Shown here piece after piece: positions 1 to 64,000 of a stretch of 64,000 bases of DNA. Source of the DNA: a virus; the IMG/VR virus record IMGVR_UViG_3300022602_000038, positions 62,001 through 126,000 of that record; one strand, 5' to 3'. The position numbers and the translations under genes were made by a program. Under the pieces are notes generated by a model. That model worked only from the letters and a program-made list of their open reading frames with translations, was not told the DNA's origin and ran no database searches. Numbering within the stretch: the stretch's first letter is position 1; each line of letters opens with the position of its first letter.

Positions 1-1
1 T

Positions 2-337
2 TCTAATTTTACAGTACAAACATCAAGAAGTATAGGAACAACTTTAACCGCAATTGGTAGTTATACAGTACCTAGTTCAGCGACAGGTGGAGCAACAGTT
101 ATAGGTTTATCAATTGCAAATACTACTATTGCTCCTGTTAATGCAAATGTTTCTATAAACGATGGAACAAACGATACATATATAATGAAGAACGTAGACC
201 TACCAAACGGTTCAACATTAGTTGTAATTGGTGGTGAGCAAAAAGTAGTATTATTATCTGGTTATTCAATAAAAGTACAAAGTAGTAACGCTTCAAGTAT
301 AGACGCAATAATGTCTGTACTGGAACTTGCTAATTAA
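2..337 (+). CDS. virion-type small beta protein, C-terminal part (5' end outside window)
   Basis: An open frame enters from the left edge and stops at TAA 335-337, giving about 111 residues of a Ser/Thr/Val-rich beta-type protein. It contains a 'TVPSSATGGATVIGLSIAN' stretch followed by 'ANVSINDG' and ends in 'SVLELAN'. The pattern of a tunable surface strand, 'NTT..', then a late 'VVLLSGYSIKVQSS' strand resembles small tail or virion decoration proteins of T4-like marine phages, and the protein at 3956-4318 has the same architecture. It stands directly upstream of the tail fibre in the same direction. The family resemblance is my inference; the start lies outside the window. Confidence 0.6.
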   Translation, partial: SNFTVQTSRSIGTTLTAIGSYTVPSSATGGATVIGLSIANTTIAPVNANVSINDGTNDTYIMKNVDLPNGSTLVVIGGEQKVVLLSGYSIKVQSSNASSIDAIMSVLELAN

Positions 338-354
338 AATTTTAACAAAACATC

Positions 355-3300
355 ATGGGATATCTAGGCTTAAATCCAAATGCAATTTCAGGTTACTCAG
401 GCGCTTCTGGTTACTCCAGCTTTTCTGGGTACTCAGGCTATTCTGGTTATTCCAGTTTTTCTGGGTTTAGCGGTATCTCAGGTTTTAGCGGTATAAGCGG
501 TTTCAGCGGTTCAGGTATATCAGGTTATTCAGGTACAAGTGGTTTCAGCGGCACTAGTGGTTATAGCGGTTATAGCGGCATTTCTGGTTATTCAGGTATT
601 TCTGGTTATTCTAGTTTTTCTGGTTTTAGTGGTATATCAGGCTTTAGCGGTTACTCAGGTATTTCTGGGTACAGTGGTATAAGTGGTTACTCAGGCTATA
701 GCGGTATAAGCGGGTATTCAGGTATTTCTGGTTGGTCCGGTATTTCTGGTTATAGTGGTATTTCTGGTTATAGTGGTTTTAGCGGTATATCAGGTTACTC
801 TGGTTATTCCGGTTTTTCTGGTATAAGCGGTTACTCCGGCCAATCAGGCTTTAGTGGTATTTCAGGTTGGTCTGGTTATTCAGGTATAAGCGGTTACTCA
901 GGCATTTCTGGATATAGTGGTACATCTGGTTACAGTGGTTGGTCCGGTATTTCTGGCTACTCCGGTATAAGTGGTTATTCTAGCTATTCCGGTTATAGTG
1001 GTATAAGTGGTTATAGTGGTATTAGTGGTTTTAGTGGCTTTAGCGGTATATCTGGTTACTCCGGTATTTCAGGTTATAGTGGTATATCAGGTTACAGTGG
1101 TTATTCTGGCATTTCAGGTTATAGTGGTATATCAGGCTATTCAGGTTATAGTGGTTTATCTGGTTATAGCGGTTACTCTGGTCAATCTGGTTTTAGTGGT
1201 ATATCAGGTTACAGTGGTATTTCCGGTTATTCTGGTATTTCTGGTTACTCAAGTTATTCAGGATACTCCGGTATATCTGGTTATAGTGGTTATTCTGGTA
1301 TAAGCGGCTATTCAGGCTACTCTGGTATTTCAGGTTATAGTGGTATTTCTGGTTATAGCGGTTACTCTGGTCAATCAGGCTTTAGTGGTATTTCTGGTTA
1401 TAGCGGCTACTCTGGTTGGTCTGGTATTTCAGGTTACTCTGGTATTTCAGGTTACTCAGGTATAAGTGGTTACTCAGGCATCTCTGGTTATAGTAGCTAT
1501 TCTGGTATTTCAGGTTACTCTGGTATTTCTGGTTACAGTGGTATAAGCGGTTACTCTGGTATTACAGGTGCATCAATTTATGGTAGAACGTACTATCTAC
1601 AAGAGGTAAATAGTGATCAAAACCCAGCTATATATGAAGTAATGTCATTATTTCCTGGTGGCGGTGGTACAACTATCAATGATGATAATATAATAATTAC
1701 CTCGAGTACAGGCTTAACTGCGTTTGGTTGGTATTTAACACCTATTAATGAACCTAGTGTGGTTGAAATACCAGCTGGTTTATGGGAATTTGATTTTTAT
1801 CGTTATGTAACAGGTGGTACAGCTAATTTCGTAGCTAGTGTATATACGTATTCAATGGCTACAAGCGCAACAAGCGCATTTGTATTAAGTGCTGATTCAG
1901 GCCCTGTTTCTGACACAACCTCAACGTATCAAAAGCTAGGCTATGTTACAAGTACAATTACAAGATTAGCTCAAACAGATCGTATTTTATTACAAATTTC
2001 AGCTTATACTTCAAGCTCTTCACCTGTAACAGCTGCATATCAATATAACGGTAGTTCGGTGTATTCAGCATTACGTACTCCAATCGGTCAAGGTGTAAGT
2101 GGTACATCAGGTTATTCTGGTTATAGCGGTTTAGGATTATCAGGTTACTCAGGCATATCTGGTTATAGTGGTATTTCAGGGTACTCCGGTTACAGTGGTA
2201 TAAGTGGTTACTCAGGTATTTCTGGTTACAGTGGTATAAGTGGGTATTCCGGTATATCAGGATATTCAGGTTATAGTGGTTGGTCCGGTATAAGTGGTTA
2301 TTCTGGTATTTCTGGTTACAGCGGTTGGTCAGGTATATCAGGTTACTCTGGTATATCAGGCTATAGTGGCTACTCTGGTATTTCCGGCTACTCCGGTATA
2401 AGCGGTTACTCCGGTTACTCTGGTATTTCAGGATACTCAGGCATATCAGGTTATAGCGGTTATTCTGGTTGGTCTGGCTTAAGTGGTTATTCTGGTACTT
2501 CAGGTTACAGTGGCTACTCTGGTATATCAGGTTATAGCGGTATCAGTGGTTACTCTGGTATTTCTGGTTACTCTAGCTTCAGCGGTTACAGCGGTATTAG
2601 CGGTTATTCAGGCTATAGCGGTTCTGGAGTATCTGGCTATAGTGGTTCTGGAGTATCTGGCTACTCTGGTTTTTCAGGCTATTCTGGTTATTCTGGTACT
2701 AACGGTACAATTGGGTCAAATGGTGCGTCTGGTTACTCTGGTATAAGTGGCTACTCAGGTATTTCTGGATACAGCGGTTATTCAGGTCAATCAGGTTTTA
2801 GTGGTGTTTCAGGTTGGTCTGGTTGGTCCGGTATATCAGGTTACTCCGGTGCTACTGGAGCAACCGGTTCAACTGGAGCAACTGGTACGTCTGGTTACTC
2901 TGGTTATAGTGGTGCAACTGGTTCAAACGGTGCAACCGGTACATCAGGTTATTCCGGTTTCAGTGGCGCTAATGGTTCAACCGGGGCAACTGGTACGTCT
3001 GGTTACTCAGGTTTCAGTGGCGCTAATGGTTCAACCGGGGCAACTGGTACGTCTGGTTACTCAGGTTTTTCAGGTCAGACAGGTGCATCTGGTACTTCTG
3101 GTTGGTCAGGGTTTAGCGGTCCTGGAGCAAACCAATCATTAAACACATCAAATTCTGTCACGTTTGCTGGCATGACCCTTAATGGTAATTTGTATTTACC
3201 TGGTGTGTGGCAAACATTTGCAGACTCTAATAGAGATGCAGGTGCATCTATATATTACCCGAACTCTTATACAAACGCTGTTAGATGGGCTTTCGCAAAT

Positions 3301-3936
3301 GCTAGCACTACAGGTACAGGTGGTAATTATGCCGGGGTTTTAAACTTTCATCCGTGGGACGGTACTACAAGTAGTACCGGTGATGCATCATATCAAATGG
3401 TGTTTGGTAGTACCGCTTCAAACGGTAGTGGTTATCCAAAACTAAACGTAAGAAAAGGTATTGATACAACTTGGAACTCTTGGTATACAATTGCTTTATA
3501 TGGTGTACCTAACAGTGGTAATCTATATGCAGGTGTTTACTACGATAATAGTAATACAGGCTATTATGTACAACCAAGTAGTACTTCAAATATATATAAT
3601 TTAACTGTAAACGGTACAACTAACTTACCTGGCGGTTCATATGTAAATACCAGCGGTGACTTTTTAGCACGTCGTAGTAGTGGTAGTACTGGTGTATATT
3701 ACTTTGTAGATACTAGCCATTATCTATACTGGGATGGTTCTAATTATAATTTACAAGGAGGAAGTTATCTCAGTACATCAGGTGGTTTATATCCAGGTGG
3801 TGCAATATACGATCAAAACGGCTCTGCTGGATCTAATGGACAAGTACTAACTTCTACAGGTTCAAGGGTTTTATGGTCTGCCGGTGGTGGAAGCGCTACT
3901 AAATCCACAGGTATAGCTTTGATTTTTGGTCGTTAA
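355..3936 (+). CDS. collagen-like tail fibre protein with Ser-Gly-aromatic triplets
   Basis: 1193 residues. After about 10 residues a long triplet region (to about residue 400) repeats Ser-Gly-X with X = Tyr, Ile, Phe or Trp, as in SGYSGISGYSGWSG. A non-repetitive beta-type domain follows (about 403-580, with 'EIPAGLWEFDFYRY'), then a second triplet region (about 582-922) that ends in classical collagen-like GATGSTGATG triplets, then a globular C-terminus (about 923-1193). Collagen-like Gly-X-Y stalks occur in phage fibres, where they trimerise; the C-terminal domain would bind the receptor or nucleate the trimer. The triplets lack proline, and Gly is followed by an aromatic or Ile and then Ser. 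It is the first gene of the adhesion block. Fibre identity is inferred from composition and position. Confidence 0.8.
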   Translation: MGYLGLNPNAISGYSGASGYSSFSGYSGYSGYSSFSGFSGISGFSGISGFSGSGISGYSGTSGFSGTSGYSGYSGISGYSGISGYSSFSGFSGISGFSGYSGISGYSGISGYSGYSGISGYSGISGWSGISGYSGISGYSGFSGISGYSGYSGFSGISGYSGQSGFSGISGWSGYSGISGYSGISGYSGTSGYSGWSGISGYSGISGYSSYSGYSGISGYSGISGFSGFSGISGYSGISGYSGISGYSGYSGISGYSGISGYSGYSGLSGYSGYSGQSGFSGISGYSGISGYSGISGYSSYSGYSGISGYSGYSGISGYSGYSGISGYSGISGYSGYSGQSGFSGISGYSGYSGWSGISGYSGISGYSGISGYSGISGYSSYSGISGYSGISGYSGISGYSGITGASIYGRTYYLQEVNSDQNPAIYEVMSLFPGGGGTTINDDNIIITSSTGLTAFGWYLTPINEPSVVEIPAGLWEFDFYRYVTGGTANFVASVYTYSMATSATSAFVLSADSGPVSDTTSTYQKLGYVTSTITRLAQTDRILLQISAYTSSSSPVTAAYQYNGSSVYSALRTPIGQGVSGTSGYSGYSGLGLSGYSGISGYSGISGYSGYSGISGYSGISGYSGISGYSGISGYSGYSGWSGISGYSGISGYSGWSGISGYSGISGYSGYSGISGYSGISGYSGYSGISGYSGISGYSGYSGWSGLSGYSGTSGYSGYSGISGYSGISGYSGISGYSSFSGYSGISGYSGYSGSGVSGYSGSGVSGYSGFSGYSGYSGTNGTIGSNGASGYSGISGYSGISGYSGYSGQSGFSGVSGWSGWSGISGYSGATGATGSTGATGTSGYSGYSGATGSNGATGTSGYSGFSGANGSTGATGTSGYSGFSGANGSTGATGTSGYSGFSGQTGASGTSGWSGFSGPGANQSLNTSNSVTFAGMTLNGNLYLPGVWQTFADSNRDAGASIYYPNSYTNAVRWAFANASTTGTGGNYAGVLNFHPWDGTTSSTGDASYQMVFGSTASNGSGYPKLNVRKGIDTTWNSWYTIALYGVPNSGNLYAGVYYDNSNTGYYVQPSSTSNIYNLTVNGTTNLPGGSYVNTSGDFLARRSSGSTGVYYFVDTSHYLYWDGSNYNLQGGSYLSTSGGLYPGGAIYDQNGSAGSNGQVLTSTGSRVLWSAGGGSATKSTGIALIFGR
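2959..3066 (+). repeat. 54-bp tandem repeat inside the tail-fibre gene
   Basis: Two consecutive copies of a 54-base unit (18 codons, containing GANGSTGATGTSGYSGF) are identical at the DNA level, while most other triplets in the gene vary in codon use. This points to recent in-frame expansion of the fibre stalk. Confidence 0.75.
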
Positions 3937-3938
3937 AC

Positions 3939-3946
3939 CATAAATA
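3939..3946 (+). promoter_or_regulatory. late-promoter-like box CATAAATA
   Basis: CATAAATA differs by one base from the T4 late consensus TATAAATA and lies 9 bases upstream of the ATG at 3956. No Shine-Dalgarno sequence lies between them. Confidence 0.5.
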
Positions 3947-3955
3947 TAATCACAT

Positions 3956-4318
3956 ATGTCAAATCCAAATATTGCAGGCCTAACGTACATATACGGCAAT
4001 ACGGCAGTCACTTCAAGTATTTCAACTTCAGCTCCTGGTTCTAACGTTGCAGGTGCAGTTCCTTCTAACACTGTTTGGAAAGTAGCTTCTGTTACAGCGG
4101 CTAACAAAACAACCTCTACTGTAAATTGTAGCTTAATATTTTATAGATCAAGTACTTCCTACTACATTGCATATCAAATTGCAGTACCTGGTAATGCTTC
4201 TATCGTTCTAGTTGGTAAAGACTCAATGATATATATGAACGAAGGTGATTATTTATATGCTTATGCTTCAACCGGTACAGCAATTGACGTAACTGTATCT
4301 TACGAAGCGATTTCTTAA
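3956..4318 (+). CDS. small virion-type beta protein
   Basis: 120 residues, rich in Ser, Thr, Ala and Val, with no charged clusters or membrane segment. It ends in a strand pattern (NEGDYLYAYASTGTAIDVTV) typical of small phage tail or decoration proteins in which an 'xEGDxLxAxAS' motif precedes the last strand. It resembles the truncated gene at the left window edge in size and composition. It lies between the tail fibre and the first glycine-rich protein, behind a late-promoter-like box, which suggests a structural role. Exact role unknown. Confidence 0.6.
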   Translation: MSNPNIAGLTYIYGNTAVTSSISTSAPGSNVAGAVPSNTVWKVASVTAANKTTSTVNCSLIFYRSSTSYYIAYQIAVPGNASIVLVGKDSMIYMNEGDYLYAYASTGTAIDVTVSYEAIS

Positions 4319-4342
4319 TTATACTTAATAATTAATTAAAAA

Positions 4343-5287
4343 ATGATTATTAACGGTCAAATACGTGGTATATATAACATTCCTCAGAGCGGTGGCGGTG
4401 GTACTGCTAAAGGTATATGGGATAATATGGATGTGTATAGAGATAAGAGAAAGGGTATGTGGCCGACACCTTCAGTAACACAAACTGTTACACCTACTGT
4501 AACCCCTCCTCCATATGCTGCTATATATTATGATTCAGGTACATTTACTGTACCAAGTGGTGTTTATTCAATAACATCAGTGGCTGTTGGTGGTGGTGGT
4601 GGTGGTGGAGTTAGAGGTGGTGGTGGAGGTGCAGGCGCGTATAGTCTCGCATATGCTGGTTACTATGGTGTAAACCCTGGTCAAAATATTTCAATAGTAG
4701 TAGGTGGTGGTGGCGGAGGTGCTTTCGTTGCCGGAGATGGAGATAACCACGCTGGTCCAGGTGGTCAGTCTCATGTAAACAATTGGCACACTAGTGGTAA
4801 TGGTGGTGGTCATGGTTATGATGGTGCAAATGGATTTGGTTCAGGTAACGGTGGAGGCGGTGCACATGGCGGTGGAGGCGGTGCAGGTGGGTATTTCGGT
4901 CAAGGCGGACATGGCGGAGACGGTGGAGATGGAGACGGGGTAGGCAATACTGGCGCTGCTGGTTATGACGGAGCGGCTGGTGGCGGTGGCGGCGGTGGTT
5001 CTTCTTATCAAGGTGGTGGTGGTGGTGGTGGTGTAGGCTTAGATGGACATTTAACAGACAGTAATTACACCGGTGGAGCACCTGGCGGTCAAGGCAATGC
5101 TCAACAAGGCTTTGGCGGTGGTGGAGGTGGCAACGGTTCAGACTATGGTAAAGACTGCTGTCCAGGTGGTGGAGGTTCAGGCGGTACAAACGATAGTTTT
5201 ACCGGCGGTGGCGGTGGTGGAGGTGGCGGAGTAAGATTGTTATTTAACTCTTCCGGTAGACCAGCCTATCCAAACGCAAACCCTTAA
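4343..5287 (+). CDS. glycine-rich tail-fibre-tip-like protein, copy 1
   Basis: 314 residues. A unique N-terminal part (about 1-62) carries a short Thr/Pro linker (TPTVTPPP). Then comes a glycine-rich domain that starts 'YDSGTFTVPSGVYSITSVAV' and continues with many runs of 4-9 glycines separated by short loops, with a CC pair near residue 272. The entry strand TFTVPSGV followed by VGGGGGG is characteristic of phage glycine-rich structural domains. T-even gp38 adhesins also pack polyglycine strands with exposed variable loops at the fibre tip. From about residue 63 it is nearly identical to the protein at 6088-7059. Start chosen at the ATG after an A-rich leader; no Shine-Dalgarno. Tip-adhesin role is inferred. 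Confidence 0.7.
   Translation: MIINGQIRGIYNIPQSGGGGTAKGIWDNMDVYRDKRKGMWPTPSVTQTVTPTVTPPPYAAIYYDSGTFTVPSGVYSITSVAVGGGGGGGVRGGGGGAGAYSLAYAGYYGVNPGQNISIVVGGGGGGAFVAGDGDNHAGPGGQSHVNNWHTSGNGGGHGYDGANGFGSGNGGGGAHGGGGGAGGYFGQGGHGGDGGDGDGVGNTGAAGYDGAAGGGGGGGSSYQGGGGGGGVGLDGHLTDSNYTGGAPGGQGNAQQGFGGGGGGNGSDYGKDCCPGGGGSGGTNDSFTGGGGGGGGGVRLLFNSSGRPAYPNANP
4531..5286 (+). repeat. long direct repeat, copy A (glycine-rich domain)
   Basis: About 756 bases that recur at 6303-7058 at a constant offset of 1772 bases, with no insertions or deletions and only scattered substitutions. Both copies are in frame inside separate genes. Confidence 0.9.
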
Positions 5288-5326
5288 ACAATAAAATTTA
5301 ACAATAAAATTTAACAACAAATTAAC

Positions 5327-5334
5327 AATAAATA
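5327..5334 (+). promoter_or_regulatory. late-promoter-like box AATAAATA
   Basis: AATAAATA ends 7 bases before the ATG at 5342, in a stretch made almost only of A and T with no Shine-Dalgarno. T4-type late transcription would begin at or next to the start codon. Confidence 0.45.
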
Positions 5335-5341
5335 TTAAATT

Positions 5342-6067
5342 ATGGCAACATTTGCATTAGTAGATGATCACAATATAGTACGACAAGTGGTTAAAGTACC
5401 GGACCATCAACAACATAGAGGTCATGAATTTTTGTCTCAAGATCTAGGTATTGTTGGAGGTAAATGGATACAAACTAGTTTTAACACCCACGACGGTAAA
5501 CATTTCTCCTCAACAATTAAAGATCCAAGAACTGGTAATTTTATACCAGATGGTGGTACTCCGATACGGCATACATACGCTTCAATAGGTTTTCATTACG
5601 ATCCAGTTCTAGACATATTTTACCCACCTAAACCCTACCCCTCCTGGGTAAGAAGAGCAAATGGTACTGGTTGGGAACCACCAATACCTATGCCTACCCC
5701 GTCGATAAAGACAACAGGTATTGATCCAGGATGGCTTTGGTCTGAAACAGATCAAACATGGTATAGAGGTACATGGCAAGGTTACTTACATCCATCTCGT
5801 CATCCTATAAAGATGGCACCTACACCGTCTATTACTCCTTCTATAGGTTCCACACCAACTCCAACTTCTTCAAACAACGTAATACCAACACCGTCTCCAA
5901 GTCCTACTATATCTCTTACTCCATCATTCGGTACAACCCCTACTCCTACCCCAACACCATCTTTTACACCTTTTAGTACTCCAACTCCAACTACTACGAT
6001 TGGATTTACGCCAACCCCTAGTGTTACTTTTAGCCCAACACCAACCCCTAGCTTTCCATCGTCTTAA
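5342..6067 (+). CDS. conserved phage virion-type protein with Pro/Thr-rich tail
   Basis: 241 residues. The N-terminal half (1-155) has the layout of a conserved protein of marine T4-like phages: 'FALVDDHNIVRQVVKVPD', then a Gly-Gly-Lys-Trp 'KWIQTSFN' motif, 'ASIGFHYDPVLDIFYPPKPY', then 'PSWVRRANGTGWEPPIPMP'. The C-terminal part (about 160-241) is a low-complexity TPTPTPSFTP linker like the shorter ones in the two glycine-rich neighbours. It sits between those two proteins. A tail-fibre-associated or connector role is likely but unproven. Confidence 0.65.
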   Translation: MATFALVDDHNIVRQVVKVPDHQQHRGHEFLSQDLGIVGGKWIQTSFNTHDGKHFSSTIKDPRTGNFIPDGGTPIRHTYASIGFHYDPVLDIFYPPKPYPSWVRRANGTGWEPPIPMPTPSIKTTGIDPGWLWSETDQTWYRGTWQGYLHPSRHPIKMAPTPSITPSIGSTPTPTSSNNVIPTPSPSPTISLTPSFGTTPTPTPTPSFTPFSTPTPTTTIGFTPTPSVTFSPTPTPSFPSS

Positions 6068-6087
6068 AGTAAGTTTAATTTAATAAA

Positions 6088-7059
6088 ATGCTTAAATACG
6101 GTTCATTTATAGGCAGTACATTTACACCAGTTCTATCAACTGGTGCTGCTGCAGGGTTGTTTTCATTAACTGACGTTTTTTTAAACCGCTCTCAAGGTAT
6201 ATGGCCTAGCCCAACAAAAACAGGTACACCAACTCCAACTGTTACACCAACAACCACACCTTCACCTACTAAAACCCCGCCTGCTTTTTCACAAGTATTT
6301 TATGATTCAGGTACATTTACTGTACCAAGTGGTGTTTATTCAATAACATCAGTGGCTGTTGGTGGTGGTGGTGGTGGTGGAGTTAGAGGTGGTGGTGGAG
6401 GTGCAGGCGCGTATAGTCTCGCATATGCTGGTTACTATGGTGTAAACCCTGGTCAAAATATTTCAATAGTAGTAGGTGGTGGTGGCGGAGGTGCTTTCGT
6501 TGCCGGAGATGGAGATAACCACGCTGGTCCAGGTGGTCAGTCTCATGTAAACAATTGGCACACTAGTGGTAATGGTGGTGGTCATGGTTATGATGGTGCA
6601 AATGGATTTGGTTCAGGTAACGGTGGAGGCGGTGCACATGGCGGTGGAGGCGGTGCAGGTGGGTATTTCGGTCAAGGCGGACATGGCGGAGACGGTGGAG
6701 ATGGAGACGGGGTAGGCAATACTGGCGCTGCTGGTTATGACGGAGCGGCTGGTGGCGGCGGCGGTGGTGGTTCTCCTTATCAAGGCGGCGGCGGTGGTGG
6801 TGGTGTAGGCTTAGATGGACATTTAACAGACAGTAATTACACCGGTGGAGCACCTGGCGGTCAAGGCAATGCTCAACAAGGCTTTGGCGGTGGTGGAGGT
6901 GGCAACGGTTCAGACTACGGTAAAGACTGCTGTCCAGGTGGTGGAGGTTCAGGCGGTTCAAACGATAGTTTTACCGGCGGTGGCGGTGGTGGAGGTGGCG
7001 GAGTAAGATTGTTATTTAATACTACTGGTAGACCAGCCTATCCAAACGCAAACCCTTAA
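6088..7059 (+). CDS. glycine-rich tail-fibre-tip-like protein, copy 2
   Basis: 323 residues. The N-terminus (about 1-71) is unrelated to copy 1 ('MLKYGSFIGSTF...') and includes a TPTPTVTPTTTPSPT linker. From 'YDSGTFTVPSG' onward it matches the 4343-5287 product almost residue for residue; visible changes include SS to SP, GGT to GGS and NSSG to NTTG. The same domain attached to two different N-termini suggests that one adhesive domain is presented on two carriers, or that recombination keeps the copies alike. It ends 7 bases from the convergent gene at 7066. Confidence 0.7.
   Translation: MLKYGSFIGSTFTPVLSTGAAAGLFSLTDVFLNRSQGIWPSPTKTGTPTPTVTPTTTPSPTKTPPAFSQVFYDSGTFTVPSGVYSITSVAVGGGGGGGVRGGGGGAGAYSLAYAGYYGVNPGQNISIVVGGGGGGAFVAGDGDNHAGPGGQSHVNNWHTSGNGGGHGYDGANGFGSGNGGGGAHGGGGGAGGYFGQGGHGGDGGDGDGVGNTGAAGYDGAAGGGGGGGSPYQGGGGGGGVGLDGHLTDSNYTGGAPGGQGNAQQGFGGGGGGNGSDYGKDCCPGGGGSGGSNDSFTGGGGGGGGGVRLLFNTTGRPAYPNANP
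6303..7058 (+). repeat. long direct repeat, copy B (glycine-rich domain)
   Basis: Partner of the repeat at 4531-5286, at an exact 1772-base offset. Such repeats are substrates for recombination that would delete or swap the gene at 5342-6067. Confidence 0.9.
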
Positions 7060-7065
7060 ACAAAA

Positions 7066-7428
7066 TTAATCTAATTTAGTCAAACCAAGTACTGACTTAG
7101 CTATGTATTGAGATAACTGTTCTCTAGAAACAGTATCTCCAGCACCAAGCTTAGTGTGTTTTTTCTGCCACGTTTCTAACTCTTTTTTAAATTTATTTAA
7201 CAGTTCGTTTATTTCTTTTAAAGCTGTTTCTGTTTGAGCTTTAATTTCAGGTGTTTCTGGTTCAAATAAACCAGCTAATTTCCAATCCAAAGCTGTTTTT
7301 GGTTGAGTAGGGTCAATATCACTTTCACTAGCTGTATCTCCTCCACCTGCTTCACTACCAACTCCCGCCCATGATTCGGCAATAACTTTATACTTTGCTT
7401 GTAGATCTTTAATTTGGTCGGTTTTCAT
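7066..7428 (-). CDS. unknown protein with N-terminal IxE motif
   Basis: 120 residues, charged and mostly helical. It begins 'MKTDQIKDLQAKYKVIAES', which has the same layout as the starts of four other small proteins in this window (8538, 34049, 38804, 41260): a short amphipathic helix followed by (L/I)-x-E and usually Ser. The T4 prohead protease gp21 cuts after (L/I)xE, and T4 internal proteins carry comparable N-terminal capsid-targeting peptides, so packaging into the head is possible. It is divergent from the gene at 7471 and convergent with copy 2 of the glycine-rich protein. No known family recognised. Confidence 0.55.
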   Translation of the reverse strand: MKTDQIKDLQAKYKVIAESWAGVGSEAGGGDTASESDIDPTQPKTALDWKLAGLFEPETPEIKAQTETALKEINELLNKFKKELETWQKKHTKLGAGDTVSREQLSQYIAKSVLGLTKLD

Positions 7429-7437
7429 TTACTATAT

Positions 7438-7445
7438 TATTTACC
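7438..7445 (-). promoter_or_regulatory. late-promoter-like box GGTAAATA (minus strand)
   Basis: Reads GGTAAATA on the minus strand, 9 bases upstream of the ATG at 7428. It forms a divergent pair with AGTAAATA at 7453-7460. Confidence 0.4.
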
Positions 7446-7452
7446 AGCTTAC

Positions 7453-7460
7453 AGTAAATA
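7453..7460 (+). promoter_or_regulatory. late-promoter-like box AGTAAATA
   Basis: AGTAAATA lies 10 bases upstream of the ATG at 7471. The same octamer recurs in front of 13133, 37644 (minus) and 46940 (minus). Confidence 0.45.
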
Positions 7461-7470
7461 TTTACATTCT

Positions 7471-8526
7471 ATGGAGCAGTCTGCAAACAATCTAACATAC
7501 GAGTTTCATAAAGAGTTAAATCCTTTAGTATGGGAAAACAAAAAGCTTAAACCTCTAATAAAGGAAAAGCTATTGGAAATAGCAGAAGCCTTTTTAGAAA
7601 CATTAGATATAGATGTAGATGTAGAGGATATAACTCTTACAGGTTCATTAGCTAACTATAACTATACCAAGTATAGTGACTTTGATCTACATATTTTAAC
7701 TGATTATAATGAGTATGATGTAGAAGAGGAACTATTAAAAGATTACTTTAATGCTAAGAAAACTATATGGAACACTACTCGAGACATTACTATAAAAGGT
7801 TATGATGTAGAGGTTTATATACAAGATATGTCCGAACCACATCATTCTACTGGTGTGTATTCTATAAAAAACGATGAATGGATAACAGAACCTAGACCTA
7901 CGAAAGACAAGCAAGATATTGATAAAGACTTGGTTAACAAGAAGATCAAAGCTATGAAAGATCTTATAGATTATGCAATTAGCTCAGATTGTGATGTAGA
8001 ATGTGCTGAAAAAGCTAAAGAAAAGTTTATGGAATTACGCAAAGCAGGGTTAGAAAAAGCTGGTGAATTATCTCCAGAAAACCTTGCATTTAAAGAACTT
8101 AGAAGAACCGGTGATGTTGAAAGAATGGTACAAGGTATATTGGATAAAAAGAGTAAAAAGCTTTCTTTAGACAGCGCTATGCAAAAAGAAAACTTTAAAG
8201 AGTTTATGGGATTAGGAGGTAAAGGTAGTAGAGGCCCCCGTCATTTGAGTCCAACTGCTGGTATGAACAAATTAGGACAAGCAGAAAAGGGTATTGGTAT
8301 GGTAGCTGCTGTACATAAACGTAAAGACTCTATACCAGTACACAACTTAAAGAAAAAACAAACCGGTCAATCACCTATTAGTAATGATCAAGCAATGCAA
8401 CTTATTGCACAATATAATCTTGATATTAATAAGATTAAATCCGGTCACCCACGAGGCCTAAGCAATGGCGGTATGTATTTAGGTTTTAATCCACATACAA
8501 ACACCTTTTATTTGAGTAAGTATTAA
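7471..8526 (+). CDS. nucleotidyltransferase-fold protein
   Basis: 351 residues from the ATG at 7471. The open frame extends upstream to 7414, but that start would overlap the divergent gene and precede the promoter box. Residues about 55-80 contain 'LTGSLANYNYTKYSDFDLH', the minimal nucleotidyltransferase signature GS...SDxDL, and 'DVEVYI' about 40 residues later can supply the third metal carboxylate. Family members transfer NMP to proteins, RNA or small molecules. The C-terminal half is charged and carries a basic, glycine-rich stretch (GGKGSRGPRHLSPTAG). Proteins with this domain are common near the structural genes of marine T4-like phages; the substrate is unknown. Confidence 0.65.
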   Translation: MEQSANNLTYEFHKELNPLVWENKKLKPLIKEKLLEIAEAFLETLDIDVDVEDITLTGSLANYNYTKYSDFDLHILTDYNEYDVEEELLKDYFNAKKTIWNTTRDITIKGYDVEVYIQDMSEPHHSTGVYSIKNDEWITEPRPTKDKQDIDKDLVNKKIKAMKDLIDYAISSDCDVECAEKAKEKFMELRKAGLEKAGELSPENLAFKELRRTGDVERMVQGILDKKSKKLSLDSAMQKENFKEFMGLGGKGSRGPRHLSPTAGMNKLGQAEKGIGMVAAVHKRKDSIPVHNLKKKQTGQSPISNDQAMQLIAQYNLDINKIKSGHPRGLSNGGMYLGFNPHTNTFYLSKY

Positions 8527-8537
8527 ATTAACATTTT

Positions 8538-10070
8538 ATGAAGAGCGTGAACGTTTTACAAATTAAGTACGAATTATCTTATATTACAGAATCTATCAAT
8601 GATTTGTACTTTAATGCATTTGCAGAAGCCTTAGTACCAGGTGTAACACCTGCTGCTCCAGCCCCTGCTGCTGCACCAGCCCCTGCAGCACCGGTTACAA
8701 CAACTCAAACCCCTGCAACAAGTGCTACAACTCAACCAACTGCACCTGCTGCTGGTACAGCTCCTCAACCAGCTCAAGCTACTCCTGCTCAACAACAACA
8801 GCAACAAACCCCTCAAACCCCTCAAGATTTAGAAAAAGCAGTAGAAAAGGATAAAACTCAATTACCTGGCTTAATACAAGCAATTGTTTCTAAACTCAAC
8901 CCTCAAGATAAAGTTGAATTACAGAAAATCGTAGCTCAAAATAACGTGCAAGCTTTAAATGCGTTTATTGCAAAACACGCCCCTGCTACAAAAACTCAAG
9001 AAGAAGCTTACTTAAGCGAACACGTAAAAACGATTCTTAAATATGTAGATACACTTTCTAATAAAGAAGAAGTACGTAAAGGTATACAAGAGTTTGTTGA
9101 ATCAAATGGCAATATAGAGGTACTTAAAAAATATGATCCAAACTTTGAAGAGAATCTTTTAGGTTTATACAGAGAAGGTTATATTAATGAAGGCATATTA
9201 GGAGCTATTGGTTCCGGTTTAAAGAGCGTATGGCAAGGTATTAAGAATTTAGGAAAAGAGGCTCTGCCAGTTTTAGGTAAATACGGTCCTTGGGCTGCAT
9301 TAGGTGCATTAGCTGGTGGACCACTTGGTGCTATGGCAATGCCATTAATTGCAAAAGCTCTCGGTGGTAGCGGTGGTACTGAAGCTAAACCAGGAGAAGA
9401 AAAAGAAAAACCTAAACCAATTGGTAAGATGACTACGGCTGATCTTTCTACTGTAAGTGATGAAAAGTATATTTCATTACCTTTAGTTGCAGCTAAAAAT
9501 AAATTTAAACTTATCGATCTTACTCCAGAGGAAGAAAAAGAAATTGAAAGCGGTGCAATACTTAACGTAACTGATAACAATCAAAATACAGTACAGTTTA
9601 CGTATAAAAACGGTTTATTGTCAGGTATTAAGGTTTCTGGTAATGACACTGCACCAACAGCACCAGCACCTAGCCTAACACCAGCAGTAGCAACTCCTAC
9701 TCCATCTCCTACACCTCCGGTTTTAAAGCCGAAACCATCAGTTAAACCAAAGCCTCGCGCTCCAAAAGTAGCGGTTAAACCAAAACCTACAGCACCAAAG
9801 CCAGTAGCACCAAAAGCTCCTAAAGCAAAACCTGGGGTTATAAATACACCAAGTAAACAATTTACCCCAGCACAAAAACAAAACGCTAAAAAAGAACTAA
9901 GACAGTTAACTCGTATACCAAAAGCAAGAAGAACAACTGATCAAGATAAAAGAATACAAGATTTAAATAAAATTGTAGTAGGGGAAACATTTGTAAGTCT
10001 AGCTGATAAAGTTTTAAACAATCTACGTAACAGTTCTAGTGCTACTCCAATTGAAAGAGCTAATGGATAA
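8538..10070 (+). CDS. Ala/Pro-rich multidomain virion-type protein
   Basis: 510 residues. Visible blocks: an N-terminal helix with 'LSYITESINDLY' (IxE motif), an Ala/Pro/Gln-rich linker (about 35-95), a helical domain (about 95-215), a glycine/alanine-rich hydrophobic segment (about 218-280, with 'AALGALAGGPLGAMAMPL'), a small beta domain, then Pro/Lys-rich linkers (KPKPSVKPKPRAPK) and a basic C-terminus. The hydrophobic segment could cross or perturb a membrane. The gene lies just upstream of tail genes. No family recognised; a structural or ejected protein is possible. Confidence 0.5.
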   Translation: MKSVNVLQIKYELSYITESINDLYFNAFAEALVPGVTPAAPAPAAAPAPAAPVTTTQTPATSATTQPTAPAAGTAPQPAQATPAQQQQQQTPQTPQDLEKAVEKDKTQLPGLIQAIVSKLNPQDKVELQKIVAQNNVQALNAFIAKHAPATKTQEEAYLSEHVKTILKYVDTLSNKEEVRKGIQEFVESNGNIEVLKKYDPNFEENLLGLYREGYINEGILGAIGSGLKSVWQGIKNLGKEALPVLGKYGPWAALGALAGGPLGAMAMPLIAKALGGSGGTEAKPGEEKEKPKPIGKMTTADLSTVSDEKYISLPLVAAKNKFKLIDLTPEEEKEIESGAILNVTDNNQNTVQFTYKNGLLSGIKVSGNDTAPTAPAPSLTPAVATPTPSPTPPVLKPKPSVKPKPRAPKVAVKPKPTAPKPVAPKAPKAKPGVINTPSKQFTPAQKQNAKKELRQLTRIPKARRTTDQDKRIQDLNKIVVGETFVSLADKVLNNLRNSSSATPIERANG

Positions 10071-10073
10071 TGA

Positions 10074-10658
10074 ATGAGTACAGTTGTACAACAATCCATT
10101 CTTAATAAAAATAGGAAAGACAAGTTTTTACTTGTCTTGACGTTACCTTCTATTCTTAAAACAGCTAATAAACCAGATCAAGGTGATCGAGGCAGCAAGT
10201 ACATAAATTTAGATACGTTACAGTATTCAATTTACGGAACTGTAGTACCTGATACAACAGTTGCTGAAATAGATCTAGCTTACGGTGGACAAACAGCTAA
10301 GGTTACTAGTTACACTAGAAGTGCTTACAAAGCTATAACAGTAAACTTTACTGTTGATAATGAGTTTAATAATTGGTGGGTTTTATGGTATTGGTTGAAT
10401 ATTATAAACGACTCTTACACCAGTACATACAACAATGAAGGCTTAGCTGCAACGGATATGTTCACAAACATAGACGATTATCAAACGAACATTACAGTAT
10501 ACGGATTAGATGAGTATAATAACAAAAAAATACAATGGGATTACTCAAAAGCTTTTATTACAAGTTTAGGGGAAATTGGTTATAATTATCGGGAAGGAGA
10601 TCAAATCGAGTCTTCTTTCACTTTTGCATTTAATCAGTTAAGTGTTCAATTACTTTAA
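10074..10658 (+). CDS. tail-tube-like or tail-completion protein
   Basis: 194 residues, beta-rich, starting four bases after the preceding stop. The C-terminal layout ('AFITSLGEIGYNYREGDQIESSFTFAFNQLSV') matches the end of gp19-type tube proteins in this window, where 'G.YI..I.E..Y...' is followed by a polarised strand '..F.V.LAYQYW'. Position directly before the sheath gene fits a tube, tail-terminator or neck protein. The link to gp19 is my structural reading. Confidence 0.5.
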   Translation: MSTVVQQSILNKNRKDKFLLVLTLPSILKTANKPDQGDRGSKYINLDTLQYSIYGTVVPDTTVAEIDLAYGGQTAKVTSYTRSAYKAITVNFTVDNEFNNWWVLWYWLNIINDSYTSTYNNEGLAATDMFTNIDDYQTNITVYGLDEYNNKKIQWDYSKAFITSLGEIGYNYREGDQIESSFTFAFNQLSVQLL

Positions 10659-10686
10659 TAAAGTCTGCGTTTTGGGGGCAAAAACT

Positions 10687-10694
10687 CATAAATA
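10687..10694 (+). promoter_or_regulatory. late-promoter-like box CATAAATA upstream of the sheath gene
   Basis: CATAAATA lies 21 bases upstream of the sheath ATG (10716), farther than the other boxes of this type, so this highly expressed gene would have a short leader rather than none. Confidence 0.5.
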
Positions 10695-10715
10695 ATATTA
10701 GAAACTTTAAACCAT

Positions 10716-13097
10716 ATGGCATCACTACGTACAATTCAATCCCCAGGTGTAGAAATTCGTGAAATTGACCTTTCTACAAGAGCAGTAACACCAGCAGGTA
10801 CTAACGTTTTAGTAACTGGTTTCGCTCCACAAGGTCCAACTTACGAAGTTGTAACACTCGCTTCTTTAAGCGATTTCCAAACCGTATTCGGCACACCAAC
10901 AAACGCTGCAGAACGTTATTTCTACTATTCTGTAAATCAGCTTTTCACAGCTGGTGGTAATCCTACTATTCAAGCTGTTAGATTACCTTACGGTGCAGGT
11001 ACCGGTGCAGGTACGTCAAGCAATTATAGTGCATTAGCATTCCCAGTAGTTGCGGTTCCTTCTAATACTTCAACATATGGTGCAGCTGCTGCAGTCGCGG
11101 GTACAATTCCACTTAGCTCTGCTCAAGGTTATTATCTTGGTGCACCAGCTCTTGTTTCTTTAACAGAAGCTCAATACAATACAATTACTCAAGGCGGTAT
11201 TCCTTGGACAACAACAACCGGTAATGCTGGTTTAAGTAGCTTTATTCTTTCTGGTGCTGGTGTAGTTAACAGTCTTAGTGCTGCTGGTTTAGTTATTGTT
11301 AACTCTTCAAAAGCTACTATCGATGAAATGTTTAACGGTTATTATTTAAACATTGGTGACGGTTATAGCAATAACCCAACATCTGATTATGATGATGTAG
11401 TTCAAATAGAAACAATCACCAGCAACTACTTTGTTGATGGCCAGACAGCAAATCTTTCACCTTACACGACAGTACCTAATACTCGTTTAGGTTTTACATT
11501 AAGCGCAACTTACGTTCAAAACATTGGTAGTATTTCAAGAGATATTGAAAATATTCCAACATTTAACATTGCTGCATCAGGTTATAGCGATAATGTTATC
11601 ATTTCGCTCTTTAAAGTGCGTCCAAGTCCATTCTCACCTGGCGCTACAACGTTATCATACGTATTACAAGAATCTTATACAGGTTCCTTCTACTCTCAAC
11701 GTTTACAGCAAGATCCAAACGGTGGTGTTCCAACATCTCTTTACTTGCCAACATTAGCTGCAAATTCTGCTAACCTAGAAGTACTTGTTAACCCGAATAT
11801 CTCTAGCTTAACAAATTGGTTAGATGCTAATGGTAACTCTACTAAGAGAGTAAGAATTTATAAGCCAAATACGCTTAGCACGATGGCTGCTACTCTCTCA
11901 ACAGATCCAGATTACACTTATTATACAGCAGCCTCTGCTTACCTAAGTGTTGCAGCTGGTACATTCTTACCTGCTAACAGTCTGTTCCCACTTGGTGTAT
12001 TTGCTGATACATTACCATTAATTAGCTCTAAGGCTGTTGGTAACGTTTCTGCTAAATTAAATTACGTATTAGAAAACGTAGCAGCAAATCCAGATCTAGT
12101 ACCAATTGATATTACAGTTGATGCTGGTCTTTCAACGATTTATGCAGGTACTCAAGTACTTGGTACATCTCAATTCGATGATAACGCTATAAGTTCAACA
12201 TTAACTGCGCAAGTTAACGCTCTTACAGCTTCTAACGGTAACCCAGTAAGCAATACATTAATACAGAGCTGGAATACAATTACTTCTCAGTTCTTAAACT
12301 TTGCAACATCTGAACGTAAAGATCATATCTTTATTTCTGACCCATTACGTTATATTTTCGTAACAGGCTCAAGCTTTAAGACGCTTAATGATATTGTAAA
12401 CAATAACTTCTCGCAAAACATTTACTGGCCACTACGTAACTCGTATGCTGGGTTTAATTCAAGCTATGGTGTAGCATATGGTAACTGGGTACAAGCTCAG
12501 GACATCTTTACATCTCAATCAGTTTGGTTACCATTCTCGGGGTATGCAGCAGCAATGATAACAGCTAGCGATAGCAACAATTATCAATGGACAGCTCCTG
12601 CAGGTCTTAACCGCGGTATTATCAACGGTCTTTCAGATCTCGGTGTTAACCCACAACAGAAACAACGGGACTTACTTTACAAGTCCTCAATTAACCCTGT
12701 TGTATACTTCCCAAATCAAGGATATACAGTATTTGGTCAAAAGACTCTATTAACAAACCCAAGCGCATTCGATCGTATTAATGTACGTCGTTTATTCTTG
12801 TTCCTTGAAAAGACAGCTCAAGCAACGTTAAAGTATTTCGTATTTGAACCAAACACTACATTCACTCGTAGTAGAGTAGTTAATACATTAACACCTGTAT
12901 TTGAGTTAGCTAAGAATACACAAGGTCTATATGACTACTTAATCGTATGTAATGAAACTAACAACACTCCAGATGTTATCGATGATAATACACTTGTTGT
13001 TGACATTTACATTAAACCAGTTCGTACTGCAGAGTTTATCTTAGTTAACTTCTACGCTACTAAGACATCTCAAAACTTTACTGAACTACTACAGTAA
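10716..13097 (+). CDS. gp18: contractile tail sheath protein (gp18)
   Basis: 793 residues against 659 in T4. The N-terminus 'SPGVEIREIDLST' with 'VLVTGFAPQGP' is the typical start of phage sheath proteins, and the C-terminal domain contains 'WTAPAGLNRGIINGL', 'YFPNQGYTVFGQKTL', 'INVRRLFLFLEKTAQA' and 'TAEFILVNF', all standard in the conserved T4 sheath core that contracts during infection. The extra length lies in the middle (about residues 90-450), where sheath proteins carry surface domains. It is followed by the tube gene, as in T4. Confidence 0.95.
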   Translation: MASLRTIQSPGVEIREIDLSTRAVTPAGTNVLVTGFAPQGPTYEVVTLASLSDFQTVFGTPTNAAERYFYYSVNQLFTAGGNPTIQAVRLPYGAGTGAGTSSNYSALAFPVVAVPSNTSTYGAAAAVAGTIPLSSAQGYYLGAPALVSLTEAQYNTITQGGIPWTTTTGNAGLSSFILSGAGVVNSLSAAGLVIVNSSKATIDEMFNGYYLNIGDGYSNNPTSDYDDVVQIETITSNYFVDGQTANLSPYTTVPNTRLGFTLSATYVQNIGSISRDIENIPTFNIAASGYSDNVIISLFKVRPSPFSPGATTLSYVLQESYTGSFYSQRLQQDPNGGVPTSLYLPTLAANSANLEVLVNPNISSLTNWLDANGNSTKRVRIYKPNTLSTMAATLSTDPDYTYYTAASAYLSVAAGTFLPANSLFPLGVFADTLPLISSKAVGNVSAKLNYVLENVAANPDLVPIDITVDAGLSTIYAGTQVLGTSQFDDNAISSTLTAQVNALTASNGNPVSNTLIQSWNTITSQFLNFATSERKDHIFISDPLRYIFVTGSSFKTLNDIVNNNFSQNIYWPLRNSYAGFNSSYGVAYGNWVQAQDIFTSQSVWLPFSGYAAAMITASDSNNYQWTAPAGLNRGIINGLSDLGVNPQQKQRDLLYKSSINPVVYFPNQGYTVFGQKTLLTNPSAFDRINVRRLFLFLEKTAQATLKYFVFEPNTTFTRSRVVNTLTPVFELAKNTQGLYDYLIVCNETNNTPDVIDDNTLVVDIYIKPVRTAEFILVNFYATKTSQNFTELLQ

Positions 13098-13113
13098 CTC
13101 TTACAACTTTAAT

Positions 13114-13121
13114 AGTAAATA
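13114..13121 (+). promoter_or_regulatory. late-promoter-like box AGTAAATA
   Basis: AGTAAATA lies 11 bases upstream of the gp19 start (13133) in the short gap after the sheath gene. It would give the tube gene its own late transcript, which the terminator at 13693 ends. Confidence 0.5.
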
Positions 13122-13132
13122 TTTAAAACATT

Positions 13133-13669
13133 ATGCCACAGACAATACAAGACTTCTACAGGGTAGCACAACAGCGCGGATTCGCACGTGATTTCATGAT
13201 GAGAGTTCGCTCTATTGGTGAGACATCATTTAACGAAGACGATTTTGTGTATGTTACCACCAAAACTCTTCCAGGGCGCGATATTACTAATCAGGCAGTA
13301 GCTTATATGGGGTTAAGTTTTAATGCTCCTGGTACAGTTAAGTACCCAGGTTCAGAAGGCTGGACTTTAAGATTCCGTGCTGATAGAAATGGTATTATTC
13401 GTCAAAAATTAGAAAACTGGCAAATTAATGAAGTGTTTGATGATTCAACAAGTACTGGAGATTTAAGTCTACGTGGTACTGATAAAGTCATTCAACTTGA
13501 CTTAATTGATGAAAGCCAAAACGTTCTTAATACATACAAGCTATTTGGTGTATACATTCAAAGCATTGCAGAAGTAACAGGTTATGATAATGCTGGTGAT
13601 GGTAAACCATTAGAATTTGATGTAAAATTAGCTTATCAGTATTGGAGACATGAAGCTCAAACATCATAA
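13133..13669 (+). CDS. gp19: tail tube protein (gp19)
   Basis: 178 residues (T4 gp19 has 163). It starts with 'IQDFYRVAQQRGFARDFMMRV' and contains 'LPGRDITNQAVAYMGLSFNAPGTVKYPGSEGW', followed by a C-terminal strand 'FDVKLAYQYWRHE'. This is the T4 gp19 fold that stacks as hexameric rings inside the sheath. It lies between a late-promoter-like box and a strong terminator, as expected for a protein needed in high copy. Of the tube-like genes here, this is the one best placed to be the main tube subunit. Confidence 0.9.
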   Translation: MPQTIQDFYRVAQQRGFARDFMMRVRSIGETSFNEDDFVYVTTKTLPGRDITNQAVAYMGLSFNAPGTVKYPGSEGWTLRFRADRNGIIRQKLENWQINEVFDDSTSTGDLSLRGTDKVIQLDLIDESQNVLNTYKLFGVYIQSIAEVTGYDNAGDGKPLEFDVKLAYQYWRHEAQTS

Positions 13670-13692
13670 TTAAAGTACTTTAATTATACTAA

Positions 13693-13718
13693 AAGCCCTG
13701 GTAAAACAGGGCTTTTTT
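13693..13718 (+). terminator. rho-independent terminator after gp19
   Basis: Stem AAGCCCTG / CAGGGCTT (8 bp) with a 6-base loop and six T's, 24 bases after the tube stop codon. Confidence 0.9.
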
Positions 13719-13743
13719 ATTGTTCGTACATTAAGTATTAATA

Positions 13744-14457
13744 ATGGCCTTAGGTAATGGAATAATAGATTTTTATAAAACAGCAACATCTAAAGGATTT
13801 GCTAGAGCAAATCTATTTAGAGTTAAGCAAATCACCAATCAAGTATTTGATGAGGTTTCTAACGATACTACTGCTAATCTATATCTCTATGTACAGGAAG
13901 GAACAATACCTGCCCGTAATATATCCACTGCTACAGTAGACTTTAAATCGTTTAAGTTCAATATACCAATGGCAGCAAATTACCCAGATTCCGGTGGTGG
14001 TTGGACTGTAACGTTTTTCTGTGATAAAGAGTACATACTAAGAGAAGTTCTGGAAAATTGGTCGGTAGGAACCTTTGATGAGCATTCCGGTGTAGCAGCA
14101 TTACCGAATTGGTGGGACTGTGATGTAGTTTTATCAGTACTAGATAACTCAAGTACGTCTCAAAATAGTTTAGTAGGCTCTGTTTTAAATATATTAGGTA
14201 TTGGTGGAGCAACAAGTGCACCAGGTGGTCAAGACTACTTACAAGAAATAAGAACATACACTCTTAAAGGCGCTTTCCCAACCGCTATTTCAAGTATAGG
14301 TTATAAAATGGCAGATGGTGGTACTATTGCTACTGCGTCTGTTAATGTAGCATTTCAATATGTTATATCAGAAAATTTAAATAGTGGTGGTAGTAGCAAT
14401 ACTAATGAGTTAAATTTATTAACTAACGTAGTACAGCAAGTATTTAACATTCCGTAA
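13744..14457 (+). CDS. gp19-like tail tube paralogue 2
   Basis: 237 residues. 'IIDFYKTATSKGFARANLFRV' aligns with the gp19 N-terminus, and 'KSFKFNIPMAANYPDSGGGW' and 'VNVAFQYVISEN' match the core and last strand. It is longer by an insertion near residues 140-165 (Ser/Gly-rich, 'VLNILGIGGATSAPGG'). It probably forms a specialised ring such as a baseplate-proximal tube initiator or tube end, since the main tube is encoded just upstream behind its own terminator. That function is inferred. Confidence 0.75.
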   Translation: MALGNGIIDFYKTATSKGFARANLFRVKQITNQVFDEVSNDTTANLYLYVQEGTIPARNISTATVDFKSFKFNIPMAANYPDSGGGWTVTFFCDKEYILREVLENWSVGTFDEHSGVAALPNWWDCDVVLSVLDNSSTSQNSLVGSVLNILGIGGATSAPGGQDYLQEIRTYTLKGAFPTAISSIGYKMADGGTIATASVNVAFQYVISENLNSGGSSNTNELNLLTNVVQQVFNIP

Positions 14458-14459
14458 TT

Positions 14460-15059
14460 ATGGGTCAAATAACAAATCAGACTATTGCAGATTTTTACAG
14501 GCAAGCGCAAAAGGTTGGTTTTGCGCGAGACTTTCAATTTAAAGTAGTGGCGTTTAGAGTAAATGGTATTGAGTTAGGACCAAGAGATTTAGTATTTTTA
14601 AAAACAGCTAGTTTACCTGGTAAAACAATTAATACTGTAACTGCTAACTTCATGGGAGTAGACTTTCAAATACCTGGTACGGTTAAATACGATAACAATA
14701 ATAACTGGCAAGTAACATTCTATTGTACACAAGATTATCATGTAAGAAAGCTTTTAGAGTCGTCAATGTCAGATACGTTTAATATAAGAACGTCTACTGG
14801 TAATATGGAGCCTAGAGATCCTACATTAAATGTTATAAAACTATCCTTAGTAGACGATCAATTAAATGAAATTAGAACATATATACTACACGGCGCTTTT
14901 GTTACTGGTGTAGGAGATATGGGGTTTGATGCTACTAAAGATGGCGGAGTACAAGAGGTTTCAGCTACAATAGCGTATCAGTATTGGACTACAGCTCCAA
15001 GCTCAGATATTTCAGAAATAGAAGATGTAATAAACATAGCAGAATCTTTATTAGGTTAA
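14460..15059 (+). CDS. gp19-like tail tube paralogue 3
   Basis: 199 residues. 'IADFYRQAQKVGFARDFQFKV', 'LPGKTINTVTANFMGVDFQIPGTVKY' and 'VSATIAYQYW' follow gp19 closely. Its start is two bases after the stop of paralogue 2, so the two are translated together. It ends in an acidic tail 'SDISEIEDVINIAESLLG'. Likely a second adaptor ring of the tail tube. Confidence 0.75.
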   Translation: MGQITNQTIADFYRQAQKVGFARDFQFKVVAFRVNGIELGPRDLVFLKTASLPGKTINTVTANFMGVDFQIPGTVKYDNNNNWQVTFYCTQDYHVRKLLESSMSDTFNIRTSTGNMEPRDPTLNVIKLSLVDDQLNEIRTYILHGAFVTGVGDMGFDATKDGGVQEVSATIAYQYWTTAPSSDISEIEDVINIAESLLG

Positions 15060-15063
15060 CATT

Positions 15064-15819
15064 ATGGCATATATTATAGGTCCAAACGCTCAAATAGTAC
15101 CGTACGGTTCTTTACAAAATAGGAACGGTATAGGGTCTGACGTACAGTCGTTTTTAAGCTTTTTAAGTTCTCCAGACACTCAAATACCGTTACAGTCTAA
15201 CTTTCTCATAGTATTTGATAGATTACCTGGAGCGTTTCTTAACGGTAATACATTTCCGGCCTCTTTTGAAAATCAGTGGAATATACAAAACACACAAGAC
15301 GCTTTAATACAGGTAATTACATCTAATCAAAACTCACCGTTCGGTGGTTATGCTTGTTTATTTGCACAAGGGTTTTCCTCTCCTACTGAAAATGTAGATA
15401 TAGCTCGTCAAAACGTATTATCTGGACCTTCTGGTGGTTTAATAGGTGGTCTTACTAGTGCGGGTAGAGCGCCTTTTAATAGTTTAGATATAGACTTTTT
15501 AGAAACCAACAGTTCTTTTATAGACTTTGTTATTAGACCGTGGGTAGCGCTGATTGGACATTATGGGTTAATAAATAGAGATCCTAACTCAGCTCAAAAC
15601 GTAAAAGCAGATATTTCAGCAGTATTGTTTGATAAAAATAACAACAACAATATAAGAAAAATATTTTCGTTTAAAGGTTGTGCACCTACAGGAGTAGGTA
15701 CCATAGCACATGTATATGGAGACGATAGAGCATCTACAGCAAATAAAGTATCTTTCCAATACAACACGTACGGTATAAGCTACAGCTCTGGTACTGCTTC
15801 CGGTGGATTGTCTTATTAA
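15064..15819 (+). CDS. tail-tube-like baseplate or adaptor protein
   Basis: 251 residues. 'QSFLSFLSSPDTQIPLQSNFLIVFDRLPG' opens the protein, and 'SLDIDFLETNSSFIDFVIRPWVALIGHYGLI' matches the central strand-helix of tube-type proteins, where 'L..e.....' packs between subunits. The C-terminus 'KVSFQYNTYGISYS' resembles the last gp19 strand. It is more divergent than paralogues 2 and 3. The position ends the tube cluster, just before the hub genes. Assignment to the tube fold is by pattern. Confidence 0.5.
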   Translation: MAYIIGPNAQIVPYGSLQNRNGIGSDVQSFLSFLSSPDTQIPLQSNFLIVFDRLPGAFLNGNTFPASFENQWNIQNTQDALIQVITSNQNSPFGGYACLFAQGFSSPTENVDIARQNVLSGPSGGLIGGLTSAGRAPFNSLDIDFLETNSSFIDFVIRPWVALIGHYGLINRDPNSAQNVKADISAVLFDKNNNNNIRKIFSFKGCAPTGVGTIAHVYGDDRASTANKVSFQYNTYGISYSSGTASGGLSY

Positions 15820-15839
15820 GTAGATATTTTTACTGGTTA

Positions 15840-15847
15840 TATAAATA
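15840..15847 (+). promoter_or_regulatory. late promoter, exact TATAAATA
   Basis: Exact match to the T4 late consensus, 10 bases before the ATG at 15858, at the head of the baseplate-hub genes. Confidence 0.6.
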
Positions 15848-15857
15848 AAATATAACT

Positions 15858-16796
15858 ATGGGATTTGTTTATGGAGTTAAACTACCGGGCCTTGATAAAA
15901 AAATATGGGCAAAAGAACTTACATCTAAGTTGTATAGAGATTTAGTTAAATCCCTTTATAACACTGATAGTACAGCGTTTTTACAACATCTTAACTTTAT
16001 AATTGAACACGTTTCTCCCGGGATACTACAAGAAGACCTTAATGTTATAGATAAGGTTATTCTTTTACTTAATATGAGAGCAATTTCTATTAATCCGGAT
16101 CTTAAATTGAAAGCAACTTGCCCTATAACAAAGAAAGAATTTGAAAAAAATATAAAGATAGAAGAAGTATTGAGTAAATTTGAAAACTTTAAATATAATG
16201 GTAATGTTGAATGTGATGGAATAAAGATATCTCACAGCATTATTAAAGCAAAAGACGAATTTAATTTTATAGATATAGATCAAGAAAAGTTATTTTCCTA
16301 CCGTCTTGCGTCTAGTATTGATAGTATTTGTGTTGATAATAAAGATATACTATTTAAAGACCTTTCATTTGAGGAAAGAGTGCAGGTTGTAGAAACGTTA
16401 CCGTTAAACGTAACAACTAAAGTGCAGGAATCTTTAAGCAGTATTGAAGAAGAGTTATCCAAAACAAAGCTACTTTCAATACATTCTCCGTTTGCAAAGG
16501 TATATGTTGTAGATATACCAGTTTCAACTAATGTGGTTGTTTTACTTGAGTTTTGTAAATCAGTCTTTAATGACGATCTAGGCAACTTGTATAGGTTAAA
16601 TTTTAATTTAGTTAATAAAGCAGGTTTTACACCGGAATACGCTGATAGTATACCACCATCAGAACAATTACTTTATTGGATGTATTTTGTACAACAAGCA
16701 CAAAAAGAACAACAAGCGGCAGAAGGCACCTCTAGTAACAATCCGTCATTTAACGGTAGTAAGGTCGGGGTAGAAACACCAAGTGAATTCACTTGA
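15858..16796 (+). CDS. baseplate hub assembly protein, gp26-like
   Basis: 312 residues. The N-terminal part has 'VKLPGLDKKIWAKELTSKLYRDLVKSLYN', and 'NVIDKVILLLNMRAISINPDLKLKATCPITKKEF' matches the pattern of T4 baseplate hub proteins of the gp26 type (a 'D..LLL..R..S......CP' core). The C-terminus is a Gln/Ser-rich tail. In T4 these proteins help assemble the central hub. It is first in the cluster leading to the tape measure. Confidence is limited because hub assembly proteins diverge strongly. Confidence 0.55.
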   Translation: MGFVYGVKLPGLDKKIWAKELTSKLYRDLVKSLYNTDSTAFLQHLNFIIEHVSPGILQEDLNVIDKVILLLNMRAISINPDLKLKATCPITKKEFEKNIKIEEVLSKFENFKYNGNVECDGIKISHSIIKAKDEFNFIDIDQEKLFSYRLASSIDSICVDNKDILFKDLSFEERVQVVETLPLNVTTKVQESLSSIEEELSKTKLLSIHSPFAKVYVVDIPVSTNVVVLLEFCKSVFNDDLGNLYRLNFNLVNKAGFTPEYADSIPPSEQLLYWMYFVQQAQKEQQAAEGTSSNNPSFNGSKVGVETPSEFT

Positions 16797-16826
16797 AAAC
16801 CAGATTCTTTTAGTAAATCTATATAA

Positions 16827-17636
16827 ATGAGCAGTAATTTTAATAACATTATTTCCGTACTGGATACAATTAATAAGAACGCAACTGTACCAGTATATAT
16901 ACCTAGTTTAAAAAGAGAAGTAAAGTTTAAAAATCTCAACACCGGTCAACAGAAGAACCTTTTAAAAGCAGCAGTTGATAACCCTGTATTTCAAACACGT
17001 TTTACTATTGCCTTGTATAATATTATTGTAGAGAATTGCACTGAGAAAGACATATTAATTTCTTTAACAACTATAGATAGTGCTGCAATTGCTGTACAGC
17101 TTAAGATAGCTGCAAGCGGTGCAACCTACACATTAAATCAAAATGATAAAAAATACAAGATTGACCTTCAATCTGTTGTAGACAAATTTAAGGCTTCTTC
17201 TACTCTTGATCCTGAAACTATTTCAGACACTCCTTTTACTGTACAGGTCGGTATGCCTTTATTTGTAGAACAATACAATCTAGAAAAACAACTTAGAGAA
17301 AAAGATTTAAATGATCAACAAGTTGTAAACACTCAATTAACAGAAACAATTGGTGATGCATTTATTGGGGAAGTATCAAAGTTTATTAAAGAAATTAGTG
17401 TATTTCATGATAATACAGATGAGTCTCTTGGTTATAAGTCTTTACCGTTTACCAAACGACACACTATATTAGAAAAAATTCCTACTACAGTTATTAAGAA
17501 CGTGTTAAATTATATGGAAAAATACGTTTCTATACAGAAGGATATATTAACTGTTACTGGAACGGATATAGATACTGAAGAAACTGTTAGTGATTTGTTA
17601 CTTTCTATTGATACTACCTTGTTTGTTGTTAACTAA
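16827..17636 (+). CDS. baseplate hub assembly protein, gp51/gp26-like
   Basis: 269 residues. 'VPVYIPSLKREVKFKNLNTGQQKNLLKAAVDN' (a strand, 'PS...V.FK.L..G..K.L.KA..') followed by helical segments is the usual plan of T4-type hub chaperones. It lies between the gp26-like protein and the tape measure, where marine T4-like phages carry such genes. No transmembrane segment. The exact T4 counterpart cannot be decided from sequence reading. Confidence 0.5.
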   Translation: MSSNFNNIISVLDTINKNATVPVYIPSLKREVKFKNLNTGQQKNLLKAAVDNPVFQTRFTIALYNIIVENCTEKDILISLTTIDSAAIAVQLKIAASGATYTLNQNDKKYKIDLQSVVDKFKASSTLDPETISDTPFTVQVGMPLFVEQYNLEKQLREKDLNDQQVVNTQLTETIGDAFIGEVSKFIKEISVFHDNTDESLGYKSLPFTKRHTILEKIPTTVIKNVLNYMEKYVSIQKDILTVTGTDIDTEETVSDLLLSIDTTLFVVN

Positions 17637-17675
17637 TAATACTTAAGAGGTACATCTGGTACCTAAGTATTTAAT

Positions 17676-20381
17676 ATGGCAGATACTAACAAGGATAAAG
17701 GAGTAGCACCAGCTAAGCCTGCAGCTACATCTAAAACAGCTGATGCTGGCCCTATACCTAAAAAGTGGTTAGATAGTATGCTCGCTCAATCTAAGGATTT
17801 ACCGAAAGGTTTAGAAGCAATACAAAAACAGTTATCTACAGGAGATACAAGAGTTGTTAATCAATTAGTGTTGCAAACTGCTGTTTTAAATGATATAGCT
17901 AAAGCTGTTGGTCCGGATCTTAGAAACACTTTACTTGATACTTTTAAATCGTTTAAAAAAGATACTCAAGATAAAGAAGAAGAGAAAACATACAAAGACC
18001 GTAAAAAACAAAAAGATAAAGAAAAAGCTGATGATGAAACTAAATTGGTGAAAGATTTAGGCAATGTTGTGTCTAAAGCTACAAAACAATCTACAGGAGA
18101 TGAAAGTGAAGCTGCTAATAAAGCAGCTTTAGAAGCAAAAATTGCTAATGCAGAAAGCGGTAAAGTTGAAGTAACGCCTACTACTATAGTTGGTATAAAA
18201 AAAGAAGTAGCAGAAGAATTAGGCAAGTCTATTGCTTTAGCTTTAAAAGGAATAAAAACAGATACTGGTGGAGTAGCAGGCTTCTTCACGACAATAGTAA
18301 ATGCAGTAAAATCTCTAGGACCTGCCTTAGCTTCTTTAGGTAAAGGTTTAGGGAACGGGTTTGCCGGTCTAGGTAAAGGTATTGGTGCAGGTATAGCAGG
18401 AGTAGGTAAAGGAATTGGTGGTTTCTTGGCAGGTATTGGGGAAGGATTTAAAATACTAGGACCTGGCTTAAAAGCTTTTGCAAACCCTCAAGCTGCTATA
18501 GGTTTAGGTTTAGTGGTGCTTGCTATAAACGGTTTAGCTTTAGCTTTAAGATTAGCTGCACCTGCAATAGCAGCAGCAATGCCGTTCTTCGTAAAATTAG
18601 CAGAAGTATTAGGTACAGTACTAATGCACGCAATAGATAAGATACCTGATATGATTAAAGCCGTAGGGGTCGCTATTGGAACTGTATTAACTATGGCCGG
18701 GCCTGTAATTATACAACTTACTAAGGTTATAGGTACGTATTTAATTAATGTTATAAAAAATATTGGTACTACTATTGAAAATTTAGTTAAAATAGCAGGT
18801 CCATTTATTGTACAAATTGTTAAAATAGTTAAAGAAGCAGTGGTACAATTAGCGCCTTACGTGGTACAGATAGTTAAAACTGTTAAAGATGCATTTGTAC
18901 AGTTGGCTCCTTTTGCAGTACAAATTATTAAACTGTTTAAAGAAACTGTTGCCATAGTAATGCCGTACATATTAGAATTAGGTAGAGCTATTAAAGATAT
19001 ACTCGTTACAGCTTTAGATCTTTTAAAACCAGTATTACTAGCATTAGTACCTATATTAGACAAAGTAGTAACGTTTTTAGGTACAAACTTAACTGAAGCT
19101 ATAAAATATGTCGGACCAGTACTAAAAGATTTGAGTGAAAGTATAAAGATTGCAGTTGCCGGTTTATCTGACATATTAACTGGAGTAATTACTCTTGCAA
19201 CTCATTTGGTTGACGATATAAAAGATATATTTGTTAAGGGGGTAGATGGTATAACGGATTTAGTACATACAATAGGAGATACAGTACAGGGCTCTATTAA
19301 AGCTATTGGAGATTCTATTGTTAATGTAATTAACACGGTTACTGATAGTATTGTTCGTTTAAGTACAGTAAGTGGAGATAAATTAAAAGAAACAGCAGGT
19401 GGTATAGCAGCAGTTGCTGGTGCTATGGCTTTATTTGCAGGTGGAGCAGTAGCAAGTGGTTTTGGAAACCTTATAGGTGGTTTAGCTTCTAAGATAGGTG
19501 GTCAAAAGCCTCCTTTAGAGCAACTAATAGCTATAGGAGAACAAGCAGATAATTTCACTAAGGTAGCTGATGGACTGAAGCAAGTAAAAGAAAGTATGAT
19601 CTCTTTTAGTGGTCTTAAAGTAGATTTAGATCCTATTAAAAAGTTTGCAGACGTAATAGGTGTACTTAAAGATAAATTATCAAATACGGTAGGTAGCGTA
19701 TTTAGCGGAATTACAAGTAAAGTAACTGGTACTAATCCGTTAGATTTAATAGTTAGTATAGCAGATCACGCTGATAGTATAGATGATGTGGCTGATAGTA
19801 TTAAATCTCTTATTGATAATTTTAACAAGGCAGATGTTGCAAAAATAACTGCTGTAATGGCAGCACTTGCAATGACTCCAACTCAAGCTGCTGTTTTAAC
19901 TCAAACAGCAGCTGCTCCAAGTACTCCTGCTACTCAAACAGCAGCTGCTCCAAGTACTCCTGCTACTCAAACAGCAGCTAGTGTAAGCGGAGCAAGCGAA
20001 AGCGCTACAACTACAACTAGCCAAACAACCAAAGTTAATACCGTAAATGAACAGGTAACTAATCTTAACAAATTATCTACTCAAGCAGCTACACCATCAG
20101 TAGAAGTACCGCAAATGAGAGAAGTTAATGAAAACCTTCAACTTGTAGCAGCTAAACTAGATAGTTTAATAAAATTAACTCAAGTTCAAATCGAAATTGA
20201 AACTAAAGATACAAGAAAAGGAGAAGCAAGTATAGCGTCTACTACAACTAGTACAAATCAAGTTATTTCTAATAGTAATCCTAACATTACTATAAACGGA
20301 GATTCCGGTAATAGAGACATTCCTTACCTAGAACGTAATAAGTATAGACAAACCTTAATGTACACAAGAGGATTATTATAA
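17676..20381 (+). CDS. tail tape measure protein
   Basis: 901 residues. A charged helical N-terminus (1-150) is followed by a glycine-rich hydrophobic stretch (about 200-265, 'GLGNGFAGLGKGIGAGIAG') and long hydrophobic helices (about 268-520) with internally repeated units 'VVQLAPYVVQIVKTVKDA' and 'FVQLAPFAVQIIKLFKET'. A low-complexity Ala/Thr/Pro segment (about 735-790) and a C-terminal coiled coil follow. These are hallmarks of tape measure proteins, which set tail length and may reach the host membrane during injection. It is larger than T4 gp29 (590 residues), so the tail may be longer, if length scales as in other phages. Confidence 0.75.
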   Translation: MADTNKDKGVAPAKPAATSKTADAGPIPKKWLDSMLAQSKDLPKGLEAIQKQLSTGDTRVVNQLVLQTAVLNDIAKAVGPDLRNTLLDTFKSFKKDTQDKEEEKTYKDRKKQKDKEKADDETKLVKDLGNVVSKATKQSTGDESEAANKAALEAKIANAESGKVEVTPTTIVGIKKEVAEELGKSIALALKGIKTDTGGVAGFFTTIVNAVKSLGPALASLGKGLGNGFAGLGKGIGAGIAGVGKGIGGFLAGIGEGFKILGPGLKAFANPQAAIGLGLVVLAINGLALALRLAAPAIAAAMPFFVKLAEVLGTVLMHAIDKIPDMIKAVGVAIGTVLTMAGPVIIQLTKVIGTYLINVIKNIGTTIENLVKIAGPFIVQIVKIVKEAVVQLAPYVVQIVKTVKDAFVQLAPFAVQIIKLFKETVAIVMPYILELGRAIKDILVTALDLLKPVLLALVPILDKVVTFLGTNLTEAIKYVGPVLKDLSESIKIAVAGLSDILTGVITLATHLVDDIKDIFVKGVDGITDLVHTIGDTVQGSIKAIGDSIVNVINTVTDSIVRLSTVSGDKLKETAGGIAAVAGAMALFAGGAVASGFGNLIGGLASKIGGQKPPLEQLIAIGEQADNFTKVADGLKQVKESMISFSGLKVDLDPIKKFADVIGVLKDKLSNTVGSVFSGITSKVTGTNPLDLIVSIADHADSIDDVADSIKSLIDNFNKADVAKITAVMAALAMTPTQAAVLTQTAAAPSTPATQTAAAPSTPATQTAASVSGASESATTTTSQTTKVNTVNEQVTNLNKLSTQAATPSVEVPQMREVNENLQLVAAKLDSLIKLTQVQIEIETKDTRKGEASIASTTTSTNQVISNSNPNITINGDSGNRDIPYLERNKYRQTLMYTRGLL
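19899..19979 (+). repeat. 33-bp tandem repeat in the tape measure gene
   Basis: Two identical 33-base units (11 codons, TQTAAAPSTPA) plus a 15-base partial third copy. In-frame expansion of the low-complexity linker. Confidence 0.8.
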
Positions 20382-20382
20382 C

Positions 20383-21621
20383 ATGGCCACTCCTTCTATA
20401 CCTAATTACAATCCTATACTATTTCAATGGAACTCTCCAACTAACGATTTAGGTTCTTTTGTATTAGGTCCTGTATCAAATGATAGTTATGATGAAAACG
20501 ATGTTAGCGGTGTAATAGATGTGTTTAACACTTTTGATTGGACTTTGACACCTCCAGATGGTCGCCAACATATACCTAAAGTTATATTAACTGAATATAG
20601 GCAGAATTTATCTAGTGAATTACAAGGTTATTTATATAGCGCGAGAGGTCAATTAACAAATGTACAAGTAGCAGCAGCTGTAGGTGCACCTGCTGGTCAA
20701 GCATTTACTAATAATGCTAGTACAGCTGTAAAAGATGTTACTAATAATAACGCATTAGGAGATATTGCACAAAAAGCTTTAAACACAGCCTCCCAACAGC
20801 TTCAAAAAATTAGTAATTCGGATGCAGTATCAAAGTTACCGGACTGGGCTACAGGACCTTTTTCTCCGTATGATGGTTTATATTCTATAGTACCAACAGG
20901 TTTTAGTTATGTTTTACCGTATTATTCAGACAATGGAACAGTGCAAGTTAGTAATCAATGGGGTGAAGCAGGTAGTGACTTTGTAAATGCAGCTGGTGGT
21001 GTTCTTGGTGGTTTAAAAACAATGTTAGGTGGTGGTAAAGGCGCAGAAGGCGGTACAGACGCAAAAACCTCGGGCGGACCTGGAGTAATAGGTAAATTAG
21101 TTCAAGGCGGTACTCAAGTGTTTAAAAACCTACCTGCTATGGGGTATGCTGCAACTGCTGGTGTATCTGTGGCAGAAAAACCTCAAGCGTATAAAGGTTC
21201 TTCAGCAATGGAAGATGCTGTTGTAGATTTTTATCTATATAATACAACAGATAGCGATGTTACAGCTATACAGAAAAACTGGGAGCTTTGTTACCTGTTA
21301 ACGTATCAAAATTTACCTAACAGAAAGGGTATTAATTTTCTCGATGCCCCTTGCTTGTATGAAGTAAAAATACCAGGTTATAAGTATCTACCTATAGCAA
21401 CTCTATCTAACATATCAGTTACAAATGTAGGTAATGTAAGGTTAATAGATATTACTACCGGCGAAGTTGTCAATAACGGTAATACAACTGGTCCTAAAAT
21501 TAAAATGATTCCTGAAGCGTATCATATAACTTTAACGTTTAAAGGTGTTTTAATTAATAGCCAAAACTTATTTTTGTTTAATGCTGATCCTGAACAATCA
21601 GTTAGTATAAGCGTATCATAA
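20383..21621 (+). CDS. baseplate tail-tube cap protein, gp48/gp54-like
   Basis: 412 residues. The C-terminal part ('KNWELCYLLTYQNLPNRKG', 'YEVKIPGYKYLPIATLSNISV', 'IPEAYHITLTFKGVLINSQN') has the layout of T4 gp48 and gp54, which sit on the baseplate and nucleate the tail tube; the 'P.AY.I.L.FK.L...S.N' ending is typical. A Gly/Ala-rich loop (about 205-245) is extra. The start follows the tape measure stop by one base. gp48 and gp54 cannot be told apart here. Confidence 0.6.
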   Translation: MATPSIPNYNPILFQWNSPTNDLGSFVLGPVSNDSYDENDVSGVIDVFNTFDWTLTPPDGRQHIPKVILTEYRQNLSSELQGYLYSARGQLTNVQVAAAVGAPAGQAFTNNASTAVKDVTNNNALGDIAQKALNTASQQLQKISNSDAVSKLPDWATGPFSPYDGLYSIVPTGFSYVLPYYSDNGTVQVSNQWGEAGSDFVNAAGGVLGGLKTMLGGGKGAEGGTDAKTSGGPGVIGKLVQGGTQVFKNLPAMGYAATAGVSVAEKPQAYKGSSAMEDAVVDFYLYNTTDSDVTAIQKNWELCYLLTYQNLPNRKGINFLDAPCLYEVKIPGYKYLPIATLSNISVTNVGNVRLIDITTGEVVNNGNTTGPKIKMIPEAYHITLTFKGVLINSQNLFLFNADPEQSVSISVS

Positions 21622-21622
21622 A

Positions 21623-21988
21623 ATGAATCAAACCCCTCAAAAACAAAACGATATTACAGCTTTAACTCCTTTAGAGAGTTTTAGATATGAAAACATTTTT
21701 AATGTATATAAAAATGATAATAACGATTATTTTTATAACATTTTAAGTAAAGTTAATTTTCCAGCTGTTATAGATGAAAGTTATTATGATACATATACTG
21801 TATCTACTAATTCTTCTCCGTATACATTTATATCCTACAGAATTTACGGTACTACATTATTATGGTGGTTAATTTGTGCAGTTAACAATATTAAGAACCC
21901 TGTATTTTTTCCACAACCAAATACTCAATTAAAGTACTTAAAACCAGAATATGTTCGGTTAGTACTTAATCAAATAATCAATTCTTAA
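21623..21988 (+). CDS. gp53: baseplate wedge protein gp53-like
   Basis: 121 residues against 196 in T4. 'YDTYTVSTNSSPYTFISYRIYGTTLLWWLICAVNNIKNPVFFPQPN' shows the gp53-type core: an aromatic 'Y.iYGt..LWW.I...N.i.nP' stretch that binds neighbouring wedge proteins. It overlaps the next start by one base. The shorter length means it keeps only the core domain. Confidence 0.7.
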   Translation: MNQTPQKQNDITALTPLESFRYENIFNVYKNDNNDYFYNILSKVNFPAVIDESYYDTYTVSTNSSPYTFISYRIYGTTLLWWLICAVNNIKNPVFFPQPNTQLKYLKPEYVRLVLNQIINS

Positions 21989-23520
21989 TGGCAGCAGAAA
22001 ACATTACAAGTCAGCTAAGAGTTAATGGTCAAACATATAACTTTAATCTATTCCTGTATAATGCACAGGGTATAATGTTTCCTATCAACACAGCTGCTTT
22101 AGTACAGCTTTCTATTGAAGAAGATTCTAGAGAGTGGTTTAAACGTGGCTCTATTATATTAGACAACAAAGAAAATATAATAGAACGTAGACCGAATGAA
22201 TTCGTAAGTGCAGATGCTAATTATAAGTTTCGTAATGATGGTAGAGATATGCTATTAGTATACATTAAACCAGTATATGATAGTCCTACAACAACTATAC
22301 AAGACGATCCATTCCCTTCTGATGGTTGGGAATTACATTACATATTTTCTGTATATGATGTAGAAGATTTACCAGGAGATACACTTTCAAATAAAAAAAT
22401 TAAATTGTATTTGTGGGAATATGATTACCAGCTTTTTGTAGAAACAACTACAAGTGGTTGGTGTACTAACAATGCATTATATAATTTATACCCTGAATTA
22501 AACGGTAAATCTAGTATACTACCAGACTCCCAACGTAAAATACCTACAGGTTTAGCTATAAAAGATCTTATTAGTACAGTTTTAGATGCTAGAAGTAGTA
22601 AGCAAATATTTAGTGATAATTGGGATCCAGGCGCAAGTAATATATTCTATACCCCACCTACTAATAATAACTCTATTGATGATTTAGATTATCTTTTTAA
22701 TAAACACGTAGCAAGTAAAAAATATGGTCAAATAGACGGAGACGTACCTCTATTATATAGAATGAGATACGATAAGAAATGGATACTAACATCTCTTTCA
22801 AGTCAACTTTCTTTAGCTGTAGATAATGGTCAAGCTGGTCCCCTACAATCAGAGCAGTTTTATATAACGTCTACTACACCTACTGGGGTTATTATACCAT
22901 CATTATTTAAAACACCACAATCAAACGGTAAAGATCGTAATTTAAATTTAGGTTATTTAAGTTCTATTAGCAACTATCAATTTGTTGATATGTCCGCTTT
23001 AGATAACACATTTACACTTATTAATCTACCTTGTTCAAGTAATAGTACTACTACAAAACAGTTTAATATAGATGTAGCTGATACTACTATACAAAGCACT
23101 AAAGATTACTTTCAGGCAAACTACGTAAACAAGTTTAGTAATAATAAATCTCCAACAGCCATGCTTTCTTTGAACAAAACTAAAACTCAAAGCTTAGCTT
23201 ATAAACAGCCATATTCTTATAGTTCTACAAAACTAGAAAGATATCCAGATGCTAGGAACAGAATATTAAAATCAGGATTCTTTTTAAATCAATGTATTAA
23301 TTTTACTGTACCTGGTAGTACAGTACGTATGGCAAATACGTTTATAGGGTTGGATCGACGTACAGGTTCAGTAGATGCTGATTTTGATGAGAAACTTCTC
23401 GGTCAATGGTATATAATAAAGGTTACCCATACTTTTACTCAAAATAGTTATACAAATACAATTACCGCTGTGAAACCACATGCGGATAAGAATATACAGA
23501 TACAAGATAATGTACTGTAA
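21988..23520 (+). CDS. baseplate hub protein, gp27-like
   Basis: 510 residues. N-terminal beta domains ('AALVQLSIEEDSREWFKRGSIILDN') and a C-terminal tube-like domain 'FFLNQCINFTVPGSTVRMANTFIGL', then 'LLGQWYIIKVTHTFTQNSYTNTITAVK', match the plan of gp27/gpD-type hub proteins that form the trimeric ring holding the spike. It is larger than T4 gp27 (391). It lies between gp53 and gp5-like genes, a fitting neighbourhood. Confidence 0.6.
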   Translation: MAAENITSQLRVNGQTYNFNLFLYNAQGIMFPINTAALVQLSIEEDSREWFKRGSIILDNKENIIERRPNEFVSADANYKFRNDGRDMLLVYIKPVYDSPTTTIQDDPFPSDGWELHYIFSVYDVEDLPGDTLSNKKIKLYLWEYDYQLFVETTTSGWCTNNALYNLYPELNGKSSILPDSQRKIPTGLAIKDLISTVLDARSSKQIFSDNWDPGASNIFYTPPTNNNSIDDLDYLFNKHVASKKYGQIDGDVPLLYRMRYDKKWILTSLSSQLSLAVDNGQAGPLQSEQFYITSTTPTGVIIPSLFKTPQSNGKDRNLNLGYLSSISNYQFVDMSALDNTFTLINLPCSSNSTTTKQFNIDVADTTIQSTKDYFQANYVNKFSNNKSPTAMLSLNKTKTQSLAYKQPYSYSSTKLERYPDARNRILKSGFFLNQCINFTVPGSTVRMANTFIGLDRRTGSVDADFDEKLLGQWYIIKVTHTFTQNSYTNTITAVKPHADKNIQIQDNVL

Positions 23521-23549
23521 CAATAATGTTTACTAGGTAAGTATATATA

Positions 23550-24344
23550 ATGGCTAACACAGTAGTCAAAACGTTTGATCTATATAATTCCACTTTCTAT
23601 TGGAATGGATACACGTTAAGTAATGCACTGAGCACTCAATTAAGTGTTACGCAAGCGTATTACGCTACTCAATATAGTTCAAATGTTATAGGTTCTCAAA
23701 TTGACTTTTTTACAGAATTAGCAGGTGTAACAGCTAATAATATAGCGTTTAATTTAAGCGGTATCACTATAGGCAATCTACCCTATCTCTGGAGCAAATA
23801 TTGGTGGGATGAAGCAATGTATTACTCTAATAGTTATGTACTAAGCGCTATAACTACTAGTTTTCCAACTTATTACCAGTCTTTTTCAGAGTCTGTAGGT
23901 TGTTTGTATTATATACAAGACCCTGTAACGGTACCTTATAGTAGTTTAATTAGTTCGCTAATACCCCCGACGGTATCTAATAATATTCAAAGTTTTTATG
24001 CTACTGTAAACAATTTATTTGCTACTAATATAGCAGCTATTGGACCTAAGGGTACTGATACAGCCCCGAATAACAGTAGTCTTATAGCTCCTACATCTGA
24101 TCAATTACGTAGATTTAATTCAAGCGCTAGTTTAGCAAATACTATTAACGGTACATACCCAATATTAAGTATGTTTTTACCTTTTAATAACAATGTAGTG
24201 GGTAATCTTATTACCCCTTATAATTGGTATAGCTTTATGCCTTATGACGATAGTAGTTTAGAATTCGGTTTATTAGTAGACCAGACAAACTCTATTATTT
24301 CTTCTCAAATAACTCTTCCAGTAAGTGCTCTGCAAGTAACATAA
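23550..24344 (+). CDS. unknown protein of the baseplate cluster
   Basis: 264 residues, rich in Ser, Asn, Tyr and Leu, with almost no Lys or Arg and no recognisable motif. 'LPYLWSKYWWDEAMYYSNSY' is unusually aromatic. The gene ends one base before the gp5-like start, so the two are translated together and a spike- or hub-associated role is plausible. No family recognised. Confidence 0.5.
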   Translation: MANTVVKTFDLYNSTFYWNGYTLSNALSTQLSVTQAYYATQYSSNVIGSQIDFFTELAGVTANNIAFNLSGITIGNLPYLWSKYWWDEAMYYSNSYVLSAITTSFPTYYQSFSESVGCLYYIQDPVTVPYSSLISSLIPPTVSNNIQSFYATVNNLFATNIAAIGPKGTDTAPNNSSLIAPTSDQLRRFNSSASLANTINGTYPILSMFLPFNNNVVGNLITPYNWYSFMPYDDSSLEFGLLVDQTNSIISSQITLPVSALQVT

Positions 24345-24345
24345 T

Positions 24346-26346
24346 ATGCAAACTTTTAATTCAACTTATTTAGGTATAGTAGTACAGAACAACGACCCGG
24401 AGTATCGTGGTAGAGTAAAAGTATGGGTACCGCATATAAACGGGTCTGTATATAACAAATGGGCTCAATTAGGTGCAGATCGTAGTTTTAAATTTCCTGG
24501 TACTAATATAAGTTCAGATTTAAATTTAGTTTTAGATACAGTTAAAGATCAATTACCTTGGGCAGAACAATGTGCTCCAATAGTAGGTGAAAGTGCAACT
24601 GGTTACTATAACGCTTACACTACACAAGCTACTACATCAGATGCTGCTTTTTCATATAGTTTATCAGGTACAAATTTTTCAAATAATTACACTCAATTTA
24701 ATTTAAATAGTGAAGGTATAGGCGAAAAACCTGGTTTTGTATATGAAAAATACGGCACTAAATTAACCGATGCTTTTACAGATACTACTGCGAATAATAC
24801 AAGCATGGTTAATCAAAACGGTGCACAGTATAGGCCGTCTACGTATTCTAATGCTGCTAAAGGTATATTTGCTATACCTAAAGTAGGAGCTCATGTATGG
24901 GTGTTCTTTAGAGACGGCATGCCGGTATACCCTGTCTATATGGGCACTATTTCAAGTCAAGATGATTTTGCAAGTATATTTAACACTCAAGATGGCGCTT
25001 ATCAAGACTACCCTCAAACGTTTGAAAATGTAAACAAAAACCTTAGACAAACTGAAGATGTTAATACCCATACATATCGTAATAAAATGGTTATTAACCA
25101 AAGAGGTGCAGCTATAGAAATTATCAATACTACTGATAGAGAACAGTTTAAAGTGACTCACTTTGCGGGTGGTTTTCTGGAATTTAACAATAAATTTAAC
25201 TCTTTATTTAGTCCTAAAAATTTACAACTTCTTACTCTGAGAGACAAATTTGAAACGATAAGAGGTCATAATAATTTATTTGTAGATAGAAATTTCGATA
25301 ATACTGTACAGGGAGATTACTTGATTAAAACAGGTAATTTAAATACTACCGCGATGCAGAACTGGGTTACTGCTTATACAGCTATAGCCAACTTATTAGC
25401 ATTACCTGAAGGCTCTGCTGGTAAAGATAGTTTAGCCGCAACAATAACAGCTCAAGCTGCTGCCTTAGCTGCTGCTGAAGCAGAACTAGGATTCGGTGGT
25501 AATTATGTTGAAACAGTAACTAAGCATAAATTCCTTAATGTAGGTTTAGTGTTTAATACATTTGCAAGTACTAGGTATAACTTAACTAACAAAACTGTTT
25601 CTCAATACAGAAACGCTACAGGTTCTGGTACAACTTTAACTACAACTACAATACCGGCAATAGAGTATACATTTATAGATGATATGCCTGGTGGTAATCT
25701 AACTCAAACCATAGGTAATAAATACAGTTTATTAGTTGGTTCAGGTGGGGTTGATATTAAAACAACCGGCCCTGTGAACATTGGCGGCACTATAATGGCT
25801 GTAGCAGGTAAACAAGTTAATATAGCATCTACTGATGATACTAATATTGATGGTGGTACTAACTTATCTGTTATAGCAACTTTAATGACTATAAGAACTC
25901 GTAACAGACAACAAGTAGTTATTGATGATAATTTAGGTATTAGTAAAAATGTTATTATTGGAGGTGGTGCTTATGCAAACGGGGAAATGTTCGTACAACA
26001 TATAACAGCTCCTGTTGAATTTCAATTAACAGAAGCTACAAAAATAAGCGATACAACTTATACTATTACAGGGGCTACTATTACAGGTTCTGGTACAGGC
26101 CCTGGTGGATCTTACGTATCTGGAAATACTATTAATATCTCTGGTGGTACATTAGCAATTAATCAAACCCATCAACATTATTATAAGAATATACCATTAA
26201 CAATGCTTGCTAGTAATTCTGCAGTTAGTACAGCCGCAGAAGCTCTTAATGCGGGTAGTTCAGCTTCTACTGCTACAGCGGTATCTGATGGGTATAAATC
26301 CGATCCAAGCGGTCGTACTCCTCCTTCTGATCCACGTACAAATTAA
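24346..26346 (+). CDS. gp5: baseplate central spike protein, gp5-like without lysozyme
   Basis: 666 residues. The N-terminal OB-fold is clear: 'YLGIVVQNNDPEYRGRVKVWVPHI', and 'GIFAIPKVGAHVWVFFRDGMPVYPVYMG' is the second hallmark of gp5/VgrG proteins. C-terminal residues about 460-530 ('GPVNIGGTIMAVAGKQVNI') have the alternating pattern of the triple-stranded beta-helix spike. T4 gp5 carries a lysozyme between OB domain and helix; no lysozyme-like stretch is seen. The C-terminus adds an Ala/Ser-rich tail and 'GRTPPSDPRTN'. Confidence 0.85.
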   Translation: MQTFNSTYLGIVVQNNDPEYRGRVKVWVPHINGSVYNKWAQLGADRSFKFPGTNISSDLNLVLDTVKDQLPWAEQCAPIVGESATGYYNAYTTQATTSDAAFSYSLSGTNFSNNYTQFNLNSEGIGEKPGFVYEKYGTKLTDAFTDTTANNTSMVNQNGAQYRPSTYSNAAKGIFAIPKVGAHVWVFFRDGMPVYPVYMGTISSQDDFASIFNTQDGAYQDYPQTFENVNKNLRQTEDVNTHTYRNKMVINQRGAAIEIINTTDREQFKVTHFAGGFLEFNNKFNSLFSPKNLQLLTLRDKFETIRGHNNLFVDRNFDNTVQGDYLIKTGNLNTTAMQNWVTAYTAIANLLALPEGSAGKDSLAATITAQAAALAAAEAELGFGGNYVETVTKHKFLNVGLVFNTFASTRYNLTNKTVSQYRNATGSGTTLTTTTIPAIEYTFIDDMPGGNLTQTIGNKYSLLVGSGGVDIKTTGPVNIGGTIMAVAGKQVNIASTDDTNIDGGTNLSVIATLMTIRTRNRQQVVIDDNLGISKNVIIGGGAYANGEMFVQHITAPVEFQLTEATKISDTTYTITGATITGSGTGPGGSYVSGNTINISGGTLAINQTHQHYYKNIPLTMLASNSAVSTAAEALNAGSSASTATAVSDGYKSDPSGRTPPSDPRTN

Positions 26347-26357
26347 GTGGAAAAATA

Positions 26358-26388
26358 TTGACTTTTAAGTAAGTTCTTTTATTATATT
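26358..26388 (+). promoter_or_regulatory. sigma70-like promoter of the glycosyltransferase cassette
   Basis: TTGACT (26358-26363), 19 bases, TATATT (26383-26388). The ATG is at 26392, so transcription should begin at or just inside the start codon. Confidence 0.5.
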
Positions 26389-26391
26389 TTT

Positions 26392-27660
26392 ATGGAAGAA
26401 ACTATATTTGTACAAATAGCAGCTTATAGGGATTCAGAATTAATACCTACAGTAAAAAATTGCTTAGCTCAAGCTGAGCACCCTGAACGTTTACATATAT
26501 CGATCGGGTGGCAACATAGTCCAGATGAAAATGTAGATGAAATTGCTAATCTTGAAAACGTAACTATTGTATCATACCCGCACACAGTTGCAAAAGGACC
26601 GTGCTGGATAAGAAGAGCAATACAAGAGGAATATAAGGACGAAACGTACACCCTACAATTAGATTCTCATCACCGTTTTATAAAAAATTGGGATACGGAA
26701 ATTATTGCAATGTATAAAGGTTTAATTGCAGATGGTGTTAAAAAACCTATTATATCTTCTTATTTGCCAAGTTATGAACCTAAAAATGACCCAGCAAACC
26801 GAACAATAGATATTTGGCAAGTTAATTATGATAGGTTTATACCTGAGGGTCCTATATTTCAACGTCCTTCAACTATTAAAAATTGGGAGACATTAACCAA
26901 ACCAGTACCAGCGCGTACTATTTCTGCTCACTTTTTATTTACACGCGGACAGTGGATTAAAGAAGTGCCATATGATAGTCAATTATATTTTCATGGAGAA
27001 GAAATTACATTAGCTGTAAGATCTTACACACACGGTTACGACTTGTTTCATCCTCATAAAATTATTGCATGGCATCAATATACTAGAGAAGGTCAAAGAA
27101 AGCATTGGGATGATAGTTCAATGTGGAACAATCTCAACATGTATAGTTATGCAAGAGTTAAAATGTTATTAGGTATTGACGGGGTAGATAATAAATTAGC
27201 AAAATTCGAAGAAACAAATACTGGTCTTGGTACGGAAAGAACACTCTCTCAATTTGAAAGATATGCTGGTGTAGAATTTAAAACCCGTAAATTACATAAA
27301 GATACAGTTGCTGAAATTTTACCTCCTATAAATTTTCAAGACGAAGAAACGTTTCAAAAAAACTTATGCTCTGTCTTTAAACATTGTTTAGATGTGTTTA
27401 AACCTGAAGTGCCTTTAAGAGATTATACTTTTTGGGCTATATCATTTCAAGACAGACTCGGTAATGATTTATACCGACAAGATGCTGATTTAGCTGAAAT
27501 TGAACGCGCTATGTTTGAAAATCCAAACGACAAGTTTGCACATATATGGAGAGAGTTCAGTACAAATGAAAGACCTTATAAATGGGTAGTATGGCCATAT
27601 AGTAAATCTAAAGATTGGTTAACTGACAGGATAGAAACAGTTATTAACTATGGTAATTAA
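26392..27660 (+). CDS. GlcNAc-transferase-type glycosyltransferase 1
   Basis: 422 residues. 'ETIFVQIAAYRDSELIPTVKNCLAQA' and 'TYTLQLDSHHRF' are the signatures of the Skp1-type GlcNAc transferase family (GT60-like, GT-A fold), where 'QIASYRD.EL..T...C' opens the protein and D-x-H binds the metal-sugar nucleotide. 'PVPARTISAHFLFTRGQW' and 'FHGEEITLAVRSYTHGYDLFHP' are further family blocks. Eukaryotic members glycosylate hydroxyproline in proteins; the bacterial and phage substrates are not known. It is the head of the cassette and has a close paralogue next to it. Confidence 0.8.
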   Translation: MEETIFVQIAAYRDSELIPTVKNCLAQAEHPERLHISIGWQHSPDENVDEIANLENVTIVSYPHTVAKGPCWIRRAIQEEYKDETYTLQLDSHHRFIKNWDTEIIAMYKGLIADGVKKPIISSYLPSYEPKNDPANRTIDIWQVNYDRFIPEGPIFQRPSTIKNWETLTKPVPARTISAHFLFTRGQWIKEVPYDSQLYFHGEEITLAVRSYTHGYDLFHPHKIIAWHQYTREGQRKHWDDSSMWNNLNMYSYARVKMLLGIDGVDNKLAKFEETNTGLGTERTLSQFERYAGVEFKTRKLHKDTVAEILPPINFQDEETFQKNLCSVFKHCLDVFKPEVPLRDYTFWAISFQDRLGNDLYRQDADLAEIERAMFENPNDKFAHIWREFSTNERPYKWVVWPYSKSKDWLTDRIETVINYGN

Positions 27661-27678
27661 TTTTAAAATCTATACATT

Positions 27679-28941
27679 ATGAACAATACAACTACAACTG
27701 ATAACACTATCTTTATACAGATAGCATCTTACAGAGATTCAGAATTAGTACCTACTATAAAGAATTGTATACAGAACTCAAACGCACCAGAAAACTTAAG
27801 GTTTTGTATAGCATGGCAACACGGTCCTGAAGAAAATATCGATGAATTAAAACAATATTCTAATATTAATATTATAGATTTAGATTACATTCACACCAAA
27901 GGTGTATGCTGGGCTCGTAACAAAATACAACAATTATATGCAGGTTACCCTACAAAATACACGCTACAATTAGATTCCCATCATCGCTTTGTAAAAGGTT
28001 GGGATACTCTTTTGATAGGTATGGTTGAACAATTACAGGCAAAAGGATATAAAAAACCTTTACTTACTGCCTATTTACCTAGCTATAACCCTTCAAATGA
28101 TCCTGCTGAAAGAGCAATGTACCCCACTAGAATGGATTTTGATAGGTTTATACCTGAAGGAGCTGTTTTTTTCAGGCCCGCTGTAATTGAAAATTGGGAA
28201 AATTTAACTGAACCTGTACCTGCACGTTGGTATTCTGCGCATTTTTGCTTTACATTGGGGGAATTTTGTACAGAAGTTCAACATGACCCAGAGTATTTGT
28301 TCCATGGAGAAGAAATTAGTATAGCAGCAAGAGCGTATACCCACGGTTACGACTTGTTTCACCCTCATAAAATTATTGCATGGCATGAGTATAGCCGTAG
28401 CTATAGACCTAAACAATGGGATGATAGTCCGACATGGTTTATAGAAAATAGAATTTCTCACTTACGTAACCGTAAGTTTTTTAGTATGGACGGAGAAGTA
28501 AGAGATATAAGCTTTGGTAATTATGATTTCGGTACTGTAAGAACATTACACGACTATGAACAATACGCAGGTATTGATTTTAAAAAGCGTGGGGTACAAG
28601 AATATACAATTAAAAATAAACCAGCCCCTAACCCTAAGGTAGAGGATTGGGATAAATCTATCATTTCTCTTTTTAGACATTGTATTGATATACCTTTTGA
28701 AGCTTTACCAGAACAAGACTATGATTTTTGGTGTATAGCCTTTTCAGATAAAAACGGTCAAGAGATTTATAGAGAAGATGCAGATATAGATGAAATTGAA
28801 AGTATGCGTAAAGATCCTGACATGTATTATAAAATATGGAGACAGTTCATTACCCCTAATCTTCCTGTAAAATGGATAGTCTGGCCTCACACAAAAAGTA
28901 AAGGGTGGGGAGATCCTATTATACAGAATTTAATTCCTTAA
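27679..28941 (+). CDS. GlcNAc-transferase-type glycosyltransferase 2
   Basis: 420 residues, clearly paralogous to the preceding gene along its whole length: 'IFIQIASYRDSELVPTIKNCIQNS', 'YTLQLDSHHRFVKGWDT', 'ARWYSAHFCFTLGEF', 'FHGEEISIAARAYTHGYDLFHPHKIIAWHEY'. The D-x-H sugar-nucleotide motif is intact in both, so both may be active with different acceptors or sugars. Tandem duplication with later divergence. Confidence 0.8.
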   Translation: MNNTTTTDNTIFIQIASYRDSELVPTIKNCIQNSNAPENLRFCIAWQHGPEENIDELKQYSNINIIDLDYIHTKGVCWARNKIQQLYAGYPTKYTLQLDSHHRFVKGWDTLLIGMVEQLQAKGYKKPLLTAYLPSYNPSNDPAERAMYPTRMDFDRFIPEGAVFFRPAVIENWENLTEPVPARWYSAHFCFTLGEFCTEVQHDPEYLFHGEEISIAARAYTHGYDLFHPHKIIAWHEYSRSYRPKQWDDSPTWFIENRISHLRNRKFFSMDGEVRDISFGNYDFGTVRTLHDYEQYAGIDFKKRGVQEYTIKNKPAPNPKVEDWDKSIISLFRHCIDIPFEALPEQDYDFWCIAFSDKNGQEIYREDADIDEIESMRKDPDMYYKIWRQFITPNLPVKWIVWPHTKSKGWGDPIIQNLIP

Positions 28942-28944
28942 TAA

Positions 28945-29841
28945 ATGTCAAAAACATTATTTGTTACTAGCTATTACGGTAAACTATGGAGTACGAAATT
29001 CGGTGGTAGATCTGGTAGAGAAGAAAACTACTTAAGATCTTTTGTTTCTCTAGTAAGAATGCCTGCTGATTTTGTAATTTATACTTCTGAAGAAGAAAAA
29101 CCTATAATTGAAAAATTTATAAGTGAGCATATTGTAACTACTAATAGAATTACAATTATTGTTTATAATTTAGAAAATTTCATACATCACGTAAAGATAA
29201 ACAGTATACTTGGCGGGTTTAATAATCTTCAACCGGATAGATGCTTTGAGATACAGTACGGTAAATTGTATTGGTTGGAAAATCATTTAAATGAAGATTA
29301 CGAAACAATTTACTGGGTTGACATAGGACTCTCTCATATAGGTTTATGGCCACAAAAATATACATTCGGACATGACTGGTATACTAAGCAGTTTTATTTC
29401 AATATATTTAACGGAAACTTACTAAACAACCTTAACGATAGTGTAATAAAACAAGATAAAATCTTTACTATTGCTTTAGATCAGACTATAAATAAGGGAT
29501 ACGGCAACGCTGCTGCAAAATACTACACTCATAATAATTCTCATAATATAGGTAAAATACATGTTGTAGGTGGACTATTTGGCGGTACTAAAAGTAGAGT
29601 TAAAGATTTAATTACTAAATTTAAAGAGAAAACTATACAAGTATTATCTGATGATGCTTTATATACAGAAGAACAAATACTATCTATACTTGTTACTAAC
29701 GAGCCTGAACGTTATATAATAGAATTATTTGAAAACTGGTATCATGAAGACAGTAAAGGTTTTGAACACACTCTAACAAAATATAAAAAATCTTTTTATC
29801 AAATTTTTGAAAAATATAATAATGTTTCAAATGCAAAATAA
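28945..29841 (+). CDS. HtrL/YibB-like glycosyltransferase
   Basis: 298 residues. 'TLFVTSYYGKLW', 'EIQYGKLYWLENHLNEDYETIYWVDIGLSH' and 'HVVGGLFGGTKSRVKDLI' follow the plan of HtrL/YibB (WlaTC) proteins, glycosyltransferase-like enzymes with a 'YIWVDAG'-type metal site followed by a GG.fGG loop. Substrate unknown. It begins three bases after the preceding stop, and its end overlaps the carbamoyltransferase start. Confidence 0.65.
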   Translation: MSKTLFVTSYYGKLWSTKFGGRSGREENYLRSFVSLVRMPADFVIYTSEEEKPIIEKFISEHIVTTNRITIIVYNLENFIHHVKINSILGGFNNLQPDRCFEIQYGKLYWLENHLNEDYETIYWVDIGLSHIGLWPQKYTFGHDWYTKQFYFNIFNGNLLNNLNDSVIKQDKIFTIALDQTINKGYGNAAAKYYTHNNSHNIGKIHVVGGLFGGTKSRVKDLITKFKEKTIQVLSDDALYTEEQILSILVTNEPERYIIELFENWYHEDSKGFEHTLTKYKKSFYQIFEKYNNVSNAK

Positions 29842-31435
29842 AGAATTTATTGTTTCTATTTATGGCTCTCATAACGCTGCTATAGCTTTTTATTATAAGG
29901 GTAAGATCGACGTTTATGAAGTAGAAAGATATGTAGGGTATAAAAACTCCGGTCTTTCTCAGTACAAGTTTATTTGGCCTACGGATATTTTTATAGATTT
30001 AATTATTAAAGACTATAAACTAAGAAATAATATCAATCAAATACCAGATGTATTATTGTGGAGTAGAACAGACTGTAACCATAATAACACTAAATACATG
30101 TTTCATGAAAATATTGAAACAAAAGAGTGTATACCCGGAGCATTACATCATATGGCGCATGCGAGCGGAACCTTTTACCAATCTACATTTAATAAAGCTT
30201 TAGTTATTTCTTTTGATGGTGGTGGGGAAGATGGGTTTTTTAATATCTACTTTGCAGATAGAGAAACAGGTTGCAGTCTTATAAGCAAAATAGATATAGA
30301 TTTAGGTTTTGCATATATGATTTTAGCACATTACTTAAAAGATATAAACCGAGAAAATTCATTAAGCGATGGCAATTTAATTTACTCAGGAAAATTAATG
30401 GGCTTGACCGGATACGGCAAGTTAAATCCTGATTGGCTACCAGCGTTTAAACAATTTTATTACAGCAAACCTGACGGTAATAATTATACGGAAAAAATTA
30501 AAATCCTAAAGGATGCAATCGGTGTTGATTTTAATGATATATATAGACTGAGTGGTTATACAGCATACAACATAGCAGCTACACATCAACAAGCATTTGA
30601 AGATGTGTTTTTTGAAAAGGTAGATTCAATTATAAATGATTATCCAGATTTACCTATTTGTGTAACAGGTGGTTGTGCACTTAATGTATTGTTAAATACA
30701 AATATAAAGAAAAAATATAACAGGCAAATGTTTGTAGCTTCTAACTCAAATGATTGTGGACAAGCTGCAGGTATGTTATTAGAGTATTTAAAACCACCCA
30801 CCCAAATAGATTTATCTAGAACAGGTACCCCTATATTAGATTATGGTTCTATAGGAGAATACATGTATGAATGTAGTAATAAATGTAAAATTAGCAAAGT
30901 TACAAACAAGGAAGTAATTGAATTACTACAAAAAGGTAAAATAATTGGAGTACTAAGAGGTTTAAGTGAACATGGACCAAGAGCATTAGGTCACAGAAGT
31001 ATTATTTGCGATCCAGGTAAAGAAAACATGAAAGATGTACTGAATCAGAAAGTAAAAAATAGAGAATGGTATAGACCGTTTGCGCCTATTGCATTAGTAG
31101 AAACAGCAAACAATTATTTTGATATAACTGAATATTCACCATATATGTCTTTTGCTTTTGATGTAAGAGAAGAATGGAAAAGCAAATTAAAATCTGTTAC
31201 TCATATAGACGGAACAGCTCGAGTACAAACACTTAAGAGAGAAGATGATGCATGGCTGTATGATTTAATTAAAGATTTTGGTGCAAAATCCGGGTATGAA
31301 GTAATACTAAATACAAGCTTTAATGTAAACGGTAAACCTATATTAACAACTGTTAAAGACGCTTTTAAAGTATTTAATACTACTAAACTTGATTGTCTTA
31401 TTATTGAAGATAATTTAATTGTAAAGAACCAATGA
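29822..31435 (+). CDS. carbamoyltransferase (NodU/CmcH family)
   Basis: 537 residues from the ATG at 29822; another ATG lies at 29831, and the frame can open at a TTG (29807). N-terminal Kae1-like domain: 'FIVSIYGSHNAAIAFY', 'HHMAHASGTFYQS' (iron-binding His and nearby residues), 'VISFDGGGEDGFFNIYF' and 'GLTGYGKLNP'. C-terminal YrdC-like domain: 'GVLRGLSEHGPRALGHRSIICDP', 'REWYRPFAPIAL' and 'LNTSFNVNGKPI'. Relatives transfer a carbamoyl group from carbamoyl phosphate to hydroxyls of antibiotics or sugars. Together with four glycosyltransferases it suggests carbamoylation of a glycan. The start overlaps the preceding gene. Confidence 0.9.
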   Translation: MFQMQNKEFIVSIYGSHNAAIAFYYKGKIDVYEVERYVGYKNSGLSQYKFIWPTDIFIDLIIKDYKLRNNINQIPDVLLWSRTDCNHNNTKYMFHENIETKECIPGALHHMAHASGTFYQSTFNKALVISFDGGGEDGFFNIYFADRETGCSLISKIDIDLGFAYMILAHYLKDINRENSLSDGNLIYSGKLMGLTGYGKLNPDWLPAFKQFYYSKPDGNNYTEKIKILKDAIGVDFNDIYRLSGYTAYNIAATHQQAFEDVFFEKVDSIINDYPDLPICVTGGCALNVLLNTNIKKKYNRQMFVASNSNDCGQAAGMLLEYLKPPTQIDLSRTGTPILDYGSIGEYMYECSNKCKISKVTNKEVIELLQKGKIIGVLRGLSEHGPRALGHRSIICDPGKENMKDVLNQKVKNREWYRPFAPIALVETANNYFDITEYSPYMSFAFDVREEWKSKLKSVTHIDGTARVQTLKREDDAWLYDLIKDFGAKSGYEVILNTSFNVNGKPILTTVKDAFKVFNTTKLDCLIIEDNLIVKNQ

Positions 31436-33213
31436 ACAAAAGTCAAAGAATGTACACTAATGATCCAATAACGGTAAACACGCCTACCGTTGCGGGTACA
31501 AAAACTGTAAAAGTAGATGTTACTAATACTACCAGTGAAAATTTAACTGTAGTTACTGGTATTTGGGATCTTAAGAGAGACCAAGCTGGAGACGGATTTA
31601 AAAGACCATTTGAACATTATATAACTAATTTTATATCTCTTTTAAAGACAAATGTAAAAATGTATATTTACATTGAAAAGAAATACGAAAGTCTTGTATG
31701 GAAATATAGAACCCCGCATAATACTTCAGTTCGTATTAAAGAAGTAGAAGAATTTAAAACAAACTTTAGTTTTTATGAAGATGTACAAAAAATACGTCTA
31801 AGTGAAAAATGGAGAAAACAAGCAGATTGGTTAGGTCAAAGCACACAAGCTACATTAGAGTATTATAACCCTATGGTTATGTCAAAAATGTTTATGTTGC
31901 ATGACGCTGTTTGTGCAAATCCGTTTAATACTGATTACTATATATGGTTAGATGGGGGTATTACTAACACGGTACATGAAGGTTATTTTACACATGATAA
32001 AATACTAGATAAATTAGAACCTTGCTTAAGAAGTTTTTTATTCGTTTCTTTTCCTTACACTGGCAATACTGAGATACACGGGTTTGAAAGAACTGGTATG
32101 AACACTTTTGCTAAAGCAAAATCCGTTGATTATGTATGTAGAGGTGGCTTGTTTGGTGGCCATAAAGATATAATTCGAAAGGCTAATAATACATATTATC
32201 ATTTGCTTAATGCAACTTTGAAGCAAGGATACATGGGCACAGAAGAAAGTATTTTTACTATCATGGCTTATTTACAGCCAGATATATACAATCGTTTTGT
32301 AATACAAGATAACGGGTTGATAAATTATTTTGCAGAAGCACTTAAAAACAATGATGTACAATTGGTAGTATCTGCTAAACCTAAAGTTAAACCCGTATTT
32401 TTAGATAAAATAAAAACCGCATTATACGTTATTACATTTAACTCTCCAAAACAGTTTGAAACGTTAGTTGAGAGTTATCTTAAACAACCTAATTTTATTA
32501 GAGGTACTGTAAATTATCTACTAGATAACAGTACTGATGCTAGCACTACCCCTGCTTATGCAGCTCTATGTGAAAAGTACGGCTTTGAGCATATAAAGAA
32601 AGATAACTTAGGTATATGTGGAGGTAGACAGTTCATAGCAGAGCATTTTGATAAAACAGAATGGGATTATTACATTTTTCTTGAAGATGATATGCTTTTA
32701 AAGAACTCCGATGCAAAGCCTTGTGATAACGGTTTTGTAAGTTATGTACCAGATTTATATGTAAAAGCTATTAAAATAATTGCTGGTTATGATTATGATT
32801 TTTTAAAATTTAGTTATACTGAATTTTACGGAAACAATGGCACCCAATGGGCATGGTATAATGTACCTCAAGAAGTAAGAGAAAAAAACTGGCCAGATCA
32901 ATGTACATTACCACCTGAAGGTACAGATCCAAATTCGCCTCGTACACTATTTAAGAATATAAACAGTATGGAAGGGTTAGCTTGGGCAGATGGAGAAATC
33001 TATTACTGTAATTGGCCTCAGATTGTATCTAAAAAAGGTAATAAAAAAATGTTTTTAGAAACTAACTGGACGTATTACTATGAACAGACATGGATGTCTC
33101 ATATGTACCAACTTACATTAAAAAATGAATTAAAAGGTGCAGTATTATTAGCTTCCCTTATTAATCATGATAGGTTTGAACATTATGACGGCTCTTTAAG
33201 AAAAGAAACGTAA
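31432..33213 (+). CDS. bifunctional glycosyltransferase (HtrL-like plus GT2-like)
   Basis: 593 residues in two halves. N-terminal (about 35-300): 'VVTGIWDLKRDQAGDGFKRPFEHY', 'NTDYYIWLDGGITN' and 'VCRGGLFGGHKDII', paralogous in plan to the HtrL/YibB-like gene upstream. C-terminal (about 320-593): a GT-A fold, 'TALYVITFNSPKQFETLVESYL', with 'YYIFLEDDMLL' supplying the acidic metal site as in GT2 enzymes. It overlaps the carbamoyltransferase by four bases (ATGA) and closes the cassette before a terminator. Two transfer reactions on one glycan are likely. Confidence 0.7.
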   Translation: MNKSQRMYTNDPITVNTPTVAGTKTVKVDVTNTTSENLTVVTGIWDLKRDQAGDGFKRPFEHYITNFISLLKTNVKMYIYIEKKYESLVWKYRTPHNTSVRIKEVEEFKTNFSFYEDVQKIRLSEKWRKQADWLGQSTQATLEYYNPMVMSKMFMLHDAVCANPFNTDYYIWLDGGITNTVHEGYFTHDKILDKLEPCLRSFLFVSFPYTGNTEIHGFERTGMNTFAKAKSVDYVCRGGLFGGHKDIIRKANNTYYHLLNATLKQGYMGTEESIFTIMAYLQPDIYNRFVIQDNGLINYFAEALKNNDVQLVVSAKPKVKPVFLDKIKTALYVITFNSPKQFETLVESYLKQPNFIRGTVNYLLDNSTDASTTPAYAALCEKYGFEHIKKDNLGICGGRQFIAEHFDKTEWDYYIFLEDDMLLKNSDAKPCDNGFVSYVPDLYVKAIKIIAGYDYDFLKFSYTEFYGNNGTQWAWYNVPQEVREKNWPDQCTLPPEGTDPNSPRTLFKNINSMEGLAWADGEIYYCNWPQIVSKKGNKKMFLETNWTYYYEQTWMSHMYQLTLKNELKGAVLLASLINHDRFEHYDGSLRKET

Positions 33214-33220
33214 TAAAAAA

Positions 33221-33245
33221 AGCCTCGCATTAGCGAGGCTTTTTA
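33221..33245. terminator. bidirectional terminator
   Basis: Stem AGCCTCGC / GCGAGGCT with loop ATTA, T's after it on the plus strand and A's before it (T's on the minus strand). It ends the glycosyltransferase cassette and also contains the stop codon of the small minus-strand gene at 33230. Confidence 0.9.
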
Positions 33246-33367
33246 GTTTTATTATCTATTTTTACAACAGGTTGTGGTTTGTTCTTTTTGAAAATCTCAT
33301 CCCACCTATCACAGTACTCTGAGTACGGTACCGCTAGTGGTCTTGGTTTACTACCTTTACCAGACAT
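33230..33367 (-). CDS. small conserved phage protein, MSGKGSKPRP type
   Basis: 45 residues, beginning MSGKGSKPRPLAVPYSEYCD and ending '..NKTKKPR', with its TAA stop (33230-33232) inside the terminator hairpin. The 'MSGKGSK.RP' start followed by 'Y...WD.IF' is a recurrent small protein in many phages of unknown function. It lies three bases after the stop of the 33371 gene, so it is probably translated with it. Function unknown. Confidence 0.7.
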   Translation of the reverse strand: MSGKGSKPRPLAVPYSEYCDRWDEIFKKNKPQPVVKIDNKTKKPR

Positions 33368-33370
33368 AAT

Positions 33371-33850
33371 TTAACTCCTTGGTAAATTGTTATTTGTTGT
33401 TACAACGTAAACAGGCTCTTTAGTTTTAATACTAACATTATACGGTTTAAAGAACTTATTGCCTACATTTGCAATTGCTTGCCCGATAGAAGATACAGGA
33501 TATTTTTGTCCTTTCTTAGAAGCATTAAAGTTGTATGCACCTTTCTTAATAGACTCTAATACTTCAGTAACATCATCATCTTCTGGTATTTGTACAACCC
33601 ACCCTACTAAGTCTTTAGTAATAATTCCCTCTTTATCAGATACAAGAATTACGTATTGTTTCTTTACTTTAGGAGCACCATCATCTTCTGTTTCTGGTGT
33701 TTCTTTAGTTGTTTCTGGGGATGTTTCATCTATTGTTAATGTAGCTTCATCTAAAGCTGCTAACACTTTTTTAACAATAGCTTCGTCTCGAACAATTTGT
33801 TCAAGAGCCTGTTTAACGGTATCAAGTTGGACGTACTCTTCTTTGCTCAT
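33371..33850 (-). CDS. unknown acidic-linker protein
   Basis: 159 residues. A helical N-terminus (1-45), a Thr/Glu/Pro-rich linker (about 47-70) and a C-terminal beta-alpha domain (about 70-159, 'KQYVILVSDKEGIITKDLVGWVVQIPEDDD'). No family recognised. It has its own sigma70-like promoter and precedes the small MSGKGSK protein. Confidence 0.6.
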   Translation of the reverse strand: MSKEEYVQLDTVKQALEQIVRDEAIVKKVLAALDEATLTIDETSPETTKETPETEDDGAPKVKKQYVILVSDKEGIITKDLVGWVVQIPEDDDVTEVLESIKKGAYNFNASKKGQKYPVSSIGQAIANVGNKFFKPYNVSIKTKEPVYVVTTNNNLPRS

Positions 33851-33859
33851 ATTGTTAAT

Positions 33860-33887
33860 ATAATATCACATTATTTTAAATAATCAA
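33860..33887 (-). promoter_or_regulatory. sigma70-like promoter (minus strand)
   Basis: On the minus strand TTGATT (33882-33887), 16 bases, TATTAT (33860-33865). The ATG at 33850 lies about 10 bases downstream of the -10 box, so the leader is at most a few bases. Confidence 0.45.
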
Positions 33888-34048
33888 GTATAAGTTGGAT
33901 TTGTTAAAATGTATTAAAGACCCTAAGATAACCTAAAGTAATATTAAATACCCTTAAAAATCCCAATATAATCTTAGTTTGTTGTAGTAATACTATAGTA
34001 GCCTCTTTTTTATTATCCAACGTTGTGTAAGTATAATAAATCACTTTT

Positions 34049-34273
34049 ATGAAATTTCAACAATTAATGGAAAGCTATGGATTAATAAAACAAGAAAAAA
34101 GAATGTTTTATCCAAGAGACTTTAATTTAACTAAAGATTTTTTAAAAGCATTAACTAAAGAGCTTGAAGTGCAAGAAAAAGCAGGTATTACCCCTGAAAA
34201 ATTTGCTCATAAATTGAATAGAGCATTACAGTGGCACATTTCTGATTACAGCGAACGTAAAAAACAAAAGTAA
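34049..34273 (+). CDS. small basic protein with LxE motif
   Basis: 74 residues. 'MKFQQLMESYGLIKQEKRMF' opens with the Leu-Met-Glu-Ser site also seen in other small proteins here, followed by two amphipathic helices and a basic end 'SERKKQK'. No family recognised. The approximately 200 bases upstream hold no gene; they are AT-rich with a possible -10 (TATAAT-like) near 33990-34035. Confidence 0.55.
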   Translation: MKFQQLMESYGLIKQEKRMFYPRDFNLTKDFLKALTKELEVQEKAGITPEKFAHKLNRALQWHISDYSERKKQK

Positions 34274-34280
34274 TTAAACA

Positions 34281-34311
34281 TAAAAAAACCCCTACACCGA
34301 AGTGAGGGGTT
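34281..34311 (-). terminator. terminator after the beta-barrel protein gene
   Basis: Stem AACCCCT / AGGGGTT with an inner CAC/GTG pair. On the minus strand it is followed by a run of T's (34282-34287). It also lies after the plus-strand gene at 34049 and may serve both. Confidence 0.8.
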
Positions 34312-34332
34312 AATTTATATTGTTCTAACTAA

Positions 34333-35076
34333 TTAGAACTTGAATTTGTAACCAATATTATAACCAGTGATTTGGTTAGCTGAGCTTGTTAAGTCAGTGC
34401 GTTGTGCAAATAGATTTGCTGCAACACCGTGGAACTCAAGTCCAACCCCTGGTTGATAGTATTTCTTAACGCTCTTAAGAGCAGCAATAGTAGCAGCACC
34501 TGGATCATTGAAACCAACAACTAGTGCTGGAACAACCTTCAGTGCACCGAACGTATTAATTGGTGTATTGACACCGAATTCATAGTTGTTGCTACGATTA
34601 ATTGTATCGTTAAGGGCGCGTCCTTGCCAGTTAAGGTGACCACCGAACCAGCTACCACTTAATTTAACAAATGGTAAGAAGTTGTGATTAGCTTGACCAA
34701 CTGTTTCAGCTGCATTTACGTGTCTCAACTCAGCACCAAGCGTTAAGTCAGCGAGAGGAGACGTGAACTTGTAACCAGCATCAAGATAAACACGTTTTAA
34801 ACCAGAAGCATCGGTTGTTGCAGTTGTTACTGATTTACCAGCAACTACAGCAGTCGAATACGTGGTCGTTGAACTGACTTTATCAAATGCTGTTACAGCA
34901 AGATCAATGCCATATACATTTGTGCCAACACCAGCTGTTGCGTAGTTAGTACCGACTAATAGACCTTGTTGAATTAATTTCGAGGTAAATCCAACGTCTA
35001 AGTCGCCGCTAACAGGAGCAGCTTGTGCAACGATTGCGATTAAGGTTAATGCGAGGAATGTTAATAGTTTCTTCAT
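34333..35076 (-). CDS. secreted outer-membrane-type beta-barrel protein
   Basis: 247 residues. Clear signal peptide: 'MKKLLTFLALTLIAIVAQA' with cleavage likely after AQA. The mature part alternates polar and hydrophobic residues in strands of 8-12 with turns (for example 'LDVGFTSKLIQQGLLVGTNY', 'LDAGYKFTSPLADLTLGAEL') and ends 'TGYNIGYKFKF', with the terminal aromatic typical of outer-membrane proteins. Phage-encoded outer-membrane proteins can block superinfection or change permeability. It is preceded by an exact TATAAATA box and bracketed by terminators. The codons seem richer in G and C than in neighbours. Confidence 0.75.
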   Translation of the reverse strand: MKKLLTFLALTLIAIVAQAAPVSGDLDVGFTSKLIQQGLLVGTNYATAGVGTNVYGIDLAVTAFDKVSSTTTYSTAVVAGKSVTTATTDASGLKRVYLDAGYKFTSPLADLTLGAELRHVNAAETVGQANHNFLPFVKLSGSWFGGHLNWQGRALNDTINRSNNYEFGVNTPINTFGALKVVPALVVGFNDPGAATIAALKSVKKYYQPGVGLEFHGVAANLFAQRTDLTSSANQITGYNIGYKFKF

Positions 35077-35082
35077 ACTATA

Positions 35083-35090
35083 TATTTATA
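35083..35090 (-). promoter_or_regulatory. late promoter, exact TATAAATA (minus strand)
   Basis: Exact consensus, ending 6 bases upstream of the ATG at 35076. A T4-type late start would fall on or next to that ATG, so the message should be leaderless. Confidence 0.6.
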
Positions 35091-35100
35091 TAGCCTTGCC

Positions 35101-35139
35101 AAAAAAACCTTAACTTTTTAATTTGTTTTTAAGTTAAGG
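35101..35139 (-). terminator. terminator after tRNA-Glu
   Basis: On the minus strand the stem CCTTAACTT / AAGTTAAGG is followed by seven T's. It lies between the tRNA and the late promoter of the beta-barrel gene. Confidence 0.8.
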
Positions 35140-35149
35140 ATATATTAAA

Positions 35150-35224
35150 TGGTACCACCAAGGGGAATCGAACCCCTATTATCGAGATGAAAACCCGGTG
35201 TCCTAACCGTTAGACGATGGCGGC
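35150..35224 (-). tRNA. tRNA-Glu (anticodon TTC)
   Basis: 75 bases with encoded CCA. Acceptor GCCGCCA pairs with TGGTGGT with two G:U pairs, the D arm is normal, the anticodon loop is TTTTCAT and the T arm is AGGGG-TTCGATT-CCCCT. One mismatch sits at the outer anticodon-stem pair. Confidence 0.9.
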
Positions 35225-35237
35225 ATAAATTTTATAA

Positions 35238-36458
35238 TTACACATTTACAAATTTAGTCAAATCTATTTGATAACCTTTTATATATTCATCAATTACAAA
35301 ATCATTCATTTTCCAAAAAGATGTGGTTGGTTTACCGTTTATAACAGTATTAACAGCCCAACTTTTAAATCTATTACAGTTATTTAGTCTGTTTAAAGCA
35401 GCTGGTTTAGCATATTCCCAAAAAGAACTTTTAATATTATTAGGACCTGCGTAGTTGATTGCTAATAACGATTGTATTGCTTCAATATTGTTTACATACC
35501 ATTCGTTTATTGCTAATGTAAGTCTACTATAATCTTCACTCCAATTTAATCTTAATATATAATCAGTCACGTTTTGCATTACATTTGTATAAAAATGTAA
35601 AGGTAAGGACATATGTGGCTCAAAAAAATGAAGTTTATTACCTAAATACAATATTCTATTATCCATTGCATTTTTTTTATAATATTGTTCCCAAGAAAAC
35701 CGTCTTAACTTAGAAGCATCAATATTTTTTATTTTTGAAAAATGTTCAATTGCTTCTTCTTCGCTTGTGATATTATTATTATAAAGATATCCCCAAGTTG
35801 TTCTATGTTGTAATGGTATACTAAACATCCACCCGTTTTTATGTACGTAAGCTCCTGTAAAGTTAAATTTATCTAAATTTTCTTTAATTTCAGGATAAAG
35901 AATTACAGAATTTACAACTTTAAAATCAGGAAACAGATATTCTTTAGAATTTAACTCTTCAGGGGTTGGAGTGCCCATACAATCTATTACAAAATCGTAG
36001 TTATATTTATCTTTAACACCAAAAACTGTCGCCGATCTTTCATCTTGCTTTATATCAATAACAGTGTCATGTATTTCTTTAAAATTATTATATAAAGCAG
36101 TTAATCTTTTTAAAGTAAATTTACTAAAAGTGTCGCTATTAAAATTTATACCAGGTGCACTACGTACAATAAAATTTTTGCCATTTGCTTCTTCCCAAAA
36201 ATATCTAACACTCCATTTAGTCGTACAATCTAATTCCGCACCTTCAGTTACTATATCAAAATTTAAAGCATGATAAAGCAGCTCGTAAATTAAAGATGTA
36301 CTTGTCTCTCCAACTTGTACTGGTGTAATGTTAGGATCGTGTATACAATGCACCTCTAAATTTTTTACTAATTTTTGTTTGGATTTTTTTAAAACTGCAA
36401 AAATTTGCAATAAAGCTATAGCACTTGCAGTGCCGTTACCGATTATACAAATTTTCAT
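35238..36458 (-). CDS. halogenase-family flavoprotein A
   Basis: 406 residues, tryptophan-halogenase-like fold. It has an N-terminal dinucleotide site 'CIIGNGTASAIALL', 'VQVGETSTSLIYELL', a Lys in 'TTKWSVRYFWEEANG' at the place of the catalytic Lys, and 'GWMFSIPLQHRTTWGYLYN' (WxFxIP against WxWxIP). At the place of the PLE(S/A)T motif it reads 'FFEPHMSLPL', so the second Glu, catalytic in PrnA, is missing. It may be a monooxygenase or halogenase of altered mechanism. It ends next to tRNA-Glu and is paralogous to the next gene, with one base between them. Confidence 0.7.
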   Translation of the reverse strand: MKICIIGNGTASAIALLQIFAVLKKSKQKLVKNLEVHCIHDPNITPVQVGETSTSLIYELLYHALNFDIVTEGAELDCTTKWSVRYFWEEANGKNFIVRSAPGINFNSDTFSKFTLKRLTALYNNFKEIHDTVIDIKQDERSATVFGVKDKYNYDFVIDCMGTPTPEELNSKEYLFPDFKVVNSVILYPEIKENLDKFNFTGAYVHKNGWMFSIPLQHRTTWGYLYNNNITSEEEAIEHFSKIKNIDASKLRRFSWEQYYKKNAMDNRILYLGNKLHFFEPHMSLPLHFYTNVMQNVTDYILRLNWSEDYSRLTLAINEWYVNNIEAIQSLLAINYAGPNNIKSSFWEYAKPAALNRLNNCNRFKSWAVNTVINGKPTTSFWKMNDFVIDEYIKGYQIDLTKFVNV

Positions 36459-36459
36459 T

Positions 36460-37644
36460 TTAACAAAAGTCTTTTGGTTCTAGTTTGTACCCATCAAAAT
36501 AATCTTTTAATATGCTTTCTGGGTGAGACCAATAAGAGCTTACTATACCGTCCTTATTTTCCAAACACCATAATTTAAAAATTATAGAGCTATTTAATCT
36601 TTTTCGAGATTTTTCTAATGCATAATCCCAAAAAGGGCTTTTGATATTGTTAAGACCTGCGTAATTAATAGCAACCATATCTTGTAATTCTTCTACACTA
36701 CGCATGTGAAATTGATTCACCTTTAAAGAAATAGACTTAGGGTCAGGGTTATTAAAAACCTCTCCAGTAAAAAACATTAACACGTTACCATAATAATGCA
36801 GTGGCATTGCCTGGTGCGGTTCAAAAAAATACAACCTATTACCCAAGTATAATATTCTATTATCCATTGCAAGCTTTTTATAGTATTGTTTCCAAGTGAG
36901 TTTTCTTAACTTAGAAGTATCAATATCTCTTATTTCTGAAAAATGTTTAATTGCTTCTTCTTCACTTGTAATGGTATTGTTATAAAGATACCCCCAAGTT
37001 TTTCTAGTAGTCAAAGGAATACCAAACATCCATCCGTTTTTATGTACATATGCGGAAGTGTATAGCTCGTCTGTTTTTATAGGCTCTGGGTATGCTATTA
37101 CTGAATTTACAGAAACCCAATCTGGTGCTTTATAATCTTTATTTGTTTCCACGTTAGGTGGTGTACCTCTACAATCTATTATATAATCATATTTATATGT
37201 ATTTTTTTCGCAAGATACATATACATTAGAACCATCTTGAGTAATATTTGTTACGTTATCTTTTATCTTTACAAAGTTATTGAATTTTTTTTCAACTTCA
37301 TCTATTACATAAAAACTGAATTTTTCACTATTTATATGAAATCCAGGCTCATTATGGCGTACTGTAAAATTATTACCATTTGCCTCTTCCCAGAAATACT
37401 TTGCACACCATTTAAGTGTACCATCAAACTTTGGTGCATCTCTTAATATGTCATAGTCTAAAACATTAAAGAGCGCTTTATTAACTAATCTTGAAGTGCT
37501 TTCTCCAACTTGAGTGGTAGAAATGTTAGGGTTATATATACAATGAATTTCAGCGTTTTTTAGTTTATTGAGTTTAATTTTTTCAAACAACCACAATAAA
37601 GAAAAAGCCCCTGCTGTACCTGCTCCTATTACACATATTCTCAT
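36460..37644 (-). CDS. halogenase-family flavoprotein B
   Basis: 394 residues, tandem paralogue of the previous gene: 'CVIGAGTAGAFSLLWLFEKI', 'VGESTSRLVNKALF', 'TLKWCAKYFWEEANG', 'GWMFGIPLTTRKTWGYLYN' and 'FFEPHQAMPLHYY'. The GxGxxG site is intact, and the equivalent of the catalytic Glu is Gln. FAD-dependent halogenases of this superfamily chlorinate or brominate indoles, phenols and pyrroles; the substrate here is unknown. Late-promoter-like AGTAAATA 6 bases upstream of the start suggests late expression of both genes. Confidence 0.7.
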   Translation of the reverse strand: MRICVIGAGTAGAFSLLWLFEKIKLNKLKNAEIHCIYNPNISTTQVGESTSRLVNKALFNVLDYDILRDAPKFDGTLKWCAKYFWEEANGNNFTVRHNEPGFHINSEKFSFYVIDEVEKKFNNFVKIKDNVTNITQDGSNVYVSCEKNTYKYDYIIDCRGTPPNVETNKDYKAPDWVSVNSVIAYPEPIKTDELYTSAYVHKNGWMFGIPLTTRKTWGYLYNNTITSEEEAIKHFSEIRDIDTSKLRKLTWKQYYKKLAMDNRILYLGNRLYFFEPHQAMPLHYYGNVLMFFTGEVFNNPDPKSISLKVNQFHMRSVEELQDMVAINYAGLNNIKSPFWDYALEKSRKRLNSSIIFKLWCLENKDGIVSSYWSHPESILKDYFDGYKLEPKDFC

Positions 37645-37650
37645 AAAAAC

Positions 37651-37658
37651 TATTTACT
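37651..37658 (-). promoter_or_regulatory. late-promoter-like box AGTAAATA (minus strand)
   Basis: AGTAAATA on the minus strand, 6 bases upstream of the halogenase-like gene start at 37644. Confidence 0.45.
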
Positions 37659-37683
37659 AAAGATTTATATTATTCAATAAAGA

Positions 37684-37711
37684 ACCCGGCTTGAAGAAAT
37701 CCAAGCCGGGT
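37684..37711 (-). terminator. hairpin terminator
   Basis: Stem ACCCGGCTTG / CAAGCCGGGT (10 bp). On the minus strand it is followed by TTCTTTATT, 22 bases after the stop of the 61-residue gene. Confidence 0.7.
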
Positions 37712-37732
37712 GTAGTTTACTAGCTTATAATA

Positions 37733-37918
37733 TTAAAAGAGATGTTGATGAGGTGCTGAAATAGCTTCTTTCCAAACTATTACTGCTTTACCCCACATCT
37801 TTTTAATACTTTCAACGAACTTTAACTTTGTCTTACTGTTACCTATCTTATAGTCCTCGTATGCGAGTCTAACAAGACCACCAACAGCAAGATAACTTGT
37901 TATGATTATTGCTTGCAT
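37733..37918 (-). CDS. small protein with N-terminal hydrophobic segment
   Basis: 61 residues. Hydrophobic N-terminus 'MQAIIITSYLAVGGLVRLAY' (possible membrane anchor), then a basic amphipathic part 'KTKLKFVESIKKMWGKAVIVW'. It lies between the tRNA cluster and a terminator, behind a leader with two palindromes. Function unknown; reality is supported by context more than by sequence. Confidence 0.45.
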   Translation of the reverse strand: MQAIIITSYLAVGGLVRLAYEDYKIGNSKTKLKFVESIKKMWGKAVIVWKEAISAPHQHLF

Positions 37919-37936
37919 ATGTGTTGTTTTGTTGAG

Positions 37937-37988
37937 AACCGCAGCCCGGAGGCTTTGGTTGTTGTGCTAGATGTTGTCACTAGCACAA
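37937..37988 (-). repeat. two tandem palindromes upstream of the 61-residue gene
   Basis: Hairpin 1: AGCC-CGGA-GGCT with outer AACC/GGTT (37937-37960). Hairpin 2: a 9-bp stem TTGTGCTAG / CTAGCACAA (37962-37988). They fill most of the space between the small gene and a late-promoter-like box at 37990. They may be mRNA structures or protein sites. Confidence 0.6.
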
Positions 37989-37989
37989 A

Positions 37990-37997
37990 TATTTACT
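37990..37997 (-). promoter_or_regulatory. late-promoter-like box AGTAAATA (minus strand)
   Basis: AGTAAATA on the minus strand directly next to the 9-bp palindrome; a late start would fall inside the first stem arm. Confidence 0.35.
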
Positions 37998-38063
37998 CAA
38001 GATTTTCCTATAACAATAAAAATATCCATAGGAATAAACTATCACTTCTATTTGGATGATAAA

Positions 38064-38139
<76 letters not shown>

Positions 38140-38171
38140 TAAATTTGTAATACATTTACAAATATGCAAAA

Positions 38172-38256
38172 TGGTGGGTACACTTGGACTCGAACCAAGG
38201 AAGCTGTGAAGCAGCAGATTTACAGTCTGCCGTAATTGCCGCTATACGATATACCC
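38172..38256 (-). tRNA. tRNA-Tyr (anticodon GTA)
   Basis: 85 bases with encoded CCA. Acceptor GGGTATA / TGTACCC, anticodon stem-loop GCAGA-CTGTAAA-TCTGC, long variable arm (TGCTTCACAGCTTCC) as in class II tRNA-Tyr, T arm CTTGG-TTCGAGT-CCAAG. Confidence 0.95.
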
Positions 38257-38268
38257 AAAAAAAATGTA

Positions 38269-38372
38269 ACGGCTATAGGTTGCAAGCTCGAGTGCCAATT
38301 CGTTGATACCGTAAACAGAAAGGTGAAAAAAGTTTACATCCTTGATCCCTATAGTGTCACCTTAACAGCCGT
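38269..38372 (-). ncRNA. structured RNA candidate with a pseudoknot, unknown family
   Basis: The 104-base spacer between tmRNA and tRNA-Tyr has a closing stem ACGGCT (38269-38274) with AGCCGT (38367-38372), continued by ATAGG (38275-38279) with CCTAT (38348-38352). Inside, GTAAAC (38311-38316) pairs with GTTTAC (38332-38337), while AAGGTGA (38320-38326) in that loop pairs with TCACCTT (38357-38363) outside it. The interleaved stems form a pseudoknot. It lies in an all-RNA cluster on the minus strand. It is not tRNA-like. Function unknown. Confidence 0.6.
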
Positions 38373-38376
38373 AAAA

Positions 38377-38759
38377 TGGTGGACCTGAGGGGAGTTGCAC
38401 CCCTGTGTTCCGTAACGTTCTTACCAGTTTCTACAAGCTTAGCACTATTATTAAAGTGTATACCCATAGTGCTGATATACAAGTTGTTTGGTAGTGTTCC
38501 TGCTATTCTACTACCATTGAACAGTCAGTCTCGCTGAATGACGATTACAATATATAGCGAGAATCTATACTATAACCGATCGAGCTTAAGCAGCTGCGAG
38601 TGCGAAGCTTTCGCTGAATGAAAGAGATTCTTTCACAGAAGCGACTGCGTTCTTGAGGCTTTGAATAATGCCGGTTGTTTTTGTAGTAATTTATAAAGGA
38701 TTTACTAATCCTGCTTGCTTCTAATACATCTGCCACAGAGTCGAATCTGGTACAGGCCC
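38377..38759 (-). ncRNA. ssrA: transfer-messenger RNA (tmRNA), one-piece
   Basis: 383 bases. The 5' end GGGCCTG with 'ATTCGACTCTGTGGCAG' matches the tmRNA start (GATTCGAC), and the 3' end 'TAAGCTTGTAGAA' plus an AGGGG/CCCCT T arm and CAGGTCC-A-CCA close the tRNA-like domain; GGGCCTG pairs with CAGGTCC (one G:U). The tag frame ends ALAAA then TAA (38586-38588). With resume codon GCT at 38640-38642 the tag is ASVKESLSFSESFALAAA, similar to protease-tag C-termini (LAA). Such RNAs rescue stalled ribosomes and tag proteins for ClpXP. Downstream lie the structured RNA and two tRNAs. Confidence 0.95.
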
Positions 38760-38803
38760 ATTAAAATATGTTAAAGAACAGTAAGTAATATAATATATTT
38801 ACA

Positions 38804-39217
38804 ATGAATAGCAACTTAAAAGTACTATCAGAACAATATCAATTAATGATTGAAAAACGCGTTCAACCTGATCCAACTACAGAAGAATCTCTTATACAGT
38901 TTTTAGATAAAAGAGCTGCAGGAGCTGCTAAGATTGCACACAGTGCTAAGGAAAAAGGCGGTTTTAGTACATTAACCGCTATTCACTTTGCAGCAAAAGC
39001 TAAACCTTATGCAGAGTGTGAAAAAATGGAAAACGCTCCTAATAAAGATTGCGATAGAGCCAACGCTCATTATAAGAAAAAAGCTGAAGAGTTACACACA
39101 AAACTAGCAGATTTAGATAAACTAACTCAAAAAGAGTTTCAAGCTCTTATGGGTGAGTTAGAAGTTTACGGGGAAGTCTATATACGCGCTACAAAGCCAA
39201 ACAGCTTAAAGATTTAA
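38804..39217 (+). CDS. unknown helical protein with N-terminal LxE motif
   Basis: 137 residues, charged and helical. It opens 'MNSNLKVLSEQYQLMIEKR' with an L-S-E site and contains an Ala/Lys-rich core 'KRAAGAAKIAHSAKEKGGF' and two Cys (about residues 69 and 78). No family recognised. It is convergent with, and overlaps by four bases, the nuclease-like gene at 39214. The start follows an AT-rich promoter region shared with the tmRNA. Confidence 0.55.
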   Translation: MNSNLKVLSEQYQLMIEKRVQPDPTTEESLIQFLDKRAAGAAKIAHSAKEKGGFSTLTAIHFAAKAKPYAECEKMENAPNKDCDRANAHYKKKAEELHTKLADLDKLTQKEFQALMGELEVYGEVYIRATKPNSLKI

Positions 39218-39627
39218 AAAGTAAATTCGTAATCTTTAGCGTATTTTGTATTTTTAGTTTGCTTATTTTTTAGTTCTCTTACTCTTAAGCATAAGCTTTG
39301 TTTTGTATTTTTTAATACATTGAGCGGTATATTATAAAACATATCTGTATCTGGGCAATACACAATAAACAAATCAACGTTCTTGTCACTGTACACAATA
39401 CGGGTTTTACTTTTATTGTTTTGTTGTTTGATTTTACTAATGCCTTTTATTGTACCATCAACAAGTTTACGCGATTTAATCTGTACCCGTTTATAAGAAT
39501 TATTATATCTCACGAGGAGATCGTGTTGTAAGCCGCTGTTAATAACGTTACAAACTTCTATATTATTTTTAATACATAGAAGTATAAATTTTTGTTCAGC
39601 AATATCTCCAATAACTCTTCGATCCAT
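39214..39627 (-). CDS. PD-(D/E)XK-like endonuclease
   Basis: 137 residues. 'GDIAEQKFILLCIKNN' supplies the first acidic helix, then 'NSGLQHDLLVRYNNSYKRVQIKSRK' has the D...(V)QIKS motif of the PD-(D/E)XK fold, and a later 'VDLFIVYCPD' strand is typical of small nucleases such as I-Ssp6803I-type and related proteins. It could be a homing nuclease or a DNA-repair or resolvase-type enzyme. Neighbours are a halogenase and a small convergent gene, with no intron or intein seen. Confidence 0.6.
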   Translation of the reverse strand: MDRRVIGDIAEQKFILLCIKNNIEVCNVINSGLQHDLLVRYNNSYKRVQIKSRKLVDGTIKGISKIKQQNNKSKTRIVYSDKNVDLFIVYCPDTDMFYNIPLNVLKNTKQSLCLRVRELKNKQTKNTKYAKDYEFTF

Positions 39628-39632
39628 ACTAT

Positions 39633-41219
39633 TTAATATCTTTCAGAAAGATAAGAAAGAAGTGTTTTGTGATTGATTAAAGATGATCTTACAAGTTGAA
39701 TATTTTTTATATATTTTTGTAATTGAGCTTTATATCTTATTTTTCTAATACCTATATTAAATGAGTCAAAAGCTTCTTTTGCTTTTTGACAGTCATAAAA
39801 ATTAATACCTGTACCTACTTGCAACCAACTGTCTATAGTAAAGTATATATTATTTATACCACTCTCTGTTACGTTAGATAATATTAATGCGTCGTTATTA
39901 TCAAGAAGTTTTTGTACCATTTCAGGTGCTTTATTATTTGTATTAAAATTTGCCCAAAAAGGTGTATCCGTTCTTTCAGTTAAATAATGAAAATAGATGA
40001 AATTTAAAATCTCTTGATTTAGTTTTAATACAGAATCGTTGTAGGATTTCATTTGATACGGGTCAGAGAATATTAAACCTCTTATATGTTGAGAAAAATA
40101 TCTTAAAGACGATATGGTAACCCATATAGATGTAGCTTCAAGTGGTTCTATAAAACCAGCTGCAAGCCCAATAGCGACACAGTTTTTTATCCAGGGGGTT
40201 TCGTATTGACCAGCTTCAAATGTGAACTGCCTGTTTATAACCGTATCTGTTCCTGTATATTCATCAATTTCTTTTTTAATACTCTCGTCATCAATCTGAT
40301 TACTATCAAATACATACCCGCACCCATATCTATCCTGTAAAGGTATTTTCCACATCCAACCATATTTCATAGCTATAGCTTCTGTGTATGGTGGTATTTC
40401 ACCATTTTTAATTGGTGAAAAAAACGTCATACTTTTATTTACAGGTAAATATTCTTTATAACTTTTCCAGTTATTATTAAAAAAATCCCCTATAATTTTA
40501 CGTTTAAAACCTGAACAATCAAAGACAAAATCACACCTTATTGTAGGGTCTGCATTTATTAATGTTAAAGAAGTTATATTACCTTCTTTATCGGTATTTA
40601 TTTTACTTACCGTGCTTTCAATTACTTTAATATTTCTTGCTTTACCTACAAATTTTAAAAAATCTGCAAGCATAACTGCATTAAAATGTAATGCATATGG
40701 TCCTAAGATATCAAAATGATATGTATTATCTTGAGTTTTGTTTTCAATATTACTGCTTACTACGAATTTTGTTGTGTAATCTTCACAAGTAATATATGTA
40801 AGGTCTATTTTATTTAAAGGCTCTCTGTTTGCTATTCTTTCTAAAGCTTCTAATGATAATATACTTTGACCTATAGTTGTATTTTGATTATAATTTACAC
40901 TATAATTATCTGTACTGAATCCGTGATAGTAATATTTATTATCGCCGTTCCAGTTGGTAAATTTAATACCGTTTTTTATAGTACCACCAGCGTGCTTTAC
41001 AATATCACTTGCTGAAATGTTTAACTCTTGTAAAAAATTTACTAAATGTGGTGTTGAACCTTCTCCGGCTCCTAGAATTCCTATTTCAGAGCTTTCTATA
41101 AGCGTTATACTTACATTTGGGTATTCTTTACGTAAAAATAAAGCTGTCAACCAGCCTGATGTACCACCTCCAACTACTACAAATTTGTAATCTTTACTGT
41201 CAAGGTTATTAAAGGCCAT
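39633..41219 (-). CDS. prnA-like: flavin-dependent tryptophan halogenase
   Basis: 528 residues with the full set of motifs: GGGTSGW FAD site near the N-terminus, 'ILGAGEGSTPHLVNFL', catalytic Lys in 'GGTIKNGIKFTNW', the halogenase motif WxWxIP as 'WMWKIP' in 'KYGWMWKIPLQDRYGCGYVF', and 'GFIEPLEATSIW' with the catalytic Glu. Enzymes of this family use FADH2, oxygen and halide to halogenate Trp or peptide- or carrier-bound indoles. No flavin reductase partner is seen here. Trp halogenase genes are known from marine T4-like phages; their role is not. A TTGATT element lies about 30 bases upstream. Confidence 0.9.
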   Translation of the reverse strand: MAFNNLDSKDYKFVVVGGGTSGWLTALFLRKEYPNVSITLIESSEIGILGAGEGSTPHLVNFLQELNISASDIVKHAGGTIKNGIKFTNWNGDNKYYYHGFSTDNYSVNYNQNTTIGQSILSLEALERIANREPLNKIDLTYITCEDYTTKFVVSSNIENKTQDNTYHFDILGPYALHFNAVMLADFLKFVGKARNIKVIESTVSKINTDKEGNITSLTLINADPTIRCDFVFDCSGFKRKIIGDFFNNNWKSYKEYLPVNKSMTFFSPIKNGEIPPYTEAIAMKYGWMWKIPLQDRYGCGYVFDSNQIDDESIKKEIDEYTGTDTVINRQFTFEAGQYETPWIKNCVAIGLAAGFIEPLEATSIWVTISSLRYFSQHIRGLIFSDPYQMKSYNDSVLKLNQEILNFIYFHYLTERTDTPFWANFNTNNKAPEMVQKLLDNNDALILSNVTESGINNIYFTIDSWLQVGTGINFYDCQKAKEAFDSFNIGIRKIRYKAQLQKYIKNIQLVRSSLINHKTLLSYLSERY

Positions 41220-41259
41220 ACTAATATTTTAGTATGAACTCAATAAAAATCAATTACAA

Positions 41260-41574
41260 TTACATTCCTACCTCTTCGTCTTTAGCTAAAGCAGCTTCAA
41301 CATCTTGTAGCATGTCTGCTGCTTCAGTAATATGAGTTACCATCCAAGCATGTAAAGGAGCTTCTGGACTTAAATTTTTAAGCATTTCAGCTAATCTAGG
41401 CGCAACTTCAGCAGCTTGCATTGCTTTAGTTAAAGCCATGTCGACATTATGAGTACTTTTCGTTCCGTCATGATGTACAGGTACATCTGTAATTTCAATA
41501 GCTTCTTCTCCAACTGGAGTTTCATTAACTAAAGAATATTTTTCGGATAAAATTTTATAAGCATTACGTGACAT
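41260..41574 (-). CDS. unknown helical protein with N-terminal LxE motif
   Basis: 104 residues from the ATG at 41574, 8 bases after an exact TATAAATA box. Opens 'MSRNAYKILSEKYSLVNE', then an Ala/Met-rich helical part (about 48-100) rich in Glu, and ends 'AAEVAPRLAEML..MVTHITEAADML'-like helices. No family recognised. An upstream in-frame ATG (41613) is less likely because the promoter would lie inside the gene. Confidence 0.55.
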   Translation of the reverse strand: MSRNAYKILSEKYSLVNETPVGEEAIEITDVPVHHDGTKSTHNVDMALTKAMQAAEVAPRLAEMLKNLSPEAPLHAWMVTHITEAADMLQDVEAALAKDEEVGM

Positions 41575-41582
41575 ATATATTA

Positions 41583-41590
41583 TATTTATA
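41583..41590 (-). promoter_or_regulatory. late promoter, exact TATAAATA (minus strand)
   Basis: Exact late consensus, 8 bases upstream of the ATG at 41574. Divergent to the sigma70-like promoter at 41608. Confidence 0.55.
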
Positions 41591-41607
41591 TAATCCGTGC
41601 AGGAAAA

Positions 41608-41635
41608 TTGCATTTAGCTAAATATATGTTATATT
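41608..41635 (+). promoter_or_regulatory. sigma70-like promoter
   Basis: TTGCAT (41608-41613), 16 bases, TATATT (41630-41635); the ATG is at 41643, about where transcription should start. Confidence 0.4.
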
Positions 41636-41642
41636 ATATGTT

Positions 41643-42212
41643 ATGGGAATGTACGATACAATAACAGTTAAAGATAAACTACCTTGGACTGATGAAATGT
41701 GGGAAGAGGGATTACCTAACAATTGTAATGAATTTCAAATTAAAGGATTAATAGAGGGATTAGCTAATTACAAGATTGAAAATGGTAAACTGTTATTACA
41801 AAAGTTTAAAGAAGTAAAACTAGTAGATACAGAAACCTGTAATGGTTGGAGTAGTGCATTACAACGTTCCGGGGAGTATTGGGAAGATCAAAACTACCAC
41901 GGTAAGCTTAGTTTTTATGATTATGTACCAAACGAAAAGATCGGCAATAATGATTGCTGGGTAGAATTTACAGCAACTTTCACTAACGGTCAGATTGATA
42001 AAATTGAAGTGTCTAAGTTTGAAAAAAACGATAACACTGAACGCATCGAAAAGTGGAATGAAATAACTAACGAATTACGTCGAAATAACAAACGGTGGAT
42101 TAACAAATACTTCAATCATACAAAACCTATACGTTGGTTTCGTAGATGGGTATGGTATGAGCTTTGGTATAGGGCTGGTCAGTTTTGCAATAAAATGCAA
42201 ATCTTATGGTAA
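41643..42212 (+). CDS. unknown phage protein, GMYDTI type
   Basis: 189 residues. 'MGMYDTITVKDKLPWTDEM' at the N-terminus is a recurrent start of phage proteins of unknown function. A central beta part follows, then a charged and Trp-rich C-terminus 'IRWFRRWVWYELWYR'. It is convergent with the methyltransferase-like gene at 42213 (stop codons adjacent). No domain assigned. Confidence 0.6.
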   Translation: MGMYDTITVKDKLPWTDEMWEEGLPNNCNEFQIKGLIEGLANYKIENGKLLLQKFKEVKLVDTETCNGWSSALQRSGEYWEDQNYHGKLSFYDYVPNEKIGNNDCWVEFTATFTNGQIDKIEVSKFEKNDNTERIEKWNEITNELRRNNKRWINKYFNHTKPIRWFRRWVWYELWYRAGQFCNKMQILW

Positions 42213-42872
42213 TTAACCTTTAATGCAATGAGCTACTAATAGCCCGTTCCACCACCCTAGCTTATCACCGAATGTCATTGGTCCGCTTGGACCTTGAATA
42301 ACTGTAGTATCAGCTACTATTTGTTTATGATACTGTATAGATATATTGTTATCTCTTAAAGCATCCATAGTACCTCTTTGAACTTCCTCCCAGTTATAGT
42401 CATCTACTATCAATATAAACTCTTTAGCTAAACTATTGTAATAATGAGCAATAGCTTTGTATTGTGAATCATAGCTATGCTCTCCATCATAAAAATATGT
42501 ATTGATATCTTTAATACCGAAGTCTAACGGGTTAATTGCAAAGCAATCAGCATCCAAAAAATTAGCTCTATTGTCATAGTCTAATAATCGTCTAGTGTTT
42601 TTATGAAATTCTAATCGAGGACCGGTAAATTGAGTAAAGTTATCTATTGCGATATGATAAGCAGGAGTGTTTTTATATAACGCAGATATTAATGTAGATC
42701 CTTTCCATGTACCTATTTCCAGGTAAGAAGTTTCTTGATTAATAATATTATTAAAAAAATGCCTTGTTTTATTACCAGACATTCCTTCTAAAGTTAATAT
42801 TTCTGAAGTTAATTTGGATTCTTGAGCTTCAGCTTTTTTAACCGCTTGTATAATTGTTTCAGTAAAATTCAT
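42213..42872 (-). CDS. class I SAM methyltransferase-like protein 1
   Basis: 219 residues. 'ETSYLEIGTWKGSTLISALY' is the Rossmann glycine motif, 'YHIAIDNFTQF' the acidic second strand, 'INTYFYDGEHSYDSQYKA' the D-G-x-H motif and 'ILIVDDYNWEEV' the later strand, as in the cephalosporin-hydroxylase/Methyltransf_24 type. Related phage proteins may act on glycans or small molecules. Overlaps the next upstream methyltransferase gene by four bases. Confidence 0.7.
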   Translation of the reverse strand: MNFTETIIQAVKKAEAQESKLTSEILTLEGMSGNKTRHFFNNIINQETSYLEIGTWKGSTLISALYKNTPAYHIAIDNFTQFTGPRLEFHKNTRRLLDYDNRANFLDADCFAINPLDFGIKDINTYFYDGEHSYDSQYKAIAHYYNSLAKEFILIVDDYNWEEVQRGTMDALRDNNISIQYHKQIVADTTVIQGPSGPMTFGDKLGWWNGLLVAHCIKG

Positions 42873-43432
42873 ATATTAAAGTAACACCAACATTGTTCTC
42901 CACAAAACAAACTATCATCATCTTTATTAAAAAAATGTCTTACAGCTTGTCGTACTCCTTCATCATTATAATAATCATGACCTGCTATATGCCCACCTTT
43001 CTTTAATTTTGGAAACCAAGCTTTAAGGTCTTCTAATACCGCTTCATATGCATGATTAGCATCTATAAAAATAAACTCCAACGAACTGTCTGCAAATTGT
43101 TTAGCAGCTTCTACAGAATTTATACGTACAGGTTCTACAACATGTTCTACAGGTTTAATATTCTCTTTAAACAAATGCCACACTAAATCTTCGGGTACAC
43201 TACTTGGATCTTTAAGATTTAATCCGTCAACAGTAAATCTGTTCCATACATCTACCACGGTAAGTTTTATATCTTTCTTAGAATTAATAATCTCTACTGC
43301 CATATAAGCAGTGGAAGCGCCTTGAAACGCCCCTACTTCCACGAAATGTGCATTATCATACTGCTTAACCATATGAGCATATAGTTGCGGAAATGTAAAC
43401 CAACCGGGTATCTTATAATGAAAATGTTCCAC
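42869..43432 (-). CDS. class I SAM methyltransferase-like protein 2
   Basis: 187 residues from a GTG start. 'NAHFVEVGAFQGASTAYMAVEI', 'LTVVDVWNRF', 'EFIFIDANHAYEAVLEDLKAW' and 'GGHIAGHDYYNDEGVRQAV' match Methyltransf_24 proteins very well. It pairs with the 42213 gene in one transcript. Position between halogenase and oxygenase genes suggests tailoring of the same product. Substrate unknown. Confidence 0.8.
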   Translation of the reverse strand: MEHFHYKIPGWFTFPQLYAHMVKQYDNAHFVEVGAFQGASTAYMAVEIINSKKDIKLTVVDVWNRFTVDGLNLKDPSSVPEDLVWHLFKENIKPVEHVVEPVRINSVEAAKQFADSSLEFIFIDANHAYEAVLEDLKAWFPKLKKGGHIAGHDYYNDEGVRQAVRHFFNKDDDSLFCGEQCWCYFNI

Positions 43433-43475
43433 GTGTAATTACATTTATAAATCTATTAAAACAATTCAAGCTTAG

Positions 43476-43505
43476 TTGATTTATCTAATGACAAGTAGTT
43501 AATAT
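43476..43505 (+). promoter_or_regulatory. sigma70-like promoter
   Basis: TTGATT (43476-43481), 18 bases, TAATAT (43500-43505); the ATG at 43512 coincides with the expected start of transcription. Confidence 0.45.
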
Positions 43506-43511
43506 TATATT

Positions 43512-44135
43512 ATGTATAAAGAACCTACACAAACAGAACAAGTACAAACTGGTATAAACGTAATGTTCGTAGAGCTACTATACAAAAAAAACATACTACA
43601 TTTGTTTAAAGATAAGAACGAACTATTCTATAAAAAATCCTTAGAACTTAAAGAATTTTCTCCTGTAATATCAAACTGGAATTGTGATACATTTAATACA
43701 ATGTATACATATGAATTAACGAGAGACCCACTGTTTAAAGATTTAATTGAAGAATGTAAACAACAAGTTGCTATGTTTGCTACAAAATTTGGAGTGGTAA
43801 ATAAGAGAATTGAATGTATTAATGCCTGGCTTAACGTAGCTTTACCTGGCAATTTTCAAGAGTATCATATACACAACAATAGTCATTTTAGTTTAGTATA
43901 TTATGTAAAAGCGCCTAAAAATGGCGGGGAACTTATTCTTAAAAGCCATGAAGCGGATTCAGATATGTTTGCATTGCCAGCAACTGAATACGCAAAAGCT
44001 TCTAATAAAGTATTTAGATTTTATCCTCAAGAAGGCGATTTAGTTGTTTTTAGGTCTAATATTTCTCATATGGTTAATAAAAATATGAGTAATGAAAATA
44101 GAGTTAGTATAGCAATGAATCTTAATGTTATTTAA
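43512..44135 (+). CDS. 2-oxoglutarate/Fe(II)-type oxygenase 1
   Basis: 207 residues. 'AWLNVALPGNFQEYHIHNNSHFSLVYYVKAP' resembles the iron-binding first half (HxH-like 'YHIH') of 2OG-Fe(II) dioxygenases of phages, and 'EGDLVVFRSNISHMVNKNMSNENRVSIAMNLNV' provides the distal His and the Arg that binds 2-oxoglutarate. Substrates may be protein side chains, glycans or nucleobases. It has its own sigma70-like promoter and lies opposite to its neighbours. Confidence 0.75.
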   Translation: MYKEPTQTEQVQTGINVMFVELLYKKNILHLFKDKNELFYKKSLELKEFSPVISNWNCDTFNTMYTYELTRDPLFKDLIEECKQQVAMFATKFGVVNKRIECINAWLNVALPGNFQEYHIHNNSHFSLVYYVKAPKNGGELILKSHEADSDMFALPATEYAKASNKVFRFYPQEGDLVVFRSNISHMVNKNMSNENRVSIAMNLNVI

Positions 44136-44381
44136 TTAAAATTTAACTTCTCCGACTCCAATACGGCCGTTATCATTTTGTACTAAAAGTACCTTTACAG
44201 GTAATTCTTGTTTAAGAATTCTTGCTTCATTTATTGCTTCATTCGTATCTGGGTATTTTTTAGCCTTATTTAAGTCTTTACCCCAGTCATTATTACCATA
44301 AAACAATAAACCTTCTTGTAATATGTTACGTGCATTTACAAACGTAACAGATGCATCCATTATTATAAACTCTTGAGTCAT
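44136..44381 (-). CDS. unknown small protein
   Basis: 81 residues from the ATG at 44381, which overlaps the upstream stop as TAATG, indicating translational coupling. 'MTQEFIIMDASVTFVNARNI' opens it and 'LPVKVLLVQNDNGRIGVGEVKF' ends it, a small alpha/beta fold with 'FYGNNDWGKDLNKAKKYPDTNEAI' in between. No family recognised. Confidence 0.55.
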   Translation of the reverse strand: MTQEFIIMDASVTFVNARNILQEGLLFYGNNDWGKDLNKAKKYPDTNEAINEARILKQELPVKVLLVQNDNGRIGVGEVKF

Positions 44382-44575
44382 TACCGTACTTTTTGACGTT
44401 TTGTTAAATTCCAAACCTCTGTAGTTCCTGATTTATATGTAACGGTTAATGTATTACCATTCATAAAAAACGAGCTTAATTCTCTTGAACCAAGATGTAT
44501 TGAAAAGTAAGGTGCACCGGTTAGTGCATCAAATACTTGTAAAAAATCTTTAACTGGTCTTGCTGAGTATGCCAT
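44381..44575 (-). CDS. unknown small beta protein
   Basis: 64 residues. 'DFLQVFDALTGAPYFSIHLGSRELSSFFMNGNTLTVTYKSG' suggests a short beta barrel. Translationally coupled with the following gene. No family recognised. Confidence 0.5.
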   Translation of the reverse strand: MAYSARPVKDFLQVFDALTGAPYFSIHLGSRELSSFFMNGNTLTVTYKSGTTEVWNLTKRQKVR

Positions 44576-44576
44576 A

Positions 44577-45113
44577 TTATCTGTATTGTTTTTTTAATAA
44601 ACGCCATGTCGGGCTATCAATAACGACTTTACCATCATCGATGTTTTCAATCATACTGAGAGCTTGATCAATAGTGTTGTATATATATTTATGTTTAAGT
44701 TGCCCCATAAGCCATAAAGGCGTATTTTCTTTACCACCTTCAATAACGACAAATATAGGTTTTCGTGAAGCTACAGCGGTAGATAGTTCTTCAGCTGTAC
44801 CCCAACTAGCAGTGCTCGGTATAATATAAGCAATAATAAAATCCGATCTATCTACTAAGTTAAGATCAAATCTACGAATAGTCTTAGCCCATTCAGTTAC
44901 TTTATCGTATTCTCCGTTTTTCATATGTTGACGCATACGAATACGTACATCTGGTGATTCGTCGCTATCACTAATAAACGGTTTTTTGTACGGGTTAAAA
45001 ACTGTAATGTTGCGTGGTAATAAAGAGCTTTCTACTTTTTCTCTCCAGTTACTACCATCAGCATACTCCATTGCTCCAATAGTATAACATTTAGTACGAT
45101 ATAATGTATTCAT
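44577..45113 (-). CDS. nucleoside 2-deoxyribosyltransferase-like protein
   Basis: 178 residues. N-terminal 'KCYTIGAMEYADGSNWREKV', then 'VFNPYKKPFISDSDES' and 'LNLVDRSDFIIAYIIPSTASWGTAEELSTAVASRKPIFVVIEGG' match the deoxyribosyltransferase fold, in which 'D.SD.IIA' and 'G...E..TA....KP' line the active site. Such enzymes exchange bases on deoxynucleosides. In a phage with modified DNA it could act in base salvage; that link is inference. Confidence 0.7.
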   Translation of the reverse strand: MNTLYRTKCYTIGAMEYADGSNWREKVESSLLPRNITVFNPYKKPFISDSDESPDVRIRMRQHMKNGEYDKVTEWAKTIRRFDLNLVDRSDFIIAYIIPSTASWGTAEELSTAVASRKPIFVVIEGGKENTPLWLMGQLKHKYIYNTIDQALSMIENIDDGKVVIDSPTWRLLKKQYR

Positions 45114-45116
45114 ATA

Positions 45117-45680
45117 TTAAATGTTAATTATTTTATGTAATTCTTCAAGAGAATTAATCATTATATCTGCTAAACCTACATTTATAATTTCAATACCTAC
45201 GTAATGATGGTATTCTGAAGTAAGGCTATGTTCTTTATGTTTATAACCACAATCTGCTAATCTTTGAGCAATATAGTTTTCCCGACCTTCTTGAAAGTCT
45301 ACATCGCTTTTTTGTACTTTATGTGGTAATTCAGACATAGAATAAATTGAACCATGCATCATTGCAACAGCACCTGGCATTACAATACGCTTACCTTTCG
45401 TACCTGATGCAAGTAAAAAGGTACCGGTACTTTGAGCATTAGATGGTACTAGTATAGCTACATCACTTTTTAAAAGCTTAAACACGTTCGCTAAAAAAAT
45501 ACCATCTTCAATATTACCACCATCAGAATTAATAATTAAAAGTATATCTTTATTAGACTTTTTATCTAACAGAAACAACTGTCTTACTATTTCTGCAGCG
45601 CTAGATTCGGTAATTTCTCCGCTGAGAATTATTACTCGCTCACTTCCAAGCGTTTTAATTGTTTTTCTATTTGTAGGCAT
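45117..45680 (-). CDS. clpP-like: ClpP-like serine protease
   Basis: 187 residues. 'IILSGEITESSAAEIVRQLFLLDKKS', 'LLIINSDGGNIEDGIFLANVFKLL', 'VPSNAQSTGTFLLASGTKGKRIVMPGAVAMMHGS' and 'VGLADIM' follow ClpP. The Ser of 'AQSTGTF' and the His of 'MMHGS' align with the catalytic pair; the third (Asp) position is not obviously conserved. Phage ClpP homologues may form hybrid Clp complexes or process virion or host proteins. Start overlaps the upstream gene. With a phage tmRNA in the same genome, tagged-protein degradation is a possible link. Confidence 0.85.
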   Translation of the reverse strand: MPTNRKTIKTLGSERVIILSGEITESSAAEIVRQLFLLDKKSNKDILLIINSDGGNIEDGIFLANVFKLLKSDVAILVPSNAQSTGTFLLASGTKGKRIVMPGAVAMMHGSIYSMSELPHKVQKSDVDFQEGRENYIAQRLADCGYKHKEHSLTSEYHHYVGIEIINVGLADIMINSLEELHKIINI

Positions 45681-45934
45681 TTTATGCTGTATAAGTTATG
45701 TTCAATGTCTTTAGCGGTTTTAAATTTCATAATAAGCGTATCAGTACGTCTATTAACATAATCTTGTATATCTAAAGGTTTAATAAATTTCATACCTTCT
45801 GGGCTATCAAAGTTAATACCTTTATCTTCACATTTATCAGCAATTATATCAACTGCTTCAAGTAGTGCTGCCCACCGAGCAAATTCATAAAGAGTAATCT
45901 TATTTGTCGTAGCTTCTACGGTATTATAATCCAT
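45632..45934 (-). CDS. unknown helical protein
   Basis: 100 residues from the ATG at 45934; a longer in-frame start exists at 45970 but overlaps the upstream gene by 47 bases. Mostly helical: 'LYEFARWAALLEAVDIIADK', 'FIKPLDIQDYVNRRTDTLIMKFKTA'. It overlaps the ClpP-like start by 49 bases. Function unknown. Confidence 0.55.
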   Translation of the reverse strand: MDYNTVEATTNKITLYEFARWAALLEAVDIIADKCEDKGINFDSPEGMKFIKPLDIQDYVNRRTDTLIMKFKTAKDIEHNLYSIKCLQIEKQLKRLEVSE

Positions 45935-46349
45935 TTGTTGATGTTGTGTTAGGGATCGGAGCTGGTTCATACATTGGTTCTGTTACTATTGCTGTTTCTG
46001 CCGTTAAATAAACTGAATTTTTAACATTACAGTGGCCGCAAACAAAACGATTTTCTTCAGAAGTACGAATTAGTACTTCATTTTCTTTATGACATGCAGC
46101 ACATTCTACTTTCATAGTGTTTTGTGCTATAATTTCAACCTCTCTTAACTGAAACACTCTTTTGTCACGAGCAGCTTTATATTCTATATATGTATTAAAT
46201 AGGTAAAAACCTATGAATTGTGTTAAAAATATAGCTATAAACCATAGACCGAACGAATGGCCTGTAAACTGTGCAATTCCACCAGCAACTGATGAAATTA
46301 TTATGGTTATAACTATAGACTTTAATAAGGCTAATAAGTTATTATTCAT
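45924..46349 (-). CDS. membrane protein with zinc-ribbon domain
   Basis: 141 residues. Two N-terminal hydrophobic segments (about 5-25 'LLKSIVITIIISSVAGGIAQ' and 30-50 'GLWFIAIFLTQFIGFYLFNT') followed by a CxxC...CxxC zinc ribbon ('CAACHKENEVLIR', 'FVCGHCN'). A cytoplasmic zinc finger on a membrane anchor; partner unknown. A hairpin (46351-46369) ends two bases before its start codon. Confidence 0.65.
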   Translation of the reverse strand: MNNNLLALLKSIVITIIISSVAGGIAQFTGHSFGLWFIAIFLTQFIGFYLFNTYIEYKAARDKRVFQLREVEIIAQNTMKVECAACHKENEVLIRTSEENRFVCGHCNVKNSVYLTAETAIVTEPMYEPAPIPNTTSTNGL

Positions 46350-46350
46350 T

Positions 46351-46369
46351 AGACCGTATTAAACGGTCT
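46351..46369 (-). promoter_or_regulatory. hairpin abutting the start codon
   Basis: AGACCG / CGGTCT stem with a 7-base loop directly upstream of the ATG at 46349. It could block or regulate translation of the membrane protein, or act as a weak terminator in the other direction (T-run on the plus strand). Confidence 0.4.
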
Positions 46370-46372
46370 TTT

Positions 46373-46777
46373 TTACTTTGGTGCAAGAGAAAACTTGTCT
46401 AAATCAGCAGCTAATTTACGACAAGCTACCATAATTCCGTTTAACTTACGACGAAACTTGTTGAGTTCTTTTTCTTTACCTTTAAAAAGCGGTAAACTCT
46501 CTGCTTGGCGTGCTTTATTTCTTAAATCTTGAGTTTTTAAGTAAAGATTTGCTAAATCTTTTAAAGAATCTTGAAGAGGGAATGGTAAATCTTCTGCTAA
46601 ACCTAACTGTCTATCTCTATCCTTTACAGAGGACATTTTGCTTAGCGTAGGAACTGAATCTTTGCTAAATTCATACGCAGAAGTAGTCTCTGGCGCTTGA
46701 GAACCAGTTTGTGCTCCTGTATAATAGGAGGATTCGTCTAATAGTTTTTTAGTTTTTCTTGTTTTCACCAGGTTCAA
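46373..46777 (-). CDS. unknown charged protein
   Basis: 134 residues if it starts at the TTG of 46777; a GTG lies three codons inside. The start overlaps the upstream zinc-ribbon gene by 29 bases. Helical and basic: 'KSLPLFKGKEKELNKFRRKLNGIMVACRKLA'-like second half, Ser/Thr-rich N-terminal part. No family recognised. Confidence 0.5.
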   Translation of the reverse strand: MNLVKTRKTKKLLDESSYYTGAQTGSQAPETTSAYEFSKDSVPTLSKMSSVKDRDRQLGLAEDLPFPLQDSLKDLANLYLKTQDLRNKARQAESLPLFKGKEKELNKFRRKLNGIMVACRKLAADLDKFSLAPK

Positions 46778-46940
46778 TACTTATTGTTCCAACCATAAAT
46801 CTATTAGAACATTTTGGACAAATCCAGTGAGCTTCATTAACAATATTTTTACCGTTATTAACTCGCATAACACGAGGATGTACATGAGGTTGACCACAAG
46901 TGGTGCAAGTAACTGGTCTAGGCTCTACTTTAGGATACAT
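46749..46940 (-). CDS. small zinc-ribbon protein
   Basis: 63 residues with CTTCG and CPKCS separated by about 25 residues, a four-cysteine zinc ribbon, plus His residues (HVHPRV). Behind a late-promoter-like AGTAAATA. It could bind nucleic acid or a host polymerase subunit; not assignable. Confidence 0.65.
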   Translation of the reverse strand: MYPKVEPRPVTCTTCGQPHVHPRVMRVNNGKNIVNEAHWICPKCSNRFMVGTISIEPGENKKN

Positions 46941-46949
46941 ATATGTGTA

Positions 46950-46957
46950 TATTTACT
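46950..46957 (-). promoter_or_regulatory. late-promoter-like box AGTAAATA (minus strand)
   Basis: AGTAAATA on the minus strand, 9 bases upstream of the ATG at 46940. Confidence 0.45.
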
Positions 46958-46987
46958 ATAAACCCCTAAAAATACCCGGTAAAATTG

Positions 46988-47287
46988 TTATTTTTTTGGT
47001 ATAGATGTAGTTAAAGAGTTATAATACTCAGCTAAACATACATCATACACCGATTTAGGTAGTACATCTACAGGTTCTAATACTTTATTAGCAATACCCC
47101 AGTTAAACTCTGTTTTAGGTATAATTCGTGTATGTTTATCAGGTAAAGAAAAAAATGTACATTCCTCCTCACTTTCTTTTATCTTTACCAGCCACTCACC
47201 CTTAAATTTACCTTGTAAAACTACGTAAATGTAACGGTTTTTATTTAAAAGCCGTAATTTTATTTTTTTAATTAGGATTGAAACCAT
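46988..47287 (-). CDS. unknown small protein
   Basis: 99 residues from the ATG at 47287 (an upstream TTG is in frame). Basic N-terminus 'MVSILIKKIKLRLLNKNRYI' and a compact beta part 'YVVLQGKFKGEWLVKIKESEEECTFFSLPD', reminiscent of small Tudor/SH3-like domains, then helices. Overlaps the upstream gene by 20 bases. Confidence 0.5.
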   Translation of the reverse strand: MVSILIKKIKLRLLNKNRYIYVVLQGKFKGEWLVKIKESEEECTFFSLPDKHTRIIPKTEFNWGIANKVLEPVDVLPKSVYDVCLAEYYNSLTTSIPKK

Positions 47288-47717
47288 ACGGATCACTACC
47301 GTTAGAATTAGCAATGTTTTGATTAATTTTATACATTACCCGTCTTAAACGTTCAAGTATTGCATCTTGATCAGCAGAAGAATCTGCAGAAACCATTTCA
47401 ATTGGATTATTATTAAGGTCGTAACCAATAATCATAAACGGACCCATGAACTCTTTGATCATTTGTTCAAGGTTCTCGATTTCTCTCTTTTTTTCTTTTA
47501 CTACTTTACTCTTAATACTTGCATATTCAAGTTGAGCTAACAGAAGCATATCTTGTATTTTTTTCTGTTCAGGATCAACTATAGTTTTTGCTACGTCTAG
47601 AGGTGTGGGTGGTAGTTTATCTGTAACTACCACCGTTGGTGTAGGAGAAGGTGAAGAAGTTTTTTTAGTTTTACTAGTTGTAGTAGTTTTTGAATTTTTA
47701 ATGTTCTTTTTCACCAT
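47268..47717 (-). CDS. unknown protein with basic N-terminal tail
   Basis: 149 residues. A Lys/Ser/Thr-rich tail (1-30, with a Pro-rich SPSPTPTV) is followed by a coiled-coil segment (about 48-92, 'IQDMLLLAQLEYASIKSKVVKEK') and 'PFMIIGYDLNNNPIEMVSADS', an often seen phage pattern for internal or scaffolding-type proteins. A TGTAAATA box lies immediately upstream of the start. Function unknown. Confidence 0.55.
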   Translation of the reverse strand: MVKKNIKNSKTTTTSKTKKTSSPSPTPTVVVTDKLPPTPLDVAKTIVDPEQKKIQDMLLLAQLEYASIKSKVVKEKKREIENLEQMIKEFMGPFMIIGYDLNNNPIEMVSADSSADQDAILERLRRVMYKINQNIANSNGSDPYGFNPN

Positions 47718-47720
47718 ATA

Positions 47721-47728
47721 TATTTACA
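47721..47728 (-). promoter_or_regulatory. late-promoter-like box TGTAAATA (minus strand)
   Basis: TGTAAATA ends 3 bases before the ATG at 47717, in the 14-base gap after FolE2. Confidence 0.35.
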
Positions 47729-47731
47729 GAA

Positions 47732-48790
47732 TTATCGCACTAAACTACGTAATTCTGCCTCTGATACAGTAGCTGTAAAGCCGTCAGGGATACCTTTAAC
47801 AATACATCCAATAGCATCATGAGAATGTAAGCTTTCTAAATGACTGCATACAATTTTAAAGTCTACTACTCGCTTTTCTTTATTGAACTCCTCGTACAAT
47901 AAACGAGATGCATCTTCAACAAACTTAAGATATGCGCCGTTTAATTCAGCAAAAGCTTGTTCATCTTCTCTCTTAACCATTACTTGTGTTTCTGTTTTAA
48001 GAGCATTTAAGCACATTTGCTGTATTTCTTCAAACCAAATATGGTCGTTGTATTTTAACGATATACGGGCTGTAGAACGTTGTGAATGAGACACGACTGC
48101 TTTATTACGATGCTTACGAGCGTGTTCACCTAATTCAAAAGAACAAGGACAAGCAGAGGAATAAACAAAATCAAAATGTACAATTTTATCAAATACACCT
48201 TGTTGGTTTAAGTTACACTCAATAGCAATATTATAGTATTGATAACCTGCATTGCCGGAACGCAAACTCTGTTGAATGATAGGATAAGATATTTTAAGAA
48301 TAATCTTTGCGTCAAATGTTTGTAAGTTCTTTTTGTAAAGTTTTAAAACATCTTCAATATAGTTAGCATCAAATACGTTATCTTTATGCTCATAAAAAGA
48401 ACGAATAATACGCGACATATTAATACCTTTCTTTTCAGCAGCTAAAGAAACTGTACCTGTAACAGCAGTTTCTAATTCAATAACTGATCCATCTGCTTTT
48501 GTCCATTTAAGTGGTAATTTAAAATTATGAATACCTACTTGTTGAATAGCTACCTTTGCACCTTGTATTAGAGATGAAGGTCCGTTCTGTAAATCAGGTA
48601 AAGTAGCAATATAATTAGAGTCTACTTTAAGATTAGTATCGTAGTTACGATCAGGTTCCTTGTAACCTAAATTTGCTTTACTAAAATCTATAGTATTAGT
48701 ATTTTCTTTATCTTCGCCAAGCCAATCGTATGTTTGAGTATTTGTGTTTTTCACGTGTATAAAATTTTCTCCTGTTGTATATGTTTTCAT
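47732..48790 (-). CDS. folE2: GTP cyclohydrolase I type B (FolE2)
   Basis: 352 residues. 'VGIHNFKLPLKWTKADGS', 'KGINMSRIIRSFYEHKD', 'SSACPCSFELGEHARKHRNKAVVSHSQRS', 'KREDEQAFAELNGAYLKFVEDASR' and 'CSHLESLHSHDAIG' match FolE2 from end to end; the CPCS cysteine is the catalytic-site Cys. The enzyme makes dihydroneopterin triphosphate from GTP, the entry step to 7-deazaguanines (queuosine pathway) and folate. With QueF, a formyltransferase and a DpdA-like gene on the same strand about 8-12 kb upstream, a role in DNA modification is favoured. The start overlaps the preceding gene by four bases (ATGA). Confidence 0.9.
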   Translation of the reverse strand: MKTYTTGENFIHVKNTNTQTYDWLGEDKENTNTIDFSKANLGYKEPDRNYDTNLKVDSNYIATLPDLQNGPSSLIQGAKVAIQQVGIHNFKLPLKWTKADGSVIELETAVTGTVSLAAEKKGINMSRIIRSFYEHKDNVFDANYIEDVLKLYKKNLQTFDAKIILKISYPIIQQSLRSGNAGYQYYNIAIECNLNQQGVFDKIVHFDFVYSSACPCSFELGEHARKHRNKAVVSHSQRSTARISLKYNDHIWFEEIQQMCLNALKTETQVMVKREDEQAFAELNGAYLKFVEDASRLLYEEFNKEKRVVDFKIVCSHLESLHSHDAIGCIVKGIPDGFTATVSEAELRSLVR

Positions 48791-49392
48791 GAAACAGTTG
48801 AGTGTCGACTAAAAAGTAAATTAAAAGAAATACTAATTCTTTCATTATCAGTAGTATTAGGTTCAGTATTGTGTAATAACCAAGAAGGAAATAAAATCAA
48901 CATACCTTCCTCCGGGGTTATATACTCTAACTCAAGTATTGAATTATAACACCAGGAAGCATTTAACATAAAATTAGGGTTTCTAAAAATAATTTTTCCA
49001 TCTTTACTATTTGTTTTAAAATAATAAACCCCACATAAGTCGACTGGACCATGAGTGTGGGCATAAGCATAGTCATTTTTATTTGAAATGGTCATCCAGG
49101 ACTCTGAAATGTTATAATTTGTTGTTTTATTATAATTGAGATGAGTAAGGTATGTAATTACGTGCTTAAGTAACTCTCCTTTAAATATATTAATCTTGTA
49201 ATCTGTAATTAAATTACTATTAAAAGTAGGATCATTTATTAAGTGAGTACCTCTCCAGCCTTTTTGTCTGTCAAATGTATTTTTTTGTTTAAGGTCTTGA
49301 TATACTTGTTCAAAACTTTCCTGTACTAAGCTAAATACAGGCTCTTCAAACTTAGCAATATATAAAGGGGTAGAGAAAAGATTTTTAATCAT
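48787..49392 (-). CDS. 2-oxoglutarate/Fe(II)-type oxygenase 2
   Basis: 201 residues. 'LFSTPLYIAKFE' start, 'WMTISNKNDYAYAHTHGPVDLCGVYYFKT' (first iron ligands H-T-H), 'GKIIFRNPNF', 'MLILFPSWLLHNTEPNTTDNERISISFNL' (distal His and 2OG-binding Arg). It is the T4-like phage 2OG-Fe(II) oxygenase type common in marine phages. Translationally coupled with FolE2 downstream. Substrate unknown; nucleobase or protein hydroxylation are options. Confidence 0.85.
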   Translation of the reverse strand: MIKNLFSTPLYIAKFEEPVFSLVQESFEQVYQDLKQKNTFDRQKGWRGTHLINDPTFNSNLITDYKINIFKGELLKHVITYLTHLNYNKTTNYNISESWMTISNKNDYAYAHTHGPVDLCGVYYFKTNSKDGKIIFRNPNFMLNASWCYNSILELEYITPEEGMLILFPSWLLHNTEPNTTDNERISISFNLLFSRHSTVS

Positions 49393-49717
49393 GTTTGTTT
49401 TTAATATATGTTTCAGATTTATTATTAATACCGTATTTTACAAGATAACTTATTATAACCTCAATTGAGTCGGTTTTCAACTTAAATTTTTCAGGTATAA
49501 ATTGACCTCCATCATATATTTCAAAATATGTGTCTCCAAACATAGATTGATCGTTTACATAGCAAGTGCAAAGAATCGATGCATTGCCTGGATCAATCAT
49601 TACTGTCCAGTTACGAGGATCTGTTTCACTGTACTCGTCAAAGAGTTTATACACTACATAACCTGAGTCTTTGAGTCTCTTAATAAAGTAGCTTTGAGTT
49701 GTAATTTTATTAGCCAT
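49385..49717 (-). CDS. conserved phage protein of unknown function
   Basis: 110 residues. 'MANKITTQSYFIKRLKDSGYVVYKLFDEYSETDPRNWTVMIDPG' resembles a conserved protein of marine T4-like phages adjacent to replication genes. Small alpha/beta fold, two Cys (CTCY). The sliding-clamp stop adjoins its start. Function unknown. Confidence 0.6.
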   Translation of the reverse strand: MANKITTQSYFIKRLKDSGYVVYKLFDEYSETDPRNWTVMIDPGNASILCTCYVNDQSMFGDTYFEIYDGGQFIPEKFKLKTDSIEVIISYLVKYGINNKSETYIKNKHD

Positions 49718-50451
49718 TATTTTACTAATCCTGAGATAATAAATTTAAATTCAGACTCTTCTGTAGGTTTAACGTAAAACACCATTACTTTAGTTTTAAG
49801 ATTAATACCTACTCTAGCTTTATTAAAACGTATACCTGATAGAGTTCTAAAAACATCTAACGTAAAAGGTAATACTTGAGGTAATGGTTGACCTTCTATT
49901 TTATTAGATATTTTAAGGTTAATACTGTCGGTATTACTCTTTTCTTTATCTCCTAGCTCACAATATACTCCGTCTGTTTGACCGTAAATGTAAATCTTAT
50001 TAGTGTCCGTAGTAAATGAACTTACTTTAAAGATTTCTTGTAATTTCTTATGTTCTATATCAAAATAGGAATCCAACACTAAAGCATCGATTTTTTCTTG
50101 TTTTACGGATGTCTTAGGTACTATAGCATCATCAATAAAGTGAAATTTAAACTGAATAGAAGATGACCTATAAACAAGATTATTACTGTTAATAGTAAAA
50201 GTTACATCTTCTTCTTCAATACAATCAATAACTCGTAGTAACTTCTTAATATCCCCAATATTAAGGGATTGCTCGGTATCTACGTTAAAAGGGTAACTGT
50301 ATTTACCTAAAACAAGTACTCCTGTTTCTGGTTTATTACATATTACACTTAAACCGTTTTTATTTACTTTTACAGAAGCTACATCTACTACTTTACCTAT
50401 TACACTTAAGAAGTTGTCCGTAAAATCTTTTTTAGCCAGCTTGAGTTCCAT
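49717..50451 (-). CDS. gp45: sliding clamp (gp45)
   Basis: 244 residues (T4 gp45 228). 'MELKLAKKDFTDNFLSVIGKVVDVASVKVNKNGLSVICNKPETG' and 'TEESEFKFIISGLVK' at the C-terminus show the clamp fold with its typical start and last strand; the gp45 fold is a ring of three subunits around DNA. Location beside the SSB and near the helicase fits the replication block. Overlaps the upstream gene end by 20 bases. Confidence 0.7.
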   Translation of the reverse strand: MELKLAKKDFTDNFLSVIGKVVDVASVKVNKNGLSVICNKPETGVLVLGKYSYPFNVDTEQSLNIGDIKKLLRVIDCIEEEDVTFTINSNNLVYRSSSIQFKFHFIDDAIVPKTSVKQEKIDALVLDSYFDIEHKKLQEIFKVSSFTTDTNKIYIYGQTDGVYCELGDKEKSNTDSINLKISNKIEGQPLPQVLPFTLDVFRTLSGIRFNKARVGINLKTKVMVFYVKPTEESEFKFIISGLVK

Positions 50452-51067
50452 TTGTTACTTTCGGTTTTTTTTTATTATTGTTATCAGCTAAAGCGTTAAC
50501 TTTATCTGTTAATATGTTAACCGAGTTTTGTAATTTATCAATAGCATTTATAATATCTTCATAACGAGTTTGTTTATTTAAATCAAACTCCATTTGATTA
50601 GGGTCATTATATGGTTGAGGAGTAGTAGTAAAAAGTTCAGGTTGCACTTCTGGAGCAACTACAAAAGGTGCTGGTTGTTGAGGTGCAGATGGTACAAAAA
50701 GTTGTGGGCTCGGTTGAGCGTATTGTTGAGGTATAGGTTGTGCTTGTACTGGAGCAGGTCTAGGTGGCTGGCTTTGTTGAGGTACCATACCAGCAGCTTT
50801 AGCGAGTTGAGATGGCATTAATTGAGCCATATTAACATCGGTTATATTTAAATTACCTCCAACAGCTGCTTTCTTAATATCTGTTATATTGTTCTGTACA
50901 AGCTTACCTAACATAGCTGCAGCAATCATTTGTTCTTGGGTAAGACCATTAGGTGCAGTAGCTATTCTAGCTGCTTCTTCATTAGACATAGCAGGAACAG
51001 CAGACCGCTGTTGAGCGGCCTGCTGACGTGCTTGTAATATTTGCTGTCTTCTTTGTTCTTCAGTCAT
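50432..51067 (-). CDS. unknown Gln/Pro-rich protein with C-terminal coiled coil
   Basis: 211 residues. Basic Gln-rich N-terminus 'EEQRRQQILQARQQAAQQR', a helical part with 'LTQEQMIAAAMLGKLVQN', a Pro/Gln-rich linker (about 95-150) and a C-terminal coiled coil (about 172-200, 'INAIDKLQNSVNILTDKVNAL'). Sits between clamp and SSB, where T4 has small regulators. An adaptor for replication or late transcription is possible; unproven. Confidence 0.55.
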   Translation of the reverse strand: MTEEQRRQQILQARQQAAQQRSAVPAMSNEEAARIATAPNGLTQEQMIAAAMLGKLVQNNITDIKKAAVGGNLNITDVNMAQLMPSQLAKAAGMVPQQSQPPRPAPVQAQPIPQQYAQPSPQLFVPSAPQQPAPFVVAPEVQPELFTTTPQPYNDPNQMEFDLNKQTRYEDIINAIDKLQNSVNILTDKVNALADNNNKKKPKVTNGTQAG

Positions 51068-51072
51068 TAGGA

Positions 51073-51993
51073 TTATAGATCATCAAGTCCGTCTAGAATT
51101 GATTTCACTTTATCATCATTTACAGAAACTTCATCAGAAGCAACTTCTACAGCTTGCTTAACTACAGGCTTTACTGAAGAGGATTTTGGTGTATCGTATG
51201 GTACATCGTCATCATTATCAACAGGTGCCGTTTGCTTAGGAGCTGCTGCATCTTTACCGAAGTAATTGATATTTAAGAATTCTTCGATTTCTGCTGCTGT
51301 ATTATGAGTTAAGAAGGAGTTTAAATCATGTACACTGTTTAGAACTTCTTCAGCCTTACTGTCATCTAAACCTTCAATAGGGCTAGGGTTTAAGAACTTT
51401 GATGCTACATATGTTGGGTATTTAACAGGCGCACCTGGCTTATCAGAAACTAGTTCTGCTTTAATACGTAAGTTACAACCGTTAGGGCTTAAATCAAAGA
51501 TTTTAGCTCCAAATTCAGCAGAATCATCTCCATTAATTGCTGATTCAATAATCTTGTTAAGTTGACGACCGTAACGTAAGATTTTAACTGTGCCGTTATT
51601 TTCAGGATTCTTAGGATCTTGAATAACATATACATTAACATACCAGTTTTCTTTGATACGGATATTAGCTTTTGCGCGAGCAATATCTTCTTCACTGCCG
51701 TCTCTTAAAGTCTTAAAATATAACTCACTAATCGGGCAACGTTCACCCCATGTTTTTGGTGAAATGATATTTACATACTTACCATTAACTACATTATTCC
51801 AACCGTGATGGTAGTAGTGTAAAAATGTTTCTGCAGGTTTATTCTTATTAGGTAAAAGCCTTACTAAAACAGTAGAAGGAGCATCAATAGAAAGAATTTC
51901 CTTATAGCTAGGACCACCATTAGTTTTTGTCTTCGAGTTTTCTAAAGCACTTTTAATGCTTTCAAACATACTTGCGTTGAATGTAGTTTTCAT
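51073..51993 (-). CDS. gp32: single-stranded DNA-binding protein (gp32)
   Basis: 306 residues (T4 gp32 301). N-terminal 'SMFESIKSALENSKTK', then the OB core 'TFLHYYHHGWNNVVNGKYVNIISPKTWGERCPISELYF', 'IRIKENWYVNVYVIQDPKNPENNGTVKILRYGRQL' and an acidic Asp-rich C-terminal tail (DDDVPYD, DDKVKSILDGLDDL) that binds partner proteins. Of the T4 zinc ligands, His is present but the second Cys of CPxC is a Ser (CPIS), so zinc binding looks reduced. Confidence 0.85.
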   Translation of the reverse strand: MKTTFNASMFESIKSALENSKTKTNGGPSYKEILSIDAPSTVLVRLLPNKNKPAETFLHYYHHGWNNVVNGKYVNIISPKTWGERCPISELYFKTLRDGSEEDIARAKANIRIKENWYVNVYVIQDPKNPENNGTVKILRYGRQLNKIIESAINGDDSAEFGAKIFDLSPNGCNLRIKAELVSDKPGAPVKYPTYVASKFLNPSPIEGLDDSKAEEVLNSVHDLNSFLTHNTAAEIEEFLNINYFGKDAAAPKQTAPVDNDDDVPYDTPKSSSVKPVVKQAVEVASDEVSVNDDKVKSILDGLDDL

Positions 51994-51994
51994 A

Positions 51995-52645
51995 TTAATT
52001 AATTTTATTAGTTTTGGTTATTTTAGTTATTAGTTGTATGCCCTTATCAATAATGTCTTTTGCTTTAACAGATGCGTTTAATCTCATTTTATATTTTGCA
52101 ATGTTATTAACAGCACCTTTTAAATAAATTTCTTTATCTTGAAGGGTAAATAAGTTTAGGTTAGTTTCAAAGAAAGGCAACTTGATCAATACATAAATGT
52201 TGATTAAACCGTTAGCATAATCAACAAACGGAGTAGATACATATCCGCTATTACTTTGACAGTATTGTTCTAATGTTATTTTATTGTTCACACAGTACGT
52301 GCCTATATATTTTAAAGTCTTTTTAATATCGTTTATTTGATCTTCTGTATCCGGGGATTCTTCTTTTCTTTGTTTTAAAAGATTATTGTATACTGCAATT
52401 GCTTTTTGAGTGGTGTAAAAATTTAAAGGGAAGTACGTTTCATCTTTATATATAATGTAAGGAGCTTGAAAGAAATCGTAAGGAGATATCTGCGGTAGTT
52501 TTTTAAAAAACAGTTCCAATCTCTTACAAATTACTCCTTCCGGTGTACTTTCAAAAGTACTAAAATCCTTTCGAGGCCTCCACGGAGCATTTTGCGCTCG
52601 TTTAGCAGTACCCAACCAAGCATTATATATTTCTGGTACGTTCAT
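51995..52645 (-). CDS. helicase-loader candidate, gp59-like
   Basis: 216 residues, close to T4 gp59 (217), directly upstream of gp32 as in T4. Helical: 'YNAWLGTAKRAQNAPWRPRKDF', 'FFKKLPQISPYDFFQAPYIIYKDETYFPLNFYTTQKAIAVY', 'DYANGLINIYVLIKLPFFETN'. gp59 loads gp41 helicase onto gp32-coated DNA. The sequence match is too weak to prove; position, size and helical plan support it. Confidence 0.45.
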   Translation of the reverse strand: MNVPEIYNAWLGTAKRAQNAPWRPRKDFSTFESTPEGVICKRLELFFKKLPQISPYDFFQAPYIIYKDETYFPLNFYTTQKAIAVYNNLLKQRKEESPDTEDQINDIKKTLKYIGTYCVNNKITLEQYCQSNSGYVSTPFVDYANGLINIYVLIKLPFFETNLNLFTLQDKEIYLKGAVNNIAKYKMRLNASVKAKDIIDKGIQLITKITKTNKIN

Positions 52646-52654
52646 TTAGGTGTC

Positions 52655-52951
52655 TCATGATTTTAACACCTCTCTCACAACTTTGCTACGGCATAAGTTA
52701 GGATTATACCGTAAAAATAGCAATAACGCTTCTCTTTCACTATCTAATTGTACCATTCTCATAAAGATCTTTTTATAGACCTTATTTTTAACAATCAATG
52801 AAAAAATTGTAACACTATTAAGTTTTTTATTATGTATAATAGAACAGAAAGAACTAAACTTAATCAATTCAAACTCTATCTCTTCATCCGTTAAAGAACT
52901 TAGCGGGTTATTAATAACTGCATCTTGTAAGGCACCAATTACACCGGACAT
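52655..52951 (-). CDS. unknown small helical protein
   Basis: 98 residues, helical: 'LTDEEIEFELIKFSSFCSIIHNKKL', 'VYKKIFMRMVQLDSEREALLLFLRYN'. It shares its stop-start overlap with the DHH phosphoesterase gene. No family recognised; it is in the place where T4 has gene 33, but no gp33 motif is seen. Confidence 0.55.
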   Translation of the reverse strand: MSGVIGALQDAVINNPLSSLTDEEIEFELIKFSSFCSIIHNKKLNSVTIFSLIVKNKVYKKIFMRMVQLDSEREALLLFLRYNPNLCRSKVVREVLKS

Positions 52952-53862
52952 TACACTACTGAGGTTAATTGTTTAGTGAATTCCATGAATGCGTCGGTAA
53001 CCTTACCGCCTGCAGCATATTCATGTCCACCGCCTTCACAAAGCTTAGCTGATAGCTTTGAAAGATCTATTGTACAGTTCTTATTTTTTCTAAAAGAAAC
53101 GTGAGAATTGTTAGGGTTAATAAAAAATACTATATCTGAACTATGTTCTTTAATCAAATAATCACAAATTTCGTTAACAAACTTGCTTCCCATTGTACCG
53201 GTAACTTTCCAGGGTGTTTTGTTGAGATTTACAGTACCTGAAAATATTTGTAAGTTTTTTATGGTTAAATCTCTATTTGTTATATGATCTTTAATTAGAT
53301 TTTTTTCCATTTGGGTAAACTGATCAAAACCATTATAAAATCTCTCTAAAAACTTATGTGAACGAGTCTTGTCTAATGTACGCTGCGTGTTAGTATACAA
53401 ACAATTTAAGTTGTAAGTTTCTTTATGCTTAAATTGATAACTGTCATAATCATCTGCTAACACTATAAACTGCCTTTGCTCAGGGGTTAATGTTAATTTA
53501 TCTTTAAAATGATTATATACTAGCTTTGCACATGAACTCGTTACAGTAATATTTGTTTTTGCGTTTTTATACTGACTCTTTACTTTTTCATGAGTAGAAT
53601 GATGATCAATTATAATTGATTTCGGGTTATCAATTAAGTCAATACAGTTGCCAGTATCTAAATCTAAAAAATAAACAGCATCGTAATTATTGATACTATC
53701 AGTTTCAGCCCATTTTAAAAACTCTTTTCTAAAATTAGTAACAGTTACGCCTTTGAAAGGTATAGTGCCTGGTTTTGCATTTAACGCCCAATGCAGAGCA
53801 ATTAGACTTGCAGTTCCGTCTAAATCTATATCTGTAAAAACGTATATATTGTTACTACTCAC
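52951..53862 (-). CDS. DHH-family phosphoesterase
   Basis: 303 residues. 'FTDIDLDGTASLIAL', 'YDAVYFLDLDTG', 'SIIIDHHSTHEKV' (DHH motif), 'VLADDYDSYQF' and the DHHA1 motif 'AKLCEGGGHEYAAGGKV' are all present. Family members are RecJ-type exonucleases, nano-RNases or c-di-AMP phosphodiesterases. Without the extra RecJ domains, nano-RNase or short-oligonucleotide hydrolysis is more likely than resection. Placed between helicase and SSB genes. Confidence 0.85.
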   Translation of the reverse strand: MSSNNIYVFTDIDLDGTASLIALHWALNAKPGTIPFKGVTVTNFRKEFLKWAETDSINNYDAVYFLDLDTGNCIDLIDNPKSIIIDHHSTHEKVKSQYKNAKTNITVTSSCAKLVYNHFKDKLTLTPEQRQFIVLADDYDSYQFKHKETYNLNCLYTNTQRTLDKTRSHKFLERFYNGFDQFTQMEKNLIKDHITNRDLTIKNLQIFSGTVNLNKTPWKVTGTMGSKFVNEICDYLIKEHSSDIVFFINPNNSHVSFRKNKNCTIDLSKLSAKLCEGGGHEYAAGGKVTDAFMEFTKQLTSVV

Positions 53863-53875
53863 TATTCTATTTAAC

Positions 53876-55240
53876 TTATTTGCTTATATTTTCCAGTTTT
53901 TTTTCCAAATCATAAGCTATATCGGCATTTTTATCTTTTTTATATGATGTTAATCCGATATAATCACTTTCTTCTGTGAGTGTCAAGGTGTTATAATCAA
54001 TTTTCATTGAAGTTGCACCGTGTTTAGGTCCTAAACGGTTTTTTATACCACCTACCTTAATATATCCTAATTCCCTGTCCTCTTCTTCTTGATGTATAGA
54101 CCAAACTACATCTGCAGTCATTGCAACACCAAAGGATTCAGATATTGTATCTAAACTAGGCGATTCCATACCTTCTCTATTAGTTTGAATTGCACTTACA
54201 ATAGGTATATTAAAAAAATATGTTAATGCTCTTAATTCTTCTGAATTTGCTTTGCCTTGTTCATAAGAATTTTCACCCACACTTGGTTTAAGTAGTCCAA
54301 GATAGTCTATCACGAGTATATCCGGTTTTATCCCCTTTTTAATGAGAGACTCAATATAGCTCTTAATACCAGATACTGTAGTACTTTTAGGCGGAAATTC
54401 CTTAATGATTAACTTGTGTTTTCTTTGTTCTACTACTCCCTTTAAATACGTTTCCAACGAATCAATATTAGTTTGAAGATCTTTCATTGGAATTTTAGAA
54501 AGGTGGCTACTAATTCTCTTAGCATACATAATTTCAGGCATTTCTAAAGTAATAAGAACTGTTGTAAGTCCTTTTTCAGCCATATTACTTGCAACATTAC
54601 CTAAAAATATACTTTTACCGACGTTAGTAGGTCCAAGAAATAAATAAAGTGCTCTTCCGTTTTTAGATAAACCACCGCCAATATTTGAATCAATAAAATC
54701 CCAACCGGTAGGTATTACTTCATTGTGTGCACCTAGCTCTTTAATAACCCTCTGGTAATCTCCATAAAAGTCTAAACCTATATCACTTACTAAACTAATA
54801 TTACAAGCTTTTTCAAATATAGTTAAAAACTTACTATAATCGGCTTTATCATTTGTAACGTCATCTACAATTTTAAGAACTGCAGAGTGTACAGCTCTTT
54901 CTTTAAAGAATACTTCTGTGTTACTAATAAGTTCATTTATGTCTCCAGTTTCTATTTGTTTATAGAAACTAAACGTTTCCTTTATTAGTTTTATGTCTTC
55001 TTCTTTGTTAAGATATGTTCTTATTTCAGTAGTAGTCGGTAACGTGTTTCTCTTTGCGTAGAAATCCTTTATTATACTGATTACTAACTTATTACCAGGT
55101 TGCTTGAAGTTTTCTGGTGTTAAATAATTGAACACTAAAGAAGTATAGTAAGAGTTTGTAAGTGCATTACATGCTACTATACTTTCAAAGTATTCAGTAT
55201 TAACTTGAAGTTTGTTCTTCATATCTTTATTATAACTCAT
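53876..55240 (-). CDS. gp41: replicative DNA helicase (gp41)
   Basis: 454 residues (T4 gp41 475). Walker A in 'LYLFLGPTNVGKSIFLGNVAS', 'TTVLITLEMPEIMYAKRI', Walker B 'DILVIDYLGLLKP', 'PIVSAIQTNREGM' and 'GGIKNRLGPKHG' are DnaB-family motifs. It unwinds DNA as a hexamer ahead of the polymerase. A terminator for the upstream uvsX transcript lies just before the start codon. Confidence 0.9.
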   Translation of the reverse strand: MSYNKDMKNKLQVNTEYFESIVACNALTNSYYTSLVFNYLTPENFKQPGNKLVISIIKDFYAKRNTLPTTTEIRTYLNKEEDIKLIKETFSFYKQIETGDINELISNTEVFFKERAVHSAVLKIVDDVTNDKADYSKFLTIFEKACNISLVSDIGLDFYGDYQRVIKELGAHNEVIPTGWDFIDSNIGGGLSKNGRALYLFLGPTNVGKSIFLGNVASNMAEKGLTTVLITLEMPEIMYAKRISSHLSKIPMKDLQTNIDSLETYLKGVVEQRKHKLIIKEFPPKSTTVSGIKSYIESLIKKGIKPDILVIDYLGLLKPSVGENSYEQGKANSEELRALTYFFNIPIVSAIQTNREGMESPSLDTISESFGVAMTADVVWSIHQEEEDRELGYIKVGGIKNRLGPKHGATSMKIDYNTLTLTEESDYIGLTSYKKDKNADIAYDLEKKLENISK

Positions 55241-55245
55241 ATTAT

Positions 55246-55277
55246 AAAAAAAGCTAAGGTTGCCCTTAGCTTTTTTT
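55246..55277 (-). terminator. terminator between uvsX and gp41
   Basis: GCTAAGG / CCTTAGC stem, four-base loop, T-run in both directions (seven T's on the minus strand). It ends the uvsX message three bases after the stop and lies six bases before the gp41 start. Confidence 0.85.
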
Positions 55278-55280
55278 GTT

Positions 55281-56420
55281 TTATTCTGTAGTTTCTTCTA
55301 ACGGTTCGTCAGGCACTACATCTAACGCCCCACCATACCGTACCTTTTCTTTAAGAGTTTCTTCTAAAGCTGGTATAACCTTCTTTTCCCAAAACTCTGT
55401 ATCGTTTTCCCAAGTTTTAGCATAACCGATCTTTTCACCGTTAAATTGAAAAGTAGAACCGGTTTGCTGAATTACACCGAATGCAACTGCCATATCTTTA
55501 AGACCTGCATAACGACTTAATCCTGTACGGAAATTGTTATACAGTTCTGCCTTTAAGAAAGGAGGTGCAAAACGGTTTTTTACAGTCATAGCCGAAAGTG
55601 TAACACCACTTACATTATGAGCTACCGCGATTGCTTCTTCACCTTCGTTTTTATCAATCTTCTCGTTTCGAGTCGCAAGCTGTACCAACAAAGAAGCAAG
55701 ATAAATAGGGCCACTACCACCGGATTGTTTTTTAACCAATTCAGGATATAAGGATGTCGGGTTGTCATAAATGTGATTAGTGAACAAAATAGGCACACGA
55801 GCTTTAGCTGCTTTAAACGTAAGTGCACGCATCATGGACTTCATAGCTTTAGCTTTTGTACCCATATCTGCTGCATCCTTACCTTCAGTAACATCTCGAA
55901 GCTCTTTAGCACTTGCTAAATTACCAAGACTATCAATAGCAATGATAACCTTTAGATCAGGATCATTAGCTGCAATAATTTTATCTAAGAATGTAGCGAT
56001 TTGATTACGACAATCTTCTACTGTTTCAACAGGATAATACTTAAGACGTTTAGGGTCAACGCCTACTCCTTCTGCAGATTGCCTATCTACAGCTGCTTCT
56101 GTGTCCCATACAGCTGCAAAATAACCTTTCTTTTGTGCATTAGCAATGATCTTATTAACAATGAGTGTCTTACCTGCACCGGAAGGACCGGAGAAACCAG
56201 TAACCCTACCAACAGGAATACCCTTATATAAAGATCCAGAAAAAATAGCATTAAGCGCATAAGAACCTGTATCAATCCAGTCACCTACAATAGATAATGA
56301 ATTATCCTCAGAAAGCATAGATGCATCTGTATTAAGTGCATCTACTGCTTCAAAGATATCTTTTAACGAAGAAACCTTAGTCTCTTCGTTATTGTTTTCT
56401 GTACGTGGTTTACGTGCCAT
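55281..56420 (-). CDS. uvsX: UvsX/RecA-type recombinase
   Basis: 379 residues (T4 391). 'GFSGPSGAGKTLIVNKIIANAQ' is the Walker A motif, 'KVIIAIDSLGNLAS' Walker B, 'VPILFTNHIYDNP' and 'VKKQSGGSGPIYLASLLVQLATR' the L2/post-Walker region of UvsX-type proteins. It drives strand invasion in recombination-dependent replication. Within the replication block; the protein after it is a small conserved neighbour. Confidence 0.95.
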   Translation of the reverse strand: MARKPRTENNNEETKVSSLKDIFEAVDALNTDASMLSEDNSLSIVGDWIDTGSYALNAIFSGSLYKGIPVGRVTGFSGPSGAGKTLIVNKIIANAQKKGYFAAVWDTEAAVDRQSAEGVGVDPKRLKYYPVETVEDCRNQIATFLDKIIAANDPDLKVIIAIDSLGNLASAKELRDVTEGKDAADMGTKAKAMKSMMRALTFKAAKARVPILFTNHIYDNPTSLYPELVKKQSGGSGPIYLASLLVQLATRNEKIDKNEGEEAIAVAHNVSGVTLSAMTVKNRFAPPFLKAELYNNFRTGLSRYAGLKDMAVAFGVIQQTGSTFQFNGEKIGYAKTWENDTEFWEKKVIPALEETLKEKVRYGGALDVVPDEPLEETTE

Positions 56421-56425
56421 ATAGA

Positions 56426-56770
56426 TTAGCTTTTGTCGTCAGCGTCAAAAAGCTTAATAGTAGGAGCTGCTGTATCAGCAGGCTTAAACATTTCTATGTA
56501 TTGTGCAACAAGATTTGCTTCTAGTTCAATATTTGAAGCAATAGCTACATTTTCTAAACTATAAGTCCAGTTTGGTGCAACGTCTCTGTTCTTTAAGAAT
56601 TCCCTAAAAAGTAGAGGGTAGAGCTGTACTTGTAATTTCTTTTCATTAGTAGGAGCTACGTTTAAGATAGCTGGCTTAGTAATGGTTAAGGTAGTATCAG
56701 TCTGTTCTACTAAGGTAGCAACAATAGTGCGTTGAATATTATCAAGAAAAACAATAATTTTTGGTTCCAT
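56426..56770 (-). CDS. conserved phage protein linked to uvsX
   Basis: 114 residues. 'MEPKIIVFLDNIQRTIVATLVEQTDTTLTITKPAILNV' is the usual layout of a small protein found next to uvsX in marine T4-like phages ('PKIilf......i.A.v.e'). A single small beta domain with a charged C-terminal tail. Preceded by a sigma70-like promoter that could drive it and uvsX. Confidence 0.65.
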   Translation of the reverse strand: MEPKIIVFLDNIQRTIVATLVEQTDTTLTITKPAILNVAPTNEKKLQVQLYPLLFREFLKNRDVAPNWTYSLENVAIASNIELEANLVAQYIEMFKPADTAAPTIKLFDADDKS

Positions 56771-56776
56771 AAAGTT

Positions 56777-56804
56777 ATATTATATGATATTTTAATTTAA
56801 TCAA
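56777..56804 (-). promoter_or_regulatory. sigma70-like promoter (minus strand)
   Basis: TTGATT (56799-56804), 16 bases, TAATAT (56777-56782); the ATG at 56770 falls on the expected start of transcription. It heads the small uvsX-linked gene and uvsX. Confidence 0.4.
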
Positions 56805-56806
56805 GG

Positions 56807-57733
56807 TTATTGACGAGGAAATTTATGATAAAGAGCTTTAGGATTAACTAAATTACTATCCAATAAATCTTTGTGAGATGCTCTAGTAGGTACAATATCC
56901 CAACCGCCACGACGAGCGTAAAAACATGTTACTAAAAGCTCTTGTGGTTCTAGTAAGTCCCAAAGACGCTTATAAGCGGCTTCGCAAATTTCTTCATGAA
57001 AATGGCACTCATTACGTAATGAAACAACCCATTCAAGTAAAGAATTTTCGTTGACTGCTTTATTCCCTTTATAATAGATATAAATGTCTCCGGAATCTGG
57101 CTGCTTGGTGATCTTACAATTAGAACGTAAAAGAGAGCTCATATAATGACCCTCTACAGTACCTACTGATTTATTATTAATTTTTAATAAATCTGGTGTT
57201 TCGTTAAACACTGTAAATTTAAGCTTTTCTGCTTTAGGTATATTTTCAAGTACGGTCCAACCATAAGGTTCTTCAGTATTATATACATCAAAGAGTCTAT
57301 TATCAAAATGTTCTTTACTCAGTAATTGAGAGAACAGTTCTACCTTTACATTCGTTTCAAGTAATAAAGAAAGGTCCTTCTCTGCTGTCTTTTTAATGTT
57401 CTTAAGTACTTGAGCACTGGTTTTACCCATATGCTGCATATTAAATGAATTCCAGTAAAGTTTCATTGATTTAGATTCTACAATGAAATCATTTGTACAA
57501 GGATATACTACTTTTGCAACACAAGTAACAGGCAAGCCTTTATCTGTTAATGCACTACATTCATAGCCGTTCCAAATATCATAACCTACAAACGGTAGGT
57601 CTTTATTCTTAAGATCGAGGTACGTACGATTGCGTTGACGTTCTTCTCGAACCAATATTTCAGGTGTATAAGTAGTTGGAGAATCTACTCTTTGTCCAAG
57701 TACTTTGTCAATATTATTAGTGTTATAGCTCAT
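56807..57733 (-). CDS. queF: 7-cyano-7-deazaguanine reductase (QueF, bimodular type)
   Basis: 308 residues, the longer E. coli type with two T-fold halves. 'YDIWNGYECSALTDKGLPV', 'VYPCTNDFIVESKSMKLYWNSFNM' (ESKS..LY.NSFN signature), 'LLRSNCKITKQPDSGDIYIYYKG' with the active-site Cys, 'RNECHFHEEICE' and 'CFYARRGGWDIVPTRAS' (NADPH-site R-R-G-G-x-D-I) are all present. It reduces the nitrile preQ0 to the aminomethyl preQ1. The gene is next to a kinase, a formyltransferase and a DpdA-like transglycosylase. PreQ1-type DNA modification is predicted. Confidence 0.95.
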   Translation of the reverse strand: MSYNTNNIDKVLGQRVDSPTTYTPEILVREERQRNRTYLDLKNKDLPFVGYDIWNGYECSALTDKGLPVTCVAKVVYPCTNDFIVESKSMKLYWNSFNMQHMGKTSAQVLKNIKKTAEKDLSLLLETNVKVELFSQLLSKEHFDNRLFDVYNTEEPYGWTVLENIPKAEKLKFTVFNETPDLLKINNKSVGTVEGHYMSSLLRSNCKITKQPDSGDIYIYYKGNKAVNENSLLEWVVSLRNECHFHEEICEAAYKRLWDLLEPQELLVTCFYARRGGWDIVPTRASHKDLLDSNLVNPKALYHKFPRQ

Positions 57734-58298
57734 TTGTAAAATCTTTTTGTATTTCAGTAATTACTTTGTTAACTCTTTCTTCAACAGTACCCATCACATA
57801 AACAAGTTTATCTGTAGGCATTGAGTGATGTTTGATATAAAAATCAAATTGTTTTACCACTCCATCAAAAAACTCTCTACCTGTACTTCTTTCCCCATCG
57901 TCTTTTAAATCAAGTTCAGGTACAATATAGAAAATCTTATCATAGGTCTTTATTAATTGTTCATAGATGCTTAGGGCAGCTTGATATATCTCCTTGTTAA
58001 TTTGACCCTTTTCATAAAAATATGAAGTGTAGGATATACCATCTAAAGCACCTCTATCTAATACCCAGTTACCTGGAGTTAAAGCAAATTCTAAGTGTCT
58101 AGCCATCACCAAGTATTGCGTTAAAGATGTACCTCCTTCATTAATAGGTACATTTAAATCTTTTAAACCTCTAGTTAAATTAGTTCTAAATGAAAAATGA
58201 TTGTCGTCTAAAAACAATTCATTCTTTAGAGCTTTTACTAAAGTAGTTTTACCTTGTGAATGAGCGCCACATATAGCAGCTTTATAATTAGTTCTCAT
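57723..58298 (-). CDS. P-loop kinase-like protein
   Basis: 191 residues. Walker A 'AICGAHSQGKTTLVKAL' and a later 'WVLDRGALDGISYTSYF' D-R motif as in (deoxy)nucleoside or NadR-type kinases, with 'FYIVPELDLKDDGERSTGREFFDGVVKQF' forming the lid. Overlaps QueF by 11 bases and is overlapped by the formyltransferase. It might phosphorylate a deazaguanine precursor or a deoxynucleoside; not established. Confidence 0.65.
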   Translation of the reverse strand: MRTNYKAAICGAHSQGKTTLVKALKNELFLDDNHFSFRTNLTRGLKDLNVPINEGGTSLTQYLVMARHLEFALTPGNWVLDRGALDGISYTSYFYEKGQINKEIYQAALSIYEQLIKTYDKIFYIVPELDLKDDGERSTGREFFDGVVKQFDFYIKHHSMPTDKLVYVMGTVEERVNKVITEIQKDFTNEL

Positions 58299-58879
58299 AG
58301 TTTATTATTTAATATTTTATTCTTCATAAACGCAACCCAATTATTAATTGCAAGTTTATGTAAATCCTCAATAAATAAATCCAAACTTTTAAAATCCGTA
58401 TACAAATCTTCTGTTTTAAAACTTGTCTCTGAAACGACCCTACCAGCATCTACTTCTGGTATAACTTCATGAATAACATGTCCATGTACATTATACTTTT
58501 TTGTGGGGTATGTTTGCCACACTTTAGCTTGTGGATCTTTACCTTTTAATTCAGGAAATTTAGTAATAAGACCAGGGTGACCGTTATATATTTTAAATTT
58601 ACTGCATATCTCTGGTGGTACAATACGAAGAAACCCGTGTAATGTAATTATATCAGTAAATTTAATAGCTTCTCTATATTCTTGTACAGTTGGCTTTTTA
58701 GGTATAAAAATAAAACGATCAAAACATCTTTCAAGAAATTTTGGGTTAATTTTATCTAAATCTTCAAAGCTTTTATTAGTAATAATTGCATCTGGAAATC
58801 GCCCTATCTTTGTAGATAGTTCATATATCTCAGAACCACTCTGAGAAAAAAATGCTTTCCAGATTATATTGCGTTTCAT
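58295..58879 (-). CDS. dpdN-like: formyltransferase, DpdN-type candidate
   Basis: 194 residues, PurN-like formyl transfer fold: 'WKAFFSQSGSEIYELS' (first loop), 'DIITLHGFLRIVPPEIC', then 'IYNGHPGLITKFPELKGKDPQAKVW' (N-x-H-P-G catalytic loop) and 'NVHGHVIHEVIPEVDAGRVV' (folate and Asp site). In phages with preQ1-modified DNA a formyltransferase named DpdN is proposed to formylate the aminomethyl group of dPreQ1. The position between QueF and a DpdA-like gene makes that reading better than de novo purine synthesis. Overlaps the kinase by four bases. Confidence 0.7.
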   Translation of the reverse strand: MKRNIIWKAFFSQSGSEIYELSTKIGRFPDAIITNKSFEDLDKINPKFLERCFDRFIFIPKKPTVQEYREAIKFTDIITLHGFLRIVPPEICSKFKIYNGHPGLITKFPELKGKDPQAKVWQTYPTKKYNVHGHVIHEVIPEVDAGRVVSETSFKTEDLYTDFKSLDLFIEDLHKLAINNWVAFMKNKILNNKL

Positions 58880-59106
58880 ATATTTAAGCGAAACCCTATT
58901 GTATTATCACTAAAAAAAATTACAAGGGTAAAATCAACAATACCGTGTTTTATTAGGTAAGGTTTAACATCAGATAGTTCTTTTACTGGGAGTTCACAAT
59001 TACGAATACAATCCCAAAAATAATAATTCCGAACAGAAACATTATCTGCCAAGAGGTGGGGGTAATTTGCATGAACAGAATTAGTTATAGCTTCTAAAGT
59101 TGTCAT
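58876..59106 (-). CDS. unknown small protein in the deazaguanine cluster
   Basis: 76 residues. 'LLADNVSVRNYYFWDCIRNCELPVKELSDVK' and 'HGIVDFTLVIFFSDNTIGFRLNI' suggest a compact alpha/beta domain. Four-base overlaps with both the formyltransferase and the DpdA-like gene show tight coupling; it may be an accessory subunit. No family recognised. Confidence 0.5.
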   Translation of the reverse strand: MTTLEAITNSVHANYPHLLADNVSVRNYYFWDCIRNCELPVKELSDVKPYLIKHGIVDFTLVIFFSDNTIGFRLNI

Positions 59107-59909
59107 CCATTAACGTAATTTCTAAACTCAATTAAATTACTTGCAATGATTCTTTCTTGTATTGTGTCTGGTACTACATCTAACAGATCTACAAGCTTAG
59201 TAGACTCTTTTTTCCAGTTACCTATTGCGTCAGTGTATCTTATTCTTTTAATACCATGAACAATAGGAGATGATGTATCTAATGTTTCGATCCAATTATA
59301 TTCAGGACCTTGATAGAAACTAAACTCTCTCGGGTGAGCACAACCTAGTAAGTGATGAGGTTTGTCTTTATTAATAATACCATCGTTCATTAATTGGGTG
59401 AGTGTTATTACTCTACCCATCATATAAGATACCCACTTGTTAGGGTGCGGAAATAGTTTAAGATAATAAGAGTAATCGAACGATATAGCTAATTTATCTA
59501 CATCAATTTCTTGATCTAAAGTTACATAACATTTAACTAACTCTGCATAAGTTTTACCTTGTACAACACCGATAGTTTTAGAGTTATTAAGAAAATCCCA
59601 CTCTCTCCATAGACATTTCTTAGCAGATTCAATTGTACCGTTACAATCTTCTAATACATCTGGTATAATATATTCAGTGGGATTAAGCTTTTCTATCCAG
59701 TAAGCATAACGTTTAGAATCAAAAGCTGTACCTAATTCAAATATAGAGTTATCTAATAGAACATGTCTACCTTGTTCTAAACTATCTACAAAGAAGGAAT
59801 AATAATCAGCATGATGTTCAAATAAATGCACTAATGCATAATCATAATCGTTGTATGTACGAGACATCTCGAGCATACTTAAAGGAGATTCGTGAGAAAT
59901 TTTAATCAT
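59103..59909 (-). CDS. dpdA-like: DpdA-like DNA guanine transglycosylase
   Basis: 268 residues. 'DYALVHLFEHHADYYSFFVDSL', 'RHVLLDNSIFELGTAFDSKRYAYWIEKLNPTEYIIPDVLEDC', 'TIGVVQGKTYAELVKCYV', 'DKPHHLLGCAHPREFSFY' and 'WIETLDTSSPIVHGIKRIRY' match the phage TGT-related DpdA layout: a catalytic Asp in LDN(S/G)..E.G, then IIPD, GVVQG, and a strand HLLG. TGT enzymes exchange guanine for 7-deazaguanine; DpdA acts on DNA. It directly precedes DNA polymerase and follows QueF and the formyltransferase. The subfamily (DpdA1-DpdA4) is not decided by reading. Confidence 0.75.
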   Translation of the reverse strand: MIKISHESPLSMLEMSRTYNDYDYALVHLFEHHADYYSFFVDSLEQGRHVLLDNSIFELGTAFDSKRYAYWIEKLNPTEYIIPDVLEDCNGTIESAKKCLWREWDFLNNSKTIGVVQGKTYAELVKCYVTLDQEIDVDKLAISFDYSYYLKLFPHPNKWVSYMMGRVITLTQLMNDGIINKDKPHHLLGCAHPREFSFYQGPEYNWIETLDTSSPIVHGIKRIRYTDAIGNWKKESTKLVDLLDVVPDTIQERIIASNLIEFRNYVNG

Positions 59910-62470
59910 GAGAATAAATTAAATAAGTCTGTTTGTACTTCGCTATTAGTTTGTGGTAATTGCCAGTTAAGAGCGTCATATACAGCTTTAACTGGTGGTG
60001 TTATAATAGTATCGAACATTTCTTGATAATCAACTTGAAAATCGTTTAATTCCGGTGGAAAAGTACCTGTATAACATAGAGTATCAATATTATACTTGTT
60101 ACCTGCAATGTAAATTTTCTTTACTTTACCGCCAGATGTAATTCTTTCGTACTTGTTTTCAAGATTTCTATGTTTTAATAGCTGATTATACCAAATAGCA
60201 CCTTTTACGTGATTTGGAGTACCTTTTGATATTTTAAATCCTTCAGCCTTGACTTCATGCTTTTCAATATCACTTAAACCGCCTCTAATAGCGATATCAT
60301 CAGTAGAAAGCTTCTTAAACGTATCGTAAACCTCTCTATATAGAGTATTAGCTTTATTATGATCTTGACCTAACAAACTATTTTCAATGACTCGCTTAAT
60401 AAGTTCTTTAGCTTTTTTAGGTGTAGTAGAACGTGCAATTTCAACTCCAACGTATTTAAACTTATTAACATCAGCACCTTCATCGTTTAATACGTGTATA
60501 ATATAACGTTTCTTTTGTAGGTAAACACCTACATCACAAATAGATTCTCTCTTAAAAAAGTAACGAGGGTCAATAGATTTAAACTCAGATGCAGACCATT
60601 TCTTAATCTCACTATTTAAATATGTACCTATTTCTTTATCTATCAGGTTTAATCCCTCTGGGGTTACTTTACCCTCAGCAAATAGCTTTATCTTAAGCTT
60701 ATCAACAATTGGTTGAATAGTAACATGAGTACTGTCAGTGTCACCATATATATTAAGAGAAACGTCAACTCCGTATTGCTCTTTAGCATATGTATCAAGG
60801 ATAACACCTGCTTGTTTAACCACCGACTGACCAGTAAGAGTAATGCTACCGGCGTGATCACTATCACAAATAGGGCTAAACTTATTAGCAAAAACACCGT
60901 AGATAGAATTAAGAAGAATCTTAATGACGTGCTGTATGGTGTCAGCTCGTTCCATATTAGACTTACACGTTTTGTACTCATCTGTATTTGGGGTTAATTT
61001 ACTTAGCTTCTTTTTATAGTCTATATACTCATTTTTGTTTTTTACACGTTCACTGTAAAGACCATCAATTAAAGATGGTACAACACCTTTTTTCTTTTGA
61101 GTATACAGTACACCTGCTTTAGATATAGCTAGCTTTTCAACTTCTAAAAACCTATCAAACTTACTAGCAGTTATTTCATGAGTATTACCGCTAGCTGTAA
61201 GCAACGTAACTGTTTCATCTGTACGCTTTAATATCTTACCCATTTTAGTTTCAGGTGATATATTAAGAGTAATAATGGTATTAGGATATAGAGAGTTAGC
61301 ATCATAACTAACAATAGAAGTTTTTAAACCTCTTTCTGGTTCTCTTACATAACCGCCGTCAATTTCATCTCTTAGTGGTCCGCCCACGAAAGTTGGTATA
61401 ATCATGCCGTGTTTATAAGCTTCTAACGCAACACAACCAGTAACAATAGATACCTTACCTAAAGCAGCTTCAAAACTTGTTAGTCCTTTTGTCGCTAACA
61501 TGCGAATGATTTTAAAGAGCTGTAATTTACGCTCCATTCTGACAAGCAGTTCAACATCTTGAATATTATAATTAACAAAGTTATTCCAATCGCTTTGAGA
61601 TAAAGTAGCTAGGTTTGTAGCATTAATAGCTAGTTTACCTTCTCCGAGCTCGTGTTCTGCAACAAAGTTAAGAGAGTATGATTCAAGTAATTGACGTGAG
61701 AATCCCTTATACACTTCAAGATAATCCATAGCTGCAATGCCATGTATGTACCACTTATCTAATTTCTGTCCTTTAACAAATATCCCCTCTCTACACCATA
61801 CGCTATTTACAGGTGATAATCTCTTAGCTGCACCATCTCCGAAGATACTTGTAAGACGATTAATAATGTAAGGAAAGTCGAAAAAGTCTGTATTCCAACC
61901 AGTAAGAATATCTGGGTAATTATCGTCTTTTTCAAAGAATTCGATAAACTTACTGAGCATATCTACTTCGTTTTTACATAATGTGTAAATTACATTCTTT
62001 CTGTCAGTACTGTACGGACTACATCCCCAAGTATAAAAATTTTCAGATAGATTATCGTAAACTGTTATAAGATTAATAGGGTGCTTAGCGTCTTTAGCTT
62101 CCGGAAATTCATCTGGAGAATAAACTTCAATATCTAAGAAAAATATCTTAAGTGGAAACTTAGTAAACTCAGGTTTATCGTATTCGTCTTTAAACGTATC
62201 TATAAGAAACTGCTGTTCTACTTGAATGTTGTGGTATAGTCGCTTAATAGCGCCATCTTGAGACGCTCTATTACGTTCGTAGCTATTTTTATAAACCTTC
62301 TTTTTAAGTTTAGTATTAAAAATAGATAAAGCGTCAGCCGTATCAAGATTAGTTTCTATGTAGAAATAAGGTAAATGTGGTTGTTTTTTTACAACACGAT
62401 TACCATTTTCATCCCATGTAAAAAGATGACAGATACTATCTTTTGAACTATAATAAACGTTTCGGTACAC
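59906..62470 (-). CDS. gp43: family B DNA polymerase (gp43)
   Basis: 854 residues (T4 898). Exonuclease motifs: 'KIFFLDIEVYSPDEF' (Exo I, D-x-E), 'GWNTDFFDFPYIINRL' (Exo II), 'YNIQDVELLVRME' (Exo III). Polymerase motifs: 'VSYDANSLYPNTIITLNISPET' (A), 'KILLNSIYGVFANKF' (B) and 'LNIYGDTDSTHV' (C, YGDTDS). All catalytic aspartates are present. No inteins or insertions. Overlaps the DpdA-like gene by four bases, so the deazaguanine cluster shares its transcript. Confidence 0.97.
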   Translation of the reverse strand: MYRNVYYSSKDSICHLFTWDENGNRVVKKQPHLPYFYIETNLDTADALSIFNTKLKKKVYKNSYERNRASQDGAIKRLYHNIQVEQQFLIDTFKDEYDKPEFTKFPLKIFFLDIEVYSPDEFPEAKDAKHPINLITVYDNLSENFYTWGCSPYSTDRKNVIYTLCKNEVDMLSKFIEFFEKDDNYPDILTGWNTDFFDFPYIINRLTSIFGDGAAKRLSPVNSVWCREGIFVKGQKLDKWYIHGIAAMDYLEVYKGFSRQLLESYSLNFVAEHELGEGKLAINATNLATLSQSDWNNFVNYNIQDVELLVRMERKLQLFKIIRMLATKGLTSFEAALGKVSIVTGCVALEAYKHGMIIPTFVGGPLRDEIDGGYVREPERGLKTSIVSYDANSLYPNTIITLNISPETKMGKILKRTDETVTLLTASGNTHEITASKFDRFLEVEKLAISKAGVLYTQKKKGVVPSLIDGLYSERVKNKNEYIDYKKKLSKLTPNTDEYKTCKSNMERADTIQHVIKILLNSIYGVFANKFSPICDSDHAGSITLTGQSVVKQAGVILDTYAKEQYGVDVSLNIYGDTDSTHVTIQPIVDKLKIKLFAEGKVTPEGLNLIDKEIGTYLNSEIKKWSASEFKSIDPRYFFKRESICDVGVYLQKKRYIIHVLNDEGADVNKFKYVGVEIARSTTPKKAKELIKRVIENSLLGQDHNKANTLYREVYDTFKKLSTDDIAIRGGLSDIEKHEVKAEGFKISKGTPNHVKGAIWYNQLLKHRNLENKYERITSGGKVKKIYIAGNKYNIDTLCYTGTFPPELNDFQVDYQEMFDTIITPPVKAVYDALNWQLPQTNSEVQTDLFNLFS

Positions 62471-62502
62471 AGCTTAATATTGTGGTACCATTTACCAAAA
62501 TA

Positions 62503-63684
62503 TCAAGAAAAATATAGTCTCGTGAACTCATCAATATGATCTTCTAACCAGTATTTAGATGCAACTTTACGAGCACTATCAGATTCTGTAAGGTAAATAC
62601 GGCGATCCGATAAGACCTTTTTAAGTTTATCAATCATTTCATCTGCTGTATTGAAACGTAAAGGTGCTACCGGAGATGTATTATACGGTGTTAAATCTTG
62701 ACATATACATGGTAAGCCTAGTGCACCAGCTTCTAAATACTTAATTGGTGCTTTAGCTAAATTAAATTTGTTATTTTGTAGTGGAGCGATAGCCGCGTTT
62801 AAGTTTAAACTACTAAATGCAGCAGGGTAGTTCCAAATAGTAGCCCATGGTGTATACTCAATGTCACCGCTTCTTACTAAGTGATGCAGTTCTTGAGGTA
62901 CACCACCCATTAAAACCCACTTAAAGTACTTAGATGTTTTAATAATAACATCTGCAATATCACCGAAGTCGTCTTTTATACCTGGTACATTGGCAACATT
63001 AAAGTGTGTGGGGCTGCCAATATAACCTACCCTTGGACGTTTCTTATTTGCTTCGTAATTTTCTGTAATTTTTACTTTACTATAAAATCTGTCCATCCAG
63101 AACTTAGGCATGTAATTAGGTAATGTTATACCTTTTACCCCAGTTTTTTCTTGATAATATTTTGACATGTAGTCTGTAGGGGTTGTAATACCGTCACATA
63201 ACTGCATAATCTTTTCAGCTGTTTGAGTTATAGTCGGATCTACAAACGCTTCTCTAGCTTTATTGTACAGTGGTATATCATCTGGATATATTACATCGTC
63301 AATATCATAGTAAATCTTAAACTTGTTTGTTTTGTTAGAAACTGCCCTTAAATACTGTACAAATTGTAATTGGGTAGGAGTAACCTGTCTTTGTATTCTT
63401 ACAGAACTAATTCCATCATAAAAATTATCCTGTAAAATCATAAAATTATTATTGTTAATAATTCCTAATTGATTGCCGTTTATTACTGTTTCTGGCCAAT
63501 GAATTCTCCAGAAACCACAACCTTGATGATCTGCAGCATAACTTACAGCTCTTTTAGTACCGCCTGGTAATCCTGTAACTGGAGCAGAAGGTTGTACTGT
63601 TTCATTTACTAATGGACTACCAAAAGCAGGAGCTCCTAAAGGTAGTTGTGGAGCACCAAATACTCCGTTATTAAGATTTATCAT
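62503..63684 (-). CDS. GT-B glycosyltransferase
   Basis: 393 residues. A Pro/Gly-rich N-terminal segment (1-45), then 'GCGFWRIHWPETVIN', 'FKIYYDIDDVIYPDDIPLYNKARE', 'KRPRVGYIGSPTHFNVANVPG', 'APIKYLEAGALGLPCICQDLTPY' (E-x-G...G-x-P acceptor/donor site of GT4). The 'YYDIDDVIYPDDIP' stretch is typical of T4-like marine phage glycosyltransferases near gp46. The sugar and acceptor (phage DNA, virion or host) are unknown. Its start overlaps the gp46 end by 14 bases. Confidence 0.75.
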   Translation of the reverse strand: MINLNNGVFGAPQLPLGAPAFGSPLVNETVQPSAPVTGLPGGTKRAVSYAADHQGCGFWRIHWPETVINGNQLGIINNNNFMILQDNFYDGISSVRIQRQVTPTQLQFVQYLRAVSNKTNKFKIYYDIDDVIYPDDIPLYNKAREAFVDPTITQTAEKIMQLCDGITTPTDYMSKYYQEKTGVKGITLPNYMPKFWMDRFYSKVKITENYEANKKRPRVGYIGSPTHFNVANVPGIKDDFGDIADVIIKTSKYFKWVLMGGVPQELHHLVRSGDIEYTPWATIWNYPAAFSSLNLNAAIAPLQNNKFNLAKAPIKYLEAGALGLPCICQDLTPYNTSPVAPLRFNTADEMIDKLKKVLSDRRIYLTESDSARKVASKYWLEDHIDEFTRLYFS

Positions 63685-64000
63685 AGTTTGTAGTTCTAGT
63701 TGTTATGCCGTTTTTCTTTTCAAGATAAACAATTTCTCCTCCGATACAGTATTTTTTACTTTCTTTACGATGAGAAATGATGTAAATTGATTCATTATAA
63801 TTATCTACTCGATCTTTAAGAATATCAAGTACTAACTCAATACCTTTCTCGTCTAAAGATGAGTCAAATAGTTCATCAAACATACTTAAATTCAACCACA
63901 CATCTGCTTGCGCTCTTCGTATATCCTGAAATGTAAAAAGCATTGCAAGGTCTATAGCTTTTCGTTCAGCACCTGAAAAATTGAAATAACTACATTCTAC
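63671..64000 (-). CDS. gp46: recombination endonuclease subunit gp46, C-terminal part (5' end outside window)
   Basis: At least 109 residues of the SbcC/Rad50-like ATPase C-terminus. The ABC signature lies at the edge ('FSGAERKAIDLAMLFTF'), followed by Walker B 'LSMFDELFDSSLDEKG' with a D-loop, and the H-loop 'IYIISHRKE'. With gp47 it resects DNA ends for recombination and replication. The reading frame continues past position 64000. The H-loop and D-loop are intact. Confidence 0.9.
   Translation of the reverse strand, partial: VECSYFNFSGAERKAIDLAMLFTFQDIRRAQADVWLNLSMFDELFDSSLDEKGIELVLDILKDRVDNYNESIYIISHRKESKKYCIGGEIVYLEKKNGITTRTTNYDKS

Follow-up and report, generated by a model that had tools for sequence, protein, structure and literature searches.

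A P-loop kinase gene as the most constant partner of dpdA in a phage locus predicted to make formyl-preQ1-modified DNA

Which modified base would a phage make with a set of overlapping genes placed directly behind its DNA polymerase gene, and which of these genes form the core of the system? Phages with deazaguanine-modified DNA escape many restriction enzymes, and some of them replace every guanine. The locus studied here lies in a window of 64,000 nucleotides, the whole stretch of DNA analysed, which corresponds to positions 62001-126000 of a viral contig 140,720 bases long; the phage comes from lake water. Taken together, the genes described below quite probably form a DNA hypermodification cluster giving 2'-deoxy-7-(formylamino)methyl-7-deazaguanine. 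Formyl-preQ1 in DNA, a product of a known kind, is a well-supported prediction.

The genes form a chain on the minus strand. The first one, at 59906-62470, encodes a family B DNA polymerase (T4 gp43-like) with 30-32% identity to the DNA polymerases of T4-like phages (tblastn, E 1e-107 to 1e-83). It is followed, in this order, by genes for a predicted DpdA-type guanine transglycosylase (59103-59909, 268 aa), a small protein without known family (58876-59106, 76 aa), a predicted DpdN-type formyltransferase (58295-58879, 194 aa), a P-loop kinase (57723-58298, 191 aa) and QueF, a preQ0 to preQ1 nitrile reductase of the two-domain type (56807-57733). Successive overlaps along the chain, from the polymerase to QueF, are of 4, 4, 4, 4 and 11 bases, the first being that between the polymerase stop and the dpdA start. 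A gene for the GTP cyclohydrolase FolE2 (47732-48790) lies on the same strand, 8 kb away. A preliminary description of this DNA had reported the overlaps, the coupling with the gp43-like polymerase and the shared strand of FolE2, and all three are borne out; its ORF positions match the ORF list exactly, all of them on the minus strand.

A first set of lake viral loci had the genes from dpdA to queF, five in all, in the same order wherever the sequence was long enough. Compared with three relatives, all five had a dN/dS of about 0.07-0.19, indicative of purifying selection, with values of about 0.1-0.19 for the small protein. Given this conserved order in related lake contigs and these low dN/dS values, the cassette is not a chance assembly.

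The key enzyme is the putative transglycosylase. It is 51% identical to a protein annotated as "DNA guanine transglycosylase" in the Flavobacterium phage vB_FspM_immuto_2-6A (hereafter immuto). It is also homologous, with 42-44% identity over its full length, to gp056 of the Campylobacter Firehammervirus CP220. The Firehammervirus-related branch of DpdA is one which we take to be DpdA3, the branch with complete replacement of G; its proteins are short and acidic (median pI 5.75). With Pfam, NCBIfam and PDB profiles, the window's DpdA gave a sub-threshold match to tRNA-guanine transglycosylases (TGT; E 0.003-0.019), too weak to place it, so that a fold search was needed. The AlphaFold2 model, built from a shallow alignment, is of moderate quality (pLDDT 63, pTM 0.65). 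All of the 50 PDB matches listed for it are tRNA-guanine transglycosylases, and the best of these 50 is a preQ1 complex (E 6e-4, probability 1.0), with low TM-scores of about 0.4. The TGT/DpdA fold proposed earlier for 59103-59909 was therefore recovered by the structure search. Motifs are in line with it: the protein contains LLDNS (Asp53), VVQG, LLGC and LDTS (Asp211), and D53, Q117-G118, G189 and D211 are invariant in an alignment of 25 diverse relatives. The QG and LLG motifs fall in register with E. coli TGT in an hhalign comparison with the single sequence, the match being weak. Asp53 is probably the general acid/base and Asp211 the nucleophile. Sequence and model together support the prediction that 59103-59909 encodes a DpdA-type guanine transglycosylase.

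Can the phage supply the precursor? QueF is recognized by its Pfam domains (QueF_N/QueF, PF14819/PF14489, over cut-off) and by TIGR03138 (E 2.6e-65, 220.8 bits, under the equivalog cut-off of 293.5), and keeps the nitrile-reductase signature, with Cys206 (SNC), Asp213 (QPD), ESKSMK and FHEE. FolE2, which is extended at its N-terminus by about 64 aa, is over cut-off with both PF02649 (E 7.8e-66) and NF010200. The other genes of the pathway, queD, queE and queC, had been expected outside the window. On the same contig, queD occupies about 140,062-140,544 and queE begins at 140,566, its remainder being cut off by the contig end. Searches for queC and for radical SAM proteins across the whole contig were negative, as expected from this truncation of queE. 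In a 122.7-kb relative (G001), queD, queE and queC follow each other in that order within 6.1 kb, and queE begins with nearly the same residues as the truncated gene. With queD and the queE start present here, and queC in relatives, the phage lineage has genes for every step to preQ1.

The formyltransferase matches PF00551 just over cut-off (E 3.1e-6), and its family profile matches GAR transformylases, the best being 3kcq (E 5e-10). The catalytic triad Asn99, His101 and Asp144 is invariant among 11 aligned sequences. PurN, the GAR transformylase of purine synthesis, was considered and rejected, both on context and on score (33 bits for an equivalog cut-off of 150), and the earlier choice of a DpdN-type enzyme over PurN for 58295-58879 stands. 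DpdN was reportedly proposed by Cui et al. in 2023 as a dPreQ1 formyltransferase. In that system, the formyltransferase lies beside dpdA and queF, as it does here. Among DpdA clusters with enough sequence, all 21 bearing a formyltransferase also have QueF, and QueF is found in 11 clusters that have no formyltransferase. A formyltransferase that never occurs without QueF supports formylation of the preQ1 amine, which is the activity predicted for this DpdN-type enzyme. The DpdA tree shows several gains or losses of the formyltransferase. The small protein, which has no family in three profile libraries, is conserved at 46-89% in lake-phage relatives and is absent from immuto and from the loci L129 and L138. 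It was compared with immuto gp205 and is not homologous to it. It is best seen as a putative accessory partner, kept with dpdA in the lake-phage lineage only.

Such genes might also serve host metabolism, namely tRNA queuosine or folate/purine synthesis, rather than phage DNA. FolE2, QueD, QueE and QueF are common to tRNA queuosine synthesis, and a formyltransferase could act in purine synthesis. We consider this very improbable, however: DpdA is coupled to a DNA polymerase, is short and is distant from tRNA TGT, its relatives in immuto and CP220 belong to phages for which DNA modification is annotated or reported, and the PurN score is far under its cut-off.

The isolated phage immuto (NC_055915, gp202-gp206) has the same order of dpdA, small ORF, formyltransferase, kinase and queF, so that the system is not new. 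Besides DpdA, the formyltransferases are 43% identical, the kinases 33% and the QueF proteins 41%; the immuto kinase is annotated as a thymidylate kinase. Upstream of its cassette immuto carries queD, queE, folE and queC. The two loci differ in several respects: immuto has a family A polymerase after queF whereas the family B polymerase here precedes dpdA, it has FolE instead of FolE2, its small protein is unrelated to the 76-aa protein, and its gp208, MazG/PRA-PH-like, is placed directly before dpdA, whereas MazG was not found here. In CP220, dpdA and the kinase form an adjacent pair (gp056-gp057, DpdA 42% and kinase 34% identical), with neither formyltransferase nor QueF beside it. A passage in PMC8713573, citing Crippen 2019, reports Campylobacter phages of the Firehammervirus type with deazaguanosine replacing guanosine.

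Besides dpdA, the gene shared by all these loci is the kinase. It matches AAA_28 (E 2.9e-8), as do all 28 relatives scanned, of which 8 also match dNK and 3 Thymidylate_kin. Its AlphaFold2 model (pLDDT 88) is nearest to NadR ribosylnicotinamide kinase, deoxynucleoside kinases and thymidylate kinase (TMPK). As modelled, the fold is that of a nucleoside/dNMP kinase, and its substrate would most simply be a (deaza)deoxyguanosine nucleoside or monophosphate. The preliminary description had called the protein "kinase-like" and passed over its linkage to dpdA. Relatives of the kinase in Streptomyces phage Karimac fall outside this system, that record having no queC or queD.

The quantified linkage between kinase and dpdA is the element added here. 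We chose 80 loci by DpdA similarity alone, with CP220 DpdA as reference, and considered that a locus had room when at least 3 kb were available downstream. The kinase was present in 74 of the 80 loci, and in 54 of the 59 with room; 41 of these 54 also had QueF, 9 had both QueF and the formyltransferase, and 4 had neither. In 34 of the 59 loci with room, the kinase start directly abuts or overlaps the dpdA stop. Conversely, dpdA was found in all 60 loci with room that were chosen by the kinase. Small P-loop genes of other families accounted for a single one of the 534 neighbouring genes. When DpdA proteins were clustered at 80% identity, 37 of the 48 clusters had the kinase (37 of about 42 within its own branch). 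The kinase is therefore the partner that most constantly accompanies this DpdA, while the formyltransferase and QueF come and go, and by this comparative evidence it is a core part of the DpdA branch, not a bystander. A modular picture would follow, with DpdA and the kinase as core and with QueF and the formyltransferase as optional tailoring, so that the gene content of many uncultured phages may allow the modified base to be predicted.

Six of the 11 kinase-less clusters come from other branches of DpdA, and in four of these six a different P-loop kinase-like gene is found directly before dpdA (phi13:1, MA9V-3, BSTP12 and Youna2). The genes of phi13:1 and MA9V-3 are AAA_18, those of BSTP12 and Youna2 of another type; no DpdA of the BSTP12 type was found in the viral contigs scanned. 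The five kinase-less loci with room are L290, L310 and three related loci in which a lone dpdA lies beside structural genes. Enterobacteria phage 9g, with dG+ in its DNA, likewise has its transglycosylase beside folE/queD and near a DNA polymerase, but its DpdA (DpdA1 type) is longer (317 aa), has no adjacent kinase and gives no detectable sequence match with the Firehammervirus-related branch (hhalign probability 0.3%). No P-loop kinase adjoins the 9g-type DpdA and its relatives, among which the distant, GC-rich ones have uncertain gene calls.

What would these proteins do together? From the observed gene set, motifs, folds, conservation and linkage, we infer the following route. GTP would be converted to preQ0 via FolE2, QueD, QueE and QueC, and preQ0 would be reduced to preQ1 by QueF. 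DpdA, acting as a transglycosylase, would replace guanine with the deazaguanine base, and the aminomethyl group would be formylated by the DpdN-type enzyme, before or after insertion. The modified base would shield the phage genome from host nucleases.

The kinase linkage makes it a testable question whether the swap occurs in DNA or in nucleotides. Exchange in the DNA polymer is the published view of DpdA (PMC12707154, PMC12783734). If it applies here, the kinase would have a different role, for instance in balancing the dNTP pool or in recycling released or degraded modified nucleotides, and we give this reading somewhat less than an even chance. Apart from the published mechanism, it agrees with the fact that thymidylate-kinase-like genes are common in phages, and with the loci with room where dpdA stands without the kinase. 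However, a general pool enzyme is not expected beside dpdA in nearly all clusters of the branch, and always with it, and the linkage is hard to explain by the DNA-level view alone.

Alternatively, DpdA may swap G on deoxyguanosine or dGMP, after which the kinase, together with the host nucleoside-diphosphate kinase, would bring the product to the triphosphate and the adjacent polymerase would incorporate it, a pre-replicative modification. This would explain both the kinase linkage and the guanosine replacement in the Campylobacter relatives. It fits the nucleoside/dNMP kinase fold of a partner whose gene often overlaps dpdA, the different P-loop kinases directly beside dpdA in other branches, their lack beside the 9g-type DpdA, the polymerase adjacent in several loci and the short, acidic DpdA. 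For Campylobacter phages, a route via modified dGTP was raised by Hutinet 2019 (PMC6884629). Against it stands the DNA polymer as substrate of known DpdA; moreover, a polymerase also lies beside the 9g DpdA, and MazG is not a general partner. Cui et al. are said to have concluded in 2023 that insertion is post-replicative, and Crippen, in 2019, reportedly found no deazaguanine deoxynucleotide in cells infected by Campylobacter phages. We regard the exchange on nucleotides as possible but rather doubtful. If true, it would run against the accepted view of DpdA as an enzyme acting on finished DNA, and G could be replaced completely with no need to scan the DNA.

The 2-aminoadenine (Z) pathway (PurZ), in which the modified nucleotide is made, phosphorylated and incorporated by the polymerase (PMC12783734), is an analogy to exchange on nucleotides only; it uses other enzymes and another base, and no MazG-type partner was found in the present genome. 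MazG-type dNTP hydrolases would be expected if the system worked fully at the level of the nucleotide pool. Searches with PF03819 detected no MazG in this genome or in 14 related records, so that no complete pathway of this kind is apparent. The idea that MazG or an HD dNTP hydrolase is generally the third partner was rejected for this genome and these 14 records. Elsewhere, a MazG gene does adjoin dpdA in phi13:1 and in L310, where the two genes overlap, and a relative of PRA-PH type occurs in immuto.

Two loci from related records carry dpdA, the small protein gene and the kinase gene together (L146:7998-9597, and L148), without the formyltransferase and without QueF. Between these loci and the window, the small proteins are 79% identical, whereas the DpdA proteins are just 59% identical. 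This difference suggests an exchange between lineages.

Other dpdA loci were devoid of the kinase. In L310, a queD, queE, folE and queC cluster includes a dpdA gene overlapped by a MazG pyrophosphohydrolase gene (L310:4651-4992). In three further loci (L289, L300 and L305), a lone dpdA belonging to the DpdA branch of the window adjoins structural-looking genes, and neither kinase nor que genes were found near it.

A distant relative of the kinase (27%) is encoded by Streptomyces phage Karimac (L205:6995-7618), in whose record queC and queD were not found. This protein is a possible non-deazaguanine member of the kinase family. A second AAA_28 P-loop kinase, of 236 aa, was detected in the relative with a complete pathway (G001, L230:4969-5679), three genes past queE; the matching region of the window phage lies beyond the contig end.

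Around folE2, a 2OG-Fe(II) oxygenase gene (window 48787-49392, minus strand, PF13759) is located immediately upstream and shares 4 bases with it. A nucleoside 2-deoxyribosyltransferase-like protein is encoded 2.6 kb downstream (44577-45113, minus strand, PF05014, E 1e-9); nucleoside 2-deoxyribosyltransferases swap bases on deoxynucleosides. Its gene is present in only one of 12 related records. A ClpP-like protease gene (45117-45680, minus strand, PF00574) is found close to replication genes.
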